A DNA stretch of 64,000 nt, taken from assembly GCF_009653635.1 (NCBI RefSeq), contig NZ_PPFD01000003.1, positions 124,001 to 188,000 on the forward strand, in the 5' to 3' direction. Position numbers and translations under genes: made by a program. This DNA comes from Endozoicomonas sp. OPT23. GTDB lineage: Bacteria; Pseudomonadota; Gammaproteobacteria; Pseudomonadales; Endozoicomonadaceae. The notes under the pieces are model-generated. The model was not told the DNA's origin and did no database searches. It was given only the letters and a program-made list of their open reading frames with translations. This document shows, in pieces, positions 1 to 64,000 of this stretch; positions within the stretch are counted from its first letter, which is position 1; every line of letters begins with the position of its first letter.

Positions 1-313
1 TTTCCGTAGGCAATTTATTTTGCCCGCTTTTATAATGACCGAATAAATAATATTTTCCGACTAAGTTTCTATTTTTAGCAAAGTGCTCAAGCATCAACCT
101 TATGGGCTTTGCTATAACAGAATGATTATATTCAGTTTTCTCGTAATATTTACATTGTACAGCACTTACTTCACCATCCTGTTTAACATCAACATCTTCA
201 ATACCTTCCACTTCGATACTATCAGTATCATTTTTAAGCGAAAGCACCTCCAAAATGGATTTATCAAACTGGTAGCAATAACCGCGAATTGTATCTATTG
301 CACTTCTATCCAA
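1..313 (-). CDS. N-terminal part of a DUF4297/Cap4-like nuclease, cut by the window edge
   Basis: The reverse strand is open from a TTG at 311-313 to base 1, giving 104 residues with no stop. A strong Shine-Dalgarno (AAGGAG, complement of 321-326) sits 7 nt before the TTG, which decides the start. Seen: an early GYCYQFDK segment, an acidic EGIEDVD strand, then VQCKYYE. This spacing of an acidic residue and a Q-x-K is typical of PD-(D/E)XK nuclease domains at the N-terminus of DUF4297/Cap4-type and some Avs-type antiphage proteins. The effector or sensor part would lie left of the window. It follows a membrane-protein gene on the same strand inside an integrated element. The nuclease assignment is by motif recognition; a defence role is inference. 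Confidence 0.6.
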   Translation of the reverse strand, partial: MDRSAIDTIRGYCYQFDKSILEVLSLKNDTDSIEVEGIEDVDVKQDGEVSAVQCKYYEKTEYNHSVIAKPIRLMLEHFAKNRNLVGKYYLFGHYKSGQNKLPTE

Positions 314-461
314 AACAAAACTCCTTCCCTGGTAAGGGTATACTTGGCTTTTGTCTAGCCTATAGCGCGCTTAACGAGCAAATGGTAGTTGGCTATAATC
401 CGTAACACAATACAGGAGCCAATCAGTATTTATCATGTAGAAACGCTTGGTATACACCGTG

Positions 462-737
462 TTATTCGTCATCAGACTCTTTAGAAGTTGATGCTTGTTT
501 TGCACCGAAGTAATATCCGACAACAACAAATATCACATTGAGTACACCCTCCATTAATTTGTCTAAGGATGTGATTAAGTCAATTTTACTGACAACAACA
601 AAACAAAGTGTACACACCAACGTGATTGCAATAATACCAGCACTATTATTTTTAACTTCGAAGAATTTACCAAAGACGAGAGAGAAAATTGATCTCCCAA
701 ATGTTCGTGCCCACCAACTTTTTGCTTTTTGATTCAC
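462..737 (-). CDS. small two-helix membrane protein
   Basis: This protein has 91 residues from the GTG at 735-737, chosen because GAGG lies about 7 nt upstream; an in-frame TTG at 747-749 is the alternative. Two hydrophobic segments are visible: one around AGIIAITLVCTLCFVVV, and a second near the C-terminus (VLNVIFVVVGYYFGA). The tail is short and acidic-polar. It sits about 150 bp upstream of the partial nuclease on the same strand, so the two may be co-transcribed. The DNA here is AT-rich compared with the chromosome to the right, which fits acquired cargo. I do not recognise a family. A membrane partner of the nuclease is only a guess. Confidence 0.55.
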   Translation of the reverse strand: MNQKAKSWWARTFGRSIFSLVFGKFFEVKNNSAGIIAITLVCTLCFVVVSKIDLITSLDKLMEGVLNVIFVVVGYYFGAKQASTSKESDDE

Positions 738-822
738 ACACAACCTCAATGTTGATAAAAGTGTAATTACTGGTACAAATAATGCCCAATTTGGTTATAT
801 GGTTTTCTTCTTTCACGACACG

Positions 823-924
823 CTACCGCTCTTCCAGAGCACGCCAGAATTCATCCAGTGCGACCAGCTTGTAAGCTTCCACCGTCGCTTTTCTAGGCTC
901 GATATTATCACGGTATTTCCTCAT
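823..924 (-). CDS. possible 33-residue peptide
   Basis: A short reverse-strand reading frame starts at the ATG at 922-924 and ends at the TAG at 823-825. A purine-rich GGGTAGGG lies just before the start. The product is charged and probably helical, with aromatic residues near the C-terminus (DEFWRALEER). It is upstream of, and co-oriented with, the membrane-protein and nuclease genes. It could be a real small protein, or the remnant of a longer gene. The rest of 738-1137 holds nothing else I can support. Confidence 0.3.
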   Translation of the reverse strand: MRKYRDNIEPRKATVEAYKLVALDEFWRALEER

Positions 925-1137
925 ACCCTACCCATCTACGGCTCAAAATAGCTCTACAGTCCCTGCAAACAGTAGCCCCACTCCTTCACAGTGCGCTCTC
1001 CCCTCTTTTGAATTTCAGTAATTGTGACCGACATCGCTCTTACTCAAAAAATTCTATTCCCTGTGGCAACACAATTTTTTGACCCGTTCTCCTGCCAGTC
1101 CTACGCCAATTACATTCAAAAGAGAGGAAAACACCCC

Positions 1138-1368
1138 ATGAAAACATCACTTACCAACAGCATGCTTTGCACCCTGGTTCACTTGATCAAGAATCAGCTT
1201 GAAGCCAAGCGACATGAGATAGCCCAGCTCTCTCAATATACGACGAAAGTCATTCGTGAAAGTTACAACGCAGAAGTAGACGAACTGGTCACTATCAAGA
1301 CTTTACTGGAAGCAGAGCTGAAGGCACTGGATGAACCTCAGCCAGAGTTGAAATCCACCAAGAAGTAA
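1138..1368 (+). CDS. small coiled-coil-like hypothetical protein of the integrated element
   Basis: This is a 76-residue protein. The frame is open further upstream, but the ATG at 1138 is preceded by AGAGAGGAAAAC and gives a sensible start. The middle of the protein (KNQLEAKRHEIAQLSQ and onward) is rich in Lys, Glu, Leu and Gln with heptad-like spacing, so it is probably a helical bundle or coiled coil. The C-terminus is a charged Pro/Lys tail. It converges on the replication-initiator-like gene. No family is recognised; small accessory proteins of this kind are common in integrative elements and phage satellites. Confidence 0.5.
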   Translation: MKTSLTNSMLCTLVHLIKNQLEAKRHEIAQLSQYTTKVIRESYNAEVDELVTIKTLLEAELKALDEPQPELKSTKK

Positions 1369-1374
1369 CGAGCG

Positions 1375-1400
1375 GGGAGTTTATCTCCCTTCTCTTCTTC
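1375..1400. terminator. weak hairpin between convergent genes
   Basis: GGGAG (1375-1379) pairs with CTCCC (1385-1389) across a TTTAT loop and is followed by a pyrimidine-rich tract. It lies just after the stop of the small gene ending at 1368 and before the 3' end of the Rep-like gene. It is short and only suggestive. Confidence 0.3.
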
Positions 1401-1419
1401 TATTTAGACAGCTATGACT

Positions 1420-2727
1420 CTATATGCCATAGCCCAGAAGCTCTCGTTCGGTATAGGAGTCTCGCAATCGGTCTATCAACTGGTGCTCCGTGGTCTCTTT
1501 GTCCTCATAGTGGAGCGTAATGCTGTTCCAGATGGTCATGGATTGCAGTTCATGGAGTACAGTATCGAATGGAACCGATTCTCTGGCACAGGCTGACAGG
1601 AAGTTACCCATCATCAGCTGGTAGTTCTTGCCGGTAAAGCTGGTTGCCTTCTTGTAATAACGCTTGTAGTGCAGGTTGTCCTTGTAGGAGGACTCAGGGT
1701 ACTTGAAGACCACATCGTCTTTAAGAATCGTCCAGAGTGGGTCGAGGTAGTTGCGATTGTACTTGAACTGGAAGGATTTCAGGCCGTATTGCCAGAGTGA
1801 GTGGATATGCTTGAGCACCTCGGAATAGGTGTTCATTCTCACCCCGATTTCGCCTGTCTTTATGTCACAGCTGCCCAGAGCGAATTGCTGAATCACCGAG
1901 TGATGGAAGCGGGTTTCAATCCGGAAAACATCTCTATCAGGGTCATAGCCGGATGAGCCATCGTCCAGCAGGGTACTGTTCCTCCATTTGTGTTCCATGT
2001 AATCGAATTTGTCGATCTTCTTGGCTTGCAGAGTTTTGTTATAGACCGCTAATTGGCTGGCATTGGCTGAACCAAAGCAAAAAGACTGACCTTTCTCGTA
2101 GACGCCTGTAATCTCATGCAGGTTAAACTCGGTTATTTCCAGCCCGTTGTACTGACTGCACTTCTTGGACTTACTGTGCATCCGATGGGCAAAATCCTGA
2201 GCAGGTTCCCAACCCTGAATATCTACCGCCAGATGTATTGCTGGGTAGTAGGCTTCAGCACCCACCAGTATCCGGTCTGCCAGTCGTTTCAGGTAATCGT
2301 CCACTTCCTTTGGCTTTCGGTTATCCAGGAACCAGGGGGAACACTCAATCTTCAGATGAGAAGCGGGAGACTCAGCCTTGGCATGGAACTGTTTGAACAG
2401 GATGACCAGCCCTATCTGGCTATTCTGGAGTCGGTACTGGTAGCCGGAGTTCTTACCGATCTTCGCCAATATCCAGTTCTGACCCAATAACTGGAACTTC
2501 TTCTCCTTGAGATCGAGTGAATGCTCAATATCGGTATGGAAATTGGGGTTCATGCGCCCACGAAAGAGCTGTCGAAAGGTATCGACATAGGTACCCACGA
2601 TCTGGAAGCCCTGCTCATCGAAATCAGCGATATGGCCGTAACGGGGATGCCGGAACACCAGCCCCTTGTCATCAGCCTCTAACGCCTTCTGATCTCCGTT
2701 CCATCGGAAGCGATCCAGTGTTCTCAT
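1420..2727 (-). CDS. replication-initiator-like protein (Rep_trans/phage replication type)
   Basis: This is a 435-residue protein with a clear Shine-Dalgarno (AAAAGGAG) before ATG 2725-2727. Seen: a central HLAVDIQGW strand, then a Gly-Ser-rich segment followed by AVYNKTLQAKK, then FRIETRFHHSVIQQF. These resemble the conserved core of rolling-circle initiators of the Rep_trans/replication-initiation-factor type, which share an acidic R/H-x-D-x-x-D strand, a Y-x-K motif and an R-x-E strand. I cannot assign the nicking tyrosine. It overlaps the upstream small gene by ATGA, so translation is probably coupled. On an element with an integrase, an initiator suggests autonomous replication after excision. 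The family call is by motif only. Confidence 0.55.
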   Translation of the reverse strand: MRTLDRFRWNGDQKALEADDKGLVFRHPRYGHIADFDEQGFQIVGTYVDTFRQLFRGRMNPNFHTDIEHSLDLKEKKFQLLGQNWILAKIGKNSGYQYRLQNSQIGLVILFKQFHAKAESPASHLKIECSPWFLDNRKPKEVDDYLKRLADRILVGAEAYYPAIHLAVDIQGWEPAQDFAHRMHSKSKKCSQYNGLEITEFNLHEITGVYEKGQSFCFGSANASQLAVYNKTLQAKKIDKFDYMEHKWRNSTLLDDGSSGYDPDRDVFRIETRFHHSVIQQFALGSCDIKTGEIGVRMNTYSEVLKHIHSLWQYGLKSFQFKYNRNYLDPLWTILKDDVVFKYPESSYKDNLHYKRYYKKATSFTGKNYQLMMGNFLSACARESVPFDTVLHELQSMTIWNSITLHYEDKETTEHQLIDRLRDSYTERELLGYGI

Positions 2728-3023
2728 AGTAATCTCCTTTTCAAACGACAGTTCACGTGAGTGTGTTTATTTTCTAACGTGCTACAGGGACGTCTCCCTG
2801 TGCGCGCTGCCGCAGGCGTTGCAGTCGCGCACAGGCCGTAAGCGGCGACGCCCAGCCCTGCCAAAGAGATCTGCGAACCGGATGGTGGTTGAAAAGCAGG
2901 TTGATCAGGATGGTGTAATTGCACGCGCAGCATGTCGGCGGCCTGTTGATTCAGCAGCGGAGAGCCAGAACACAACAGCGACGGCTGAAAGGCATCTATT
3001 TTTATTAAGAAGACGACGCTCAT
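2724..3023 (-). CDS. small hypothetical gene coupled to the Rep-like gene
   Basis: This is a 99-residue reading frame from ATG 3021-3023 (GGTGGTG upstream) to a TGA that overlaps the Rep-like start codon by ATGA. That overlap is the main support for it being translated. The product has a hydrophobic N-terminus, a Pro/Gln-rich middle and a basic C-terminus, with no recognisable domain. The 3' part contains GC-rich repeats of CGC/GCG character unlike the AT-rich DNA upstream, which may mean it is a degraded or chimeric gene. Confidence 0.35.
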   Translation of the reverse strand: MSVVFLIKIDAFQPSLLCSGSPLLNQQAADMLRVQLHHPDQPAFQPPSGSQISLAGLGVAAYGLCATATPAAARTGRRPCSTLENKHTHVNCRLKRRLL

Positions 3024-3107
3024 TATTAATTCACCACCCTGCTCACAGAGAGAACGTTTAATTAAATATACACACTCAAACTCATCAATCAATGTCAGAA
3101 TAAATTT

Positions 3108-3137
3108 AACCAACAATGACCAATAAAGACCAATAAC
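3108..3137. repeat. iteron-like 10-bp direct repeats
   Basis: Three units in a row with a 10-bp period: AACCAACAAT (3108), GACCAATAAA (3118) and GACCAATAAC (3128). They lie upstream of the Rep-like operon. A one-helical-turn period is typical of protein-binding arrays such as initiator iterons or operators. That role is inference. Confidence 0.5.
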
Positions 3138-3184
3138 GAGCGTTTTTAATTCAATGGACTTTGGAGCCTTGTCGCCGTGCTTGA

Positions 3185-3229
3185 TTAATTTTTTGCTGCG
3201 ATGGGGAAAATCGCAGACAAAAAAATTAA
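3185..3229. repeat. long imperfect inverted repeat upstream of the Rep-like operon
   Basis: The left arm 3185-3202 (TTAATTTTTTG then CTGCGAT) pairs with the right arm 3210-3229 (ATCGCAG then a run of A ending TTAA) around a GGGGAAA loop. The arm ends carry T and A runs, so it could terminate transcription in either direction, for example of the HTH gene at 3317-3505. It could also be part of a replication origin beside the repeats at 3108-3137. Otherwise the stretch 3024-3316 shows no gene. Confidence 0.55.
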
Positions 3230-3316
3230 AGCACAGCGCCATCCAAACTCCATTTAATAAAACACTCTAAGTCAAAAGCGAGAAAGACCTTCATAGACTA
3301 TAATTACCCTGTATTT

Positions 3317-3505
3317 CTAGACTATTTCGCTTTCATCAATCATCTTCTTGAGCTTGCGAACATTGATCAACCGACGCTTACCGATTTTGAAGGAAGGAAC
3401 TTGATTCTTACGAACCCAGACACGAACAGTCTCTATAGACACGCCCAACAATAATGCAAAATCATCCATAGTTTGAAGGAGTCGTTCATTATTATTGTTT
3501 TCCAT
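3317..3505 (-). CDS. excisionase/MerR-like helix-turn-helix protein
   Basis: This is a 62-residue protein from ATG 3503-3505, preceded by AAAGGAATTGGTA. The frame extends further upstream, but with poor, hydrophobic sequence. The body is a compact winged-HTH of the HTH_17/excisionase type: DDFALLLGVSIETVRVWVRK (recognition helix region), followed by a beta-wing VPSFKIGKRRLI. Such proteins bind DNA at attachment sites or promoters and commonly act as recombination directionality factors or small repressors next to an integrase. It is divergent from the integrase, with a 10-bp repeat array between them, which supports a role in controlling excision or integrase expression. Confidence 0.7.
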   Translation of the reverse strand: MENNNNERLLQTMDDFALLLGVSIETVRVWVRKNQVPSFKIGKRRLINVRKLKKMIDESEIV

Positions 3506-3600
3506 TACCAATTCCTTTTTGTTATCTATATTAATAAGAATACAAAACAAGGTGATTATTTCAATCAACCAAACATTCAAATTCTATTGACAAATCCGAC

Positions 3601-3634
3601 TTGCGACTAACTGCGAACAACTGCGAACAACTGC
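3601..3634. repeat. 10-bp direct repeats between excisionase-like gene and integrase
   Basis: Units at 3601 (TTGCGACTAA), 3611 (CTGCGAACAA) and 3621 (CTGCGAACAA), plus the start of a fourth (CTGC) at 3631. The array lies in the divergent intergenic region, about 60-95 bp before the integrase start. This is a likely binding array for the HTH protein or for integrase arm-binding domains. Confidence 0.6.
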
Positions 3635-3694
3635 ATAGTTAGAAAAATAATACTTACAGATTCTTTACATTTAAAATAATAAAAAGGAGCCAGT

Positions 3695-4684
3695 ATGGGG
3701 ATAAAGAAAGCAGGACAACAATGGAAAATTGATTTTAGGATTGGCGAAAAACGGTTTCGTCATACCGCCAAAACCAAAATCGAGTGTATTCAGTTTCGAG
3801 ACAAGGTGGTCACTCAGAAAAAATCCATTGCAGCCGGACACGATCCTCGTCACCTCGATGAAATGATTATGCTCTGGTACGAATCCCGAGGTGTAGAACT
3901 GGCAGACCATCAACGCACCCTGAAGAACCTGATGCGCTTCTGCGAGACTCTCGACAATCCTGTTGCTCAGGATGTGACACCAAGGGACTGGCATCACTAT
4001 AAGCGTATAAAGCGGGATGAAGGCATGGGGGATAAAACCCTGAATAACATGCTGGGCTACGTGAACGCCGTCTATAACTTCCTCCATAACAACGCCCTGA
4101 TCGAATACAGCAACCCGCTGCGCTCCATAAAGAAGATCAAAATTCATGAGAAAGAGCTGATGTATCTGAGCCGTGAAGAGATCGATATCCTGTTTCAGGA
4201 GATCAGGCAAGGCTGCATCAATAAGCACGTGTATATGATCACCAAAATCTGTCTGAGTACCGGCGCACGGTGGGGCGAGATTGAGAGCAGGAAGAACCAC
4301 CATTTCCAGAACAACCAGGTGCATCTTTCCTACACCAAATCCAAGAAGAACCGAGTCATTCCTTTAGAGCCTTCCCTGTTTCAGGAGGTGAAAGAACATA
4401 TCGAAGAACGTGGAGAGTTCACCAATAGTCAGGAAGCGTTCAGAAGAGCTCTATTGCGGTCTGGAGTAAGAACAGTGAAAGGACAGGCCAGCCATATCCT
4501 GAGACACACTTTCGCCAGTCACTTCATGATGAATGGTGGAAATATCAGGGTTTTACAGACTATTCTGGGGCATTCAGATATCAAGATGACAGAGAAATAT
4601 GCGAAGTTCAGTAAGGATCATCTGACAGATGCCGTACGACTGAATCCGTTAAGCGAGCCAAATGGACACTTCGTGGACAGGTAG
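3695..4684 (+). CDS. int: tyrosine recombinase (integrase)
   Basis: This is a 329-residue protein with AAAAAGGAG before the ATG. Seen: an N-terminal arm/SAM-like half, then a catalytic domain with the first Arg in STGARWGEIE, a His-x-x-Arg in SHILRHTFASH and the late His in LGHSDIKMTEKYAKF, where the Tyr before AKF is the expected nucleophile. These are the signature residues of phage-type tyrosine recombinases, which cut and rejoin attachment sites. The gene ends 61 bp before the 3' end of a tRNA-Ser gene, the classic arrangement when the integrase sits at the edge of its element and uses the tRNA 3' end as target. It appears intact. Confidence 0.93.
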   Translation: MGIKKAGQQWKIDFRIGEKRFRHTAKTKIECIQFRDKVVTQKKSIAAGHDPRHLDEMIMLWYESRGVELADHQRTLKNLMRFCETLDNPVAQDVTPRDWHHYKRIKRDEGMGDKTLNNMLGYVNAVYNFLHNNALIEYSNPLRSIKKIKIHEKELMYLSREEIDILFQEIRQGCINKHVYMITKICLSTGARWGEIESRKNHHFQNNQVHLSYTKSKKNRVIPLEPSLFQEVKEHIEERGEFTNSQEAFRRALLRSGVRTVKGQASHILRHTFASHFMMNGGNIRVLQTILGHSDIKMTEKYAKFSKDHLTDAVRLNPLSEPNGHFVDR

Positions 4685-4745
4685 GTAAATCTTAATTTGT
4701 TTTGGGATTTTTTCGCTTTAGAATCAAGCGTTTAGAGAAGAGAAA

Positions 4746-4833
4746 TGGCGGTGAGGGAGGGATTCGAACCCTCGATACGTTTCCGTATACACACTTTCCA
4801 GGCGTGCTCCTTCGGCCACTCGGACACCTCACC
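4746..4833 (-). tRNA. serT-like tRNA-Ser: tRNA-Ser(GGA)
   Basis: The reverse strand folds as a class II tRNA. The 7-bp acceptor stem is GGTGAGG (4827-4833) with CCTCACC (4750-4756), followed by a G discriminator and an encoded CCA (4746-4748). The anticodon loop contains CTGGAAA (anticodon GGA), with a long variable arm and TTCGAAT in the T-loop. The sequence is almost that of the enterobacterial tRNA-Ser(GGA). Its 3' end faces the integrase, so it is the probable chromosomal attachment site; the other att copy is not inside the window. Confidence 0.96.
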
Positions 4834-5048
4834 GTAAATCCGCATCAGCACTTGCTGGCCTTGCTCAGTAATGAGCTGTTTGCCGTGCCGTTTGCTGCGA
4901 ACGAGGCGTACTTTACACAAGCTCTTTGACAAAAGCAAAGGGGGACAAATACTTATTTAGATCTTTTCTGCACGATAGCTCCTGAAACCGTCACAGCTGG
5001 TTTTCCATCTCGAAAATCGAAGCTTTCTCATATGAGCTTTATCGTTAT

Positions 5049-5891
5049 TTATCCCCGCTTCAGCTTATTTAGCGAGAATACGCTGGAGAGAATCTTTTCT
5101 CGTAAAACAAATGGGATAAATCGCCCCAGAAGAGTTAAAGCCAGACTACCATTACCCAGCCTTACCAGAGAGCTGGAGGATTCATCTTCAATGTTATCCA
5201 CAAGATTTCGACAGAACTTCTCTGTTGACGTTGGATTCTTCTGAGAGGCATTGGCGCGTTTCCTTACTGCTGACTCAATGCCTTTATATAAAGAGCTATC
5301 ACTCCAGACTCGTTCCAGAGCAGCATTAGCATTGCGTGCAAAATCAGATTGTATTGCACCAGGATGCACGGTCATCACCCGTATGCCAAAAGGAGCCAGC
5401 TCCATTCTTAAACAGTCGGACAAAGTATTAATGGCCGCTTTTGATGCACAGTAAGTGCCAGAGAAAGGCGTTACACAGACGCCTGAAACACTTCCAATAT
5501 TTACAATCGTGCCAGCCTTCTTCTGTATCATTGCTGGAGCAAAGGCCTGAGCCAAAGCCATTGGTGAGATTACATTAGTGGCGAACTGCTGTTGCAACTC
5601 TTTGACCGGTGTTTCTATCAAAGGCCCCATAGAACCATAACCGGCATTATTGACCAGTAGATCCAAACGTCCATCGTATGACAGAATACGACCGGCTAGT
5701 TCATCTATCTGATCTTGGTCGTTTACATCCAGTAATGCTGAAACAATACCTATCGTTTCGAGATCAATGAGGCTTTCCGGATTTCTGGCCGTAGCCCAAA
5801 CCTTATAGCCTCTTGCATGTAACTCCAGAGCCAACCTACGACCAATACCTGTAGAGCAACCGGTTATGAGTGCATTCTTTTGATTATTCAA
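5049..5891 (-). CDS. short-chain dehydrogenase/reductase (SDR)
   Basis: This is a 280-residue classical SDR. Seen: the TGCSTGIGR dinucleotide-binding motif near residue 10, NNAGYG near residue 85, and the catalytic Ser-Tyr-Lys set in GSVSG and YCASK near residues 138-155. The start codon is TTG (5889-5891), with AAGGGCG about 9 nt upstream and no better ATG. Cytoplasmic NAD(P)-dependent oxidation or reduction of an unknown substrate is expected. The tail after residue 250 is hydrophobic (LALTLLGRFIPFVLREKI), possibly for membrane association. It stands alone, facing away from the tRNA. Confidence 0.85.
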   Translation of the reverse strand: MNNQKNALITGCSTGIGRRLALELHARGYKVWATARNPESLIDLETIGIVSALLDVNDQDQIDELAGRILSYDGRLDLLVNNAGYGSMGPLIETPVKELQQQFATNVISPMALAQAFAPAMIQKKAGTIVNIGSVSGVCVTPFSGTYCASKAAINTLSDCLRMELAPFGIRVMTVHPGAIQSDFARNANAALERVWSDSSLYKGIESAVRKRANASQKNPTSTEKFCRNLVDNIEDESSSSLVRLGNGSLALTLLGRFIPFVLREKILSSVFSLNKLKRG

Positions 5892-6141
5892 AACACGCCC
5901 TTACTGTCCTTTATATCCTGTCATGATTACAAAGTAGCAAGCTATGGAACAGTCATTTATACGTTAAGTGCAATTTTTAGATCTGTTTGTAAACCTTCTA
6001 ATTACTGCTAGTTTAATTCTTACATTCATGACACCCAAGGCTTGTTCGCAGGAGCAAGTGATAAATAAACAACTCCATATATTTATAATTAGCCAACTGA
6101 TTTATTCCTATCAAAAAGTCGTATTTCTCGACTACGGAATA

Positions 6142-7029
6142 ATGAATACAACAACGAACACTTCCATGAAACCATATCTACTTTATGTATTTGTACTCGC
6201 CTCATTTTGCTCATGGGCAGAGATACAGCCAGCCATCTTTAGACTTTATTGCCCGGAAAGGCTGGTACTCATGAGCAGTGACAGAGAAGAGCAAGAAAGC
6301 GCATTACTGAAAGCAAGTAAAGAGTTCCCGTTTTATAAAGAGTTGGTTAAGAGTGGTCTTATCTCTTTCAAGCATAACTTCATAATTCAGGAACCCGCCA
6401 TTTACTATTTGAAACAGGGATACATTCATTATCTTAATTCTAATAAGATCATTCTTGATTGTAATTATGAAACAAGATTCTTTTACGACACAGCGAAATC
6501 AGAAGCCTTTTTGGCTTACTCCTTAGATCCTTCAAGATCAGCTGAGACTGTTTACTCCAGCATTGGCAACGCTATTTCAAAACCCTGTGGGGCTACAAAT
6601 AAGCAACCAGACTGTTATGTTATGCCCGAGTTTATTCCTGTCGTTAAAGTAGGAGATATAACATTAACTCACGCAGACAGTGAAAGTAACTTGTCTGCCC
6701 TGCCTCAGCAGTTTCATTCCAACCATGAGGATTACACTGTTTACTACCCCTCAGGAGCAAACAGTTTGGCATCAATTTGTCCTGAGTTAAGAAATCTACA
6801 GAATCAGACTATTAATTTCATACGCCTGGAATGGAAGGCTCGACGACTCAAGCTTGAGTGCCAATTATTTTTTCATGACCCCAAATCATCAGTGAATCAG
6901 GAACTGACCTCAGAGCAGAACTCTCTGATATGGTCTCAATGGTTCTGGGAGTTAGCCCCTAACCCAAGACTCTGGCATGAGAGGTTCAGGCAAACGAGCC
7001 GTTCAGATAAACAAAGAAACGAACTTTAG
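6142..7029 (+). CDS. predicted exported protein of unknown function
   Basis: The frame is open from 5968, but the region before 6142 is AT-rich and reads poorly. From the ATG at 6142 (or 6166) the product begins with a signal-peptide-like stretch, MKPYLLYVFVLASFCSWAE. The mature part of about 270 residues has six or seven Cys, including an SKPCGATNKQPDCYV segment and SICPEL, suggesting periplasmic disulphides. No domain is recognised. It is divergent from the SDR gene and precedes a LysR regulator by about 140 bp, without an obvious operon link. Confidence 0.55.
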   Translation: MNTTTNTSMKPYLLYVFVLASFCSWAEIQPAIFRLYCPERLVLMSSDREEQESALLKASKEFPFYKELVKSGLISFKHNFIIQEPAIYYLKQGYIHYLNSNKIILDCNYETRFFYDTAKSEAFLAYSLDPSRSAETVYSSIGNAISKPCGATNKQPDCYVMPEFIPVVKVGDITLTHADSESNLSALPQQFHSNHEDYTVYYPSGANSLASICPELRNLQNQTINFIRLEWKARRLKLECQLFFHDPKSSVNQELTSEQNSLIWSQWFWELAPNPRLWHERFRQTSRSDKQRNEL

Positions 7030-7171
7030 CGATCAACACAGCATCTTCAAGCAAAGTCCAGTGGCTGACCCTGACGATATATAATTATGATAATGAGCTT
7101 TTTCCATAAATAACATTGATCATTTCATTTAAAATATCCTGACCATTATGCAGTTATCAGGCTATTGATTC

Positions 7172-8056
7172 ATGGTAAACCCAGTTTGGCTAAAAACCTT
7201 TATCACGCTGATAGAACAAGGTCATTTCACTCGCACCGCTGAAGTTCTGGCCATGACACAACCTGGTGTCAGCCAGCATATTAAAAAGCTGGAAGAGTAT
7301 TATCAGACTTCTCTGATCAATCGTTTTGGCAAACAGTTTGAACTCACACCCAGTGGTGAAACAGTCTACCGTTTTGCACAGAGCCTGATTGAGAGTGAAG
7401 TTCAGCTGCGTGAATCACTGATCAAGGATCACCCATACAGCGGCATCTGTCGTATATCTTCACCCGGCGCTTTAGGGCTGAACATTTACCCCAGGCTCAT
7501 AGAACTGCAAAAGCAATACCCTGAACTCAGCATTCATTATGAAGTAGCACCAAATCACAGAATAGAAGAAGAGCTGCTCAACAATCATATAGACTGTGGT
7601 TTGATGACTCGGAAACCAAAACAGGAAAGTGTTTTGTCTGCTCATGAAGTCAGTTCAGAACAACTCTGTTTAGTCGTTCCTGCCACTTTCAGTTTCACAG
7701 GCTATTCATCACTGAGGAAGCTGGGACTGATTGGCCACCCAGATGCCAGCCACCATGTCAGCCTGATGTTTCAGGAGAATTTTCCTGAGGAGTTCAGAGG
7801 CATTGGCAGCTTCCCTGATCACGGGTACGTCAATCAAATTAATCAGATTCTGGAACCCGTGGCGTCAGGGCTTGGTTTCACTGTTCTGCCTGTCTCTGTT
7901 GTGCAGAGTTTCTCCAGACCAGAGCTATTGAAGATGGTGGAGTTACCCTGCACAGTGGATGAAACCGTGTTTCTGGTGACCAAGACCCACAAACCACTGG
8001 CTTCAAGATACAGTTTTCTTTTCGAGACTCTTTTCAGCACTCCCTTCAGAGGATGA
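7172..8056 (+). CDS. LysR-family transcriptional regulator
   Basis: This is a 294-residue protein. It has an N-terminal winged HTH (LKTFITLIEQGHFTRTAEVL then TQPGVSQHIKKLE, residues about 5-45), followed by a periplasmic-binding-protein-like effector domain from residue 90. Length and layout are typical of the family. The 3' end overlaps the 3' end of the convergent rmuC by 54 bp. No divergent target gene is adjacent, so its regulon cannot be read from context. Confidence 0.9.
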   Translation: MVNPVWLKTFITLIEQGHFTRTAEVLAMTQPGVSQHIKKLEEYYQTSLINRFGKQFELTPSGETVYRFAQSLIESEVQLRESLIKDHPYSGICRISSPGALGLNIYPRLIELQKQYPELSIHYEVAPNHRIEEELLNNHIDCGLMTRKPKQESVLSAHEVSSEQLCLVVPATFSFTGYSSLRKLGLIGHPDASHHVSLMFQENFPEEFRGIGSFPDHGYVNQINQILEPVASGLGFTVLPVSVVQSFSRPELLKMVELPCTVDETVFLVTKTHKPLASRYSFLFETLFSTPFRG

Positions 8057-9520
8057 CTGATCGGCCTCAAGCGCTATATCACTGCCCAGATCAGCCGTTT
8101 CCAGTGTCTGCCTGGGTAGTTCTTTCTTCACCCTAACGCCCAGAGTGAGGAACTGGTCAGCCTGAGAAATCAGGTTGCCCCTGCCATGTTTGAGCGTTCC
8201 CAACGCATCGTCATAGGTGGCGCGGACATTCACTAACTGAGTGTCCAGCTTTTCCATCTTCTCGACAAAGATGCGAAGTTTGTCGTACACCTGACGGGCA
8301 CGGTCTGCCAATTTACGGGCGTTGGCATTCTGACGTTCAATGGTCCATAGGTTAGAAACTGTTCTCAGCGTTGCCAGTAATGTCGTAGGCGTGACCACGA
8401 CAATACGTTTCTCAAAGGCTTCGTTGAACAACTGCTGCTCATGCTGGAAAGCCACCATAAAAGCAGGCTCTATTGGCATGAACATAAAGACAAAATCCGG
8501 TGCTTTCACTTCTGGCAGAGACGGATAGTCCTTCTCGTTAAGGCTCTTGATATGGTTGCGAATACTCTGGATATGTCGCTTAAGAGCGACTGCTCTTTCT
8601 TCCTCGGTGTCTGCACTCACATAAGCCATGTAATCCACCAGCGACACCTTGGAGTCAATAATCAGGTGCTTCTGCTCTGGCAGATAAACAATAAAGTCCG
8701 GGCGTTTATTCTGACCTTCTTCATCCTTAAAGTTAGGTTCCCGCTCGTACTCCTGACCTTTTATCAGGCCGCTGCTTTCCAGAATTTTCTCTACCTGCAA
8801 TTCACCCCAGTTACCCTGAAGTTTTTTGTCACCTTTTAATGCTTTGGCAAGGTTGCCAGCTTCGTCAGTAATTCTCTGGTTCAGGGAATAAAGGGTTTCC
8901 AGCTGTTGTTTGAGTGCCGCACGACCTTCATTATCCGCTTTCTGTGCTTCTTCAACCTTGTTTCTGAAATCCCCTAACTGCTCTTTAAAAGGTTTCAGCA
9001 GATGTTCAAGCCGTTCCTGCTGCTGCTCGGAAACCAGTTTGCTTTTAGCGTCCAGAATATCGTTGGCAAGGTTGCCAAACTCTTCCTTCATGGCCTGTTT
9101 GTTTTCTTCCAGTTGCTGAAGGGAACGGGTGTTTTGCTTCTGCTGCTCGTCAAGGCGAACCTTCAGCTCTCTCACCTGTTTTTCTGCCAGAACCCGGGTT
9201 TCCTGTTCCCGCAGCTTTTCGTCTGTAAGAAGCTGAATCTGATTATCCCGCTCAGCAACTCGATGCCTTTCGTTCTGTAACAGAGCTTCCAGCTTGCCCT
9301 TGATAATCTGTAGATCTCTAATATCCTGCTGAGACTTTTCCCGAACAGCCACCAGCCTGTTATTTTCAGCGGTCAGTTCAGTAATTTTACTGCCCTGTTG
9401 CTGGGCAATGTACTCAACCTGCTGGCTACCGTTACCAGCCTTCTGCCGTGCAACCAACCAGCCCAGGGCAAAAGAAATAAGGGCAACAACCAGGACAATG
9501 CCCAGGGTACTCAAATCCAT
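8003..9520 (-). CDS. rmuC: DNA recombination protein RmuC
   Basis: This is a 505-residue protein. An N-terminal membrane segment (LGIVLVVALISFALGWLVA, residues 5-23) is followed by a long Gln/Glu/Lys/Arg-rich coiled coil to about residue 200, then the conserved RmuC domain: NWGELQVEKILESSGL, RPDFIVYLP, LIIDSKVSLVDY, FMFMPIEPAF and VVTPTTLLATLRT. The DSK and ExxxD-like strands fit the nuclease-like fold proposed for RmuC, which limits DNA rearrangements at inverted repeats. The C-terminus is a variable acidic/Ser-rich tail that overlaps the LysR gene on the other strand. Confidence 0.93.
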   Translation of the reverse strand: MDLSTLGIVLVVALISFALGWLVARQKAGNGSQQVEYIAQQQGSKITELTAENNRLVAVREKSQQDIRDLQIIKGKLEALLQNERHRVAERDNQIQLLTDEKLREQETRVLAEKQVRELKVRLDEQQKQNTRSLQQLEENKQAMKEEFGNLANDILDAKSKLVSEQQQERLEHLLKPFKEQLGDFRNKVEEAQKADNEGRAALKQQLETLYSLNQRITDEAGNLAKALKGDKKLQGNWGELQVEKILESSGLIKGQEYEREPNFKDEEGQNKRPDFIVYLPEQKHLIIDSKVSLVDYMAYVSADTEEERAVALKRHIQSIRNHIKSLNEKDYPSLPEVKAPDFVFMFMPIEPAFMVAFQHEQQLFNEAFEKRIVVVTPTTLLATLRTVSNLWTIERQNANARKLADRARQVYDKLRIFVEKMEKLDTQLVNVRATYDDALGTLKHGRGNLISQADQFLTLGVRVKKELPRQTLETADLGSDIALEADQSSSEGSAEKSLEKKTVS

Positions 9521-9632
9521 GTGTCATTCTCAAATAGAGTAGAATTACTACAAGAGTGCTAGACAAGCCAAGGCTTGGTCAATAGTCACAAATCTATAGC
9601 TGTCACCCGAGAACAGCTTCCAAGGACTGCCA

Positions 9633-10103
9633 TTGAATAAATCTGACATTCATTCCGCTCTGATCTCTGCTCTGGAACAGCAGTGGCAAGCGGCACTGAA
9701 AGCTGCTGATACGGCTCAGGAAGCCGCCAGCGACAGTGAAAACAAACCTGAAAATCAGTACGACACACTTGCTCTGGAGGCTGCTTATCTGGCTCATGGC
9801 CAGTCCGAGAGGGTACTGGAACTTGAACAGGCGTTGCTCACCTGTAAGAAAATGCCCATCAAATCATTCTCTGATGACAATACTATTGCCCTGGGCGCAC
9901 TGGTCGAACTCGCTGATGGCAAACAGTTGCTCTGGTTTTATCTCAGTCCTGTCGGTGGTGGGATTGTCCTGAACGTGAAAGGCTCAACTATCACCGTTAT
10001 CAACCCCAAAGCACCTGTTGCCTGTCTGCTGACAGGTAAACTCTGCGGTGATGAGATTGAGCTCCCCAATGGCGGTCTCTATGAAATTCTGTCAGTCTAC
10101 TGA
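9633..10103 (+). CDS. GreA/GreB-like C-terminal-domain protein
   Basis: This is a 156-residue protein starting at TTG 9633, preceded by AAGGA at a good distance; no suitable ATG is present. The N-terminal half is helical (EQQWQAALKAADTAQEAASDSE) and the C-terminal half is a beta-rich domain (LGALVELADGKQLLWFYLSP, VNPKAPVACLLTGKLCGDEIEL) resembling the FKBP-like C-terminal domain of GreA/GreB and Rnk proteins, which bind RNA polymerase. It is short of the full coiled-coil finger, so cleavage-factor activity is doubtful. It is followed after 30 bp by the DUF1415 gene. Confidence 0.65.
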   Translation: MNKSDIHSALISALEQQWQAALKAADTAQEAASDSENKPENQYDTLALEAAYLAHGQSERVLELEQALLTCKKMPIKSFSDDNTIALGALVELADGKQLLWFYLSPVGGGIVLNVKGSTITVINPKAPVACLLTGKLCGDEIELPNGGLYEILSVY

Positions 10104-10133
10104 GCGCATTTATTCAGTCAGGAAGTAAATACC

Positions 10134-10691
10134 ATGTCACGGGAAACTGAAGCCGTAAAACAGTGGTTACAGGATGTTGTTATTGGCCTTAACCTCTGCC
10201 CATTTGCAGCCTGGCCGTGGAATAAAGGACTGATTCGAATTGAATCGACAGAGGCAGAAAGTGAATCTGACCTGCTGGTAAAACTGCATGATGAATGCCG
10301 TCTTCTTGAGAACAGTTCGGCAGACGAACTGGAAACAACGCTGCTGGTGACTCCAAAGATGCTGGCTGATTTCTATGACTACAACCAGTTTCTGGACAGT
10401 GTTGACCAACTACTGGTTGAGTATCAGTGGGAAGGTATTTTTCAGATTGCCAGCTTCCACCCTGATTACTGCTTTGGTGGTACTCAGCCTGAGGATGCAG
10501 AAAATCTTACCAATAGATCTCCTTACCCGGTTCTTCATATCATCAGGGAAGAATCTCTGGAAAAAGCCGTGGAACAACACCCGGATCCGGATGGTATTCC
10601 AGACAGAAATATTGAAGCTATGAATAAACTCGATGACACTGAAAAGCAGAAGCTTTTTCCCTACCTTTTCACTGCTCAACCCGGCAGGTAA
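10134..10691 (+). CDS. DUF1415 family protein
   Basis: This is a 185-residue protein with conserved family features: VKQWLQDVVIGLNLCPFA at the N-terminus, QIASFHPDYCFGGT in the middle, and a NLTNRSPYPVLHIIREES segment near residue 130. Function is unknown; the conserved Cys, His and Asp could bind metal or cofactor, but this is not established. It is probably co-transcribed with the GreA/B-like gene and ends just before a good intrinsic terminator. Confidence 0.85.
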   Translation: MSRETEAVKQWLQDVVIGLNLCPFAAWPWNKGLIRIESTEAESESDLLVKLHDECRLLENSSADELETTLLVTPKMLADFYDYNQFLDSVDQLLVEYQWEGIFQIASFHPDYCFGGTQPEDAENLTNRSPYPVLHIIREESLEKAVEQHPDPDGIPDRNIEAMNKLDDTEKQKLFPYLFTAQPGR

Positions 10692-10707
10692 GGCACTCCT
10701 TAACAGG

Positions 10708-10737
10708 GCTCCTGCATTAATGTTGCAGGAGCTTTTT
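10708..10737 (+). terminator. intrinsic terminator
   Basis: GCTCCTGCA and TGCAGGAGC form a perfect 9-bp stem with a 7-nt loop, followed directly by TTTTT. It lies 16 bp after the DUF1415 stop codon. Confidence 0.88.
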
Positions 10738-10841
10738 GCTAATCCCGGGCAAAAGAAAAATCATCGGTTTCGCTGCCATTGATAAGCTCTGTCATTGTTC
10801 AGCTCGGCCATTGATAAGTAGCTGTTTGAAAAACCGGTTTT

Positions 10842-11213
10842 TCAATACTGCTCGGATACCTCAAAATGATCCCGGACCAGTTTCCATCGTTTAGGGTCCG
10901 TTTTTACCCACTCCTCAAGAGTGATAATTCCCCGCCCGACATTCATGGTCCAATCAGCGCCGAGATGAACCGTTATATCATCAAGCTGTTTTAACCAGAT
11001 ATTGTGATATTCAAGGTCCGTCGCCCCGGACTGGAGGAAAGGTCGCCAGAAGTGATCGATATTCTCCGAGCCATGAAAGCTCCCCATAGGTTTCACTTCC
11101 ATTTCTGCATCAGCCTGATAGGCCGACACGCAATAATCCACATCACCACCATTAAAATGTTTTACCCACTGTTTGCTGGCGACCAGCACCTCTGAAAGTG
11201 CGTTATGGCTCAT
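10842..11213 (-). CDS. NTF2/SnoaL-like small protein
   Basis: This is a 123-residue protein from ATG 11211-11213, with AGGGTG about 8 nt upstream; a GTG three codons earlier is also possible. The pattern of an N-terminal helix (VASKQWVKHFNGGDVDYCV), a short acidic turn and curved strands (DAEMEVKPMGSFHG, WTMNVGRGIITLEEWVK) fits the cone-shaped SnoaL/NTF2-like fold used by small isomerases and hydrolases, and by proteins with no known reaction. It follows the VOC-protein gene on the same strand by about 40 bp and is probably the last gene of that operon. Confidence 0.65.
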   Translation of the reverse strand: MSHNALSEVLVASKQWVKHFNGGDVDYCVSAYQADAEMEVKPMGSFHGSENIDHFWRPFLQSGATDLEYHNIWLKQLDDITVHLGADWTMNVGRGIITLEEWVKTDPKRWKLVRDHFEVSEQY

Positions 11214-11252
11214 CTTCAACACCCTGTATGCATCGCAAAAGGTGGCTGAAGT

Positions 11253-11591
11253 CTAGTCCATGTTTTCTGTGTCGTTTATTTCCACGTATTCGACAGGTGC
11301 CCCATTCTCTTCAATAAAGGCTACCCGTATGCCATCAGAAGGTTCAGTCGGTTCAATAATTACTTTTTTGCCTTCAATAGCCTTATCCAGATCATCCACC
11401 TGAAACGCTACATGGGGAATAGTCTTCACTAATTCAGGTAACGGGCAGTCGTCGTCAAACCGCATCCATTCAATTTTATGTTCAGTCGTTTCATAGCCAC
11501 TGACGGACATTTTCAGGTGAGGAATATATCGTTCTTCCTTTTTCTTTTCCCGGGTCGGAATGCCCAGATGGTGATACTTCAAACCATTCAT
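11253..11591 (-). CDS. VOC (glyoxalase/bleomycin-resistance) fold protein
   Basis: This is a 112-residue protein beginning LKYHHLGIPTREKK, with PHVAFQVDDLDKAI in the middle and AFIEENGAPVEYVEI at the end, which matches a single vicinal-oxygen-chelate module with candidate metal ligands His, His and Glu. The first codon overlaps the MFS stop by ATGA, so it is translationally coupled to the transporter and may act on the same substrate. The substrate is unknown. Confidence 0.75.
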   Translation of the reverse strand: MNGLKYHHLGIPTREKKKEERYIPHLKMSVSGYETTEHKIEWMRFDDDCPLPELVKTIPHVAFQVDDLDKAIEGKKVIIEPTEPSDGIRVAFIEENGAPVEYVEINDTENMD

Positions 11592-12874
11592 TCAACCGCA
11601 CTCTCTTGTTGTATATTGGATGTACTGCTGATATTGACCAGATTTTCCCGATATTTATCCTTCCAGCCTCGAGAAACTATCAATAAAAGCACAGCAAAGG
11701 CCGCTGGCAGCACTGCAGGCGCGAGCAGAAACCCCTGTTGGCAGAGCCATTCCAGCGTTAACGGCGTAGCACCACCAATAAAAGCAAACGCCAGATTATG
11801 GCTGAAAGCAACGCCAGAGAACCGAACCCCTGTTGGAAACAGTTCCACCATGGAAGATTCATAAATTCCCATCACCAACCCACCGGCCAGCAGCAGCGGA
11901 AGAAAGGCAATATAGGCGGGTAGCAGCTCATACCTTAGAAGCGTTACGGTAAAAGGAAGCATCAACATGATCAGAGCGCCTGCTCTCATCATTGGTAGTC
12001 GTCCGGTTCTATCCGAGCACCAGGCTACAAAAAGAGATAAAAGCGTCAGTGACAGAAAGAAGTTAAATGACGTAAATACCGGCGACTGTTGATCCTGAAG
12101 ATAATTAAACTGGTAGTTTGGCAGAAAAAACAAAGTCGAAATACAGGTGGCCGGAACCGCCGACACCAGGCTCCCACGCAATAACTCTAGCCGGTGTTTT
12201 GTCAGTAGCTGTTTAAGAGGAATTTGGCTTTCTATGGATTCCCTTTTTTCAAATACCGGAGTTTCCGTGAAAGTAGACCGGAGCCAGAAACTTAATAACC
12301 CCAGTAAACTGCCAAAAGCAAAAAGAATACGCCAGCCCCACTCAATCATGGCCGACTCACCAAACCAGAAATAAAAACCTGCAATGGCACCAGTCGCTAA
12401 TACATTGCCAGCGGTAACACCACTGACAATCAGGCCTGTAACCAAACCTCTTTTTCCTGCAGGAGAATGTTCGGCAGCGAAGACCACAGCACCGGGAATT
12501 TCACCACCTAGAGACAACCCCTGAAGCACTCTCAGCAACAGCAACAGAAGAGGAGCCATTGCCCCTATTGCTAACGTCCCCGGAAGCAGAGCTATACCTA
12601 GCGTCGACAGAGACATCAGAATAATAGAGCCGTTATAGGACCTCTTTCTTCCTCTGGTATCACCACTGTGGCTGTACAACAGTCCACCAATAAATCGAGG
12701 CAGATAGCCCGCAAAGAAAATGGTGAACACCAGCATGGTCTGGCTGCTATGAATAAAATCAGGAAAGAAGACTTTTCCAATCACTGGAGTCAGGAACACC
12801 ATCAGGGTGAAATCGTAGAACTCCAGGGCGGCGCTGAGGGTGGTGACTAATCTGAGACGGAACTGTGATTCCAT
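11588..12874 (-). CDS. MFS transporter, MHS (metabolite:H+ symporter)-like
   Basis: This is a 428-residue protein with about 12 hydrophobic helices. Seen: the family loop GDTRGRKRSY between helices 2 and 3, RVLQGLSLGGEIPGAVVF in helix 4, and GLVTGLIVSGVTAGNVLATG in helix 5, all typical of the ProP/KgtP/ShiA branch that imports organic acids, betaines or related compounds with protons. It heads a three-gene minus-strand operon (transporter, VOC protein, NTF2-like protein). An AraC-family regulator lies immediately upstream on the same strand and may control it. The substrate cannot be read from sequence. Confidence 0.82.
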   Translation of the reverse strand: MESQFRLRLVTTLSAALEFYDFTLMVFLTPVIGKVFFPDFIHSSQTMLVFTIFFAGYLPRFIGGLLYSHSGDTRGRKRSYNGSIILMSLSTLGIALLPGTLAIGAMAPLLLLLLRVLQGLSLGGEIPGAVVFAAEHSPAGKRGLVTGLIVSGVTAGNVLATGAIAGFYFWFGESAMIEWGWRILFAFGSLLGLLSFWLRSTFTETPVFEKRESIESQIPLKQLLTKHRLELLRGSLVSAVPATCISTLFFLPNYQFNYLQDQQSPVFTSFNFFLSLTLLSLFVAWCSDRTGRLPMMRAGALIMLMLPFTVTLLRYELLPAYIAFLPLLLAGGLVMGIYESSMVELFPTGVRFSGVAFSHNLAFAFIGGATPLTLEWLCQQGFLLAPAVLPAAFAVLLLIVSRGWKDKYRENLVNISSTSNIQQESAVE

Positions 12875-13005
12875 ATTTAGATTTTGATTCTGGTAAGGAG
12901 AACCCAGTTTAGGTTACATCTTATATATGTAACAAAGTCATTAGTTGATGAATAAAGAATTAAGAATAGTCCCAACGTCTCTATTAATTGGACTTACATT
13001 CCATA

Positions 13006-13899
13006 TTAGGCCGCTTTCAATATCTGCTTACGAAACTGTCCCGGCGGCATACCATAGAACTTTTGAAACGCTTCATAAAAGCGGCTGTTAGAACTAAATC
13101 CGCAACTTAAACCAACCTCGGATATCTGGCTTTCTTTATCCTGTAACATTAGCTGGGCCTTCTGAAGTCTCTGAAACTGCAAATACTGCTTTATTGTATT
13201 GCCCATAACAGATGAAAAAAGATTCGTCGTATAATTTTTATGCAGCCCCAGATGCTTCGCAACATCAGCCGTTGAAATCGGTTTATGGAGATTCTCGGCA
13301 ATAAAGCGCACCATTTCAGAAACATGCTGAGCACCTTTTAGCTTTGAAGTTGCCACCTGAGCTTCTGCTTCAATACCATCCGGGTGATCCCAACCCATCA
13401 GTGCCACTCTTTTCAGGCAGAGCGCAATCTCTCCCAGTATCAATTCCCGAAATTCAGTTTGCTCAAGACTATATTCCCTGAACCATCTGTCCAAAGTCGC
13501 ATATAGAAGTGACGCATCCAGTCTGGCAAGAGCAAGATTGCCAGAAAGAATATCCTGCCGAAACTGTTCGGGAAGTGACCATTCGAGAAACAGGGGCAGT
13601 GGGATATAGAGATTAAACAGCTTCCCCTCGCCCTGAATATCAATCATCTGATGAGGGACATTGGCCCAGAAGATCGCCAAACGGTTTTCCGGTACCTCTT
13701 CCCTGCGACCATTGATGATATAGGTGGCACTGCAGTTAATCAGAAAGTTTAGCTCTACATGGCCATGGACATGCCCCCGTTCCATTACATAGGGCGCACG
13801 GGCTTCTATATAGAAGATATCCCCCTGGATATCGGAGATCGAACCGGGCATTTGGTACACGCCTTCAGTTCTGGAAAGGTGAAATGTTTTTTTAGCCAT
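13006..13899 (-). CDS. AraC-family regulator with cupin sensor domain
   Basis: This is a 297-residue protein from ATG 13897-13899; a TTG six codons upstream would extend it. The N-terminal half is a cupin-like sensor (ERGHVHGHVELNFLINCSATYII). The C-terminal 100 residues hold two HTH motifs (STADVAKHLGLHKNYTTNLF and EVGLSCGFSSNSRFYEAFQK followed by YGMPPGQFRK). It probably responds to a small metabolite, and either the MFS operon downstream or galETK, divergent across 178 bp, could be its target. Confidence 0.85.
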   Translation of the reverse strand: MAKKTFHLSRTEGVYQMPGSISDIQGDIFYIEARAPYVMERGHVHGHVELNFLINCSATYIINGRREEVPENRLAIFWANVPHQMIDIQGEGKLFNLYIPLPLFLEWSLPEQFRQDILSGNLALARLDASLLYATLDRWFREYSLEQTEFRELILGEIALCLKRVALMGWDHPDGIEAEAQVATSKLKGAQHVSEMVRFIAENLHKPISTADVAKHLGLHKNYTTNLFSSVMGNTIKQYLQFQRLQKAQLMLQDKESQISEVGLSCGFSSNSRFYEAFQKFYGMPPGQFRKQILKAA

Positions 13900-14076
13900 C
13901 GCTGATTTCTCGCCCAAGGCGGTTCGAACAAAAAGTGATCTGAATCAGTTTGAGGCATCCATAATAACGAAAATCTTTGTTTTCGGGAAAAACTCTTTAA
14001 ATTCTGTAAAAGAATAACACCCCATCTCAGCTCTACACTTAAACCATCACATTATTCATCTTCGGATCACTGCATC

Positions 14077-15093
14077 ATGAGCATTCTGATTACCGGTGGC
14101 GCCGGTTACATTGGCAGCCACACCTGCATCGAGCTTCTGGAAAGCGGCTTTGACATTGTTGTTGTTGATAACCTGTGCAACAGCAGTCGTGAAGCCATGA
14201 AGCGGGTTGAGGCCCTGACAGGAAAAAGCATTCCTTTCTACGAAGCTGATATCCGTAATCCGGAAGCCATGACTGAAGTTTTCAAGGCTCACCAGATTGA
14301 AGCAGTGATCCATTTCGCAGGCCTGAAAGCGGTGGGCGAATCCACCCGGATTCCACGTACTTACTACGACAACAACGTCACCGGCACACTGAAGCTGGTT
14401 GAAGTGATGGAACAATTTAACGTCCATCATCTGGTATTCAGTTCTTCTGCCACGGTTTATGGCGACCCTGCCATTGTGCCGATCACCGAAGATATGCCAA
14501 CAGGTGCGACCACCAACCCTTATGGCCGCAGTAAATACATTGTTGAAGAGATGCTGAAGGATATCTCCGCTTCCGACAACAAGTGGAACTTTACCCTGCT
14601 GCGCTACTTCAATCCGGTTGGTTCCCATGAATCAGGACAGATCGGTGAAGACCCAAAAGGTATTCCCAACAACCTGATGCCATTTATTGCCCAGGTTGCT
14701 GTAGGCAAGCGTGAACAGCTGAGCGTGTTTGGTGATGACTATGACACCAAGGACGGCACCGGTGTTCGTGACTATATCCATGTTGTTGACTTGGCTCAGG
14801 GCCATGTAGCTGCTGTAAAAACCCACCAGCAAGATGCTGGCCTGCATATTTACAATCTGGGTTCAGGCACTGGCTCCAGTGTACTTGAAATGCTGCAAGC
14901 TTTTGAAAAGAGCTGTGGAAAAAGCCTCCCTTACTCCATTCAGCCACGCCGCCCGGGTGATATTGCCGAGTGTTACGCCGATCCATCCTTTGCTGAAAAA
15001 GCATTGAGCTGGAAAGCCAGTCGTACCGTCGAAACCATGACCGACGACACCTGGCGTTGGCAGTCCGGTAACCCGAACGGTTACGAAAGCTAA
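14077..15093 (+). CDS. galE: UDP-glucose 4-epimerase
   Basis: This is a 338-residue protein, the usual length. Seen: the NAD-binding GGAGYIGSHT at residues 7-16; a catalytic Ser in FSSSATVYGDP near residue 125; the YxxxK pair Tyr149/Lys153 in NPYGRSKYIVEEM; and the ending TDDTWRWQSGNPNGY typical of GalE. It interconverts UDP-galactose and UDP-glucose. It is first in a galE-galT-galK operon with 71 and 14 bp gaps. There is no galM in the window. Confidence 0.96.
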   Translation: MSILITGGAGYIGSHTCIELLESGFDIVVVDNLCNSSREAMKRVEALTGKSIPFYEADIRNPEAMTEVFKAHQIEAVIHFAGLKAVGESTRIPRTYYDNNVTGTLKLVEVMEQFNVHHLVFSSSATVYGDPAIVPITEDMPTGATTNPYGRSKYIVEEMLKDISASDNKWNFTLLRYFNPVGSHESGQIGEDPKGIPNNLMPFIAQVAVGKREQLSVFGDDYDTKDGTGVRDYIHVVDLAQGHVAAVKTHQQDAGLHIYNLGSGTGSSVLEMLQAFEKSCGKSLPYSIQPRRPGDIAECYADPSFAEKALSWKASRTVETMTDDTWRWQSGNPNGYES

Positions 15094-15164
15094 GAATATA
15101 TTGTGCAGCCAGACATTCATCTCTGGCTGCAATTGAAGATTAAAACGAACAGAAGCATACGACC

Positions 15165-16232
15165 ATGAGTGAACAAGTTTTTAATCCGGTAGATCATCCT
15201 CACCGCCGCTTTAACCCGCTGACCGGCGAATGGGTTCTGGTATCCCCTCATCGCGCCAAACGTCCGTGGCAGGGGCAGGTAGAAGCGACTGCTCCGGAGC
15301 AAAAAGAAAGCCACGATCCAGAGTGTTTTTTGTGTCCAGGCAATACTCGTATCACTGGCGATAGCAATCCGGATTACACAGACCCATATGTGTTTCCAAA
15401 CGACTTTCCAGCACTGCTGACAGACACACCGGATACTTCTGAAGGCGAAGCAAAGAAAGGTGACCTCTTTAAAAGTGACACCGCCCGTGGTGAAGCTCGT
15501 GTTATCTGCTTCTCGCCCGATCACAGCAAAACACTGCCACAGCTGTCCGAACAAGAGATCCGTAAGATTGTTGACATGTGGGGCGAGCAGGTTATTGAAC
15601 TGGGCCAAACCTACCCATGGGTTCAGCTGTTTGAAAACAAGGGCGCGGTAATGGGTTGCTCCAATCCGCACCCTCACGGTCAGATCTGGGCCAGCAGCTT
15701 CCTGCCAAACGAAGCGCACAAGGCGGACAAGAACCAGCTGAAATGGATGCAGGAAAACAACAGCAACCTGCTGGTTGATTACGCACGACAGGAATCCGAG
15801 TCCGGCGAGCGTACCGTGGTAGAAAACGAACACTGGATCGCTGTCGTGCCTTACTGGGCAGCATGGCCTTTCGAAACCCTGCTGCTGCCAAAGCGTCATG
15901 TACTGCGTATGCCAGACCTGACCGATGAAGAGCGTGATGCTCTGGCCAGCATTATGAAGAAACTGACCACCCGTTACGACAACCTGTTCAAGACTTCTTT
16001 CCCGTATTCCATGGGCTGGCATGGTGCTCCGCTTGACGTGAATAACGAAGGCACTGATTACAGCCACTGGCAGCTGCACGCTCACTTCTATCCACCACTG
16101 CTGCGTTCAGCCACTGTTCGCAAGTTTATGGTGGGCTTTGAAATGCTGGCCGAAATCCAGCGTGACCTGACCGCCGAACAGGCTGCAGACCGTCTGCGTG
16201 ATCTGTCTGAAACACATTATCTGGAAGCCTGA
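15165..16232 (+). CDS. galT: galactose-1-phosphate uridylyltransferase
   Basis: This is a 355-residue protein. Seen: [20 protein letters not shown] at the N-terminus, CFLCPGN near residue 55 (metal ligands), and [13 protein letters not shown] near residues 164-176 with the His-Pro-His that carries the covalent uridylyl group. It exchanges UMP between UDP-glucose and galactose-1-phosphate in the Leloir pathway. The second Cys-type zinc site follows the E. coli pattern. It is the middle gene of the gal operon. Confidence 0.96.
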
Positions 16233-16246
16233 ACAGGAGCAGTAAC

Positions 16247-17413
16247 ATGAATCCTAGAACCATTGAATTAAAAGAACAGCTGACTCATCTGTTCGAAAAG
16301 ACATTCAGCGCCAAGCCAGAATTTTTCTTTCAGGCACCGGGTCGTGTAAATCTGATCGGTGAGCACACTGATTACAACGACGGCTTTGTAATGCCATGCG
16401 CCATCGACTATCAGGCAATGATTGCGGCGACACCTCGTGACGATAATAAAATCGTTGTGACCGCAGCCAGTTTTGACGGTCAGGTCAGTGAGTTTGAACT
16501 GACCCAACCTGTTGCTCACAGTGAGGATGCATTCTGGAGCAACTACGTTCGCGGTGTGGCTGATGTTCTTCTGAAGAAAGGCTATGAACTGAAAGGAGCC
16601 AATCTGGCGGTTACCGGCAATGTGCCACAAGGTGCAGGGCTGAGCTCTTCAGCTTGCCTGGAAGTGGTTACTGGCTTGACCCTGAGCCGTCTCGCTGGTC
16701 ATGACATCAGCCTGAAAGAGCTTGCTCTGATCGGTCAGCAGGCCGAGAACGAGTTTGTGGGCTGCAACTGCGGCATTATGGATCAAATGGTTTCTGCCTG
16801 CGGTGAAGATGGCCACGCCATGCTGCTGGATTGCCGTTCACTGGAAACAACATCCGTTTCCATTCCGGAAGGTCTCGCTGTTGTGATCATCAACTCCAAC
16901 ATCAAACGTGGTCTGGTCGACAGTGAATACAACACTCGTCGTCAGCAGTGTGAAACGGCTGCTGCTCACTATGGTGTGAAAGCTCTGCGTGATATCAACG
17001 TTGAGCAACTGGAAAGCGGCCGTGGTGATCTGGATGAGATGACCTACCGTCGTGCAAAACACGTGGTCACTGAAAACCAGCGCACCGTTGAAGCCGCTGA
17101 AGCCATGAAAACCAGTGATGTGCTGACACTGGGTCGCCTGATGGCTGAATCTCATGTGTCCATGCGTGATGACTTTGAAGTCACTGTTCCGGGTATCGAT
17201 GCCATTGTTGAAATCGTCAAGGATGTGATTGGCGATGAAGGCGGTGTTCGCATGACCGGTGGTGGTTTTGGTGGCTGTATTGTCGCTCTGACTCCGGAAG
17301 CAAAAGTAGATGCAGTGAAAGAAGCCGTAGCAGCCAAATACCCTGCTGTTTCCAATGGACTGGTTGCGGATATTTATGTCTGCACACCTTCTCAAGGTGC
17401 CAGTACCCTGTAA
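16247..17413 (+). CDS. galK: galactokinase
   Basis: This is a 388-residue GHMP kinase. Seen: the substrate signature [19 protein letters not shown] from about residue 31, the phosphate loop [15 protein letters not shown] near residue 127, [12 protein letters not shown] with the catalytic Asp, and the C-terminal [14 protein letters not shown]. It phosphorylates galactose. A 14-bp gap from galT with AGGAGCAGTAAC before the ATG indicates one transcript. Confidence 0.96.
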
Positions 17414-17439
17414 GCTCAGCTTAAACAGCCTTCTACACC

Positions 17440-17464
17440 TGAGGCGGTCTATCTGATCGCCTCA
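17440..17464 (+). terminator. hairpin after galK
   Basis: TGAGGCG (17440-17446) and CGCCTCA (17458-17464) form a perfect 7-bp stem with an 11-nt loop, 26 bp after the galK stop. No long T run follows, so termination may be weak. Confidence 0.45.
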
Positions 17465-17580
17465 ACGCTCCCCTTTCCTTTGATCTCAATTCAACTAGTC
17501 ATCCCCCAGCCTGAGCCGATAACAGTCCTAACTGAACGCTTTATCTTTATTGAAATAACATTCTACTGACAGAGGATGTC

Positions 17581-19305
17581 ATGATTCTTTTTCGCAAGGT
17601 TGCCCGTCTGCTGGCTCTTTTCCTGCTGCTGACCCTTTTGGCCAGCGTTGCTACCTGGCTCTATCTCAATCCTCAGTCCCATCGGCAGCAACTGTTTATC
17701 AATGGCACGGTTCTCACTATGGATGCCAGTAATACCGTTGCAGAAGCCATGCTCGTTTCCGGTAAAAAAATTCTGGCAACAGGCTCTCGTCATCAGCTGG
17801 AAAAACTTGCCAGCATTAACGCAGTAGACATTGACCTTGAAGGTAGAACGGTGATTCCGGGATTTATCGAAGCCCACGGTCACTTTCCAGCCAGCGGCCT
17901 TGATGCCATATCAGCCGACCTGAGAAACCCTCCGGCAGGTACCGTCAACACAATGGCAGAACTGTTACATAAGCTTGAAATTCAGTCGGGAGAAGAAACT
18001 GAAGGCTGGATTATCGGAACAGGCTACGATGACACACTTCTGAAAACTGAAACACCCTTAACACGCACAGAGCTCGATAAAGTTTCAAATACTCGCCCTG
18101 TCTTTGTTCGACATATTTCCGGACATATGGCTGTTATTAACAGCACTGGCCTGAAACTGCTTGGGTTCGAAAGTTCTTCCAGCTCGCCTTTCGGTGGCGC
18201 CATTGAAAAGGACGACGAAGGTAATCTCACAGGCGTTATCAAGGGTACGGCTCTTCACCCGGTGCTGGAGAAAGTGTTCAATCTCTCCTACAAAAAGCTG
18301 ATTAAAGCACTGGCGAATAGTGTTGAAGACTATATGGTTGAAGGTGTCACCAGTGTTCAGAATGGTTTGACGCGCCAACCGCTCTACTTTCCTTTAGCGG
18401 TCATGTCTGCCACCGGTTTTATTCCCCAAAGGCTCACCTTCTGGCCTGAAGAGAAACTGGCCGAACAGATTGAGAACAAGCACTCTTTCCCTGATGGCCA
18501 GAAGGTCAGAACCGGTGCTTTAAAGCTGGTGACAGATGGTGCTATTCAACTCTATACGGCTTATCTGTCTTCTCCCTACCAAACTGTTCCAGCAGGTAAA
18601 CCTGCAAGTTACAGGGGCAGCCCAGCCTTTCATGAAAACGAGCTGATTCGTACAGTACACAAATGGCATGACAGAGGCTGGCAAATCGCCTTCCACGCCA
18701 ATGGTGATGCAGCCATCGATCAGGTGCTGAATGCCATAGAGCTGGCTCAGAAAAAAAACTTCCGTGAAGACCATCGTCATACACTGGTTCACAGTCAGGT
18801 CATTCGCTCAGGTCAGCTCGACAGACTCAAACAGCTCGGTATGACCGTTTCTTTTTTCCCTGCTCTTATTTATTACTGGGGAGACAGACACAGGGAACTC
18901 TTTCTGGGCGAACAGCGAGCAAGCCATATCAACCCACTGAAAACCGCTATCGACAAAGGTATCCGCTTTACCATTCACAGTGATTCACCCGTTACTCCCG
19001 TAGATAGCATGGGTCTGATTAACTCAGCTGTTAACCGTCAGACCCGCAGCGGTAAAGTGCTTGGGGAGCATGAAAGAATTGATGTTATAAATGCTCTCAG
19101 AGCCGTCACCATTGATGCGGCCTGGCAGGTTTTCCGTGAAGATGAGGTTGGCTCTCTGGAATCAGGGAAACTGGCAGACTTCGTTATTCTCTCTGAAAAC
19201 CCTTTGGAAAAGCCCGATCACCTGACTGAGATTAAGGTAGAGGAAACCTGGATTGGCGGTGCCAAGCGCTACGACCGGGATCATTTTTCTGAACAGACTG
19301 AATAA
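17581..19305 (+). CDS. membrane-anchored amidohydrolase (YtcJ-like)
   Basis: This is a 574-residue protein. The N-terminal hydrophobic segment (LLALFLLLTLLASVATWLYL, residues 10-29) is an uncleaved anchor or signal. It is followed by the amidohydrolase_3 pattern: NGTVLTMD, PGFIEAHGHFPASG with the metal-binding HxH near residue 99, AFHANGDAAID, HTLVHSQVI and FTIHSDSPVTPVD, then the small beta domain ending GSLESGKLADFVILSENP. This family hydrolyses diverse amides and formamides with a metal centre; the substrate is unknown. It is probably periplasmic and lies 80 bp before the ChaC-like gene. Confidence 0.85.
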   Translation: MILFRKVARLLALFLLLTLLASVATWLYLNPQSHRQQLFINGTVLTMDASNTVAEAMLVSGKKILATGSRHQLEKLASINAVDIDLEGRTVIPGFIEAHGHFPASGLDAISADLRNPPAGTVNTMAELLHKLEIQSGEETEGWIIGTGYDDTLLKTETPLTRTELDKVSNTRPVFVRHISGHMAVINSTGLKLLGFESSSSSPFGGAIEKDDEGNLTGVIKGTALHPVLEKVFNLSYKKLIKALANSVEDYMVEGVTSVQNGLTRQPLYFPLAVMSATGFIPQRLTFWPEEKLAEQIENKHSFPDGQKVRTGALKLVTDGAIQLYTAYLSSPYQTVPAGKPASYRGSPAFHENELIRTVHKWHDRGWQIAFHANGDAAIDQVLNAIELAQKKNFREDHRHTLVHSQVIRSGQLDRLKQLGMTVSFFPALIYYWGDRHRELFLGEQRASHINPLKTAIDKGIRFTIHSDSPVTPVDSMGLINSAVNRQTRSGKVLGEHERIDVINALRAVTIDAAWQVFREDEVGSLESGKLADFVILSENPLEKPDHLTEIKVEETWIGGAKRYDRDHFSEQTE

Positions 19306-19385
19306 GAGCACACCGAAACTTTATTACCTGATGCCTGTCCAATGGTATTCTGTCCACACACAAAACAGCAGTCGCCTTAAACAGA

Positions 19386-20078
19386 ATGACCGAACAAGAG
19401 CTCGCATCCCGAGATCAGCACTTCAGCAACTACCTTCCCGCTATCAGGGAGATTGCCCGCTCTCAGGGGGATGAAGTGCCGTCGTGGGAAACCATTGAAA
19501 ACAACAGAAAGCGCTTTCTTCAGGCCTTACCAGAGTCTTCTGACCTACTGATTTTTGCCTATGGCTCTTTGATGTGGAAACCACTGCTGCATTATTCCAA
19601 CCAATACCATGCAATGCTGGATGGTTTTCGCCGTCACTTCTGTCTCGATATGCCATTTTTCAGAGGCAGCCCTGAAAAGCCCGGACTGATGATGGCACTG
19701 GATACCGGTGGTCATTGTGAAGGACTCTGCTTCCGCATACCTGCGAAATGGGTTGAGCGTGAAACTCAAGTACTCTGGAAACGGGAGTGCTGTCTGGACG
19801 GGTATCACCCTGAGTGGGTCGTGCCAAAAATAGCTCCTGAAATGAGTGATATCGATGAGCAAATTCCCTGTATGACCTTTGTCATCAACAGTGATGCACC
19901 GAGATATCTGAACGATCTCGACCTGGAAATCACTGTTCACAAGATACAGTCAGCGCAGGGACAGTTTGGTAATAACCGTGAGTATTTCGACAACACTCTG
20001 CAACACCTGCGTGAGCTGAATATTCTTGATCCGGAACTGGAGAATATTCAGCAGGAGTTGACCAGACAGGGCTTATAG
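19386..20078 (+). CDS. ChaC-like gamma-glutamylcyclotransferase
   Basis: This is a 230-residue protein with the family hallmark IFAYGSLMWKPLLHY near residues 55-70, RRHFCLDMPFFRG, and WKRECCLDGYHPEWV, where the Glu after Arg is the expected catalytic residue. ChaC-type enzymes split gamma-glutamyl peptides such as glutathione to 5-oxoproline. An N-terminal extension of about 50 residues precedes the core. The ChaC branch is clear; activity on glutathione is inference. Confidence 0.82.
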   Translation: MTEQELASRDQHFSNYLPAIREIARSQGDEVPSWETIENNRKRFLQALPESSDLLIFAYGSLMWKPLLHYSNQYHAMLDGFRRHFCLDMPFFRGSPEKPGLMMALDTGGHCEGLCFRIPAKWVERETQVLWKRECCLDGYHPEWVVPKIAPEMSDIDEQIPCMTFVINSDAPRYLNDLDLEITVHKIQSAQGQFGNNREYFDNTLQHLRELNILDPELENIQQELTRQGL

Positions 20079-20086
20079 CTTTTTGA

Positions 20087-22120
20087 TCAAAATGCAGCCG
20101 TGAGACTGAGCCAGATTTCTCTGCCTGGCTCGTTAACCTTGGCAGCCTGTGGGTTAAACGGATCTCTACTGGCACGATTAATATGCGGTGCATAGGTTTT
20201 GTTGAACAGGTTTTTAACACCGCCGTTAAAAGTCAGGCTGTCTGTCAGTTCATATTTTCCATAGAGATGAAATACACCATAACCGGTTGACGACCCTGCA
20301 TCCAAACCACTTTTTTTATCAACCCTGTCCTGACCACTGGCCAGTTCCAATTTACCTCCCACCAGCCATTGTTCCGCCAAATAATCCAGCTGAAGCGTTA
20401 ATGATAAAGGTGGCATCTGTGGCAAAGGCTTATTATCTGTTTTGTTCTCCCCCCTGAGCCAGGAAAGCCCTACTCTGCCTTGCCATTGCTCTGTAGAAAA
20501 ACGAATATCCGAATCCAGACCATAAAGCCTGGCATCACGATTCCCGTAGAGATAAGCACCAGACTCGGATTCATAGCGCAGAATATAATCACTGACTTCG
20601 TTCAGCCATGCCGTCACTGACCAATCAAAAAAACTGAAATTTTGTTGATAGCCAATATCCAGCTGATGATGAACTTCCGGCTTGATATCAGGGTTCCCTA
20701 CCCAGTCATCACTGCCCTGACAGCAGCTCCCCCGAGACGCCACATAGCGTTCAGTTGCGTCAGCCTGCCTGACATTTCGGCTGAGTTTTAGCTGTACTGT
20801 TTTATCGCTGGACAGAACATGCTGCCAGCTGAGAAGGCCACTGGCTGCCAACTTATGATTCTCTCGATCAGTTTCTCCATAGTATTTCCTGTAGAGGCTG
20901 TCTGGCGAGTTGGTGCCCAATTGTTCAGAAGAGTTTCTGTTGGTTTCTGCGTTCAAATCATCGATTCTTAAACCAACCCGAAGACTGTCCGTTGCTGAGA
21001 ACCCGTAATCCAGCTCAGAGAATACCCCAAACTGCCTGTTCTCAATTTCCGGCCAAATATTGGCCTGTAGCAGCTCGTCACCAGAATCAGTATTCACCTT
21101 GTAGCGTTGAGCGACCTTTTTCACCTGCTGAAAATCAGCGCCTAGCTTTAACTCTGCGACATCAAAGGTCATTGAGCCGGTGAATCGCGCACCACGGCTT
21201 TCGGCTTCAGAAGGTGTTCTTATGGCTGATGAAACATCGGGTCTTTTGCGAACACTGTAGTTGTCCATCAAATGTTCAGTTTTGGAGAGCCAGGCCTGAA
21301 ACTCAAGACCATCAAACCAGCCAATATCATTCTGGTAACTCATCCTCAATCGCCAGCTGTCTGATTTCGCCCAGGGCGCATCCATGGCACTGCCCGCATA
21401 ATGAATATCATCATCCCGCGAACTCTCAGCATTCACTTCCATACGAAGGCTGTCCGTCAGGTCCAGTGCCAGCAGCAGTCCGCCTGATAATGATTTGAAG
21501 GCAGAACTGACCGTTTCACCACTGCCATCACGATAGTTCCCTGCTTTCTGATAAGCACCGTAAGCCCTTAGAAAACCGGACTCATTGCCCGCAGCAAGAT
21601 CGGCAGTCAGACCTTTGAAATCGCTGTTATCGCTGTAATTCCCAGTCACAGAACCGGTATAGCCCGTGTCATTGTCAAAGACCGGATCATCCCGTTCAAA
21701 CAATACAGTTCCGCCAGCGCCACCAGCACCAAAGAGTACCGATTCAAACCCATGAATAATTTTTATTCGGTCATAACCGGCAGGGGTGACATAACTGGAG
21801 GGAGGGTCCATGCGCCCTGGACAAGCACCATAGAGATAGGTGCCATCCAGTAGAATATTAAGCTGACTTTGCTGCTGACCACGAATGATGGGCTCAAAGC
21901 CTCTTCCTGCTTTTCTTGCAGCAGACACACCGGTTTCCAGCTCCAGTAATTTACCTGCATCCATAACAGGTGAACGATCAACCCTGTCATTTAAGTTCGC
22001 TCCACTCTGCTCATCGCCGAGGTTGTCTGTTACATCTACATCAAGGTAAATGTCACCAGCGTGAGAAACCGTTGTGAACAGCAACAACAGAAAGTTTTTC
22101 TTAAAGACGGGCAATAGCAT
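20087..22120 (-). CDS. TonB-dependent outer-membrane receptor, copper-receptor (OprC/NosA) type
   Basis: This is a 677-residue protein from ATG 22118-22120, with GGAG 8 nt before it; an upstream TTG is less likely. A short signal peptide ends TTVSHA. The plug domain contains GRGFEPIIRGQQQSQLNILLDG, followed by YGACPGRMDPPSSYVTPAGYDRIKII. The Cys-Pro-x-Arg-Met-Asp-x-Pro-x-Ser-Tyr block is characteristic of the TonB-dependent copper receptor group. The barrel ends NPQAAKVNEPGREIWLSLTAAF with terminal Phe, as expected for BAM insertion. Copper as ligand is inference from the motif. A secreted lectin-like gene lies upstream on the same strand. Confidence 0.85.
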   Translation of the reverse strand: MLLPVFKKNFLLLLFTTVSHAGDIYLDVDVTDNLGDEQSGANLNDRVDRSPVMDAGKLLELETGVSAARKAGRGFEPIIRGQQQSQLNILLDGTYLYGACPGRMDPPSSYVTPAGYDRIKIIHGFESVLFGAGGAGGTVLFERDDPVFDNDTGYTGSVTGNYSDNSDFKGLTADLAAGNESGFLRAYGAYQKAGNYRDGSGETVSSAFKSLSGGLLLALDLTDSLRMEVNAESSRDDDIHYAGSAMDAPWAKSDSWRLRMSYQNDIGWFDGLEFQAWLSKTEHLMDNYSVRKRPDVSSAIRTPSEAESRGARFTGSMTFDVAELKLGADFQQVKKVAQRYKVNTDSGDELLQANIWPEIENRQFGVFSELDYGFSATDSLRVGLRIDDLNAETNRNSSEQLGTNSPDSLYRKYYGETDRENHKLAASGLLSWQHVLSSDKTVQLKLSRNVRQADATERYVASRGSCCQGSDDWVGNPDIKPEVHHQLDIGYQQNFSFFDWSVTAWLNEVSDYILRYESESGAYLYGNRDARLYGLDSDIRFSTEQWQGRVGLSWLRGENKTDNKPLPQMPPLSLTLQLDYLAEQWLVGGKLELASGQDRVDKKSGLDAGSSTGYGVFHLYGKYELTDSLTFNGGVKNLFNKTYAPHINRASRDPFNPQAAKVNEPGREIWLSLTAAF

Positions 22121-22254
22121 TAACAGCACTCCAAACAACTGGTGCCAAGGCTTGAGATGATTGTTTATGTATTAATTAATCCAGCGAAGAGCAGTATAGA
22201 TATGATTTGGGGTTTATCACTTTGAGTAAGCAACAAACCCCGGGAGGGACAAAA

Positions 22255-23055
22255 TTAATTCAAAGGACGGATACAAAAATTTCTGATCATATGACTGGAA
22301 TTTGCCGCTCCCGTTGCAGCGCTAAATCCCATGGCATCACCTGTTTTACCTAAAGCCCAATTCACTTTTTGCTCAAACAGCGTGAGATTATCGGCAACAA
22401 CCGTTATCCCACCTTCCTTCACAGTGACCTTGACCGGAATCCATTCACCATGGCTGTAGGCTTTTGAAAAAGGCACTCGTTTAATCGTTGAGCCCTGGTA
22501 ATCATCAAGCCTGGCTCTCCGTGCGCCATAGATTGGAAAGCTCACAGCATAGCCTCCTGCCACTGCAGATCGTCCCATACTGCCACCAGCCAATGGCTGA
22601 CCATAACGACTGATATTTCTGAGGAAGAAGAAACGAATACCGTCAGCAGAATTCCAGACTCTATACATGCCGCCATCGTCATCAAGTGTGTTGAACTCAA
22701 ACATCACCTCAAACGGTGGCTTGATATTGTCAGGGTTGGTATAGAGATACGCAGAAGCACCTGCATAAACAGTCACGGGAAGCAGTATCAGCTCATCGGC
22801 ACGGTTAACTCTGGGGTAGCTATAGGCATTACCATTGGCAAATGCTCTCCATGGTGCATTTTTGAAACTAACTGACTGGCAGGACGCTTCTTCAGAACTT
22901 TCATCTTTGCTTTGAGCGTCCTCGCTCCTGTTTGAATCAGCGACTTCCTCTGTCTGATCCTGATCTTCAAGGCTGTCTTCCGAGCCCTGAAAGGGAGCTG
23001 CTAACACTGAGCTACTGAGAAAAACCGCTATGAGTGTACCCATCAAAAACTTCAT
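22255..23055 (-). CDS. secreted lectin-fold (L-type lectin-like) protein
   Basis: This is a 266-residue protein from ATG 23053-23055, with GGAGCAGGT before it; an upstream ATG adds seven residues. The signal peptide is MKFLMGTLIAVFLSSSVLA. An acidic linker (residues about 22-55, rich in Asp/Glu/Ser) leads to a beta-sandwich domain containing FEVMFEFNTLDDDGG, a Gly-rich stretch and GFSAATGAANSSHMIRNF near the end, which resembles L-type lectin or concanavalin-like folds. Two Cys, one in the linker boundary and one near the C-terminus, may pair. Glycan binding at a host or cell surface is inference. Confidence 0.6.
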   Translation of the reverse strand: MKFLMGTLIAVFLSSSVLAAPFQGSEDSLEDQDQTEEVADSNRSEDAQSKDESSEEASCQSVSFKNAPWRAFANGNAYSYPRVNRADELILLPVTVYAGASAYLYTNPDNIKPPFEVMFEFNTLDDDGGMYRVWNSADGIRFFFLRNISRYGQPLAGGSMGRSAVAGGYAVSFPIYGARRARLDDYQGSTIKRVPFSKAYSHGEWIPVKVTVKEGGITVVADNLTLFEQKVNWALGKTGDAMGFSAATGAANSSHMIRNFCIRPLN

Positions 23056-23150
23056 ACCTGCTCCCGATTCATCCATGAATAACTAAAAGACTAGTCAACC
23101 GGATTTAGCAAAAGTGAAGCATCGGGCTTTACGGCCATGCCAGATCAAGT

Positions 23151-23170
23151 TACTGTACATATAAACAGTA
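23151..23170 (+). promoter_or_regulatory. LexA (SOS) box before recN
   Basis: TACTGTACATATAAACAGTA matches the gammaproteobacterial LexA consensus (TACTGTATATATAAACAGTA) at 19 of 20 positions, including both CTGT/ACAG half-sites. It ends 25 bp before the recN start codon, so recN is very probably DNA-damage inducible. Confidence 0.93.
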
Positions 23171-23195
23171 AAGAAAGAAGTCACTCGGTATTTTC

Positions 23196-24869
23196 ATGCT
23201 GAACCAACTCTCTATCAGTAACTTTGCCATCGTCGACCAGCTGGATCTGGATATTCAGCCCGGTATGACTGTTATTACCGGTGAAACCGGTGCCGGTAAA
23301 TCCATTATGCTCGACGCTCTTGGTCTTGCTACCGGCAACCGCACCGACAGTCACTGCGTTCGCCCCGGAGCAGAAAAGGCAGAAATACACGCCGTCTTTG
23401 ACCTGAACAAATGCCCCGCAGCCAGAAGCTGGTTAAAAGACAGAGAGTTGATCAGTGACGATGAATGCATTCTTCGTCGAGTGGTTACCAAAGAGGGACG
23501 CTCAAGAGCCTACATCAATGGCACCCCTTCACCGCTGGCTGATATGAAAGCCATTGGTGAGTTGCTGATCGATATTCATGGCCAGCACGAAAGTCAGTCT
23601 CTGCTGAAAAAACACAATCATCGGCTGCTGCTGGACGACTTCGCCGGTACTAATAAACTGGCTGCCAAGGTTTCAACCATAGCCAGTGACTACCACCGTA
23701 TTCGTAATGAGCTGGAGACTCTGACAGCCAACCGAAAAGAGCAGGATGAACGCATCCAGTTGCTCAGCTACCAGCTACAGGAATTCGAACAGCTGGGGCT
23801 TCAGCCTAACGAAGTAGAACAGCTGGAAGCTGAACTGAAACAACTCAGCCACGCAGAATCAACTCTGTCAGCCTGTCATCAGATTACTCAGGTCTGCTCT
23901 GAAAACGACAGTGGAAATCTGCTTCAGCAGCTGAATCATTGTTTGAATTTGTTGTCAGACATGGAAGTCGAACATCCGGCCATTAACAGCTCTACAGATA
24001 TGCTGTCATCGGCGCATATTCAGATTGAAGAAGCTGTCGGCGAACTGAACCAGTTTACCGATCACTTCGAGGCAGATCCTGCCCGTATGCAGGAAGTCGA
24101 CCTGCGACTCGGGGCTATTTATGATCTGGCCAGAAAACATCGCGTTATGCCAGAAGAATTGCTTTCGAAGCAGCAATCTCTGTGCGAAGAGTTGGAGAAA
24201 ATTCAGTTCAGTGATGAACATGCAGAAGAAATGCAGGATCAACTGACAGAGCTCAGAAAAAACTATCATGAGCAATCTGCCAAACTGACTGATAAGCGCA
24301 CTAAAGCAGCGGCCAAACTTCAGAAACAAGTCAGTAAACGTATGGCTCTGCTGGGTATGCCCCATGGTCAGTTTATTATCGAACTGGCTACCCATGAAGA
24401 TGTACAGCTATCACCGTCTGGTGCTGAAGACATTGAGTTTCTGGTGACTGCAAACCCTGGTCAGCCTCCCAGAGCTTTGGCCAAGGTTGCTTCCGGTGGT
24501 GAATTATCCCGTATCAGTCTGGCTATCCAGGTTATCACTGCCCAGACGTCGTCTATTCCCAGCATGGTATTTGATGAAGTGGACGTTGGCATTGGTGGAG
24601 GCACGGCTGAGATAGTTGGTTCCATGTTGCGAGAACTGGGCGAAAAAAGTCAGGTTCTTTGTGTAACACACCAACCACAGGTTGCTTCTCAAGGGCATCA
24701 ACACCTGCATGTGAGCAAGGAAGTTAAAAACAATGCCTCTTCAACCCAAATCAACCACCTTGGTGGAGAACCCAGAGTTCAGGAAATTGCCCGTATGCTG
24801 GGTGGTGTAGAAATAACACAGTCTACTCTCAACCATGCTGAAGAAATGCTGGGTATGTCGACAGCCTGA
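23196..24869 (+). CDS. recN: DNA repair protein RecN
   Basis: This is a 557-residue SMC-like ATPase. Seen: Walker A GETGAGKS at about residues 29-36, a Q-loop region DIHGQHESQSLL near residue 130, a long coiled coil with a break in the middle, the ABC signature KVASGGELSRISLA near residue 430, and Walker B SMVFDEVDVGIGG near residue 457. RecN holds broken DNA ends together in RecA-dependent double-strand break repair. An SOS box lies directly upstream. Confidence 0.97.
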   Translation: MLNQLSISNFAIVDQLDLDIQPGMTVITGETGAGKSIMLDALGLATGNRTDSHCVRPGAEKAEIHAVFDLNKCPAARSWLKDRELISDDECILRRVVTKEGRSRAYINGTPSPLADMKAIGELLIDIHGQHESQSLLKKHNHRLLLDDFAGTNKLAAKVSTIASDYHRIRNELETLTANRKEQDERIQLLSYQLQEFEQLGLQPNEVEQLEAELKQLSHAESTLSACHQITQVCSENDSGNLLQQLNHCLNLLSDMEVEHPAINSSTDMLSSAHIQIEEAVGELNQFTDHFEADPARMQEVDLRLGAIYDLARKHRVMPEELLSKQQSLCEELEKIQFSDEHAEEMQDQLTELRKNYHEQSAKLTDKRTKAAAKLQKQVSKRMALLGMPHGQFIIELATHEDVQLSPSGAEDIEFLVTANPGQPPRALAKVASGGELSRISLAIQVITAQTSSIPSMVFDEVDVGIGGGTAEIVGSMLRELGEKSQVLCVTHQPQVASQGHQHLHVSKEVKNNASSTQINHLGGEPRVQEIARMLGGVEITQSTLNHAEEMLGMSTA

Positions 24870-25016
24870 TATTACTTTCTTTCCAACTAAATACTCTGTT
24901 ATGTGCTACCCCTTAAAGGTTGGTTGCTCAAAAAACTAAGCTTCAATGCGAAAAAAATACTATTGATACATTCTATAAAGTTCATACATTAATAATGCAT
25001 GAACAATGAGGTTGGA

Positions 25017-25517
25017 ATGAAAATACACTCCAGAAATCTGACGAACTCAGATTACGAAGCCATGAGAAATCTCTTATTGAGTGAAGGTCCTAATGAGTGG
25101 AACTACATAACAGATGAAAGTATAGAAAACCAATTCAACCTTATTAGAAGCGGGAAAGCAGTTGCTGTTCTTTTGGAAGAAATCAAAATAGTTGGTTTTG
25201 CAGTTCTTATCCTCAAAGAGGCGAGCCCTGAAAAACTAGAAAAGTATACAAACATTTCTTATTCTGCATACATAAATGATGTTGTAGTCCATAAAAATCA
25301 AAGTGGTAAAGGTTTCGGGTCCAAATTATTATGCGAAGCCATAAATCTTGCAAAAATTGAAGGCTGCAACCAAGTATTCATTGAGAGACATGAAGAAAAT
25401 TTAGCATCTGCGGGAATGATGAGAAAAGCTGGTTTTGAGATTGTAGATACATTTTATGACCCACAGAAGCGCTCTTCAGGAACAAGACGCACCACTATAC
25501 AGCAAGCAAGCACATGA
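25017..25517 (+). CDS. GNAT-family N-acetyltransferase
   Basis: This is a 166-residue protein from ATG 25017 (GAGG upstream; an ATG at 24999 is the alternative). Seen: the GNAT core DVVVHKNQSGKGFGSKLLCEA with the acetyl-CoA-binding Q/R-x-x-G-x-G/A turn, then FIERHEENLASAGMMRKAGFEIV. The substrate is unknown. Its DNA is more AT-rich than recN and the PAS gene on either side, and it is followed by an intergenic repeat, which hints at insertion. Confidence 0.8.
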   Translation: MKIHSRNLTNSDYEAMRNLLLSEGPNEWNYITDESIENQFNLIRSGKAVAVLLEEIKIVGFAVLILKEASPEKLEKYTNISYSAYINDVVVHKNQSGKGFGSKLLCEAINLAKIEGCNQVFIERHEENLASAGMMRKAGFEIVDTFYDPQKRSSGTRRTTIQQAST

Positions 25518-25531
25518 CAAGTTAATCAAGA

Positions 25532-25594
25532 GGGACGCTTACGGCGCCCCTTATTGAGGCAATATACGAATTCAATTACGTGTGTCTACACACT
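25532..25594 (+). repeat. intergenic hairpin plus dispersed repeat, copy A
   Basis: A stem-loop (GGGACGC, TTACG loop, GCGCCCC; 25532-25550) is followed by ATTCAATTACGTGTGTCTAC and ACACT (25570-25594). The second part matches 42261-42285 at 22 of 25 positions, and both copies carry a hairpin with CTTACGGCG/CCTACGGCG shortly before it. The remaining bases to 25824 hold no gene that I can support. Confidence 0.6.
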
Positions 25595-25824
25595 GACATT
25601 TCAAATCATTACTAAGGCTGAAATTATGCAGTTTTGGTCTGAGTAACATAGATAATTTTCCACCATTCTTAACTAAACTTGCCAAAAGTCAGAGTGTTAC
25701 TTCCTGTGCAAAAATTGAGATATCGCAAACAAGTCTGACATTTATTCCAGTCTTTGCATCCAAAGTGGTAATAATGGCGTATCTCCTAGAAACGCCCACT
25801 ATCCCAGCTATTACCTGAGCATTG

Positions 25825-28128
25825 ATGTATATGTTTGCCAGTCCTGTTGAACTTTTTGAAACCGTTTATGGCGGCATGATTTATCCGATTGCTGTCGTTG
25901 AGCAGGAATCATTAAAAGTTACTTATATCAACACGACCCTAAGGAATCTCTCCGGAGTAGAAAGAGGTATCAAGGTCGGGCAGATTCTTGATACCGCTCT
26001 GAAAACAGCGTCCGGAGACATAGTTGAATCCGCTCTTTTCCACAAAGTCAGTACTGAAACCAACCCTCTGGATTGCCATTGCCTTATTAACCTTGGCGTA
26101 ACCTTTTCACTGCATCTGAAACCGGTTCAACTTGACTCTGAACATTTCTTTGTCCTGCAGTTCGACAATATTGCCATGCCGACAAGCAACGACAAAGTCT
26201 GCAATGACCGACTGGCCTTTGCCATGAACGAGGCTTGCGATGGCCTCTGGGACTGGAACATAAAAACCAACGCTGTTTACTTCAGTCCAAAACTGGATCG
26301 AATGCTAGGCTTTGAGCCGGGAGAAAGAGAGCCTGATGTTAATGGCTGGCTCAGTCTCGTTCATCCGGATGACCAGCCTGTTGCCCTGTCAGCGATTGAA
26401 AAACATCTTCAGGGGGATGCCGAATATTATGAAGCTGAATATCGAATAGCCACCAAAGACGGTCAATGGAAACAGGTCCATGACCGTGGTCTGAGCTGCG
26501 AATGGAATAATGAAGGCAAGCCTACAAGAGCTGTTGGCATGCTGTCTGATATTACCGCCTACCGCTCACTTGAAGCCGAGTTGCGAAACACCCTCGAACG
26601 ATTTGAAGATTACGCCAGCTCCGGCTCCGACTGGTTCTGGGAAACCAATGCAAACCTTGTAGTTACTGACATAGGTGGCAGACCTGAGCATGAATCATCG
26701 ATACATCTAGCACAACTAATCGATCAGAACCTCATCCATACACTCCGTGAGCAAGAGCAAACTGAAGCGGTTCTGGCATTAAGGAATAATCAGCCCATCA
26801 GAAATATCCGCTTTGCCATTGGCACTCAGGAGTACTGGGTCAACCTCAGCGGCCGCCCCGTGTTTGATCAGCAGGGTCAGTTAACCGGTTACCGTGGTAT
26901 TGGTGAGAACATCAATGAGCAGGTAAAGCTGGAGAATACTGTCCGGTCTTACCAGAAAAATTCTGAAATCATGATGGAAAAGGCACCGGTTGCTATCGGT
27001 ATTGTCGATGAAGCGGGTAACTTCTTCTACGCCAATGAATCCTTTACAGCGCTGAACAAGTGCAATTATGAGCAGCTGGCAGCGAAGTATCAGGAGAACC
27101 GTGAACTCAGTCGACCTGACCGGGAACTCTTTCGTTCTGCAGCACTGGGTGAACACACCAGTTATGAAATGGTTCTTGAAACACTGGATGGTCCGAAGTT
27201 TTTCTCTGTCACCAAATTTCTGACCCGCCGTGCTGAAGACCAGTGTCTTCTTGCCATTACGATGATCATGGATATCACCTACTCAAGACAGCAGGAAGTT
27301 GAGCAGAAGAAAGTTGAAATGGTGCTCGACAATATTGCCGAAGGTATTCTGATCACAGATGCGGATCATCGAATTGTCAGCGCCAATAACTCGCTATTGA
27401 GAGAAACCGGCTTCACCATGACAGAGCTGGTTGGACAAACGCCCTCGGTGCTGAGCTCAGGTCGTTACGATCGTATCTTCTATCAGGAAATGTGGAGCCA
27501 GGTACACCAAACCGGAAAGTGGCGCGGTCACCTTTGGAACAGAAAAAAAGACGGTACTGTTCTTCGACAGAAAGTATCTATTCAAGCCATAACTGTGAAC
27601 GACGATGTTCAACACTATATCGGTATCTATTCCAGTAGTCAGCAAAGCACGTCCGAACAGGACAGTGAAATGTTTAATCTGCAGTGTGACCCTTTAACAG
27701 GATTACCAAACCGCGCACTGCTGCAGGACCGCTTGCATATGGCCTGCCAGCGGGGCAGAGCAAGCAGACAGTCTGTCGAAGTCAGTCTGATAAAAATCAG
27801 TAACAGAGAGGAATTGCTTGAACAGTTTGGTCACACAGCTTGCGACGAAGTACTGAAAAAACTGGCCTTCCGTTTTCAGGACTGTCTTTCACTGGACGAC
27901 TCTATTGGTCGTTACGGTGTCGATGAGTTTATTGTTATACGTGAACGTAATCTTGAGACTAAAATCACGGATATTCTGGGTAATATCACAGAGCAGCAAA
28001 TCATTCTGAGCGATGGAGGCCAGGTGACCGTCAAAATTGGCCTCCATTCTGCTTCCTACCCGAAAGATGCACACTCTCCTCAAAAGATTATCAGGCAGCT
28101 AAGGTCAAAAACGACTGAGCTCAAATAA
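25825..28128 (+). CDS. multi-PAS protein with degenerate GGDEF domain
   Basis: This is a protein of about 767 residues with no membrane helices. In order: an N-terminal PAS-like segment; a PAS_3 domain (NEACDGLWDWNIKTNAVYFS then LVHPDDQP, residues about 135-255); two further PAS-like segments; a last PAS with TDADHRIVSANNSLLRETGF (about 490-610); and a GGDEF-like domain starting DPLTGLPNRALLQDRL near residue 625. The active-site loop reads RYGVDEF instead of R-x-GGDEF, so the second Gly is Val and cyclase activity is doubtful. There is no EAL domain. It is probably a cytoplasmic sensor that binds, rather than makes, c-di-GMP, or a weak cyclase. Confidence 0.85.
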   Translation: MYMFASPVELFETVYGGMIYPIAVVEQESLKVTYINTTLRNLSGVERGIKVGQILDTALKTASGDIVESALFHKVSTETNPLDCHCLINLGVTFSLHLKPVQLDSEHFFVLQFDNIAMPTSNDKVCNDRLAFAMNEACDGLWDWNIKTNAVYFSPKLDRMLGFEPGEREPDVNGWLSLVHPDDQPVALSAIEKHLQGDAEYYEAEYRIATKDGQWKQVHDRGLSCEWNNEGKPTRAVGMLSDITAYRSLEAELRNTLERFEDYASSGSDWFWETNANLVVTDIGGRPEHESSIHLAQLIDQNLIHTLREQEQTEAVLALRNNQPIRNIRFAIGTQEYWVNLSGRPVFDQQGQLTGYRGIGENINEQVKLENTVRSYQKNSEIMMEKAPVAIGIVDEAGNFFYANESFTALNKCNYEQLAAKYQENRELSRPDRELFRSAALGEHTSYEMVLETLDGPKFFSVTKFLTRRAEDQCLLAITMIMDITYSRQQEVEQKKVEMVLDNIAEGILITDADHRIVSANNSLLRETGFTMTELVGQTPSVLSSGRYDRIFYQEMWSQVHQTGKWRGHLWNRKKDGTVLRQKVSIQAITVNDDVQHYIGIYSSSQQSTSEQDSEMFNLQCDPLTGLPNRALLQDRLHMACQRGRASRQSVEVSLIKISNREELLEQFGHTACDEVLKKLAFRFQDCLSLDDSIGRYGVDEFIVIRERNLETKITDILGNITEQQIILSDGGQVTVKIGLHSASYPKDAHSPQKIIRQLRSKTTELK

Positions 28129-28160
28129 CTCGTTTTTTGTCAGCTCCTGACAGTGCTCTT

Positions 28161-29114
28161 TCACATAAAGAACACCATTCCCAGAGAAAGAATACTGGTC
28201 ATAATCCAGAGAGCAAGACCAAAAATCAGGGGTTTGGTACCGATCTGTCTGATAACGTCGGGAGTCAGAGTCATACCCACCAGAAATAACATTATCGTAA
28301 AGCCTTTTTTGGCTACATAGACTAGTTCACCGGAATAAGCAGCTATCGCAGGAAAAGCGGTACTCAGAGCGGACGCAACGATGAACAGTATGATGCACCA
28401 GGGAACAGAAATTCTGGCAGAGCCTTTAGCAAAAACCATCGCATAAACCAGAGCGACTGGCACAACCCAAAGTGCCCGAACCAGTTTTACACTGACCGCT
28501 ACCTCCATTGCTTCCTGACCATAAGCAGCACCGGCCCCTACTACTGAACTGGTGTCGTGAATTGCCATTGCAGCCCAGAAGCCAAACTGTTCCTGAGTCA
28601 GACTCAGCCACTCACCAATCAATGGAAATAGAATCAGGGCTAATGAGTTAAGGGCAAAAACCACTCCAAGAGCAACAGAGATGTTTTGCTGTCTGGCACC
28701 CATGGATGACGAAATAGTTGCAATGGCACTGCCTCCACAAATGGCGGTACCGCAACTGATCAGATGCATCTGCTCTCTTTCAAGTTTCAGAGCTCTCCCC
28801 AGCCAGATCCCCAGTAACAAAGTCATAGCAATGGAGATAACAGAAAATGCCAAGCCTTGGGATGAAGTCACTAAAACCTGCTCAAAGTTAAGCTGAAAAC
28901 CCAACAGGGCAATACAGCATTGCAGTAGTAATTTTCCTCCCCTGTCAGTCGATGCCTGCCATGGATTACCGGTCAGAGCAGCCATGATGACGCCGGTAAT
29001 CAAAGCCATTGCAGCACTGACCTCAAAAGTAATCAGGCCTGCAGAAATAACGGCTAATAAAGGTATTGCAGCTTTGTTGTTCAGTCGTGCCGAGACTGGT
29101 GTTGTAAAAGACAT
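28161..29114 (-). CDS. YeiH/UPF0324-family permease
   Basis: This is a 317-residue protein from ATG 29112-29114 (AGAAGAG upstream). It has about 10 hydrophobic helices and the family stretches SCGTAICGGSAIATISS and AIHDTSSVVGAGAAYG. Members are annotated as putative sulfate exporters, but the function is not firmly established. It sits downstream of a racemase gene, separated by a terminator, so it may have its own promoter. If the nearby aminotransferase uses a sulfonated amine, an exporter for sulfite or sulfate would make sense, but that is conjecture. Confidence 0.8.
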   Translation of the reverse strand: MSFTTPVSARLNNKAAIPLLAVISAGLITFEVSAAMALITGVIMAALTGNPWQASTDRGGKLLLQCCIALLGFQLNFEQVLVTSSQGLAFSVISIAMTLLLGIWLGRALKLEREQMHLISCGTAICGGSAIATISSSMGARQQNISVALGVVFALNSLALILFPLIGEWLSLTQEQFGFWAAMAIHDTSSVVGAGAAYGQEAMEVAVSVKLVRALWVVPVALVYAMVFAKGSARISVPWCIILFIVASALSTAFPAIAAYSGELVYVAKKGFTIMLFLVGMTLTPDVIRQIGTKPLIFGLALWIMTSILSLGMVFFM

Positions 29115-29194
29115 AGGCAACTCTTCTCTAAATCACGATCAATAAAACACTTTTGATATAAGCAAATAACTAAAAGCAATATAAAAGAAAAAAC

Positions 29195-29219
29195 AAAAAA
29201 AACACCAGCCAGGCCAGTG
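29195..29219 (-). terminator. intrinsic terminator after the racemase gene
   Basis: On the minus strand CACTGGC pairs with GCTGGTG (two G-U pairs) around a 3-nt loop, followed by eight T. It lies 20 bp after the racemase stop codon. Confidence 0.75.
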
Positions 29220-29238
29220 CTTTTTTCCTGTTTTTCTA

Positions 29239-29946
29239 TTACCGGGATACCACCGATGAAATCATACGTGTCAGGCTACTTAGATCAAAAACAGGTATTT
29301 CAAACCGTCTTGATAGAATAGGTGCAAAATATGAAAGGTCGGTACATTCAAGAACCAGCGCACCTACATGCGGGTTCTCCATCAGCATATTTTCGATGAC
29401 AGTCACAAGTTCCTGCTCGAAAACTTCCAGATCAAGGTCATCTTCCTGACCTTTCAGAATAACTCTGGAGAACTGCGGCTGATCCTGCATTCCGGCAACA
29501 GCAATTCTTTCATCAGTGATTCCCACAGCATCGAGGTGCTCCTGTGTCAGAGAAAAACTGTCAGCAACAACCACACCTACTTTCTGATAGGAAGATAATG
29601 TACGACTAACTAGAGGAATCTGCATCAAGCTCGACATAAACACTGGAACTTTTACAGCATCAGCAATTTCCTTTTGAAACAGTGCAAGAAAACCACAACT
29701 GCCTGTTATGGCTTTTACCCCTTCCTGCTCAAGCTCTCTGGCTGCCTCCAGAAAAGGTTCCAGCAAATCCCGATCCTTTTCACGAATTAATCGATCGACT
29801 GTCGCGCCTTTAACGGTTCGGTACATGATGGGAAAGTCAAAACTGGCTGGATGCTTTATATGTCCCACAGGTTTCGGAAAGTAGGTTTCCAGCGAGATAA
29901 CACCGATTGGAATATTGTAATAGTTATAACCACCGCGAAGAATCAT
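29239..29946 (-). CDS. Asp/Glu/hydantoin racemase family protein
   Basis: This is a 235-residue protein with CAGGAG before the ATG. Seen: the two active-site cysteines of the family, one in ITGSCGFLALF near residue 83 and one in LVLECTDLSYFAP near residue 205. Such enzymes invert the alpha carbon of acidic amino acids or hydantoins without cofactor; related proteins act as maleate isomerases or decarboxylases. It follows the FAD oxidoreductase gene by 38 bp on the same strand, which suggests conversion between L and D amino acids before oxidation. Confidence 0.78.
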   Translation of the reverse strand: MILRGGYNYYNIPIGVISLETYFPKPVGHIKHPASFDFPIMYRTVKGATVDRLIREKDRDLLEPFLEAARELEQEGVKAITGSCGFLALFQKEIADAVKVPVFMSSLMQIPLVSRTLSSYQKVGVVVADSFSLTQEHLDAVGITDERIAVAGMQDQPQFSRVILKGQEDDLDLEVFEQELVTVIENMLMENPHVGALVLECTDLSYFAPILSRRFEIPVFDLSSLTRMISSVVSR

Positions 29947-29984
29947 CGAGGTACTCCTGTTTTTTTACTTTTTTATTTATATGT

Positions 29985-31217
29985 TCAGGAAAAACGCTGT
30001 ATCGATAATCCGCTTATTAGAGGCTTATCCGCTCTGTCAAAAATACAATCAGTAACAAGCTGCGCTGTTACTGCTGCTAACGTCAAACCAAGATGACCAT
30101 GCCCGGAAGCAAGAATGATCCTGCTACCATCAGACAGTGGTCCTATAATCGGTAACGAATCAGGAGTCGAAGGTCTGCTGCCTACCCAGCTGCTTTGTAA
30201 CTTTTGCTCACCAAGCATGGTTTGAGCATGAGCCAGCATATTACCGACACACTGACTGGATTCAGCGGCATCAGTCTTTGCAAACTCGGCAGTCCCTGCA
30301 ATGCGCAGTCCCGCTTCCATCGGTGTAATGAACACTGACTTGTCCAGCCAGCCAACCGGACGACTCAGTGTTTTTCCTGATGGTTGCAGCATCAGGTGAT
30401 AACCTCGTTCGCTGACCAGAGGTACTTTGTTTCCTAATGAGTTAAGTAGCCTTCCTGACGCTTCACCTGCAGCAACGACAAGGTGATCAAATGACAGTCG
30501 CTCTGAACCGCAATTCACAAATGCCTGAGAGCCAAACTCTCCCAGACTTTCGACACGTTTCTGAAACCAGATACCACCATCCTTAAGAAACTGCTGAAAG
30601 CACTGCTTTGAAAGCTCGAGAGGGTCTACGGAAAATTGAACATCACTGTAGTTCACACCGGCATGATAGAAATGCTGAAGATCCGGCTCGAGATCACGAA
30701 TGTCTTCAGCTGATAGAAACTCAAAATTTACTCCCTGTTCCTCTCTCTCTTTAAAGTGACCTGCTCTGGCAGCATCATAACCGGCTTGAGAACTGTACAA
30801 CGCCAGGCAGCCATTCTTCTTCACCAGATGGTGCACTTTTGCCTGATTAAATAATGCCTGGTTTGACGCTGGAGCCAGCTTTTGTAAATCGGTCAGTAAC
30901 TGCCTTCCTTTTCGATAGTTTTCCGGCAAGCAGGCTTTTATATACCCCAATCCATAGGGAATGAGTTTCGGGGTATAACCAGGGTCAATACGCAGAGGAC
31001 TTGTTGAATCCAGCAGCATGCCCGGCATCTGCTTCAACATTGAAAAACTGGCAAATGGAAGTCTGGCGTAATCTGCAAAAAGTCCGGCATTACCAAAAGA
31101 TGTTCCCAGACCTGGCTTCTGACTATCAATCAGTGTGACCTTAAAGCCGGCACTTTGCAGAGACAATGCCGTTGAAAGACCAACAATTCCTGCTCCCACC
31201 ACACAAACATGCTTCAT
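29985..31217 (-). CDS. FAD-dependent amino-acid oxidoreductase (DadA/DAO family)
   Basis: This is a 410-residue protein. Seen: the N-terminal dinucleotide fold VVGAGIVGLSTALSLQSAGF followed by the acidic end DSQ and GTSFGNAGLF, a HLVVAAGEASGRLL segment in the middle, and a C-terminal FAD-binding strand WVGSRPSTPDSLPIIGP with GHGHLGLTLA. This is the pattern of small-subunit D-amino-acid dehydrogenases that pass electrons to the respiratory chain. The neighbours (RidA, racemase, TRAP transporter) support amino-acid catabolism. The exact substrate is unknown. Confidence 0.85.
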   Translation of the reverse strand: MKHVCVVGAGIVGLSTALSLQSAGFKVTLIDSQKPGLGTSFGNAGLFADYARLPFASFSMLKQMPGMLLDSTSPLRIDPGYTPKLIPYGLGYIKACLPENYRKGRQLLTDLQKLAPASNQALFNQAKVHHLVKKNGCLALYSSQAGYDAARAGHFKEREEQGVNFEFLSAEDIRDLEPDLQHFYHAGVNYSDVQFSVDPLELSKQCFQQFLKDGGIWFQKRVESLGEFGSQAFVNCGSERLSFDHLVVAAGEASGRLLNSLGNKVPLVSERGYHLMLQPSGKTLSRPVGWLDKSVFITPMEAGLRIAGTAEFAKTDAAESSQCVGNMLAHAQTMLGEQKLQSSWVGSRPSTPDSLPIIGPLSDGSRIILASGHGHLGLTLAAVTAQLVTDCIFDRADKPLISGLSIQRFS

Positions 31218-31291
31218 GACATACCTGCTTTGACAGCACTTGAGAATAAAAATGGTTGCCCCGCCAAACTGACAAAGGCAACCTACAAGCC

Positions 31292-31636
31292 CTAACGGGC
31301 AGCAACAACCTGAATTTCAACCTTCAGCTCTTCACGGGCCAGTCTGGACTCAACACAGGCTCTGACAGGAAGGTGTTCCTTGTCTGCCCAGTTGTCCCAG
31401 ACTTCATTCATGGCCTGGAAGTCATCAATGTTGGCCAGCCAGATATTGGCTGACAGCAGTTTTTTCTTTTCGGTACCAGCCTGTTCCAGTAGCGACTCTA
31501 TCTGAGCCAGAATCTGTCTGGTTTGGTCTGCAACACTTTCTACAGGGTCTTTCGCTACCTGGCCCGAGAGATAAACAGTCGTGCCTGTTTTAACAATCTG
31601 GCTCATTCTGTGATTACTTAACTGTCGTTCAATCAT
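31292..31636 (-). CDS. RidA (YjgF/YER057c/UK114) family protein
   Basis: This is a 114-residue protein. Seen: TVYLSGQVAKDP, the trimer-cleft segment LLSANIWLANIDDFQAMNEVWDNW, and ACVESRLAREELKVEIQVVA with the Arg expected to bind the carboxylate. RidA proteins hydrolyse reactive imine or enamine intermediates released by amino-acid oxidases and PLP enzymes. It lies between the TRAP permease and the FAD oxidoreductase, consistent with clearing imines made by that enzyme. Confidence 0.88.
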   Translation of the reverse strand: MIERQLSNHRMSQIVKTGTTVYLSGQVAKDPVESVADQTRQILAQIESLLEQAGTEKKKLLSANIWLANIDDFQAMNEVWDNWADKEHLPVRACVESRLAREELKVEIQVVAAR

Positions 31637-31647
31637 GTTCAGTACTC

Positions 31648-33729
31648 TTACACGGCTGGTGCTGTATTGTTTTCAGCAGGAAGTTCACGGCGTTTTAAAA
31701 ACAGTTGGTGCGCGAGCACCGGCAGGATCAGGGCAATACCGTATAAGTCAGACTCAACACCGGGCACCATCAACATCATGGCGGCAAGGAAAGTGGTCAG
31801 CCTTGGAAGCAGGGAAAGATGTCTCAATGCATAACCGGTAATAACGATGCCAAACAGGAAAATACCCAGAACACACGACAGTGTTGTAGTCAGGTATTCA
31901 CCCCAGGTGAAGTAATCATCCAGCACAATCAACATCGCTGGTGAGTAAACAAATACAAACGGCATCATGATTTTGGCATTACCCAGCTTGAAGGCCTCAA
32001 TGCCCGTTTTAAAAGGGTTAGCATTGGCTATGCCACCTGCGGCATAAGCTGATGTACACACCGGTGGCGTTATTTCCGACAACACACCGTAGTAAAGAAC
32101 AAACAGGTGAGCAGCCAGTGCAGGAACACCAAGGGCAGAAAGTGCTGGCTGAGCTACTGCACTGAGCATGATATACAGCGCCGCCGTCGGCAGCCCTGCA
32201 CCCATCAGAATACAAGCCAGCGCAATCAGAACCAGAGAAACAAACAGGGTAGCCTGGTCAATACTGAAGAGTTCAAAGGGCAGCCATGCAGTCATTGCCA
32301 CAAGACTTTCACCAATAGTCTGTGCACCACCGGTTACAAGGAAACCCAGTCGGAACGCAACGCCGGTAGTTGTAATAACACCCACGACAATGCCGACAGC
32401 CGCACAGGCAGCTCCCACGGCGAGGGCGTACTTGGCGCCAATCTTGAAGGCCTCATACATATCCTGAAAACTTATACGATTACGAGGATTCAAGAGGCCA
32501 ACAGCAAGACAGGCAGCAATACCGCTGAAAGCAGCCAGATAGGGGGTATAACCACTGAACAGAACAGAGATCAGAACCACCAGCGGAATCAGTGTCGGCC
32601 AGCCATTCTTGAGCACTTCCAGAAGATAAGGAATATCTTCCTTGGCACAACCTTTCAGCCCCAGCTTCTTAGCCTGAAAGTGAACAATGGTCAGCACGCC
32701 AATGTAGTGCATCAATGCTGGCGTAAGCGCCGCCAGAACAATCATTCCATAGGGCAGCTGAAGGTTTTCAGCCATTATGAAAGCAGCGGCACCCATTATT
32801 GGTGGCGTGATCTGACCACCAGCACTGGCTGCAGCTTCAACGCCTCCGGCAAAATGTCCCGGATAGCCGAGCTTCTTCATATTGGGAATAGTCAGCGAGC
32901 CAGTGGATACCGTATTGGCCACTGCCGAACCGGAAATACTGCCAAAGAAGGCGGATGAAACAACACTGACTTTCGCCGGTCCCCCTGCGTACTTACCAGC
33001 AATGACTGTGGATATATCAATAAAGAACTGTCCGAGCCCCATTCTTTGAGCAATAACGCCAAAAAGAACGAAGTGGAAAACAATGGTGGATACTACCCAC
33101 AGGGTGACACCAAAAATGCCTTCTGAAGGAAAGTAGATATTATTAATAAACTGACTCCAGGTAACCCCCGGATGGCGCAGAATATCAACAGGAATGTAAG
33201 GACCAAAGAGAGCGTAGCTGGCGAACAGCATTATTATGATAGGCAACACCGGACCCAGTGTTCTTCTGGTTGCTTCCAGCACCAGTGCGACCAGCAAAGT
33301 ACCAAAAACAATATCCAGGTCTGCCGGAGCACCCTGTCTCAAAGCCTGTTCTGGCAGGTGAATACCTAGAAAACCCAGATCGAGTCCAAGCCATGTAAAA
33401 CCGATATAGAGAGAAGCCAGAACACTTAAACCAGCCAGCACCAGATCATAAACAGGTATACGGGCATAGCCTTGCGCATCAACCCGGTCACGACCTTTTC
33501 GAGCCGCGTAGTAAATAAAAATCATTGATAGCACACCGGACAGATGAATGCCCATGTGCCAGTAATCAGCAGGCAAACCTGTGCCCGCTGTAACAAAGTG
33601 ATAAATACCAAAAAGCACTAATATAAAACCGCAAATGGTTTCAGCGCCTTTTGGTATTTTTCGTGTTTGCAGTTCGGAGTCATACTGCTCCTCCATTTCC
33701 TGCAACTCTTCGAATGTTAATTTATCCAT
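31648..33729 (-). CDS. TRAP transporter fused permease (DctQM-type, TAXI class)
   Basis: This is a 693-residue protein from ATG 33727-33729; the frame extends 21 codons upstream without a better start. A charged N-terminus is followed by 4 helices (DctQ-like part) and then about 12 helices of the DctM part, with SGSAVANTVSTGSLTIPNMK, ITPPIMGAAAFIMAE and SEITPPVCTSAYAAGGIA, typical of the TRAP 4TM/12TM fusion. It uses an ion gradient to import the substrate delivered by the TAXI binding protein encoded just upstream. It is 11 bp from the RidA gene, so one transcript. Confidence 0.92.
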   Translation of the reverse strand: MDKLTFEELQEMEEQYDSELQTRKIPKGAETICGFILVLFGIYHFVTAGTGLPADYWHMGIHLSGVLSMIFIYYAARKGRDRVDAQGYARIPVYDLVLAGLSVLASLYIGFTWLGLDLGFLGIHLPEQALRQGAPADLDIVFGTLLVALVLEATRRTLGPVLPIIIMLFASYALFGPYIPVDILRHPGVTWSQFINNIYFPSEGIFGVTLWVVSTIVFHFVLFGVIAQRMGLGQFFIDISTVIAGKYAGGPAKVSVVSSAFFGSISGSAVANTVSTGSLTIPNMKKLGYPGHFAGGVEAAASAGGQITPPIMGAAAFIMAENLQLPYGMIVLAALTPALMHYIGVLTIVHFQAKKLGLKGCAKEDIPYLLEVLKNGWPTLIPLVVLISVLFSGYTPYLAAFSGIAACLAVGLLNPRNRISFQDMYEAFKIGAKYALAVGAACAAVGIVVGVITTTGVAFRLGFLVTGGAQTIGESLVAMTAWLPFELFSIDQATLFVSLVLIALACILMGAGLPTAALYIMLSAVAQPALSALGVPALAAHLFVLYYGVLSEITPPVCTSAYAAGGIANANPFKTGIEAFKLGNAKIMMPFVFVYSPAMLIVLDDYFTWGEYLTTTLSCVLGIFLFGIVITGYALRHLSLLPRLTTFLAAMMLMVPGVESDLYGIALILPVLAHQLFLKRRELPAENNTAPAV

Positions 33730-33890
33730 TTTATTTTCCCGGGACTTACAGCTACCCGAAGATAAAAGCCGGAGCACACTGCGTAATCCCATTTACATCA
33801 GGGATGGTTATTCTCTGAAGTGAATTCAGATCATTGACGAAAGAATCAAACAGAAACTATTTAATTCTTTCGTTGAGCAGGAAAGGAAAC

Positions 33891-34898
33891 TTACTTAATC
33901 AGGCCGGCTTCCTGGTAATAACGCTTGGCACCTGGATGCAAAGGAATAGTCAGTCCACTCAGGGCAGTTTCCGCTTTGATCAGAGACGCTTTTGGGTGGC
34001 CGTTGGAAAACAGCTTTTCAGTGCTGTCATTCCAGAGAGCTTTGGTAATGTCATAAACCAGTTCATCAGATACTTTCGAACTCACCATCCACTGGGCACC
34101 ACCGGCCAGGGTAGTGATGTCTTTTTCAAGCCCTTCGTAGGTATCCGCAGAGATAGTTGTACTGTAGTAGTAAGGAATAGCTTCACTGATTTTTGCCAGC
34201 TCGTCTTTCTTGAAAGAATAGAGTTCCATTCCCTTGGTGGATGCCAGCTGAACAATAGCGGCTGCAGGTGCACCCACAATATAGAAGTATGCATCCAGCT
34301 GGCCGTCTGCCAGGTGCTCTGCACTCTGGGTATTGTTCAGCTCTGCTTCCCTGATATTTGAACGGTCAATACCGAAAGCTTTCAGCATCTCCAGTACTAC
34401 AACCTGTGTACCGGAACCGGCCTGAGCAATACCGACCTTTTTACCTTTAAGATCGTTAATGGATTTGATGTCGCTGCCCTTTGGCAACACCAGATGCAGT
34501 TCTTCAGGAAACAGGTTGGCAATAACTCTCAGGTTGTCATAGTTGCCTTTTGCAGCAAACTTTCCTTCTCCTTTATAAGCACTGTCAACAATGTCCGCGA
34601 TAGCCAGTCCGGACTCCATCTGTCCTGTCTGGATAGCTGTAGCGTTAGCGACCGATGCATTGGAAGACTGGGCAATGGCTACCAGGCCAGGTACACCACA
34701 ACTGCCGCCCTGGTCACAAGGTCGTGAGCCAGGAGGGTTACTGATAGCATTTGCAATCAGACCCGCGATGGGGAAATAAGCACCACCAGCACTACCACTG
34801 CCGATACGGAAAAACTGCATGTCTGCAGCCTGACCTACTGTGCTGAATAGAGTACCTGATGCCAGTGCAACACCTGCGAGAAATGATTTAATTTTCAT
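33891..34898 (-). CDS. TAXI-family TRAP solute-binding protein
   Basis: This is a 335-residue protein. The signal peptide is MKIKSFLAGVALASGTLFSTVGQA. Seen: FRIGSGSAGGAYFPIAGLIANAIS at the start of the mature protein and GKKVGIAQAGSGTQVV in the middle, both typical of TAXI binding proteins, which often take acidic amino acids. A PGSRPCDQGGSCGVPG loop carries two Cys that could pair. It is followed by the fused permease gene (161 bp) and preceded by a hairpin after mmsA. Confidence 0.9.
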   Translation of the reverse strand: MKIKSFLAGVALASGTLFSTVGQAADMQFFRIGSGSAGGAYFPIAGLIANAISNPPGSRPCDQGGSCGVPGLVAIAQSSNASVANATAIQTGQMESGLAIADIVDSAYKGEGKFAAKGNYDNLRVIANLFPEELHLVLPKGSDIKSINDLKGKKVGIAQAGSGTQVVVLEMLKAFGIDRSNIREAELNNTQSAEHLADGQLDAYFYIVGAPAAAIVQLASTKGMELYSFKKDELAKISEAIPYYYSTTISADTYEGLEKDITTLAGGAQWMVSSKVSDELVYDITKALWNDSTEKLFSNGHPKASLIKAETALSGLTIPLHPGAKRYYQEAGLIK

Positions 34899-34927
34899 TA
34901 ACTGCCTCGTTGTTATTTTTTTGGTGA

Positions 34928-34960
34928 GGAAAAGAGCCTGCGTTTTAATGACAGGCTCTT
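34928..34960 (-). terminator. hairpin between mmsA and the TAXI gene
   Basis: On the minus strand AAGAGCCTG and CAGGCTCTT form a perfect 9-bp stem with an 11-nt loop and a short T run. It could be a partial terminator or an mRNA-stability element separating the dehydrogenase from the highly expressed binding protein. Confidence 0.55.
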
Positions 34961-34969
34961 GAGCTGAAA

Positions 34970-36460
34970 TCAGGAAGGGAATGCGAACTGGGCACCTTCA
35001 CGTACACCGGCAGAAGGCCAGCGTTGTGTAATGGTTTTACGCTTGGTGTAAAAGCGCACAGCATCCGGACCGTAAGCATGCAAGTCACCAAACAGAGAAC
35101 GCTTCCAGCCACCAAAGCTGTGATAGGCAACAGGTACAGGCAGAGGTACGTTAATGCCTACCATGCCAACCTGGATATGATCAGAGAAGTAGCGAGCTGC
35201 TTCGCCGTCACGGGTGAAGATGCAGGTACCATTGCCGTATTCATGGTCATTGATCAGCTTCATGGCTTCTTCCATGCTGTTGGCACGAACAACCTGAAGA
35301 ACAGGGCCAAAGATTTCGGCCTGGTAACTGTCCATTTCGGAAGTCACACGATCAATCAGAGTGGCACCAACGAAGAAGCCATTTTCATGACCGGGAACTT
35401 CTGGCTTACGGCCATCAACAACAACATCAGCACCCTGCTCTTCAGCATTACTAATAAAGCCAACCACTTTTTCCTGATGGGCTTTCGTGATAACAGGACC
35501 AAAGTCGTTTGAACTTTCAGAGAAGGCACCTACTTTCAATGGCTCCATGGCTTGCTTCATCTTGGTAACCAGAGTGTCGGCAGCTTCATCACCAACAGCA
35601 ACGGCAACAGACAGAGCCATGCAGCGCTCACCGGAAGAGCCGAATGCAGCACCCAGCAGCTGGTTTACAGCGTTATCCATATCAGCATCAGGCATAACAA
35701 TAGCGTGGTTCTTTGCACCACCCAGAGCCTGACAACGCTTACCATTGGCACTTGCTTTTGAATAGATGTACTCAGCGATTGGCGTGGAGCCTACAAAGCT
35801 GACAGCTTTAACACGCTCATCTTCCAGCAGGGTATCAACAGCTATCTTATCGCCATTGACCACATTCATTACACCTTTTGGCAGGCCGGCTTCTTCCAAT
35901 AACTGAGCAATAAACAGAGTAGAGCTTGGGTCACGCTCAGAAGGCTTCAAAATGAAGCAGTTACCGCAGACAATCGCCATTGGATACATCCAGAGAGGAA
36001 CCATGGCAGGGAAGTTAAATGGCGTAATGCCAGCAACAACACCCAGCGGCTGAAACTCACTCCAGGAATCAATACCCGGACCAACATTGCGAGAGTGTTC
36101 GCCTTTCAGTAACTCGGGAGCACCACAAGCGTATTCAACATTTTCAATGCCGCGTTGTAGCTCACCAAAAGCATCGTGTTTAATCTTGCCGTGCTCTTCA
36201 CCAATCAGCTCACAAATCTTGTCACTGTTCTTTTCCAGTAGTTCTTTAAAGCGATACATCACTCTTGCTCGCTTAAGCACTGGAGTATTACGCCATTGCG
36301 GAAACGCCTGTTCTGCTGCGGCAATTGCTTCTTCAACAGTTTCTTTCGCTGCCAGAGCTACTTCTCTGCTTTCAGCACCGGTGGATGGGTTATATACAGC
36401 TTGTACTCGTGCTGCATCGGTGCGCATCTCGCCATTAATCAGGTGGCCTACCAGTTCCAT
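34970..36460 (-). CDS. mmsA: CoA-acylating (methyl)malonate-semialdehyde dehydrogenase
   Basis: This is a 496-residue protein with GAGGAAAG before the ATG. Seen: LGVVAGITPFNFPAMVPLWM near residue 139, VSFVGSTPIAEYIY near residue 220, the catalytic Cys280 in SSGERCMALSVAVA, and the MmsA-specific INVPLPVPVAYHSFGGWK near residue 440. The enzyme converts malonate or methylmalonate semialdehyde to acetyl- or propionyl-CoA with loss of CO2. It follows the aminotransferase gene by 49 bp, the pairing known from beta-alanine degradation in pseudomonads. Confidence 0.94.
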   Translation of the reverse strand: MELVGHLINGEMRTDAARVQAVYNPSTGAESREVALAAKETVEEAIAAAEQAFPQWRNTPVLKRARVMYRFKELLEKNSDKICELIGEEHGKIKHDAFGELQRGIENVEYACGAPELLKGEHSRNVGPGIDSWSEFQPLGVVAGITPFNFPAMVPLWMYPMAIVCGNCFILKPSERDPSSTLFIAQLLEEAGLPKGVMNVVNGDKIAVDTLLEDERVKAVSFVGSTPIAEYIYSKASANGKRCQALGGAKNHAIVMPDADMDNAVNQLLGAAFGSSGERCMALSVAVAVGDEAADTLVTKMKQAMEPLKVGAFSESSNDFGPVITKAHQEKVVGFISNAEEQGADVVVDGRKPEVPGHENGFFVGATLIDRVTSEMDSYQAEIFGPVLQVVRANSMEEAMKLINDHEYGNGTCIFTRDGEAARYFSDHIQVGMVGINVPLPVPVAYHSFGGWKRSLFGDLHAYGPDAVRFYTKRKTITQRWPSAGVREGAQFAFPS

Positions 36461-36509
36461 TATTCTTTCCTCGAATCTGTTATTACTTCTTTTCTTTGGT
36501 GTGATGTGC

Positions 36510-37853
36510 TCAGCTCAATTCGCTGATCGAATCACCCAGAGCATTTATCAGGAGGTCAATTTCTGCCGGCTCCACCGTGAACGGCAGACCGAGTTGAATG
36601 GTGTCGCCACCGTAACGGACGTAGAAGCCTTTCTGCCACATACTCATGGCGATCTGATAAGGCCTCAGAGCAGGTTCTCCAGGTGCTGATTCAATAGTTA
36701 AAGCACCGGCGAGACCGTAGTTACGAATGTCAGTAACCTTGTCTAATCCCTTCAGGCTATGAATAGCTTCTTCAAAAACCGGGCTGACATCGGCAACTCT
36801 GGAAACCAGCTGATCATTTTCGAGAATATCCAGTGTTGCCAAAGCAGCAGCACAGGCAACCGGATGCGCTGAGTAGGTATAACCGTGGGGCAGTTCCAGC
36901 ATATAGTCGGGGCCACCAGCAGCCATAAAGCAGTTGTATATTTCATCTTTTACAACCACAGCGCCCATAGGCACGGTGCCATTAGTCAATTGTTTGGCCA
37001 TGCACATGATGTCCGGAGTGACACCAAACTCTTCAGCTCCGGTGTTTGAACCCATACGACCGAAGCCGGTTATCACTTCATCAAAAATCAGCAGAATCTG
37101 ATGTTGATCACAAATCTCACGCAGACGTTTCAGATAACCTTTAGGCGGTGGAAGAACACCGGCAGAGCCTGCCAGAGGTTCAACAATGACAGCCGCTATG
37201 TTGGATGCGTCGTGCAGGGCAATTCTTTCCAGCAGCTCATCAGCCAGCTCAGCACCTTTTTCAGGCTGACCTTTGGAGAAGACATTCTCTGGCAGAACAG
37301 TATGCGACAGGTGATCAGCATCAACAGCTTGACCATATAAAGCTCTGTTAGGACCTATACCACCAACACTGATGCCACCAAAGTTCACACCGTGGTAACC
37401 CTTTGCCCGACCAATCAGTTTGGTTTTGGCTGGCAGGCCTTTTTTGCGCCAGTAAGCTCTGGCAATTTTCAATGCAGTATCAGCAGATTCAGAACCGGAG
37501 CCTGTGTAAAACACATAGTCCAGGCCTTCAGGAGTTAGTGCCTTAATACGGTTAGCCAGCTCGAAAGCTTTCGGGTGGCCGTACTGGAAAGCCGGAGCGT
37601 AATCCAGTTCCTGAATCTGACGGGAGACAGCTTCTACGATTTCTGGTCGGCTGTGTCCGGCACCGCAAGTCCACAACCCGCAGAGACCATCAAATATCTG
37701 TCTTCCATCAACATCCTGATAATAGTGTCCCTTAGCGGAAACAATAATGCGTGGATTCTTCTTAAACTCTCTGTTGCCACTGAATGCCATCCAGTGTGCT
37801 TCCAGAAAGTCCTGATTTTTATAAGGATGATCAATAGGGTTGAATTGAGTCAT
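36510..37853 (-). CDS. bauA: beta-alanine:pyruvate-type omega-aminotransferase
   Basis: This is a 447-residue class III aminotransferase from ATG 37851-37853, which has AAGGGAG 6 nt upstream; a TTG two codons earlier is less likely. Seen: DGLCGLWTCGAGHSRPEIVEA, FYTGSGSESADTALKIARAY (PLP phosphate cup), RAKGYHGVNFGGISVGGI, FDEVITGFGR with the PLP-binding Asp near residue 258, and the Schiff-base Lys near residue 287 in CMAKQLTNG. These match omega-amino acid:pyruvate aminotransferases. Substrate could be beta-alanine, GABA or taurine-like amines. It heads the catabolic operon, after a 420-bp upstream region. Confidence 0.85.
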   Translation of the reverse strand: MTQFNPIDHPYKNQDFLEAHWMAFSGNREFKKNPRIIVSAKGHYYQDVDGRQIFDGLCGLWTCGAGHSRPEIVEAVSRQIQELDYAPAFQYGHPKAFELANRIKALTPEGLDYVFYTGSGSESADTALKIARAYWRKKGLPAKTKLIGRAKGYHGVNFGGISVGGIGPNRALYGQAVDADHLSHTVLPENVFSKGQPEKGAELADELLERIALHDASNIAAVIVEPLAGSAGVLPPPKGYLKRLREICDQHQILLIFDEVITGFGRMGSNTGAEEFGVTPDIMCMAKQLTNGTVPMGAVVVKDEIYNCFMAAGGPDYMLELPHGYTYSAHPVACAAALATLDILENDQLVSRVADVSPVFEEAIHSLKGLDKVTDIRNYGLAGALTIESAPGEPALRPYQIAMSMWQKGFYVRYGGDTIQLGLPFTVEPAEIDLLINALGDSISELS

Positions 37854-38029
37854 CTGCAACTCCCTTGGTGATCTTTTCAGATCAGTTTTTTATTTTTTTA
37901 AGCAGAAGTTATCTTGCTTTATTTTTATATCGCTAAATGCAGGTGCCCTGGAAAGCTGCCCGATAGTTACAGGCTTATTTTGGGCGTATCAGCTTTTTGT
38001 CGTTTGCTTCTTGTGTCATCCAGACTTGA

Positions 38030-38045
38030 GTTATTTATTAATAAC
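38030..38045. promoter_or_regulatory. possible operator upstream of the aminotransferase operon
   Basis: GTTATT (38030-38035) and AATAAC (38040-38045) form a dyad with a 4-bp AT-rich centre, about 180 bp upstream of the aminotransferase start. The size suits a LysR- or GntR-type site. The rest of 37854-38275 is AT-rich, holds no gene, and is presumably the promoter region. Confidence 0.3.
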
Positions 38046-38275
38046 AACTCGTAAGCTTGTTTGATTAACAGTACATCACCACTTTGCCGCTAATTAGAAC
38101 GACAATAAATTTTAATGTATTTACTTTTATATAAGATTTTACTTAACTTTATTAAGAGCGTTCACGAGAACACTAACTTATATATAAATACGACAGTTAA
38201 CCGCCACAAGCGGGCAACTACTAAGATTTCAAATCAACGAATGATTTCGAAAAAGCAGTGTTAAAACTTTATCCA

Positions 38276-38978
38276 GGGGCTGTTCACAATTAAGTCGGTC
38301 ACACTACAATAGCTATCTATTATAATCTCGCGGAAACAGCCTTCCTAGTTGAAGCGGTACCACTGATCCCACTCCACTACCGACAATGACTTCAATAAAA
38401 ATATTGGAGTCATAACCTTTGTCAGCAAGCACATAATCTGCATTAATATCTTCAATTCAGGCAAGAGCTTGCCCATACTCAGAAGTTTAGCCAGCTGTAA
38501 ATAGAAATCTAATGGGGTTTCCCAGAGCATCTACCGCAGCATGAATTTCTGTGGTCAAGTCACTTCTTGATTTTCCAACAGTTTGGTCGTCCTGAGTTGT
38601 TTTTTGGGTGCTCCATGTTGATGAACCCAGACAATGCTGCCATCAACCATGATGTATTCAAAATCCTGATCTTTGGAAAGCTCTTCAAACACAGCAACCC
38701 AAATGCCTTTTTGACACCAACGGTCATAGCGGACGTAAACGCTATGCCACTTTCCAAACTCTTTTGGAAGGTCTCGCCAGGGAGCACCAGTTCTGGCAAT
38801 CCAGAGGACAGCCTCTAAGAATGCTCGATTGCATTGAGCGGTAACACCGCAGTCAGAGCGCTTACCAGGAAGCAGGTCTTTAATGCGATTCCATTGATGA
38901 TCTTGAAGCTTTATACGAGACATTGGCAAAACGCACATACTATTAAAAGAGGGCTATGTGTTTAATTGTGAACACCCC
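38276..38978 (-). mobile_element. decayed IS5-family (IS427 group) insertion sequence
   Basis: The 703-bp element is bounded by inverted repeats: GGGGCTGTTCACAATTAA (38276-38293) and, reading inward from 38978, GGGGTGTTCACAATTAA, which differ by one missing base. It contains a broken transposase on the minus strand. It is shorter than an intact member because the transposase C-terminus is missing. It lies between the aminotransferase promoter region and the RarD-like gene, whose stop codon is only 14 bp from the right end. Confidence 0.88.
38313..38923 (-). pseudogene. IS5-family transposase, inactivated
   Basis: Frame 1 (from ATG 38921-38923) reads QWNRIKDLLPGKRSDCG, GAPWRDLPKEFGKWHSVYVR and MVDGSIVWVHQHGAPKKQ, including the first catalytic Asp. 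It runs to a stop at 38555-38557. At CCCAAAAAAC a -1 shift leads into the expected continuation: TVGKSRSDLTTEIHAAVDAL, then two in-frame stops, then DYVLADKGYDSN with the second catalytic Asp. The region that should hold the catalytic Glu (the usual E-R-x-x-E-x-x-F helix) is deleted. The A6 run may be an original programmed frameshift site; the later stops and deletion show the copy is dead. Confidence 0.85.
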
Positions 38979-38992
38979 AGGGGGGGGAGCGT

Positions 38993-39883
38993 TCAGGTAC
39001 AAACAGTTTTGCGATGACCCAGCATCATTCTGACTGAGTCAAAACAGGTCAGTATTACTGCTATACCAATCAGGCCGTATGAGGAGTATTGATCCACCGA
39101 GAAAGGCTCATGAAAAATGATCACCGCCACTAAAAACAACAAGGCCGGCTCCAGATATCCCATTAAGCCAAACAGAGTAACCGGAAGCCGGCTACAGGCA
39201 ACAAGATAGAACAGCATGGATGAAGCAAAAAGCCCCCCCATACCCACCAGTAGCAACCAGCTCGCAGCTGTAAAAGCCAAGCTGTTCGATCCTTCAAAAA
39301 AGAGAACACTGATCCCGATCGGAAAATAGAGCAGTGCTTCAAAAAGATTACCAACCAGCGCTGGCGGATTCGCTTTCTTTCGTACAATAAAATAGAAAGG
39401 GTATAAACCGGCCACTGATAAGGTAACCCAGGACAAGCTGCCCTGTGTCCATATTTCAACAAAAACACCCACTAATGCCAGCAGTATTGCCAGTTGCTGA
39501 AGTGACCTTATTTTTTCCCGATAAACAAGGCGCCCTGTTAAAGCCAGAGTCAGGGGTAATAAAAAATACCCAAGTGACAGCTCTTTGGTTTGCCCGTTCA
39601 GAGGGGCCCAGACGAACAACCACCACTGAACACCTGCCAGCAGGGAGGCAACCAACATCAACACGGTCATTCTTCTACAGCGAAACACACTGATGAATTT
39701 CTGCCACTGCCCACAGATCATAACGACAGCAGCCAGAACAACAGCGGTGTAGACCATCCTGTTCCAGAAAACCGCATAGCTGTCCATACCCAACTGCTGG
39801 ACATACCATGGCGCAATTCCGAATAGAACTGACGCAAGTACCGAGCACAAAAGCCCGACAGCTGAAATATTATTACCAGGCAT
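38993..39883 (-). CDS. RarD-like EamA-family permease
   Basis: This is a 296-residue protein with about 10 hydrophobic helices. Seen: SVLFGIAPWYVQQLG and FWNRMVYTAVVL at the start, VQWWLFVWAPLNGQTKELSLGYF, and LMGYLEPALLFLVAV near residue 240. These match the RarD subgroup of drug/metabolite transporters. The substrate is unknown, though export of amino acids or small metabolites is common for the wider family. Its 3' end is next to the decayed IS, after a run of eight G. It is divergent from a LysR gene that may control it. Confidence 0.82.
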   Translation of the reverse strand: MPGNNISAVGLLCSVLASVLFGIAPWYVQQLGMDSYAVFWNRMVYTAVVLAAVVMICGQWQKFISVFRCRRMTVLMLVASLLAGVQWWLFVWAPLNGQTKELSLGYFLLPLTLALTGRLVYREKIRSLQQLAILLALVGVFVEIWTQGSLSWVTLSVAGLYPFYFIVRKKANPPALVGNLFEALLYFPIGISVLFFEGSNSLAFTAASWLLLVGMGGLFASSMLFYLVACSRLPVTLFGLMGYLEPALLFLVAVIIFHEPFSVDQYSSYGLIGIAVILTCFDSVRMMLGHRKTVCT

Positions 39884-40071
39884 ATTCCCCCCCTGCTTCC
39901 AGCCATAACTCTCTTTATGGCTCTAATGCTGAATACAGATTGCAGCAAACCTCCGGTACTCAATGGTCGAAGACGCTGCTGTTAGAAGTAGACGGTAGCC
40001 AATCAGTAAGGTAAGTTAAATTCACAATAAATTACTATTATTTAAGTATTTACTTAATTAAAGATAACTCT

Positions 40072-40989
40072 ATGAAAAATAAGAAAGAATTTAAGGGACA
40101 ACTGAGCGATACGGATTTAAGGGTTCTGAGGATTTTTAAGGCTGTTGTTGAATGCGGAGGTTTTGCTGCCGCTGAGGTCGAACTCAATATCACCCGTGCA
40201 GCTATCAGCATTGCCATGTCGACACTGGAAACCCGCCTGGGTTTCAAGCTCTGCTTACGCGGGCGCTCCGGCTTTTCTTTAACCAGTGAAGGCAGTGAGG
40301 TGTATCAATATACACTGGAGTTACTATCGGCTATTGAGAACTTCCGCACCCAGGTCAATACCCTGCACGCCAATCTGAAAGGTGAACTTAACATTGGTAT
40401 TACCGACAACCTGGTGACTATTCCTTACATGCAAGTCAGTAATGCTCTTGCACGACTGAAAGAGACTGGCCCGGAAGTTGAAATCAATATCAGAATGATT
40501 CCCCCCAACGAAGTTGAAAGCGCCGTTCTTTCCGGCGGCATTCATGTCGGTGTTGTACCCGACATTCGCCGTCTTTCAGGACTGGAATACAGTCATCTAT
40601 ATAATGAAAAGTCTTTCCTTTATTGCTCTCACCGTCACCCTCTGGCAGAAAAAAACGACCATGATATTTCCGATAGCGAACTGAATGGCTTTGATACGGT
40701 TACTGCAGCCTATGCTCAATCTGCTGAAGTAAAAGCATTAACAAAACCCTTTAAAACCAGCGCCAGCGCCACAGATCGTGAAGGTATTGCTTTTCTGGTA
40801 CACACTGGCAAGTATCTTGGTTTTTTACCAGAGCACTATGCTGCACGCTGGCTGGAACGCGACGAACTGATGATTCTTCAGCCAGAGACTTACCACTTCA
40901 CAACGCCTTTTTCGGCGATCAGCAGCAAGAACGTTCGAGCAAACCTTGTACTGGAAACCTTTATGAGCCTTCTGAATGAACAGGCATGA
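40072..40989 (+). CDS. LysR-family transcriptional regulator
   Basis: This is a 305-residue protein. The N-terminal HTH (RIFKAVVECGGFAAAEVELN then TRAAISIAMSTLETRLG) is followed by a typical effector-binding domain (GELNIGITDNLVTIPYMQVS). It is divergent from the RarD-like gene across 188 bp and convergent with alanine dehydrogenase (51-bp gap). Its targets may be the permease, or the aminotransferase operon now separated from it by the IS. Confidence 0.9.
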   Translation: MKNKKEFKGQLSDTDLRVLRIFKAVVECGGFAAAEVELNITRAAISIAMSTLETRLGFKLCLRGRSGFSLTSEGSEVYQYTLELLSAIENFRTQVNTLHANLKGELNIGITDNLVTIPYMQVSNALARLKETGPEVEINIRMIPPNEVESAVLSGGIHVGVVPDIRRLSGLEYSHLYNEKSFLYCSHRHPLAEKNDHDISDSELNGFDTVTAAYAQSAEVKALTKPFKTSASATDREGIAFLVHTGKYLGFLPEHYAARWLERDELMILQPETYHFTTPFSAISSKNVRANLVLETFMSLLNEQA

Positions 40990-41039
40990 CCCGGTTATTC
41001 TCTGATCCCGGGTCACACCATCTAACCACTGAACAGTGG

Positions 41040-42161
41040 TTAGATTTCCCCGACCATATCAGCGGCCGGAACATAGTTGAGACCCTGGGCTACAGCAACA
41101 CTTTCACAAGTCACAACACCCTTGCAGACGTTCAGACCATTCAGCAGATGCTTGTCATCAACCAAAGCCTCCCTTGTACCTTTGTTAGCGAGTGCCAGTA
41201 CAAAAGGTAAGGTTGCATTATTCAATGCAATGGTTGAAGTACGGGCAACAGCGCCTGGCATATTGGCAACACAGTAGTGAACAACATCATCAACGATGTA
41301 GATCGGATCAGCATGAGTGGTCGCCTTTGCTGTTTCAGCACAACCGCCCTGATCAATAGCCACGTCAACAATGGCTGAACCGGCCTTCATTTTTGTAACC
41401 AGCTCTCTGGTGATCAGCTTGGGTGCTTCCGCTCCAGGAATAAGAACACCACCCACTACCAAGTCAGCTTCAACGATATGCTTTTCCAGTGAATGAACCG
41501 TTGAGTAAACAGTTTTGATGCTGTTTCCATACTGAGCATCCAGACGACGCAGTACATCAAGAGAACGGTCAAGCACGGTAACATCAGCACCAAGTCCAAC
41601 AGCCATGGCTGCCGCACTTGCGCCCACGACGCCGCCGCCAATGATAACGACCTTTGCCGGCTCAACGCCTGGTACACCGCCGAGAAGAACACCACGACCC
41701 TGTTTTGACTTTTCCAGACAGGCAGCACCCGCCTGAATGGACATACGGCCAGCAACTTCTGACATCGGAGCCAACAGAGGCAGACGACCAGAGTTATCTG
41801 TTACGGTTTCGTAGGCAATACAGGTGGCACCTGACTCAATCAGATCATTGGTCTGTGCGGCATCAGGGGCAAGATGCAGGTAGGTAAACAACGTTTGTTC
41901 AGCTCTCAGTCGTTTACGTTCGACTGCCAGAGGCTCTTTTACTTTAACGACCATCTCTGCTGCAGCAAAAACATCATCTGCAGTCGCCAGAATCTCTGCA
42001 CCGGCATAAATATACTGCTGATCATCAAAACCAATAGCACTGCCTGCCTGAGTTTCAATCAGAACCCTGTGACCGCAATTAACCAGCTCTCTGGCTGATG
42101 TTGGTGTCAGGCCAACGCGGTATTCGTGATTTTTAATTTCCTTGGGTACACCGATAATCAT
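41040..42161 (-). CDS. ald: alanine dehydrogenase
   Basis: This is a 373-residue protein from ATG 42159-42161, chosen because [20 protein letters not shown] is the family start and GGAGAAAAATA precedes it. The upstream 31 in-frame codons come from the hairpin repeat region and are not coding. Seen: the substrate-binding VKVKEPL and YLHLAPD with the catalytic His near residue 95, the NAD fold [28 protein letters not shown], and [21 protein letters not shown]. It deaminates L-alanine to pyruvate and ammonia, which would recycle alanine made by the pyruvate-dependent aminotransferase. It lies downstream of the DctPQM genes on the same strand. Confidence 0.93.
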
Positions 42162-42220
42162 TATTTTTCTCCAATCAAGGGTTAGGTCAGGTGCTAAGTA
42201 CTCGGACATTTGAATTCGTA

Positions 42221-42285
42221 TGTCATTTCCCCGCCTACGGCGGGGAAATGACAATCCAATATTCGATTACATGTGTCTGCACACT
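42221..42285. repeat. perfect hairpin plus dispersed repeat, copy B
   Basis: TGTCATTTCCCCGCC (42221-42235) and its exact complement (42239-42253) form a 15-bp stem with a TAC loop, in the gap between dctM and ald. It is followed by ATTCGATTACATGTGTCTGC and ACACT (42261-42285), which matches copy A at 25570-25594 in 22 of 25 positions. The hairpin could terminate or stabilise the TRAP transcript before ald. Confidence 0.75.
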
Positions 42286-42294
42286 TATAGATAT

Positions 42295-43599
42295 CTACTG
42301 GATTCCAAGCAGCAGCTTCGGAAGGTAGAGAGAAAGTTCCGGAATAAATGTGACAATCAACACCATGGGCAGGTGTCCAAAACAAAGGAATTTAAGCGTC
42401 GGTTTTATATATTCATTCAGCGGTAACTTACTCACCCCACCGGCCATATAGAGCATCGGTGCACAGGGTGGGGAGACATTACCAAGGCCAAGATTGACAC
42501 CAACAATTGCGGCAAAATGTATCGGGTGTATACCCAACTGCTGAATTACCGGAAGGAAAATAACTGCAGCCAGAACACTGCCGGAAATATCATCCACAAT
42601 CATGCCAATCAACAGCAGCAGAACGTTGATCAATAGCAGAATAACCAGCTTGTTATCTGAGATTTGTAATAAAGCCTCAGCCAGTTCTTTCGGAATCTGC
42701 TCAAGAATCATTGCCCGACTCATAATGAACAGAAAGAACAGCACCGCCATAATGGATCCGGTCATTGTCACAGCTCTGACCGTAGCCTGACCAAGAGAAC
42801 TCCAGGTCAAACCTTTATAGATAAACAGACCTACAGGAATTGCGTAAATAACGGCAATCGCAGCAGCTTCTGTCGGTGTCGCGATACCACCATAAATAGC
42901 ACCGAGAATAATGATAGGCATGAGCAATGCAAAGAATGCCTGACCACCCGTCGTCGTTACTTCCTTAACCACGCCCTTGAACGGCAGCGGTGGTTCAACC
43001 TGAATATTTTTGTCGTTTCTCAAGAACCAGAAGTTCAAGCCACAATAAATCAGGGTCAGCATGATCCCCGGAATAATCGTGGAAAGAAATGCAGCACCTA
43101 CTGAAAGTCCACCCGTAATAGAGAACACAATCATCGGAATACTGGGAGGAATCATCAGTGCCAGAACAGAGGAACAGGCAACCAGCGCCGTAGCATGACC
43201 CTGTGGATAGCCTTCCCGCACCATGCGTGGAATCATGATCTGCCCGATTGCGGCAATTGCAGCAGAGGAACTTCCGGAAATTGCGCCAAACATTGCACAG
43301 GTTAAAACCGTTACAGCTCCCAGACCTCCTTTAATTCGACCAACAAACGAATTGACGAAATTCAGCAGCCTTGTCGATATCCCCCCTTCTGCCATAAGGA
43401 CACCGGCAAAAATGAACAACGGAAGTGCTAGCAGGGCAAAGCCACTCGCTGTTTTAAAACCATGGGGAATAAGGAATGTGACATCATTTCCTGTCATAAA
43501 GGTAAACAGCAGGGCACCGATACCAAATGAAAATGCAACGGGAACTTCTAACAGCAGTAATATGACCACTACCAGCATGGCCAATAAAAATAGAGTCAT
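42295..43599 (-). CDS. dctM: TRAP transporter large permease (DctM)
   Basis: This is a 434-residue protein with about 12 to 13 hydrophobic helices. Seen: LLLLEVPVAFSFGIGALLF at the N-terminus, FAGVLMAEGGISTRLLNFV, GAISGSSSAAIAAIGQIMIP and the late GVNLGLGNVSPPCAPMLYMA, all typical DctM motifs. It forms the ion-coupled transport channel with DctQ. It is the last gene of a dctP-dctQ-dctM set, 35 bp after dctQ. Confidence 0.95.
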   Translation of the reverse strand: MTLFLLAMLVVVILLLLEVPVAFSFGIGALLFTFMTGNDVTFLIPHGFKTASGFALLALPLFIFAGVLMAEGGISTRLLNFVNSFVGRIKGGLGAVTVLTCAMFGAISGSSSAAIAAIGQIMIPRMVREGYPQGHATALVACSSVLALMIPPSIPMIVFSITGGLSVGAAFLSTIIPGIMLTLIYCGLNFWFLRNDKNIQVEPPLPFKGVVKEVTTTGGQAFFALLMPIIILGAIYGGIATPTEAAAIAVIYAIPVGLFIYKGLTWSSLGQATVRAVTMTGSIMAVLFFLFIMSRAMILEQIPKELAEALLQISDNKLVILLLINVLLLLIGMIVDDISGSVLAAVIFLPVIQQLGIHPIHFAAIVGVNLGLGNVSPPCAPMLYMAGGVSKLPLNEYIKPTLKFLCFGHLPMVLIVTFIPELSLYLPKLLLGIQ

Positions 43600-43634
43600 T
43601 TCATCTACCTGTTTTTATTTTTAATCAGAAGGTG

Positions 43635-44180
43635 TTATCTGGATTGTGACGACAGTTGTCTTGCATTCCGGACTGCATCCAGCAGGAAATAGCCAACCAT
43701 CATTGTGAATCCAAGAATCATGCTTCCGCTCCAGAAACCTTTCGGCCACTGCAGGTAGAGACTCATACGCCCTTTTTCAATAACGAACAGTGCGTACTTA
43801 CAGGCAAAGTAGCCAAATACAATAGCAGCCAGCATGCAAACAAGAGACCGCACCAAATCAAGAATTTTCAATTTGTATGGGTCCGTTACCAGCAGACTGA
43901 CAATACCGCCGTTAATATGCTCTTTGGCTTTTGTTGCGTAGCCCATTCCAAGGAAATAAATCCAGACCCCGAACAGGATGGCTACTTCTTCAATTCCCGC
44001 AAAAGGGGAATCAAGAAAGTAACGCATAATAACCTGTGCAAACATAAGGCAGGACAGCCCTACTCCTGCAAAGATCATCAACATTCTGAAAAAATTATTT
44101 AAAATATTTTCAAGACCTGTCAACCATCGAGTGGTCGATGTTGACGGCGATTGCGAATCAATATTTTCTGACACTGGCAT
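43635..44180 (-). CDS. dctQ: TRAP transporter small permease (DctQ)
   Basis: This is a 181-residue protein from ATG 44178-44180 (AAGGGAG directly upstream). An ATG at 44217-44219 would add 13 residues but lies inside a hairpin loop. Four hydrophobic helices are visible, with GIEEVAILFGVWIYFLGMGYATKAKEHI in the middle, the family signature. It partners DctM in the membrane. Confidence 0.9.
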   Translation of the reverse strand: MPVSENIDSQSPSTSTTRWLTGLENILNNFFRMLMIFAGVGLSCLMFAQVIMRYFLDSPFAGIEEVAILFGVWIYFLGMGYATKAKEHINGGIVSLLVTDPYKLKILDLVRSLVCMLAAIVFGYFACKYALFVIEKGRMSLYLQWPKGFWSGSMILGFTMMVGYFLLDAVRNARQLSSQSR

Positions 44181-44201
44181 TCTCCCTTGAACGAACTTCG
44201 C

Positions 44202-44229
44202 CGCCTTTTGAAAAAGCATTCAAAAGGCG
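44202..44229 (-). promoter_or_regulatory. dctP-dctQ intergenic hairpin
   Basis: CGCCTTTTGA (44202-44211) and TCAAAAGGCG (44220-44229) form a perfect 10-bp stem with an 8-nt loop. It lies 21 bp after the dctP stop and 22 bp before the chosen dctQ start. Such a structure can protect the dctP message and reduce read-through, giving more binding protein than permease. Confidence 0.65.
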
Positions 44230-44249
44230 ACCTCGCTTCCAACTTTTAA

Positions 44250-45266
44250 TCAGTTAATGCCAGCAATGTTTTTGACTTTAGCCATGATCTTCGGCCCAAC
44301 CAGACTTTCCATGGTTGACCACTCTTGTTCATAAAGGGCAGCTTTGGCTTTTGCCAGCTCTTTTTCATTGAGCTCAACGACCTTTATGCCAGCCTCTTTA
44401 ACTTTGGTCAGGTAACCTTCATCGATGTTCTGTGCTTCAGACCAGGTCCATGCCAGAGACTCGTCTACTGCTTTCTGCATTTTGGCGCGTTCGGCATCAG
44501 GCAGGTTTTCCCACCAGTCCTTGTTAACCAGCCAGAAAGCATGCTCGAAGTAATCTTTGGTTAGAACATAGGTTTCCAGCACATCCCTCATCTGCCAGAT
44601 TTCTACCGCAGGGCCGAAAGAACGACCATCTACAGCACCCAGTTGCAGGCCTGTGTACAGCTCACCATAAGGCATTGGAACGGCAGAAAAGCCCCAGCTC
44701 TTGAAACGGTTAATGCCCAGTGGCGAAGGCACTACACGCATTTTGATGCCTTTGGCATCCTCAGGAAAATTAGTCGGTACTTTGCCAACGCCTTTACGGA
44801 TGGCGATTGAACCAAAACCGGTGGGAATCATACCCAGCGCAATCAGATCAAGGTCTTCCAGAATGGTGTTATAAACATCCAGCATTGGACCACCAGGGCC
44901 GTATGCCTTGCGTGCAGAGTCCCAGTCATCAACAACATAACCCAGCCAGCTCAGGTCGAGTCGGCGATCAAATTCGGAAGCACCAAATGTCATGGTCATG
45001 GGGATAGCCCCCTGCATGGCCTGTTCGAACTGTGAACTCCAATCGCCCAGATCACCACCTGGGTGATACTCAACATTCATTTTTGAATTTTGTTTCTCCA
45101 GAGACTCCATGAATTTTTCAGATGAAGCATGGAATATATGGTCAGTTGGGTAAGACTGAGCCAAAATGAAATCATTTTTTGCCAGTGCAGACTCAGCTAC
45201 AGGGAGTGAAACGGAAAGAGCTATTGCAATAGTACTGGAAAGCTTTTTCAGCTTATTTTTTATCAT
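44250..45266 (-). CDS. dctP: TRAP transporter solute-binding protein (DctP)
   Basis: This is a 338-residue protein. The signal peptide ends PVAESALA, and the mature part begins KNDFILAQSYPTDHIFHASSEKF. Seen: a Gly/Asp segment GGDLGDWSSQFEQAMQGAIPMTM and the family block KGIKMRVVPSPLGINRFKSWGFSAVPMPYGELYTGLQLGAVDG, with the conserved Arg (MRV) that binds the substrate carboxylate. It captures an organic acid or a zwitterion in the periplasm. The substrate is unknown; the adjacent ald would suit an amino acid. Confidence 0.94.
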   Translation of the reverse strand: MIKNKLKKLSSTIAIALSVSLPVAESALAKNDFILAQSYPTDHIFHASSEKFMESLEKQNSKMNVEYHPGGDLGDWSSQFEQAMQGAIPMTMTFGASEFDRRLDLSWLGYVVDDWDSARKAYGPGGPMLDVYNTILEDLDLIALGMIPTGFGSIAIRKGVGKVPTNFPEDAKGIKMRVVPSPLGINRFKSWGFSAVPMPYGELYTGLQLGAVDGRSFGPAVEIWQMRDVLETYVLTKDYFEHAFWLVNKDWWENLPDAERAKMQKAVDESLAWTWSEAQNIDEGYLTKVKEAGIKVVELNEKELAKAKAALYEQEWSTMESLVGPKIMAKVKNIAGIN

Positions 45267-45334
45267 CAGAGATACTCCGATTTTATTATTGTTTTTCGGC
45301 TTATCTGAACAAACACAATCATGTTTATCAGGTG

Positions 45335-45418
45335 CTAATTAGACTGAAGTAGCTTTGATTGCAGATAAATTACTTTTTTCTAATCTCTAGTTAATCATTC
45401 ACTTAACCTAATGATTAG
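45335..45418. promoter_or_regulatory. CTAAT/ATTAG dyads in the dctP-LysR intergenic region
   Basis: CTAATTAG (45335-45342) and CTAATGATTAG (45408-45418) are palindromes of the same half-site, and a further CTAAT lies between them (45380-45384). They sit between dctP and a LysR gene and could be its operators. The region 45267-45557 shows no gene. Confidence 0.4.
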
Positions 45419-45557
45419 AAACTTAAAGGAAGCCTCAACAACACTCTCTGAAGATAATAATCACACTCACTTGTTTTAATTAATTTATAAACGACGCAGC
45501 TCTGTTACCTCCACAATTTTGAATGCTGTAGGAAATAACAGAGTCTGGTTATTGAAA

Positions 45558-46466
45558 CTATACCAACGGCCAGTTAATCACTGAAGACAGATACTCTTCG
45601 GTATAGTCCATAAACACTCGAGCAGCTCTGGGTAACTGCTGATGGGCAGGTATCATTGCACTCAGGCTGCCTTTCCCAAGACGCCAGTCATCCAGCAATG
45701 GTGTCAGGCTGCCATCCTGAATGAGTGGCCCAGCCATTAAGGTTGGCAATACGGCAATTCCCATTCCAGCAACAGCCGCTTCCCGAATCAGGGAATAACA
45801 ACTGAATACTATTTCTTCCTGAGGGGATATTTTTGACCAGTTTTTACCGTCTCTGTTGTCAAATTGCCAGGCCAATGACTTGCCGCCATTTTTTAAGGTC
45901 AGGCAATCGTAGTGCAGCAGGTCTTCCGGCAACTTTGGTTCTGATGCCTGACCAATGTATTCCGGTGATGCAACCAGTTGGTGAGCATAGTTCAGCAGTG
46001 TTACCGATGTTGTTCGGTGATCTTCCTGATGCTCAGTACTGAATACGATATCCGCTGTTCCGGATATCAACTCATTGCCGTCATAATGATTACTGACACT
46101 GACTGCAATATCGGGATAGTGCCTTCGGAAACGCCTTACCAAAGGCAGAAACAGGTGTTTACTGTACCCCTGTGGAATCACTACTCTGACCAGCCCTGAG
46201 GGCAAATCACGACTGCATGATAGATTAGCCTCAGCGTCCTTCAACGACATAATCGCGCTGGCACAACTGTCGTACAGGTCTTCACCGGCAATGGTAAGAC
46301 GCATACGACGTGTACTTCGCTCTAACAGCCGGGCCTCCAGCTGTTTTTCCAGAGCCTGTATACGACGGCTAATAGTTGATACCGGCAGATCCAGCTTTCT
46401 GGAAGCTGCGGAGAGACTGCCGGTTTCAGCGACACTGATAAATATATTTACTGCATTAAGATCCAT
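45558..46466 (-). CDS. LysR-family transcriptional regulator
   Basis: This is a 302-residue protein. The N-terminal HTH is NIFISVAETGSLSAASRKLD with PVSTISRRIQALEKQLEARL, of the subgroup that often regulates nearby catabolic or efflux genes. The effector domain follows from residue 85. It lies upstream of dctPQM-ald on the same strand, separated by 291 bp of AT-rich sequence with palindromes, and is divergent from the T6SS cluster. Confidence 0.9.
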   Translation of the reverse strand: MDLNAVNIFISVAETGSLSAASRKLDLPVSTISRRIQALEKQLEARLLERSTRRMRLTIAGEDLYDSCASAIMSLKDAEANLSCSRDLPSGLVRVVIPQGYSKHLFLPLVRRFRRHYPDIAVSVSNHYDGNELISGTADIVFSTEHQEDHRTTSVTLLNYAHQLVASPEYIGQASEPKLPEDLLHYDCLTLKNGGKSLAWQFDNRDGKNWSKISPQEEIVFSCYSLIREAAVAGMGIAVLPTLMAGPLIQDGSLTPLLDDWRLGKGSLSAMIPAHQQLPRAARVFMDYTEEYLSSVINWPLV

Positions 46467-46681
46467 GGGGGCGGATTTTACTTAAAAAAACTATTTCAGC
46501 TCCATCAATATTATCCCGTTTTCGCAAAAGTGATTTGCAATTCTCTGCATTAAAAACCTTTTCTTTCTCCTTATTCTCAATTCACAGCTTTTCACAGATA
46601 TTTATCTCGAAAGCACTTTATATCTCAGCCGCTTGCCTTATCGCTGGCGCTTAACTGTTTTTAAGTATTGAGGTCACTCTT

Positions 46682-48226
46682 TTGCCTTTGAGTTTCACCA
46701 GACATTCAGCAAGCTCAGCCGAAACAGGCAGGAATGGCCTTGGTCCATCCATTGCCCGGTTAAGCTTTGTACTGTCACTGGCATTGGCTCTGGGTGGCTG
46801 CACTGTTCTGGAGAAAAGAACAGAGGCCGAGCTGGCTTATGAATATCAGCTGAACAGTTATCAGCTAAAAGCGCCCGAAATGGCGCTGCTTTCTGATCAC
46901 TGGTTACTGACTCAGTCCAGGCAGTCTTACCTGCGACTGGCAAACGTTTTGCCTGAACTAACACCTGATTTACAGCCTGTTGAAAATACAAAAGCTCTCG
47001 ATCCATCTGAACAACTGGTTTTCCACTGGCTAGAAGCACAACTGAAGTCCTCACCCAGGAATGCTGATGCCAAGGCTCATTATGCTTTGCTGGTATGGCT
47101 GGGTTATGGCAATGAAAAGATCCAGATAGAAAGAAACAAGAAAGCGCTCTCCCTGCTTAAGCAAGTCAATAGCAGCAATGCATTCAGTCAGTACCTGACA
47201 GGTGTTATCCAGCTGAACCTGAATCCGGCCGAAGCAGAAAAACAGTTGAGAAAATCTTCAGCTCAAAACTATGCACCGGCTCAGTTGGCTCTGGCACGGC
47301 TTTATCTGGGGCAGACACTTTTTTCTAAAACACCTTCTGCTCAAGCACCAGCCAACGACTCTGGCCGTTTGCCTCTGAATGACCACAAGGCCAGAACTCA
47401 ACTGACGGCCTTACTGAGTAATCGATCCGCAACCTCAAAGAACCATCAACAGGCCAAAACCTGGCTGGCGGTCATGAATTTCTATGGAATCGGTGGCAGC
47501 AAAAACACCGGCGCGGCCTATGGGCTACTCAGCGCAGACACAAAAGTGTCTGAACTTTTATACCTGAAAGCTTTGATGCAGATGCACGGCATTGGCACAA
47601 AAGCCAACCCTCAATCCGCAGAATCTCTGCTGAAAGCGGCCACCAGGGCGGGCAGTTTGAATGCAGCTAACGAGCTGGCTCTAACACTGTTTAATTCTGA
47701 CTCTACAGATTCAGACGCCAGTGAAGGCAAACGTTATTTACAACAGGCAGCAGCCAAAGGTTCAGCCATTGCCGCCTATAACCTTGGCCTGTCTCTGTAC
47801 GACGGCATTAATCAACCTGCCAATCTTAATGCAGCAGAAGTCTGGATTAATACCGCTGCAGATCAGAAATTACTCGAAGCCATTCGTGCGTCTCTCTATC
47901 TGAAACTGAGCGATCGCAGCTGGTTCCCTGATAAGCAGGAAACCGCAGCCCTGAAACAACAACTCGAACACCTCGCCTTGCAAGGGGATCGCTGGAGCAG
48001 TTACGCCCTGGGCACTCTGTTGCTGCAGGGACAGGGGCAACCGGTAAACCTTCAGTCTGGCTACGCCTGGCTGAATGTCGCCGTCGCTCTTGGCTATCAG
48101 CCAGCCGCCACTTTACGCGACACAGCAGCCCTGCAATTGAGCAGACCGGAACTGAATCAGGCTCAAACGCTTTCCCAAAGCTTCTTTGATCGTATTCAAC
48201 AGGTTGAGGAAGGTACCGAATCATGA
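46682..48226 (+). CDS. Sel1-repeat lipoprotein at the head of the T6SS cluster
   Basis: This is a 514-residue protein starting at TTG 46682, with TGAGGT about 7 nt upstream. An N-terminal signal ends in the lipobox LALGGC, giving a lipidated Cys near residue 39. The rest is alpha-helical, with Sel1-like repeats in the second half (AKTWLAVMNFYGIGG, YLKALMQMHGIGTKANPQSA, GSAIAAYNLGLSLYDG, SSYALGTLLLQGQGQPVN). The stop overlaps the tssA start by ATGA, so it is coupled to T6SS expression. Sel1 proteins usually form protein-protein scaffolds. It is not a TssJ by sequence. Confidence 0.78.
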   Translation: MPLSFTRHSASSAETGRNGLGPSIARLSFVLSLALALGGCTVLEKRTEAELAYEYQLNSYQLKAPEMALLSDHWLLTQSRQSYLRLANVLPELTPDLQPVENTKALDPSEQLVFHWLEAQLKSSPRNADAKAHYALLVWLGYGNEKIQIERNKKALSLLKQVNSSNAFSQYLTGVIQLNLNPAEAEKQLRKSSAQNYAPAQLALARLYLGQTLFSKTPSAQAPANDSGRLPLNDHKARTQLTALLSNRSATSKNHQQAKTWLAVMNFYGIGGSKNTGAAYGLLSADTKVSELLYLKALMQMHGIGTKANPQSAESLLKAATRAGSLNAANELALTLFNSDSTDSDASEGKRYLQQAAAKGSAIAAYNLGLSLYDGINQPANLNAAEVWINTAADQKLLEAIRASLYLKLSDRSWFPDKQETAALKQQLEHLALQGDRWSSYALGTLLLQGQGQPVNLQSGYAWLNVAVALGYQPAATLRDTAALQLSRPELNQAQTLSQSFFDRIQQVEEGTES

Positions 48227-49698
48227 AAATTGCACAGCACCTGAATGAACTGACTCAGCCTATAGAAGGCGCAAATCCGGCTGGCAGCTATCTGAAAGAC
48301 GATCGTTCACTCTATCGACCACTCAGAAACAGCTACAACATTGCTCAGACCGCTTTCCGAAAGTTGACCAACAACCCACCGGAAGATGAACTGGACGACC
48401 TGATTCAGACGAATCAGGACAGCTGGCAGGAATTGTCTAGCCAGCTGGTTGATGTGATCAAACATCAATCCAAAGACCTTGAATGCATCAGTTGGCTGAC
48501 TCTGGCTCAGATGTTCTCAAGAGATCCTTATGAAAACCTGACGGCCTGCCTGCATCTGATGACCTCTGTCGTTGAGCAGTTTGGTGAACAGGTTCAACCA
48601 CGAGTACCTGACAACAAACTTCGGGCACAGGATGAGGCAGGAAAGAAGGCTGAAATAGCCAGCCTGCAACTGCGCCCTGTGACTCAGGTTTTTGGTGAAT
48701 CAGAAGACACCTGCCTTTTGTCACTACCACTGAGAATGCTGCCGCTTCTGTCAGATATTGATTACGTTTCCTGTCGCAGTGCTGAATCACAGGAACAACG
48801 GGCCGCCCTGCAACAACGAGCCAGACAGGCTCTGGGCAGTGAGCAGTCCGAAGTGATCGCCCGTATTAATGCCATGGGCGATGCTGTGGAAGCACTGGAC
48901 ATACTCGAAGGCGCTTTGGCTGCTTACTCTGGGGCGTGTGGTTCGTCCGGGGTAAGCAGCCGTTTTTTAAAGAAGCAGCTGACCGATAATCTCAACGCCA
49001 TGCAGTCGCTGACCGAAGGTGTACTGGTGCCATGGCCTCTGGACGCACGAAAACAGACAGCTGTCGTTGTAGAAGAAAGTGACAGTGAAAAAAATGCAGA
49101 AAATATTGAATCCGGTGCATCCGAAGACGAAGTAGCGTCGTATAAAAAGACAACAGCAAGAGAAGCATCTGCCGAAACCGGTGAACAGATATTTAACCGT
49201 GACCAGGCCTTCCAGCAGCTGCGACTGATCGCTAATTACTTTGCCCGAACCGAGCCTCAGAGTCCGGTGTCCAGCATGATCGAAAAGGTTATTCGCTGGG
49301 GTTACACACCACTGCCGGATCTGATTAATGAACTGGTTCAGGGTAATGACAACCTGATGGGACGCATCAGTGAACTGACCGGAATGACTGCTGAAAAAGT
49401 GCATATTCCTGGAGTTCCTGCCCAGGGGTTGATTGCTCCACCTCAGGCAGCGTCTGAAACTTCCAATGCGGAAGCTGCGCCAGAGATGAGCAAGACCGAA
49501 CAAAAGCCTCAACAGGAAGTTAGGCCAGAACCACCAGCACCAGCGGTAACAGCTGAGCCGGTAGCCAAAACTGAAGAGTCAGAGCGAAGTGGCATTCCTG
49601 CCTTTGTCAATCTGCCTTCACCCAGGGAAAAGAAACCTGCAGCGAATAAACCAACGGGCCCCGGAGGAATTGATCTGGCCAGCCTGGGGATTCGTTGA
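48223..49698 (+). CDS. tssA: T6SS protein TssA
   Basis: This is a 491-residue protein. The N-terminal ImpA_N domain (LTQPIEGANPAGSYLKDDR, then LVDVIKHQSKDLECISWLT) is followed by a variable middle, and a C-terminal part with LRLIANYFARTEPQSPVSSM and IEKVIRWGYTPLPDLINEL, typical of TssA. A Pro/Glu-rich tail of about 80 residues follows. TssA rings sit at the baseplate or sheath end and guide tail assembly. It begins within the ATGA overlap with the lipoprotein gene. Confidence 0.9.
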   Translation: MKIAQHLNELTQPIEGANPAGSYLKDDRSLYRPLRNSYNIAQTAFRKLTNNPPEDELDDLIQTNQDSWQELSSQLVDVIKHQSKDLECISWLTLAQMFSRDPYENLTACLHLMTSVVEQFGEQVQPRVPDNKLRAQDEAGKKAEIASLQLRPVTQVFGESEDTCLLSLPLRMLPLLSDIDYVSCRSAESQEQRAALQQRARQALGSEQSEVIARINAMGDAVEALDILEGALAAYSGACGSSGVSSRFLKKQLTDNLNAMQSLTEGVLVPWPLDARKQTAVVVEESDSEKNAENIESGASEDEVASYKKTTAREASAETGEQIFNRDQAFQQLRLIANYFARTEPQSPVSSMIEKVIRWGYTPLPDLINELVQGNDNLMGRISELTGMTAEKVHIPGVPAQGLIAPPQAASETSNAEAAPEMSKTEQKPQQEVRPEPPAPAVTAEPVAKTEESERSGIPAFVNLPSPREKKPAANKPTGPGGIDLASLGIR

Positions 49699-49717
49699 CG
49701 CTTAAAAAACCCGGAAC

Positions 49718-49759
49718 AAAAGACTGAAACTATTAAATCATTTATTAACAGTCTTTTTT
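49718..49759 (+). terminator. possible hairpin between tssA and hcp
   Basis: AAAAGACTG (49718-49726) pairs with CAGTCTTTT (49749-49757) across a 22-nt AT-rich loop, ending in T. It lies 20 bp after the tssA stop and before hcp. The loop is long, so the structure is uncertain. Confidence 0.35.
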
Positions 49760-49796
49760 CCACCATTAAACGAGTGAAATCGTAGGGGTATTTATC

Positions 49797-50336
49797 ATGG
49801 CTAACATGTACATGAAGATTGGTTCCACCGAAAGCACTGGCGACGCAACTGCTGCTTACAGTGGTGATGCCGGTGTTTCCGCTGGCGGCTGGTTTGCCAT
49901 TCGCTCTTTCAACTGGGGCGCTGCCCGTTCCGTAACAATGGACATCGGTAACGGCATGAACCGTGACTCCGGCATGGTGGCCATGAGCGAAATCTCCGTA
50001 AGCAAGGAGATGGATGGTGCTTCTGAAAACATCCTGTCCCGCATGTACGTTCCTGGTGAAGCCGGTGACGAAGTTCAGATCATCGTAACCAAGCCAGCTC
50101 GTACCGGCCAGGGCCAGGAAGTTTACCTGCAAATGACCATGGAACACGCCCGTATTGTTAACTACTCCCTGAGTGCTTCCGATGGCGCAACGCCATTTGA
50201 AAACGTTGCTGTAGCTTACAGCAAAGTAACTATCAAGCGCTGGAATGAAGACGAAGGCGGCAACATGGTTGCTGGCGGCGACGTTACTTACGATCTGCCT
50301 ACCGGCACAGCTGAGTCTCACTCTATTAGTGGCTAA
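49797..50336 (+). CDS. hcp: T6SS inner-tube protein Hcp (TssD)
   Basis: This is a 179-residue protein, close to the usual 160-175. Seen: IGSTESTGDATAAYSGDAG, GGWFAIRSFNWGAARSVTMD, and EVYLQMTMEHARIVNYSLS followed by PFENVAVAYSKVTIKRW, all typical Hcp strands. Hexamers stack to form the tube that carries effectors. The codon choice and good Shine-Dalgarno (TAGGGGT) suggest high expression. It is flanked by hairpins on both sides, so its message may be separately stabilised. Confidence 0.95.
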   Translation: MANMYMKIGSTESTGDATAAYSGDAGVSAGGWFAIRSFNWGAARSVTMDIGNGMNRDSGMVAMSEISVSKEMDGASENILSRMYVPGEAGDEVQIIVTKPARTGQGQEVYLQMTMEHARIVNYSLSASDGATPFENVAVAYSKVTIKRWNEDEGGNMVAGGDVTYDLPTGTAESHSISG

Positions 50337-50364
50337 AGGCTCTATTGGGGCTGAAGGCTCTATT

Positions 50365-50401
50365 AACCGTCCGGGAACTGTTAATTCAATTCCGGGCGGT
50401 T
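50365..50401 (+). terminator. stem-loop after hcp
   Basis: AACCGTCCGGGAA pairs with TTCCGGGCGGTT (one G-U and one bulge) with an AT-rich loop and an AT-rich tail. Just before it, AAGGCTCTATT is repeated (50335-50345 and 50354-50364). It probably ends or attenuates transcription after hcp. Confidence 0.55.
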
Positions 50402-50506
50402 AATTAAATTAAATGGTCGTCTGTTGGTATAAACCACCTTTTGAATACCTATGACGATTTAAAAACTGATTCAACAGTTCATTCATAATAATCGGGATTT
50501 ACAGCA

Positions 50507-51034
50507 GTGGCTCTCAATTCACAACATAAGCGTATCAGCAAGAACCGCGTCAGCCTGACCTATGATGTCGAAACCAATGGTGCAACAGAAAACAGAGAAT
50601 TGCCGTTTGTTGTCGGTGTAGTTGGGGACTTCGCCGGTCATAAGCCGGAACACGAAAAAGAAGAAGTCGATTTCCGCAGCTTTATCGATATCGACAAAGA
50701 TAACTTTGACACCGTGATGAGCAAGGTTGATCCGAAACTCAGTTATAAGGTCGATAATCGTTTAACCGCTTCTGATGGGCAAGAGTCTGATGAAGAATTT
50801 GCAGTCAATCTGTCGTTCAAATCCATGAAAGATTTTGAACCGGTTAACGTTGCCAAACAGATTGAACCGCTCCGTGAATTGATGGAAATCCGCAACCAGC
50901 TCAAGGAACTGCTGTCCAAGGCAGACCGCTCCCGTGATCTGGAAAAACTGTTGAAAGAAATCCTGCAAAATCAGGAAGCCAGCTCGTCGCTGATTTCCGA
51001 GCTGGGTCTGGGTAACGCTGAAGGAGAAGCATAA
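50507..51034 (+). CDS. tssB: T6SS sheath small subunit TssB (VipA)
   Basis: This is a 175-residue protein starting at GTG 50507, with CGGGAT upstream. Seen: the N-terminal RISKNRVSLTYDVET and PFVVGVVGDFAGH, RSFIDIDKDNFDTVMSKVDPKL in the middle and the helical C-terminus SKADRSRDLEKLLKEIL, all typical of TssB. It forms the contractile sheath with TssC, whose start codon shares one base with its stop. Confidence 0.96.
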   Translation: MALNSQHKRISKNRVSLTYDVETNGATENRELPFVVGVVGDFAGHKPEHEKEEVDFRSFIDIDKDNFDTVMSKVDPKLSYKVDNRLTASDGQESDEEFAVNLSFKSMKDFEPVNVAKQIEPLRELMEIRNQLKELLSKADRSRDLEKLLKEILQNQEASSSLISELGLGNAEGEA

Positions 51035-52512
51035 TGAGTGAAGCAGCACAGCTGGAAGCAGCGCAGTCAGAAACGACTGAATCCCTGAGCTTTCTCGATC
51101 AGGCTATCGCCGCGACAACCCAGACGCCTGAAGATACCACCAAGGAACTGCTGTCCGTTTTGATGGGACAGGTGATGGAAGGTACGGTCAGCTGGGACAA
51201 AAACCTGACCAAAACCATTGAAGATGCCATTGTTGGCCTTGATGCCAAAATCTCCGAGCAACTCTCTGAAGCCATGCATAATGAGGCTTTCCAAAAACTG
51301 GAAGGCTCCTGGCGCGGCATGCAGAAACTGGTGAAGAACAGTGAGCTGGGTTCTCAACAAAAAGTTCGCCTGATCGATTTCACCCGTGACGAACTGCTTG
51401 AACAATTCGAAGATGCGCCTGCCGTTGACCGCAGTCGTTTCTTCAACCTGATTTACCAGCACGAATACGGCACCGCCGGTGGTGAACCTTTCGGTCTGCT
51501 GCTGGGTGACTATGAGTTCTCCCATAAAGACGAAGACGTTGCCCTGCTTCGCTATGTCGGCGAAGTAGCCGCTGCCGCACATGCACCCTTCATTTCAGCA
51601 GCCAACCCTTCACTGTTTGATTTCAAGAGTTTTGAAAACTTCAATGAAGGCAAGCCAGTCGCTGCTGGTTTTGATACACCGGCTTACGCCAGCTGGAACT
51701 CTTTCCGTGACAGCGATGACTCCCGCTATGTCACTCTGACCCTGCCAAGAACACTGGCTCGTATGCCATACGGCAATGGTGGCAGCAAAGTTAAAGAATT
51801 TAACTTTGAAGAGTTTGGTGAAGCTGCAAACGGCGAACGTCGTCCTGACAATCAGGACCAGTTTACCTGGAGCAACGCGGCTTACGACCTGGGTCTGCTG
51901 ATCAATAATTCTTTCACCAAATACGGCTGGTGTACTGCGATTCGTGGCGCAGAAAATGGCGGTAAAGTCGAAAGTCTGCCTAACTTCGTCTACAAATCTG
52001 ATGCAGGTGATCAGGTTCAGCAGTGTCCAACTGAGGTTAACCTGACCGACGAGCGTGAGAAAGAGCTGTCCGATCTCGGTCTGCTGCCACTGGTTCACTA
52101 CAAGAACAGTGACTTCGCCGTATTTATGGGTGCGCAAACAGTTCAACGCCCAAAGACGTTTACTGATCCGGACGCAACAGCTAACGCCTCTATCTCGGCT
52201 CGCCTGCCTTACATCATGGCCAGCTCCCGCATTGCTCACTACCTGAAGGTAATGGGGCGCGACAAGATCGGTTCAGCCATGGACCCGTCTGACGTTCAAA
52301 GCGATATGGCGTCATGGATCAATCAATATGTGAACCCGAACGCCGTTGGTAACGACGCCAAGGCGCAGAAGCCACTGCGTGAAGCCGTGGTGAAGGTAGT
52401 CGAGCAGACTGGCCGCCCTGGCTGCTACTCCGCCATTGCCTACCTGCGTCCATGGCTGCAGATGGAAGAACTGACCACTTCCCTGCGTATGGTTGCCAAC
52501 ATTCCAGGTTAA
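51034..52512 (+). CDS. tssC: T6SS sheath large subunit TssC (VipB)
   Basis: This is a 492-residue protein. Seen: QKLEGSWRGMQKLVKNSELG, the FGLLLGDYEFSH strand, EVAAAAHAPFISAANPSLF, SDDSRYVTLTLPR, and the C-terminal sheath-core motifs RIAHYLKVMGRDKIGS and LREAVVKVVEQTGRPGCYSA. It is a canonical sheath large subunit. The start overlaps the tssB stop, and the two are made together. Confidence 0.97.
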   Translation: MSEAAQLEAAQSETTESLSFLDQAIAATTQTPEDTTKELLSVLMGQVMEGTVSWDKNLTKTIEDAIVGLDAKISEQLSEAMHNEAFQKLEGSWRGMQKLVKNSELGSQQKVRLIDFTRDELLEQFEDAPAVDRSRFFNLIYQHEYGTAGGEPFGLLLGDYEFSHKDEDVALLRYVGEVAAAAHAPFISAANPSLFDFKSFENFNEGKPVAAGFDTPAYASWNSFRDSDDSRYVTLTLPRTLARMPYGNGGSKVKEFNFEEFGEAANGERRPDNQDQFTWSNAAYDLGLLINNSFTKYGWCTAIRGAENGGKVESLPNFVYKSDAGDQVQQCPTEVNLTDEREKELSDLGLLPLVHYKNSDFAVFMGAQTVQRPKTFTDPDATANASISARLPYIMASSRIAHYLKVMGRDKIGSAMDPSDVQSDMASWINQYVNPNAVGNDAKAQKPLREAVVKVVEQTGRPGCYSAIAYLRPWLQMEELTTSLRMVANIPG

Positions 52513-52533
52513 AAGCAGCCTGGTTAACGTTTC

Positions 52534-52558
52534 TGGCTCTCTTTCAATCTGAGAGCCA
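52534..52558 (+). terminator. hairpin just after tssC
   Basis: TGGCTCTC (52534-52541) and GAGAGCCA (52551-52558) form a perfect 8-bp stem with a 9-nt loop, 22 bp after the tssC stop. An A run, not a T run, follows, so it may be an mRNA end or processing structure instead of a strong terminator. Confidence 0.5.
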
Positions 52559-52567
52559 AAAGAGTGT

Positions 52568-52633
52568 GTCGGAGGTGAAGTTGTTGTATGAGTGGAATGC
52601 CGTCCATTGTCTACTCTCAGCTTCATCTCCGAC
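52568..52633 (+). repeat. long stem with 40-nt loop between the two tssC genes
   Basis: GTCGGAGGTGAAG (52568-52580) can pair with CTTCATCTCCGAC (52621-52633), 13 bp with one G-U pair. The structure ends 29 bp before the second tssC-like start, so it could influence its translation or message processing. Confidence 0.5.
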
Positions 52634-52662
52634 TCTTATCAGACAGGCTTTAGAGGCCTATT

Positions 52663-54027
52663 ATGCTGACTTCCCTGATACAACAGCTACTTGAACAACT
52701 GGAAAATTCTGACACTACTTTTACCTCAGAGTATGATCAGAATGACTGGTTGGAAGCTGTCGTACAAAAGCTGGTCAATGAAATTGACGAGTGCCTGGGC
52801 AGACAGTTGGAACTGGTTATTCAGGCGTCTGTTTTCAAAGAACTGGAAGCGCTCTGGCGAAACCTGTCAGCCCTGATTGGCGATGGCTATCCAAGAGGAC
52901 AGGTTCGTATCCGTATTATGGATATGAGCTGGCATCAACTTTCTGATGACCTCAACCTCAGCTTCAGCCTGAAAGAATCCTTACTGTATCGTCGTGTTTA
53001 CCAGCAGGAATTCAGCACTTCCGGTGGTCAGCCTTATGGTTTATTACTGGTCAATCATGCTGTCAGCACTGAGTTTGACCACCTTTCCGGTCACGACGAT
53101 CTCTACACTCTACAATTACTGGGTCAGCTGGGGCACGAAGCCTTATGTCCGGTATTGATGGCTGCTTCAGATGATTTCATCGGCACCAGTGACCCTGATG
53201 TCTGGACTGACCCTGAGAGAGTGCGCCGTATATTTGCCAGTGACGACTTTTCCAGCTGGCAGCGTCTTCGTGCTGAGTCGGTCAGTCAGTTTCTGGGGCT
53301 TACCATGCCTGCACTGCAGGTCAGAGAACCCTGGTCTGACTATGCAGACGAGTTTCTCTTTGATGAACAGCCCGCTTACTACCCCGACAGTCATATTCTC
53401 TGGGGCAACAGTACTTTTGCCCTGGCCAGAAATGTAATCCGTGAATTCTGCCGAATCAGCTGGTTTGGTTTTCTTCGTACCGGCAGTAATCCTCGTAACG
53501 GTGGGGCTCTGGTCGACCTTTTTCCTGATCCGGTGACCTCCCTGCGAATCACACCATCGCTGGAAAACTTTTATAGCGACAGTGGCTTTATTCCACTCTC
53601 TACCGGTTATCTGGATGGCACAGTGGGTATTTTTTCCAACCGCTCAGTCTTTCATCCCGAGCTGGCAGGCTCTACCGACAATGCCGTAATCAGCATGTTG
53701 CAAACGACTTTGCTGGCCTGTCGTATCGGTCATTATTTGAAAATCCAGATTCGCGACAAGATCGGCAGCTACAAAACGGCTGCGGAGTGTGAGAGAGAGT
53801 TGAACCGCTGGTTGCAAACTTATACGTCGAATGTCGAGCATGCAGAAGAACATATTCTGGCTCGCTACCCGCTAAAGAAAGCTTTAATAAAAGTATCCGG
53901 CAGAGCTGACACAGGTCGCTACCATTGTCAGATATCCCTGCAGCCCCAGTATCAGTTCGATTTTCTCAGTTCCAGTATCGTACTCAAGACTGAGCTAACC
54001 AGCACCGAACGGTCGGGGAGGGTCTAG
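52663..54027 (+). CDS. second, divergent TssC-like sheath protein
   Basis: This is a 454-residue protein with the TssC fold: FKELEALWRNLSALIGDG, YRRVYQQEFSTSGGQPYGLLLVNH, SVSQFLGLTMPALQVREPW, FGFLRTGSNPRNGGALVDL, and ACRIGHYLKIQIRDKIGS near residue 365, matching the core motif of the canonical gene next door. It is shorter at the N-terminus and clearly diverged elsewhere. Paralogous TssC proteins occur beside the main one in some T6SS clusters. It may mix into the sheath, form its end, or have a baseplate role. The stop shares one base with the tssE start. Confidence 0.9.
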   Translation: MLTSLIQQLLEQLENSDTTFTSEYDQNDWLEAVVQKLVNEIDECLGRQLELVIQASVFKELEALWRNLSALIGDGYPRGQVRIRIMDMSWHQLSDDLNLSFSLKESLLYRRVYQQEFSTSGGQPYGLLLVNHAVSTEFDHLSGHDDLYTLQLLGQLGHEALCPVLMAASDDFIGTSDPDVWTDPERVRRIFASDDFSSWQRLRAESVSQFLGLTMPALQVREPWSDYADEFLFDEQPAYYPDSHILWGNSTFALARNVIREFCRISWFGFLRTGSNPRNGGALVDLFPDPVTSLRITPSLENFYSDSGFIPLSTGYLDGTVGIFSNRSVFHPELAGSTDNAVISMLQTTLLACRIGHYLKIQIRDKIGSYKTAAECERELNRWLQTYTSNVEHAEEHILARYPLKKALIKVSGRADTGRYHCQISLQPQYQFDFLSSSIVLKTELTSTERSGRV

Positions 54028-54434
54028 TGAGCTTACTGGATTCTTTCTCAAGCACTGAAACTACGGGCAGTACCAAACAGTCCATCTGCCGGAACCTGGA
54101 AATGGTTCTGGACTCCCGCAGAGCTATTTTCGAACTACCCGAGCACTCAAGTCATCTGCAGTCCTCTCTTTACGGTTATGGTCTGAAGAGTCTGCACGAC
54201 TGTCGTCATTCAGCCAGAGTCAGCGACATCATCGTTGACCTTGAGCAAACCATCCAACGATTTGAACCAAGATTGGAACAGGTGGTTATTGAATTGAACA
54301 GGGTTGATGAACATAACAACGCTCTCAGCTTCCATATTGAAGCGGTGATCAAGGGCGAGGATGGCGAGCCGGAAAGCTTCGACACCACCATTAACCTGAC
54401 CAATGCCACTCTTATAATCGAGGAGCACCGATGA
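54027..54434 (+). CDS. tssE: T6SS baseplate protein TssE
   Basis: This is a 135-residue protein with GTG start 54027 overlapping the TAG of the previous gene. Seen: ICRNLEMVLDSRRAIFELPE, SSLYGYGLKSLHDCRHS and a late PRLEQVVIELNRVDEH with a strand, the gp25/lysozyme-like fold of TssE. It links the sheath to the baseplate. The next gene follows after 15 bp. Confidence 0.93.
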   Translation: MSLLDSFSSTETTGSTKQSICRNLEMVLDSRRAIFELPEHSSHLQSSLYGYGLKSLHDCRHSARVSDIIVDLEQTIQRFEPRLEQVVIELNRVDEHNNALSFHIEAVIKGEDGEPESFDTTINLTNATLIIEEHR

Positions 54435-54449
54435 TAAAGGAGCATCGTC

Positions 54450-56231
54450 ATGTCTGATCTGTCACTGTGGTATGAGCGTGAGCTAGGCTGGTTTCGAAAA
54501 TACGCGGGCCAGTTTGCCGACAATCATCCGGGACTCGCTCGCTCTCTGGGCGTCAGCAATGAATCCATCGAAGATCCTGATGTTGCCCGACTGGTAGAGT
54601 CTGTTGCACTGCTGAATGCACGGCTCAGCAGCCAGCTGGAAGAAGAACAGCCGCTGCTGACCGACTCTCTGATTCGCATACTGTTTCCGCATTTCCTGCG
54701 ACCACTGCCCAGCGCTGGAATGATGCAACTGCCGGCCTCCAGCGATGTTGCTTCTATTCAGCATATTCCGGCTGGCAGCCTGTTCAGGGCAAGAATTGAT
54801 GATGAACGACACTGTGATTTTCGTACCTGCACCGATGCGCAGTTACTGCCGTTCAAACTGACTGATGCTGAAGTGGAGCTGGCTCCATTTTCATTACCGG
54901 CGGGCAAAACCACCGACAGCGTTGATGCCATGCTCAGGCTTGATCTTGAACTATGCGACGACAGTCTGAATTTCTACTCCATAGGTAACCTGGAATATCT
55001 GAACGTCTTTCTGAAAGGCGAAAACAGTCTGACTCAGCGACTCTATGACCAGCTGTTCAGTCAAGTTTATGCACTGGCAATTTATGATGATTCCGGCCAC
55101 CAGATAAAACTGCCTGCCAGTGCTCTTGAGCCGGTTCTGATTGATAAGCATGAGCGGATACTGCCGCTGTCTGGTCGAACTTTTTCAGGCTACCAGCTGC
55201 TGCTGGAATACATGGCGTATCACAATCTGTTTCTGTCCTTTCGTATTACGGGGCTGGATGGCGTACTTTCACAATTCAGCAACAGTCGCCTGTCACTGGC
55301 CGTTTATTTGCGAAACATACCAGTAGAACTGGCTCGCGGCATTACTTCAGAGAACTTCCAGCTGGGCTGTGCGCCTGTGGTAAACCTGTTTGACCGGCGG
55401 GGAGAACCTTTAAAGGTTGACCATACCCGTCTGGGTTACCCTCTGGAAATAGATGCCCGCTCTGCCAACCACTACGACGTTTTCTCGGTTAACTCAGTGC
55501 TTGATATTTCCGGTGTTCAGCCAGAGCCCCTGCCGGAAATATACGGTCACAAATACTACCAGTCCTACAGCAGCTGTTTCTGGCACTACCAGCCATCCTA
55601 TTCCAGCCGTGGCAGCAGTTACCGTCATGGTGAGCTGGCTCTGACTGATCTGGATCTGAAACCCTGGCAGGCAGAAAACCGCCAGCTGTCTCCCAGACTG
55701 ACTTGTTACAACGGTGCCCAGCCTATGGAGCTATCCCTGAAGCACGAACTTAGCTGTCAGGAAAATATTGCCATGCCGGTTACTCCGCAACTTCTGGGCA
55801 AGACAACAGCACCCTGGCAACCGGAACTCCGTCAGGCCAATCGCTGGGCATTGCTGGCTCACCTGAAATTTAACTTTGAAGCTCTACTGCGCTCCGATGA
55901 TCCGGTCAATGAACTGCGGGAGCTACTGTCGCTTTACAACCTGAACAATAACGCCAGCCTGAAGAGCTGTATCGACAGCATTGTCAGCATGGACTGTGAG
56001 AGCAAAGTAGCGCCCATCAAGGTTCAGAGCCGTCAGTGTTTTGTTCAGGGCACGGATATTACTTTGACCCTCGATAGAGCAAGAATCAGCGGCGTATCCA
56101 TTATGTCTTTCATACAGGTACTTGACCGCCTGTTTGCGGGCTACGCGGGCTATAACAGTTTTACTCGTCTGAAAGTGGCCTTTAAATCCGAGTCAGGGTT
56201 CTTTTATCTGTGTCCGAGAAGGCAGGGATAA
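54450..56231 (+). CDS. tssF: T6SS baseplate protein TssF
   Basis: This is a 593-residue protein. Seen: YERELGWFRKYAGQFADNHPG at the N-terminus, SNESIEDPDVARLVESVALL, LTDSLIRILFPHFLRPLPS, then GCAPVVNLFDRRGEPLKVDH in the middle. The length and N-terminal block are typical of TssF (ImpG/VasA), which forms the baseplate wedge with TssG. An AGGAGCATCGTC lies just before the start. Confidence 0.95.
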   Translation: MSDLSLWYERELGWFRKYAGQFADNHPGLARSLGVSNESIEDPDVARLVESVALLNARLSSQLEEEQPLLTDSLIRILFPHFLRPLPSAGMMQLPASSDVASIQHIPAGSLFRARIDDERHCDFRTCTDAQLLPFKLTDAEVELAPFSLPAGKTTDSVDAMLRLDLELCDDSLNFYSIGNLEYLNVFLKGENSLTQRLYDQLFSQVYALAIYDDSGHQIKLPASALEPVLIDKHERILPLSGRTFSGYQLLLEYMAYHNLFLSFRITGLDGVLSQFSNSRLSLAVYLRNIPVELARGITSENFQLGCAPVVNLFDRRGEPLKVDHTRLGYPLEIDARSANHYDVFSVNSVLDISGVQPEPLPEIYGHKYYQSYSSCFWHYQPSYSSRGSSYRHGELALTDLDLKPWQAENRQLSPRLTCYNGAQPMELSLKHELSCQENIAMPVTPQLLGKTTAPWQPELRQANRWALLAHLKFNFEALLRSDDPVNELRELLSLYNLNNNASLKSCIDSIVSMDCESKVAPIKVQSRQCFVQGTDITLTLDRARISGVSIMSFIQVLDRLFAGYAGYNSFTRLKVAFKSESGFFYLCPRRQG

Positions 56232-56234
56232 GTC

Positions 56235-57317
56235 ATGTCAGCAGCAAGCGACAGTAAAAACGATGCTAATGGCAAATACAGCGGTAAGAGCAATCTGCTG
56301 AGACGGCTTCAGAATCAACCGGAGCAGTGGCAGTTTGCCCAGGCTATTCGCTTGATACTTAACGGGGCTGGTCGCTCTCCGGTTGCTTTAGCTCTGATCA
56401 GCGATCCGGGCTATCGCCACACCAAAGCGGAAATGACAGAAATCCGCTACATCAGAAAAACCGTCACGCTTACGACTACACTGCCTTCCCTGACCGGCAT
56501 TAATGGTGTTTTGCCGTACAGCTATCAGGACAAGGCTCACCAGCTCAGGGTCGGCGAAGACAATGCCAGCCTGCAGGATTTCTACGAAATCTTTAACCAG
56601 CGGGTTTTGCTTAACAGCTACCGCAGCCTGACTCGATACCATATTACCTGCCGCTTTGAAGACGGCGTCTGGCTGAAAGAAAACAGACAGCGTCGTTCTT
56701 TTCAGCAACGGGAAAATCTCAGAACCCTGGGTGAACAACTCTGCTCACTGACCGGTGTAACCCGTTACCCGCTACTGCCAGCGGATCATCTGGTGCCATA
56801 CGTGGGAGTTATGGGACAGCGAACTGTTTCAACCTGCCTGCTGAAACAGATTCTTGAAGACTATTTTGGCCTGACGATTTCAGTGTCATCCCAGCCTCTC
56901 AAGAAATACCCACTGGATGATGACTGTCGCAGCCAGCTGACCAGTCGCAAAACAGAAACCAATGCGCTTGGTTCAGGTGCTTTGCTGGGCGGTCACAGCT
57001 GGCTGGCAAATAACCGCCTGACGGTTGTTATTCACGCTGGTAACGCCGAACAGAAGCGAATGGTAGAGACAGATTGTCGTCTTCATGCCCGTGTTCAGGC
57101 TTTCGCTCAGCTCTACCTGAGACGACAGGTTGATATAGACCTTCAGCTGGAGTGCAACTCGGACATGATGCCGCAGCCGCAGTTGAAAACTGACAGGGCA
57201 GAACGGGTGCAACTGGGTATGAGCCACAGCCTGCAGTCCGGTTCTAAACCGGTCAGCAAGGTCTCCATAACCCTTGGCAGAGGCAAGGTCTGCTCAACGG
57301 GCGTGTTACCGCTATAG
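56235..57317 (+). CDS. tssG: T6SS baseplate protein TssG
   Basis: This is a 360-residue protein. Seen: LLRRLQNQPEQWQFAQAIRL at the N-terminus, the LTGINGVLPYSYQDKA strand, LQDFYEIFNQRVLLNSYRSL near residue 115, and GGHSWLANNRLTVVIHAG near residue 250, all typical of TssG (ImpH/VasB). It pairs with TssF, whose stop is 3 bp upstream. Confidence 0.94.
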   Translation: MSAASDSKNDANGKYSGKSNLLRRLQNQPEQWQFAQAIRLILNGAGRSPVALALISDPGYRHTKAEMTEIRYIRKTVTLTTTLPSLTGINGVLPYSYQDKAHQLRVGEDNASLQDFYEIFNQRVLLNSYRSLTRYHITCRFEDGVWLKENRQRRSFQQRENLRTLGEQLCSLTGVTRYPLLPADHLVPYVGVMGQRTVSTCLLKQILEDYFGLTISVSSQPLKKYPLDDDCRSQLTSRKTETNALGSGALLGGHSWLANNRLTVVIHAGNAEQKRMVETDCRLHARVQAFAQLYLRRQVDIDLQLECNSDMMPQPQLKTDRAERVQLGMSHSLQSGSKPVSKVSITLGRGKVCSTGVLPL

Positions 57318-57341
57318 CAAATGCAAAACAGTAAAACCTCG

Positions 57342-57375
57342 TTTTAGATAACGCTTTTAGATAGCACTTTTAGAT
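57342..57375 (+). repeat. three TTTTAGAT repeats before clpV
   Basis: TTTTAGAT occurs at 57342, 57355 and 57368, an exact 13-bp period, in the 103-bp gap between tssG and clpV. It may be a protein-binding array or the trace of a local duplication. Confidence 0.5.
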
Positions 57376-57420
57376 TTAGACAGCACTGAACGACCAACAG
57401 CGAACAAGGCAAAGAACAAG

Positions 57421-60018
57421 ATGCAGCAGGAATTAAAAAAACTCATCGACCGACTGGCTTCAGCACTGTTGACCTCGCTGGAAGCCGCCGCCGGAGATTG
57501 CGCCGGTCGTGGCCATAAATCTATAGAGATTGAACACTGGCTGCTGCAGCTGGCAAACAGCGGTGAATTTACCGAACTGGCTAATAAATTCGGTCTGGAC
57601 AGAGCTGACATACTCTCTGATCTTGATCAACGACTGAACCGTAACTCAACTGGTCATCAGGGTGCTCCGGCTCTTTCCTCAACACTGGTCAGTGTCATGC
57701 AGGATGCCTGGGTTGAAGCATCACTGAATGCAGCTCAAGAGAAAATTCGCCTGCCTCATTTGCTCCTGGCACTGATCAACCGTGACAGCTTTATGCTGGT
57801 GTCATCGCCCCTGACTGACCAGCTTCGCAAGATATCCCGAGAAAGCCTTCAGGCTATTGCCCGCTCCGATCAATCTGTCGGTACAGAAAGCCAGGCTGTA
57901 GAAGATGCCAGCCATGCGGCGCTGGATAAATACACTCGCAACCTGACCGAGCAGGCTCAGGCTGGCAAGCTTGATCCGATCTCCGGTCGTCTCGATGAAA
58001 TACGTCAGATGATCGATATTCTGTCCCGTCGCCGTCAGAACAATCCGATTCTGGTGGGTGACCCGGGTGTCGGTAAAACGGCTGTTGTTGAAGGATTAGC
58101 ACAAGCCATCGTTGACCAACAGGTGCCGGACCACCTGCTCAACATTGAATTACGCATTCTTGATCTGTCACTGCTGCAAGCCGGAGCCAGCATCAAGGGC
58201 GAGTTTGAAAAACGTCTGCAGGATGTGATCAACGAAGTACAAAACTCAGCGACACCCATCATCCTGTTTATTGATGAAGCCCACACCCTTATCGGTGCCG
58301 GTGGCGCAGCCGGACAGAACGACGCTGCCAACCTGCTGAAACCGGCTCTGGCTCGGGGTGAGCTGAGAACTATTGCGGCCACCACCTGGGCTGAATATAA
58401 AAAGTACTTCGAGAGCGATGCTGCACTGACGCGCCGTTTTCAGGTGGTCAAGGTTCCCGAGCCTGACGAACAGGATGCTATTGCCATGGTACGGGGTGTT
58501 TCCCGTTCTCTGGCGGCTCATCATAATGTCAGAGTACTGGATACTGCTATTGAAGCAGCCGTTAAACTTTCCGTCCGTTATCTGCCTGAACGTCAACTGC
58601 CTGATAAAGCCATCAGTCTGCTGGATACCGCCTGTTCCAGAATCGGACTGTCTGCCCGAGCCACACCTGCGGTGATCAACAAGCTTAAACAGCAGCAGGA
58701 TTACCTGAAGCAGGAAGCCTCTGCTCTTGAACTGGAGTGGAACGCCAGCAGTGAACACCAACAGCGACTGCAGGATATTGCGGCTGAACTGACCGAGCTG
58801 GCTGAACAACAGCAGACACTGGAGCAAAAATGGTCACAGGAAAAAGAACTCAGTGGCGCCCTGCTAAGCCTTACCAGTGAACTGGACAGCCAGCGTAACG
58901 AGTCCCCTGACTTCAAACCGGAGCAGGTTCAGCTGGAACAACTGGAGCAGTTACAGCAGCAATTAAAAGAGCTGCAGGCAGAAAACCCTCTTGTTAAGCC
59001 TTTTGTTGACGACCAGAGTATCGCTCAGGTCATCGAAGGCTGGACCGGAATTCCAGCTGGTAACATGGTGGCGGATGAAACCGAACGACTGCTGAAGCTT
59101 GAACAGGCACTGGCAGAAAGAATCATTGGCCAGAAGCTGGCCATCAATGCCATCAGTGAAACCATCCGCATCAACAGAACCGGCCTCGGTGACCAGCGTC
59201 GTCCGATGGGTGTATTCCTGATGTGTGGCCCTTCCGGTGTTGGTAAGACAGAAACTGCTCTGGCGCTGGCAGATCAACTGTTTGGGGGCGAACAGAATCT
59301 GACAGTGATCAATATGACCGAATTCAAGGAAGAACATAAGGTTTCAATGCTGCTGGGAGCACCGGCCGGTTATGTGGGCTATGGTGAAGGTGGCGTGTTG
59401 ACCGAAGCCGTTCGCCGCAAACCTCACTCCATTGTTCTCCTCGATGAGATGGAAAAAGCACACCCTGGCGTTCACGACATTTTCTATCAGATTTTTGACA
59501 AGGGCCGCATTTCCGACAGTGCCGGACAGGAAGTTGACTTCAGAAACACCCTGATCATCATGACATCTAACGCGGCTGACTTTGCTATCTGTGACTATGT
59601 TGAGAAAGGCTCTGCTGAAGACAGCCCCGTCAAATATGGTCCATTAGTTTCAGCCATTGAAGATGATCTGATGACTTTCTTTAAACCGGCATTTCTCGGA
59701 CGTACCCGAATCCTGCCCTTCCTCCCACTGAATCAGGAGGAGATGAAGTCCATCTGCCGTATCGCCATCGCACGAATAGAAAAGAACATTGCCGAAAAAT
59801 ATCAGGCGACACTGGCTATTGATGATAAAGCCATTGAACAACTGGTGATGTGGAATAACAGTCCGCACACCGGCGCCCGTGCCGTTGAACAGATTATTCA
59901 GCAACAGCTTATGCCACTGCTGGCAAAAGAGTGTCTGCTGCACACCAGCACTGGCCAGGAGATTAACCGTGTCGAGGTTTCAGTGGCTGGACAGTCTCTC
60001 CATGTGGAGCTGTCCTGA
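57421..60018 (+). CDS. tssH: T6SS ATPase ClpV (TssH)
   Basis: This is an 865-residue AAA+ protein. In order: an N-terminal Clp repeat domain (IEIEHWLLQLANSGEFTELA); the first ATPase with Walker A GDPGVGKT near residue 213 and Walker B FIDEAHTLIGAGG near residue 282; a Gln/Glu-rich middle coiled coil from about residue 420; and the second ATPase with CGPSGVGKTETALALADQLF near residue 600 and IVLLDEMEKAHPGVHDIF. It disassembles the contracted sheath for reuse. No truncation is visible. Confidence 0.96.
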   Translation: MQQELKKLIDRLASALLTSLEAAAGDCAGRGHKSIEIEHWLLQLANSGEFTELANKFGLDRADILSDLDQRLNRNSTGHQGAPALSSTLVSVMQDAWVEASLNAAQEKIRLPHLLLALINRDSFMLVSSPLTDQLRKISRESLQAIARSDQSVGTESQAVEDASHAALDKYTRNLTEQAQAGKLDPISGRLDEIRQMIDILSRRRQNNPILVGDPGVGKTAVVEGLAQAIVDQQVPDHLLNIELRILDLSLLQAGASIKGEFEKRLQDVINEVQNSATPIILFIDEAHTLIGAGGAAGQNDAANLLKPALARGELRTIAATTWAEYKKYFESDAALTRRFQVVKVPEPDEQDAIAMVRGVSRSLAAHHNVRVLDTAIEAAVKLSVRYLPERQLPDKAISLLDTACSRIGLSARATPAVINKLKQQQDYLKQEASALELEWNASSEHQQRLQDIAAELTELAEQQQTLEQKWSQEKELSGALLSLTSELDSQRNESPDFKPEQVQLEQLEQLQQQLKELQAENPLVKPFVDDQSIAQVIEGWTGIPAGNMVADETERLLKLEQALAERIIGQKLAINAISETIRINRTGLGDQRRPMGVFLMCGPSGVGKTETALALADQLFGGEQNLTVINMTEFKEEHKVSMLLGAPAGYVGYGEGGVLTEAVRRKPHSIVLLDEMEKAHPGVHDIFYQIFDKGRISDSAGQEVDFRNTLIIMTSNAADFAICDYVEKGSAEDSPVKYGPLVSAIEDDLMTFFKPAFLGRTRILPFLPLNQEEMKSICRIAIARIEKNIAEKYQATLAIDDKAIEQLVMWNNSPHTGARAVEQIIQQQLMPLLAKECLLHTSTGQEINRVEVSVAGQSLHVELS

Positions 60019-60072
60019 TGCTGTTTATAAAGACACTATTTATTAAGACACAATCAGGGAGGCCGTTAGTTA

Positions 60073-62238
60073 ATGCCTCAGGCTAATTCCCAGAGTTATG
60101 ACAGCGGGCAACGCCCGCTGGTACTGATTACCGAATCCGGTGACGAATGTATCGCCACCCGTATGGAAAGCAGTGATTTTGTCGATGACTGCTATCAACA
60201 CCGAGTGTCGTTTATCGCCCGTAAGCTGAGCCCAGAGAAGTTGCTGGGCATAGGCATCAGTGTTGTCTATCAACCACGTGTTTCAAGCACTGGCAGTTCA
60301 CCAGCGGCCTTTCACGGCATCTGTATTGAAATCCGTAAAACAGGCTCCCTTCAAAGCAGAGGCTATGATCAGTTCACTGCGGTTCTAGTGCCCTGGTTCT
60401 GGCTGTTGCAGCACAGAACCAACTGTCGGGTTTATCAGGAACAGAAAGCAAGCGAAATCATTAAGTCTCTGGCTTCTGAACACGGTTTCAGCAGCCAGCT
60501 GGATCTGGCTGCCAGTGGTGATAAAGCCAGAGAGTACTGTGTTCAGTTCAATGAAACTGACCGTGACTTTATCGTTCGCCTGATGAACGAAGAAGGCTGG
60601 CACTATCACTTTCAGCAACAGAAGGGCGATCACAAACTGGTCATCGGCGCTGACAATGGCTGCTTCTCAACCGTTGCCGAAGGCAGTGCCGACCACTTTG
60701 CCGAAAGTGATAAACAGGAATGGGCGATTACCGACTGGCAGCACAGCTTCTCTCTGGGAGCCGGTGGTGCCATGACCAGCGACTACAGTTATGAACTTGC
60801 TGAAGCCCTGCCCGGCAGCAAGGTGAACAGTGCCTCTGGCATAAAGGCTCAGAAAAGCCTGCAGCATTACTTCTACCCTGGTCGTTATCAGGAAAAAAGC
60901 GCTGGTACTGATGTAGCCACACAAGCCATTGAAGGGTTCGACAGCCGATACAGTCAGGTAGAAGGCGGCAGCAGCCTTTCAGGGTTTTATGCGGGTGGTT
61001 GTTTCAAGCTGGATCATCACGTTGATGCTGAAGAGAAAGGCGAGTACCTGCTGCTGGCTGTGCACCATGAGTTTGCTGCGGCTGAAAGTGGCAGAGAGAT
61101 GGAGTACAGCAACCGCTTTGTCTGCATTCCGACTGATAACGATTACCGACCGCTCCCTTCCTTTGAGAAACCAAAAATTCTCGGACTGCAGAGTGCAATC
61201 GTCACTGGCCCCTCGTCGGAAGAGACTCATATCGACGACTATAACCGGGTAAAGGTTCAGTTCCACTGGGATACCGAAGGCCAGGGCGACGATTCCTCAT
61301 CCTGCTGGGTACGTGTGGCCCAGAATATGGCTGGCAATAACTTTGGCAGTCACTTCATTCCCAGAGTGGGCGATGAGGTACTGGTCAGTTTTCTGGACAG
61401 TGACCCGGATCGCCCTGTGGTGACAGGCTCTGTTTATAACGAAACTCATAAGCAGCCTTATACCGAACCCACCAGCTACGGAATAAAACTCCAGTCTTCA
61501 CCAGACGGTGGTGCCGATACCTTCAACGAATTGCGTTTTGACTGCAAAAAAGATGAAGAACAGGTCTATCTTCAGGCAGAGAAAGATCTGCTGATCGATG
61601 TCAAAAACGACCGAACAGAAACCATTGTCGGCAACCTGACGGAAGAAATCCAAAAGACTGTTACCCGCACCATCAAGGAAGACGACACACTCACTATCGA
61701 AGGCGAACAGGCCGTTACTGTCACCAAAAAAATTGCGATAACAACCGATGACGCCTACGAATTGACAGCCAAGGGCGGCTATCAGTTACAAACCGATGAC
61801 GATGCCAGCTTAACCGTAAAAGGTGGCACCAGCATCGACAGTACTGGCGATATTGCTATGGAAAGTAAGGGCAATATTGAGGGCAAGGCCACCAATTCCC
61901 TGAACCTGGAAGGTATGAGCATCAAACAGACCGGACAAACCGGCATAGATCTGGAAGTAGGCCCCAGTAAGATTGCCCTGTCACCCAGTGGCGTAGAAAT
62001 AAGCTGTGGACCCAGCACCATAAAACTGTCGCCCAGCGGCGTAGAAATATCCGGTGTGCAGTTCAAGGCTGAAGGTCAGGTTAAGGCAGAGTTGAAAGGC
62101 GGTGTGATGGCGACAGTTGAAGGTACGGTGAAAACCGATATCAAGGGCACCATGGTAGGCATTCAGGGTAATGCCATGACCCAGATAAAAGCGGGCGCCA
62201 TGGTGGAAATTCAAGGGGCTATAGCGAAGATTAACTGA
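60073..62238 (+). CDS. vgrG: T6SS spike protein VgrG (TssI)
   Basis: This is a 721-residue protein. The gp27-like part includes HGICIEIRKTGS, FTAVLVPWFWLLQHRTNCRV and RDFIVRLMNEEGWHYHF. The gp5 OB-fold holds DDYNRVKVQFHWDTEG and PRVGDEVLVSFLDSDPDRP. The needle-like C-terminus is rich in short beta repeats, with GPSKIALSPSGVEIS and GPSTIKLSPSGVEIS in tandem near residues 630-660. There is no obvious enzymatic extension. It tips the tube, and the PAAR gene nearby likely caps it. It shares one base with the next start codon. Confidence 0.95.
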   Translation: MPQANSQSYDSGQRPLVLITESGDECIATRMESSDFVDDCYQHRVSFIARKLSPEKLLGIGISVVYQPRVSSTGSSPAAFHGICIEIRKTGSLQSRGYDQFTAVLVPWFWLLQHRTNCRVYQEQKASEIIKSLASEHGFSSQLDLAASGDKAREYCVQFNETDRDFIVRLMNEEGWHYHFQQQKGDHKLVIGADNGCFSTVAEGSADHFAESDKQEWAITDWQHSFSLGAGGAMTSDYSYELAEALPGSKVNSASGIKAQKSLQHYFYPGRYQEKSAGTDVATQAIEGFDSRYSQVEGGSSLSGFYAGGCFKLDHHVDAEEKGEYLLLAVHHEFAAAESGREMEYSNRFVCIPTDNDYRPLPSFEKPKILGLQSAIVTGPSSEETHIDDYNRVKVQFHWDTEGQGDDSSSCWVRVAQNMAGNNFGSHFIPRVGDEVLVSFLDSDPDRPVVTGSVYNETHKQPYTEPTSYGIKLQSSPDGGADTFNELRFDCKKDEEQVYLQAEKDLLIDVKNDRTETIVGNLTEEIQKTVTRTIKEDDTLTIEGEQAVTVTKKIAITTDDAYELTAKGGYQLQTDDDASLTVKGGTSIDSTGDIAMESKGNIEGKATNSLNLEGMSIKQTGQTGIDLEVGPSKIALSPSGVEISCGPSTIKLSPSGVEISGVQFKAEGQVKAELKGGVMATVEGTVKTDIKGTMVGIQGNAMTQIKAGAMVEIQGAIAKIN

Positions 62239-62816
62239 TGTTTTCCAAAGTACAGACACTTCGAAAAATACCTCAGGAATATGCCCTGGAGGTTATCAAC
62301 CGCTATCAGGTCGACAAGACTCTGAAAGAAAGCGTTCCTTCGGACCAGTCACCGCAGGAACTGATCGAACAGTGGCTAAAAGAAGAGAAATACAACGAGC
62401 TGGTGACCTTTCTCTGTCATGCCCTGTCGGCCCGGGAAGCGGTCTGGTGGGGTTGCCTCTGCCTGCGCATGGTTGAGCAGGAATTAAACGACGTGCAACA
62501 ACAGGCACTTTCTGCAGCAGAATCTTGGGTTCGTGAATCCACAGAAGCAAATAGACGTATATCAGAGACAAGGGCAAAAAGAGCGGAACTGGATAACGCG
62601 GCCGGATGGCTGGCACAGGCTGCTTTCTGGAGTGGTGGCAGCATCACTCCCATAGATGGACCGGCCAATCCGGCTCCACCTTATCTTTACTCCCATGCGG
62701 TAGCGGGAGCTATCTGTCTGAGCGCAGTGCTTCCCGATGCCAGTAATGGCAAGAAAAACTACAAGGCAATGATCAGAACAGGTCTGATCATCGCCGATGG
62801 TGGCAATGGCCGTTAA
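62238..62816 (+). CDS. T6SS-associated protein, DUF6931-like
   Basis: This is a 192-residue protein beginning inside the vgrG stop (TGATG). Seen: LVTFLCHALSAREAVWWGCL near residue 60, then a helical Arg/Glu region and LDNAAGWLAQAAFWSGGSITP, features I associate with DUF6931 proteins found between vgrG and PAAR genes. It is probably cytoplasmic. Its position suggests an adaptor or chaperone that loads cargo on VgrG or PAAR, which is inference. Confidence 0.65.
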   Translation: MFSKVQTLRKIPQEYALEVINRYQVDKTLKESVPSDQSPQELIEQWLKEEKYNELVTFLCHALSAREAVWWGCLCLRMVEQELNDVQQQALSAAESWVRESTEANRRISETRAKRAELDNAAGWLAQAAFWSGGSITPIDGPANPAPPYLYSHAVAGAICLSAVLPDASNGKKNYKAMIRTGLIIADGGNGR

Positions 62817-62852
62817 CGATTTTTTTGTCCCTACGGACAACAGGAGGTTGCT

Positions 62853-63149
62853 ATGAGACCCGCAGCACGTGCAACAGACATGCATGTATGCCCCATGCAG
62901 ACACCTGCCATTGTGCCTATTCCCCATGTTGGCGGCCCACTATTACCACTGCCGTCTACTGTTCTGATTGGCAACCTGCCTGCTGCTACTGTCGGCCAGC
63001 CCTGTATCTGTGTCGGGCCACCAGACAGCGTCATTCTGGGCAGCTTTACCGTTCTTATTAACAACAAACCGGCCGTACGTATGGGTGACCCTACTGCCCA
63101 CGGCGGCACTGTAATCCTGGGCTGGCCTACTGTTTTGATTGGCGGCTGA
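62853..63149 (+). CDS. PAAR-repeat spike-tip protein
   Basis: This is a 98-residue protein with ACAGGAGG before the ATG. Seen: RPAARATDMHVCPM at the N-terminus and repeated Pro-Ala-Ala-Arg-like turns (GNLPAATVGQPCICVGPPDS, NNKPAVRMGDPTAHGGTV), with His and Cys residues that can bind zinc. It is a stand-alone PAAR cone of usual size that would sharpen the VgrG spike and may carry the next gene product. Confidence 0.92.
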   Translation: MRPAARATDMHVCPMQTPAIVPIPHVGGPLLPLPSTVLIGNLPAATVGQPCICVGPPDSVILGSFTVLINNKPAVRMGDPTAHGGTVILGWPTVLIGG

Positions 63150-63178
63150 CGTACTCAAAGATCAGGAGTTTTTAGACC

Positions 63179-64000
63179 ATGAGATTTTCCGAACTGTTTA
63201 ACGAAAAAGAGTTCCCCAACGGCATAACGTCCATTCCTGCGCCGCAGTTCAGAAGCATGGTTTCTGACTGGGCTCAAGCTATGGGTAAACGTTGCGGCTA
63301 TAAAAAAGCGACTCGACTGGAGCACTGGCAGGAAGCTATTGATACGGTCTATTCCACGCTGGAAAACGAACTGGATACTACCGATACAGCCACTATTCAG
63401 TCCCACAAGATGTGGCGTGACATGATGCTGGCTGCCAAGCTCTACTTCCCTGAGCATATCAATATCTATCACCCAACCATTGTTGAACAGCAACGCACTC
63501 GCCTGCTGGTTGAGAACAGCAAGATTACCCGTCATCTTCGCAATAAAGCTGAACTGCTTAGTTTTCTGAAATCAGATAAGGAGCTGGGGGTAAAAACCCT
63601 CAGCGATCTGGCAGTCTCTCGCCTTCAATGTGAGGTAATGGCTACCTCGGCTGAGATACTTCTGGCGCAGTACAAAAGCTACCAGAATAACCCTGGCAAG
63701 AGTTTTTATTCAGGTACAGCGACAGCTGGAACCAGTAAAGATGGCAGTAAAGGCAAAACAGGAGTATCAGGCTCTGTCGGTGCCAAAGCCAGTGCCTCAG
63801 CACAGGCAGGATATAACAGCGGAGATGTTGCTTTTGGTAGTGGAGGCCATGCACACCTTAAAGCATCGGTAATGGCTTCCGCTGATATAGACACCTATGC
63901 CAAAGCCGAAGCCAAAATTGATGACTTAAAGGCTTCCGCAAAAGTAGGTATTGATGCAATGGCAGAAGTCAGTGCCAATGTCGATTACGGCATTTATCAT
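63179..64000 (+). CDS. N-terminal part of a large Ala/Gly/Lys-rich T6SS-linked protein, probable effector
   Basis: The frame is open from ATG 63179 (CAGGAG 10 nt upstream) to the window end, 274 residues with no stop. Residues 1-180 are a soluble, mostly helical region (LEHWQEAIDTVYSTLENELD, HKMWRDMMLAAKLYFPEHIN). From about residue 180 the composition changes to Gly/Ser/Ala/Lys with repeated KASASAQ/KASVMAS/KAEAKI/KASAKV blocks. It lies 29 bp after the PAAR gene. A long, low-complexity cargo next to PAAR is typical of a secreted effector whose toxic domain would be further right. No toxin motif is visible in this part, so the role is inferred from place and composition. Confidence 0.6.
   Translation, partial: MRFSELFNEKEFPNGITSIPAPQFRSMVSDWAQAMGKRCGYKKATRLEHWQEAIDTVYSTLENELDTTDTATIQSHKMWRDMMLAAKLYFPEHINIYHPTIVEQQRTRLLVENSKITRHLRNKAELLSFLKSDKELGVKTLSDLAVSRLQCEVMATSAEILLAQYKSYQNNPGKSFYSGTATAGTSKDGSKGKTGVSGSVGAKASASAQAGYNSGDVAFGSGGHAHLKASVMASADIDTYAKAEAKIDDLKASAKVGIDAMAEVSANVDYGIYH

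Follow-up and report, generated by a model that had tools for sequence, protein, structure and literature searches.

The DUF4297-HerA locus

The DNA analysed here, a window of 64,000 nucleotides from Endozoicomonas sp. OPT23 (contig C23, positions 124001-188000, of genome G000), begins within a reverse-strand gene (window 2-313) whose translation, MDRSAIDTIRGYCYQFDK...EGIEDVDV...VQCKYYE, starts at a TTG codon and continues past the left edge. The initial annotation interpreted this fragment as the N-terminus of a DUF4297-type PD-(D/E)XK defence nuclease, carried as AT-rich cargo by an integrase-bearing element at a tRNA. Examination of a longer stretch of the contig (L003, C23:110001-129500) bears out each part of this interpretation. 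The nuclease N-terminus is real, the gene is intact when extended leftward (397 aa, no internal stop), and the integrase and tRNA-Ser lie to the right of the fragment. The GC content of the nuclease gene and its neighbour, which encodes HerA, is 0.29-0.38 in 500-base windows, the left-hand host DNA (L003:8501-11250) being at 0.40-0.46 and the rep part of the element at 0.45-0.54. Between two flanking repeats the genes are arranged in the order HerA, DUF4297, membrane ORF, 76-aa ORF, 435-aa rep, HTH protein, and integrase (Table 1).

Table 1. Features of the locus. Positions refer to the window unless contig C23 or stretch L003 is named.
Feature	Position	Strand	Remarks
HerA, P-loop ATPase	C23:121402-123120 = L003:11402-13120	-	572 aa; outside the window, directly after the nuclease
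Complete DUF4297 nuclease gene	L003:13120-14313	-	397 aa; TTG start; no internal stop
DUF4297 nuclease N-terminus	1-313	-	rest at C23:123120-124000
Two-helix membrane ORF	462-737	-	91 aa from GTG; 462-749, 95 aa from TTG
Cargo junction (end of DNA similarity to related elements)	997-1018		
76-aa ORF of the element family	1138-1368	+	convergent with rep
Pf1-type (Inoviridae) replication initiator (rep)	1420-2727	-	435 aa; YNK motif at Tyr229
17-base origin-like motif ACGTCCCTGTAGCACGT	2777-2793	-	edge of conserved block 2777-2842, upstream of rep
Excisionase-like HTH protein	3317-3580	-	87 aa as read from TTG
Tyrosine integrase of the element	3695-4684	+	PF00589, 4.4e-21
tRNA-side attachment repeat, 36 bases	4734-4769		identical to C23:121010-121045
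tRNA-Ser (GGA), integration site	4746-4833	-	

The nuclease matches the PADLOC model DUF4297 (PDLC02187) over residues 1-397 with an E-value of 8.7e-161 and scores 446.3 bits, far above chance, with the NCBIfam model NF042945 (cut-off 300). It aligns in full length with the sequence of PDB entry 8xav (9.5e-125). The HerA protein matches PDLC02188 (5.7e-298), NF042944 (868.1 bits, cut-off 850), and, over nearly its whole length, the sequence of 8xau (6.1e-273). Pfam misses the nuclease, the best match being Mrr_cat_2 at E 0.12, below its cut-off; PF14130, the profile named in the initial annotation, is absent from the Pfam matches at E up to 1. The two genes are joined by a TAATG stop-start overlap. 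Identity to the E. coli pair of locus L015 is 191/394 (48.5%) for the nuclease and 408/569 (71.7%) for HerA, and HerA is the better conserved protein in all eight loci where both genes were compared. The nuclease shares just 48.5% identity with its E. coli counterpart, so the phage range and the trigger may differ.

DUF4297 together with HerA is a named and structurally solved anti-phage system (An et al. 2024, PMC11291478; PDB 8xau-8xay). The residues mutated or named for the E. coli pair in sections 3 and 4 of that paper were transferred to our proteins by alignment to the pair of L015. The nuclease active site, D40/Q53/K55, has identical residues at identical numbers. The published Walker and arginine-finger residues of HerA, K157/S158/E426/E427/R455/K456, correspond to K158/S159/E428/E429/R457/K458, and the DNA contacts R284 and K287 correspond to K285 and K288, one arginine being replaced by lysine. 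Judged by homology, the nuclease and HerA are a DUF4297-HerA defence system of the already known type. As far as the E. coli system is described in PMC11291478, the gene order, the overlap, and the catalytic residues checked are the same, and the protein lengths are similar (397/572 aa here, 394/571 aa in E. coli), whereas the host lineage, the carrier, the upstream neighbour, and the start codon of the nuclease differ. Of the four other loci compared for this codon (L005, L006, L015, and L016), those of Colwellia and Thalassotalea share the TTG of OPT23, and the two from E. coli have GTG.

Fourteen other DUF4297 loci were collected from Colwellia, Thalassotalea, eight plasmids, and four E. 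coli genomes, three of the latter sharing one nuclease accession. A HerA, DUF87, or ATP-binding gene lies directly downstream of the nuclease in 13 of them; homology to HerA was measured in eight (L005, L006, L010-L013, L015, and L016), and the other five are assigned by annotation, the plasmid gene tables being incomplete. In the remaining one, a Rhizobium plasmid, the next gene listed encodes a transposase. The system is uncommon among the relatives of this host. Among the 37 genomes of the family the nuclease is present only in the OPT23 genome; elsewhere the nuclease model has matches in 2 of 369 class genomes and 3 of 398 phylum genomes, all below the cut-off. DNA similar to the system occurs in 12 of 5,426 E. 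coli genomes. No relatives of DUF4297 were detected in 50,697 phage records, nor in viral contigs by a pattern search of low sensitivity, and the link to inoviruses therefore rests on one element.

The two-helix membrane ORF

The ORF preceding the nuclease, described in the initial annotation as a two-helix membrane protein, is present and has two hydropathic segments (residues 36-54 and 65-83 of the 95-aa reading). A GTG at position 737, with GAGG 6 nt upstream, coincides with the end coordinate of that annotation and is in our view a likelier start than the TTG at 749. The same annotation proposed the ORF as the partner of the nuclease, and this proposal has to be abandoned: the true partner is HerA, immediately downstream, which was hidden by the edge of the window. 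Co-conservation of the ORF with the nuclease fails as well, since none of the 14 other DUF4297 loci has, in the 1 kb upstream of the nuclease, a small same-strand ORF with two helices as defined by a simple hydropathy rule. Relatives of the ORF were absent from the 36 other genomes of the family and from plasmid and phage collections (E up to 1), and none was confirmed in viral contigs by a low-sensitivity search. In the class sample, the 368 genomes besides OPT23 yielded two marginal matches (E 0.008 and 0.009, 33-34% identity), the former with internal stops. We rejected the membrane protein plus nuclease unit on these grounds, and place the ORF in the variable cargo, as a very doubtful member of the defence pair. 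Of the first reading, the DUF4297-type nuclease on a tRNA-integrated element stands, and the membrane protein as its partner does not.

The carrier element

Two 36-base repeats at L003:11010-11045 and 18734-18769, the latter covering the 3' end of tRNA-Ser(GGA), bound an element of 7,760 bp. Its integrase is 38.6% identical to that of a Pf-like element of Pseudomonas sp. DY-1. The HTH protein matches HTH_17 (5.3e-08), scores slightly below the cut-off of TIGR01764 excise (26.4 against 28.8 bits), and resembles orf90 of Pf1 (32% over 50 aa). The initiator matches phrog_1159 (6.9e-125) and has 36-39% identity with its counterparts in Pf1 and other Pf phages (best 15 of 28 matching phage records). 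Its motif AVYNK includes Tyr229, and YNK is also found in the Pf protein of AY324828. PA0727 of the Pf phage in P. aeruginosa PAO1 has been shown to act as the rolling-circle initiator, its catalytic tyrosine lying in SIYNK (PMC4863604).

Like the Pf phages of Pseudomonas (Inoviridae), the element possesses the YNK initiator, an excisionase-like HTH protein, an integrase, and an origin-like motif upstream of rep. Unlike them, it has no recognised coat, minor coat, DUF2523, or Zot/pI gene, carries cargo beyond rep, and contains the 76-aa ORF. No protein of the element matched the coat, minor coat, DUF2523, and Zot/pI reference proteins of Pf1 and DY-1 (blastp, E 1e-3), and only 589 bp separate xis from rep. 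The 76-aa ORF is listed for 14 elements, this one included, and for one of the 80 viral contigs listed below; its differences from the ORF of L043, the relative described below, are distributed over the codon positions as 15/9/50. For the three core proteins, comparison with L043 gives dN/dS of approximately 0.06 (Int), 0.21 (Xis), and 0.07 (Rep), most changes falling at third codon positions; these are rough values, with dS above 1 for Int and Rep.

Another ORF, lying before rep (172 aa at window 2724-3242, or 100 aa from an inner start), was considered as a gene and rejected. We read it as non-coding because it overlaps with the conserved block and because its changes relative to L043 have no third-position bias (22/30/18 by codon position; dN 0.30, dS 0.24).

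The carrier is best described, from its gene content, as an inovirus-derived and perhaps satellite-like element. In the open-access papers searched we found no report of such a carrier with DUF4297-HerA. To the left of the element, a partial att copy of 27 bases occurs at L003:5234, accompanied by about 180 bp that resemble an element end, and a 233-aa ORF (L003:6269-6970) weakly matches PifA (8.8e-10). The region L003:5209-11010 may, as these traces suggest, be what is left of an island that inserted earlier at this tRNA-Ser.

Related elements and origin-like DNA

The rep initiator was identified in 8 of the 37 family genomes, belonging to two of the eight genera. We compared 14 fetched loci (L043-L056) and L017 of the own genome with the window element, leaving out rep pieces at G017:C418, G017:C388, and G009:C1 near 3.488 Mb. 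Zot/pI is encoded in 9 of 17 rep-bearing elements (L017, L044, L046, L047, L049, and L051-L054, of which L051, L053, and L054 lie on short contigs) and was not found in seven (L003, L043, L045, L048a, L048b, L050, and L056). L055, near a contig end, was counted in neither class. In the seven loci without Zot, no ORF matched the Zot, minor coat, DUF2523, and coat references (E 1e-3), and the stretch from xis (int in L056) to rep, where the others have Zot, measures just some 0.4 to 1.2 kb. The contigs that hold L043 and L045 break off on the cargo side, and L056 matches neither the 76-aa ORF nor the excisionase reference.

Approximately 80 kb to the right of the element, L017 (C23:206001-225000) contains int, xis, a TspB-like minor coat gene, DUF2523, Zot, and rep, with 35-base repeats at 3072 and 17920. 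No major coat or ssDNA-binding gene was recognised in it, and its small ORFs have no functional match. With its assembly genes, this Pf-like prophage could be a helper within the same genome.

Eleven of the 15 loci (L043-L053) lose their DNA similarity to the window element at L003:14997-15018; in L017 and L055 it stops further in (15099 and 15161), and L054 and L056 have no match at the cargo junction. The block just upstream of rep is conserved more strongly than rep: in L017, L046-L049, L052, and L053 it is 81-87% identical over 59-69 columns, and the match spanning rep in these seven loci is 67-70% identical.

The core of this block, ACGTYCCTGTAGCACGT, has 14 exact sites in the 37 family genomes, all 14 located 49-109 bases 5' of a rep match, and the reversed pattern has no sites in these genomes. 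The exact 17-base motif occurs in four of the seven elements without structural genes, being absent from L048a, L050, and L056, as well as from the contig-end L055. In Pf1, a copy differing at two bases lies in the intergenic region that precedes the initiator gene; 0.04 are expected, and 8 of 200 shuffles had one. The 203 bases around the motif form a better fold than shuffled sequence (z -2.76), one of 200 shuffles being as good. The motif was also detected in at least 80 viral contigs (L084-L163); among the contigs listed, all 80 encode a Pf-type initiator, and 64 of them matched Zot in a search with three queries, 16 having no match. It looks like a specific tag for Pf-type inoviruses, and may be a replication origin or a packaging signal.

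Variable cargo

The closest comparison is provided by L043 (genome G024), which occupies the same tRNA-Ser among the same host genes, with six matches of 72-83% identity within window positions 4702-12859. Its int-xis-rep-76-aa part is 79% identical to that of the window element over 3.8 kb, and the alignment ends near window position 1000. Beyond this point L043 carries an OLD-family gene (PADLOC Old, 9.8e-93), and the window element the membrane ORF and DUF4297-HerA. L050 (G009) also resides at tRNA-Ser(GGA) with matching host DNA alongside (70-74% over three stretches); its cargo is DRT5 (2.6e-202).

In most elements rep is directly followed by the 76-aa ORF, with the cargo further out. In the stretch from rep to the far att site, L045 has a Fic protein, L047 a PDC-M68/LmuB-like protein, L048a a NACHT domain protein (by Pfam only), and L051 and L052 methyltransferases. 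The SinI-type restriction enzyme and C5 methyltransferase of L017, and other ORFs in L044 and L045, speak against a single shared slot, being located between rep and the 76-aa ORF.

Twenty larger ORFs chosen from 11 elements served as a cargo sample. PADLOC matches below 1e-20 were obtained in seven elements (L043, L045, L050, L017, L047, L051, and L052), although those of L017, L051, and L052 are wholly or partly DNA methyltransferases and need not be defence. Nothing convincing was seen in the cargo scanned from L046 (one ORF), L048b, and L053. Ten neighbouring proteins taken as a control also produced matches, namely RmuC (E 2.7e-113) and PifA for the 233-aa ORF mentioned above (8.8e-10). 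PADLOC alone is accordingly unspecific, and the enrichment of defence genes in the cargo is only suggestive. A 933-aa protein encoded beyond rep at L053:5199-8000 has no Pfam or PADLOC match at E 0.01 and is a candidate new defence gene.

Proposed function and mobility

By analogy with the E. coli system, the pair would defend Endozoicomonas sp. OPT23 against phages. For that system, PMC11291478 describes double-stranded DNA degradation activated by assembly and leading to abortive infection. In OPT23, HerA would likewise form a hexameric dsDNA translocase on which twelve DUF4297 subunits stack. The assembly would activate the ATPase and an unspecific dsDNA nuclease, and upon infection both phage and host DNA would be degraded and the infected cell would die. 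The nuclease gene starts with TTG or GTG in the loci compared and the HerA gene with ATG, although twice as many nuclease as HerA subunits make up the published complex.

The carrier would integrate at tRNA-Ser, and its own Int, Xis, and Rep would drive excision and rolling-circle replication. It would borrow coat and assembly proteins from a Pf-like phage, by which the element would presumably be mobilised as by a helper, and the defence cargo would guard host, element, and helper against lytic phages.

We hold it to be very probable that an inovirus-derived integrative element of 7.76 kb at tRNA-Ser carries the two-gene DUF4297-HerA anti-phage operon as cargo. A new module made of the nuclease and the two-helix membrane protein, the latter acting for instance as a membrane-anchored sensor or effector, would agree with the location of the ORF in the cargo region, on the same strand and 148 bp upstream of the nuclease, and with its plausible GTG start. 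It is very improbable given that the arrangement recurs in none of the 14 other loci, that the ORF has only marginal relatives, and that the nuclease already has a known partner. Scarcely any weight should be given to a housekeeping machine for DNA-end processing, similar to the archaeal HerA-NurA: HerA does match the repair HerA models, but weakly (NF040937, 132 bits, cut-off 800), and the pair passes the anti-phage HerA and DUF4297 cut-offs and fails the repair ones. Moreover, the nuclease is absent from the other 36 family genomes, and both genes reside on a mobile element.

The nature of the carrier is more evenly balanced. Our tentative proposal, which we rate close to an even chance, is that the Pf-like phages and their relatives without structural genes in this family are phage and satellite lineages sharing the initiator, the 76-aa ORF, the origin-like DNA, and a cargo region in which anti-phage systems are swapped, so that satellites shuttle defence genes. 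Going by the sequences, the systems in the proposed swapping region would include DUF4297-HerA, OLD, Fic, DRT5, NACHT, and restriction-modification. It is also quite possible, if somewhat short of an even chance, that the carrier is a decayed Pf-like prophage that has lost its structural genes and left a defence operon stranded, rather than a mobile satellite. Decay is indeed seen among the relatives, rep being broken in L048a and reduced to fragments in G009 and G017, and the incomplete occurrence of the exact 17-base motif among the elements without structural genes points the same way. Against it, Int, Xis, and Rep are intact in the window element, as are its att repeats and its motif, and elements without structural genes recur (7 of 17, six with an unbroken rep) in both genera that hold the initiator. 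The low dN/dS and the third-position changes favour a maintained element over a decayed prophage, though the values are rough, as noted above. The co-positioned L050 and the missing motif copies weigh on opposite sides and leave our estimates unchanged.

Comparison with filamentous phages and their satellites

Since the defence pair is already known, the idea of a nuclease plus membrane protein can be dispensed with, and the more interesting part is the inovirus carrier that lacks structural genes and changes its defence cargo. Filamentous phages are small and their host can survive, so a relative without structural genes but with cargo would be a compact defence vehicle. If the satellite proposal is true, filamentous-phage satellites would be shuttles of defence genes against other phages. 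Inovirus satellites such as RS1 lack structural genes. In the same way, the window element has no recognised structural genes and keeps rep, the integration genes, and the origin-like motif. RS1 of CTXphi is described as a small element that is tied to a filamentous helper phage and counteracts the phage repressor, and a plasmid is called an inovirus satellite in a title cited within the same paper (PMC11389934). Unlike RS1, the window element carries anti-phage cargo and has the Pf type of replication, and its use of a helper is inferred.

The filamentous prophages of marine Vibrio, as described in PMC11630473, are small and have one variable locus, often near the border, that may hold defence genes; 8.5% of the variable loci contain a complete defence system. 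Those are prophages, whereas the type of carrier seen in OPT23 occurs in a form without structural genes too, and its cargo here is DUF4297-HerA.

The same tRNA locus holds elements with DUF4297-HerA, OLD, and DRT5 in three species, which makes the exchange of cargo directly testable. In G009, Pf-like elements are stacked at one site, L048:372-14697, with three complete or fragmentary integrase genes and recurring att copies.
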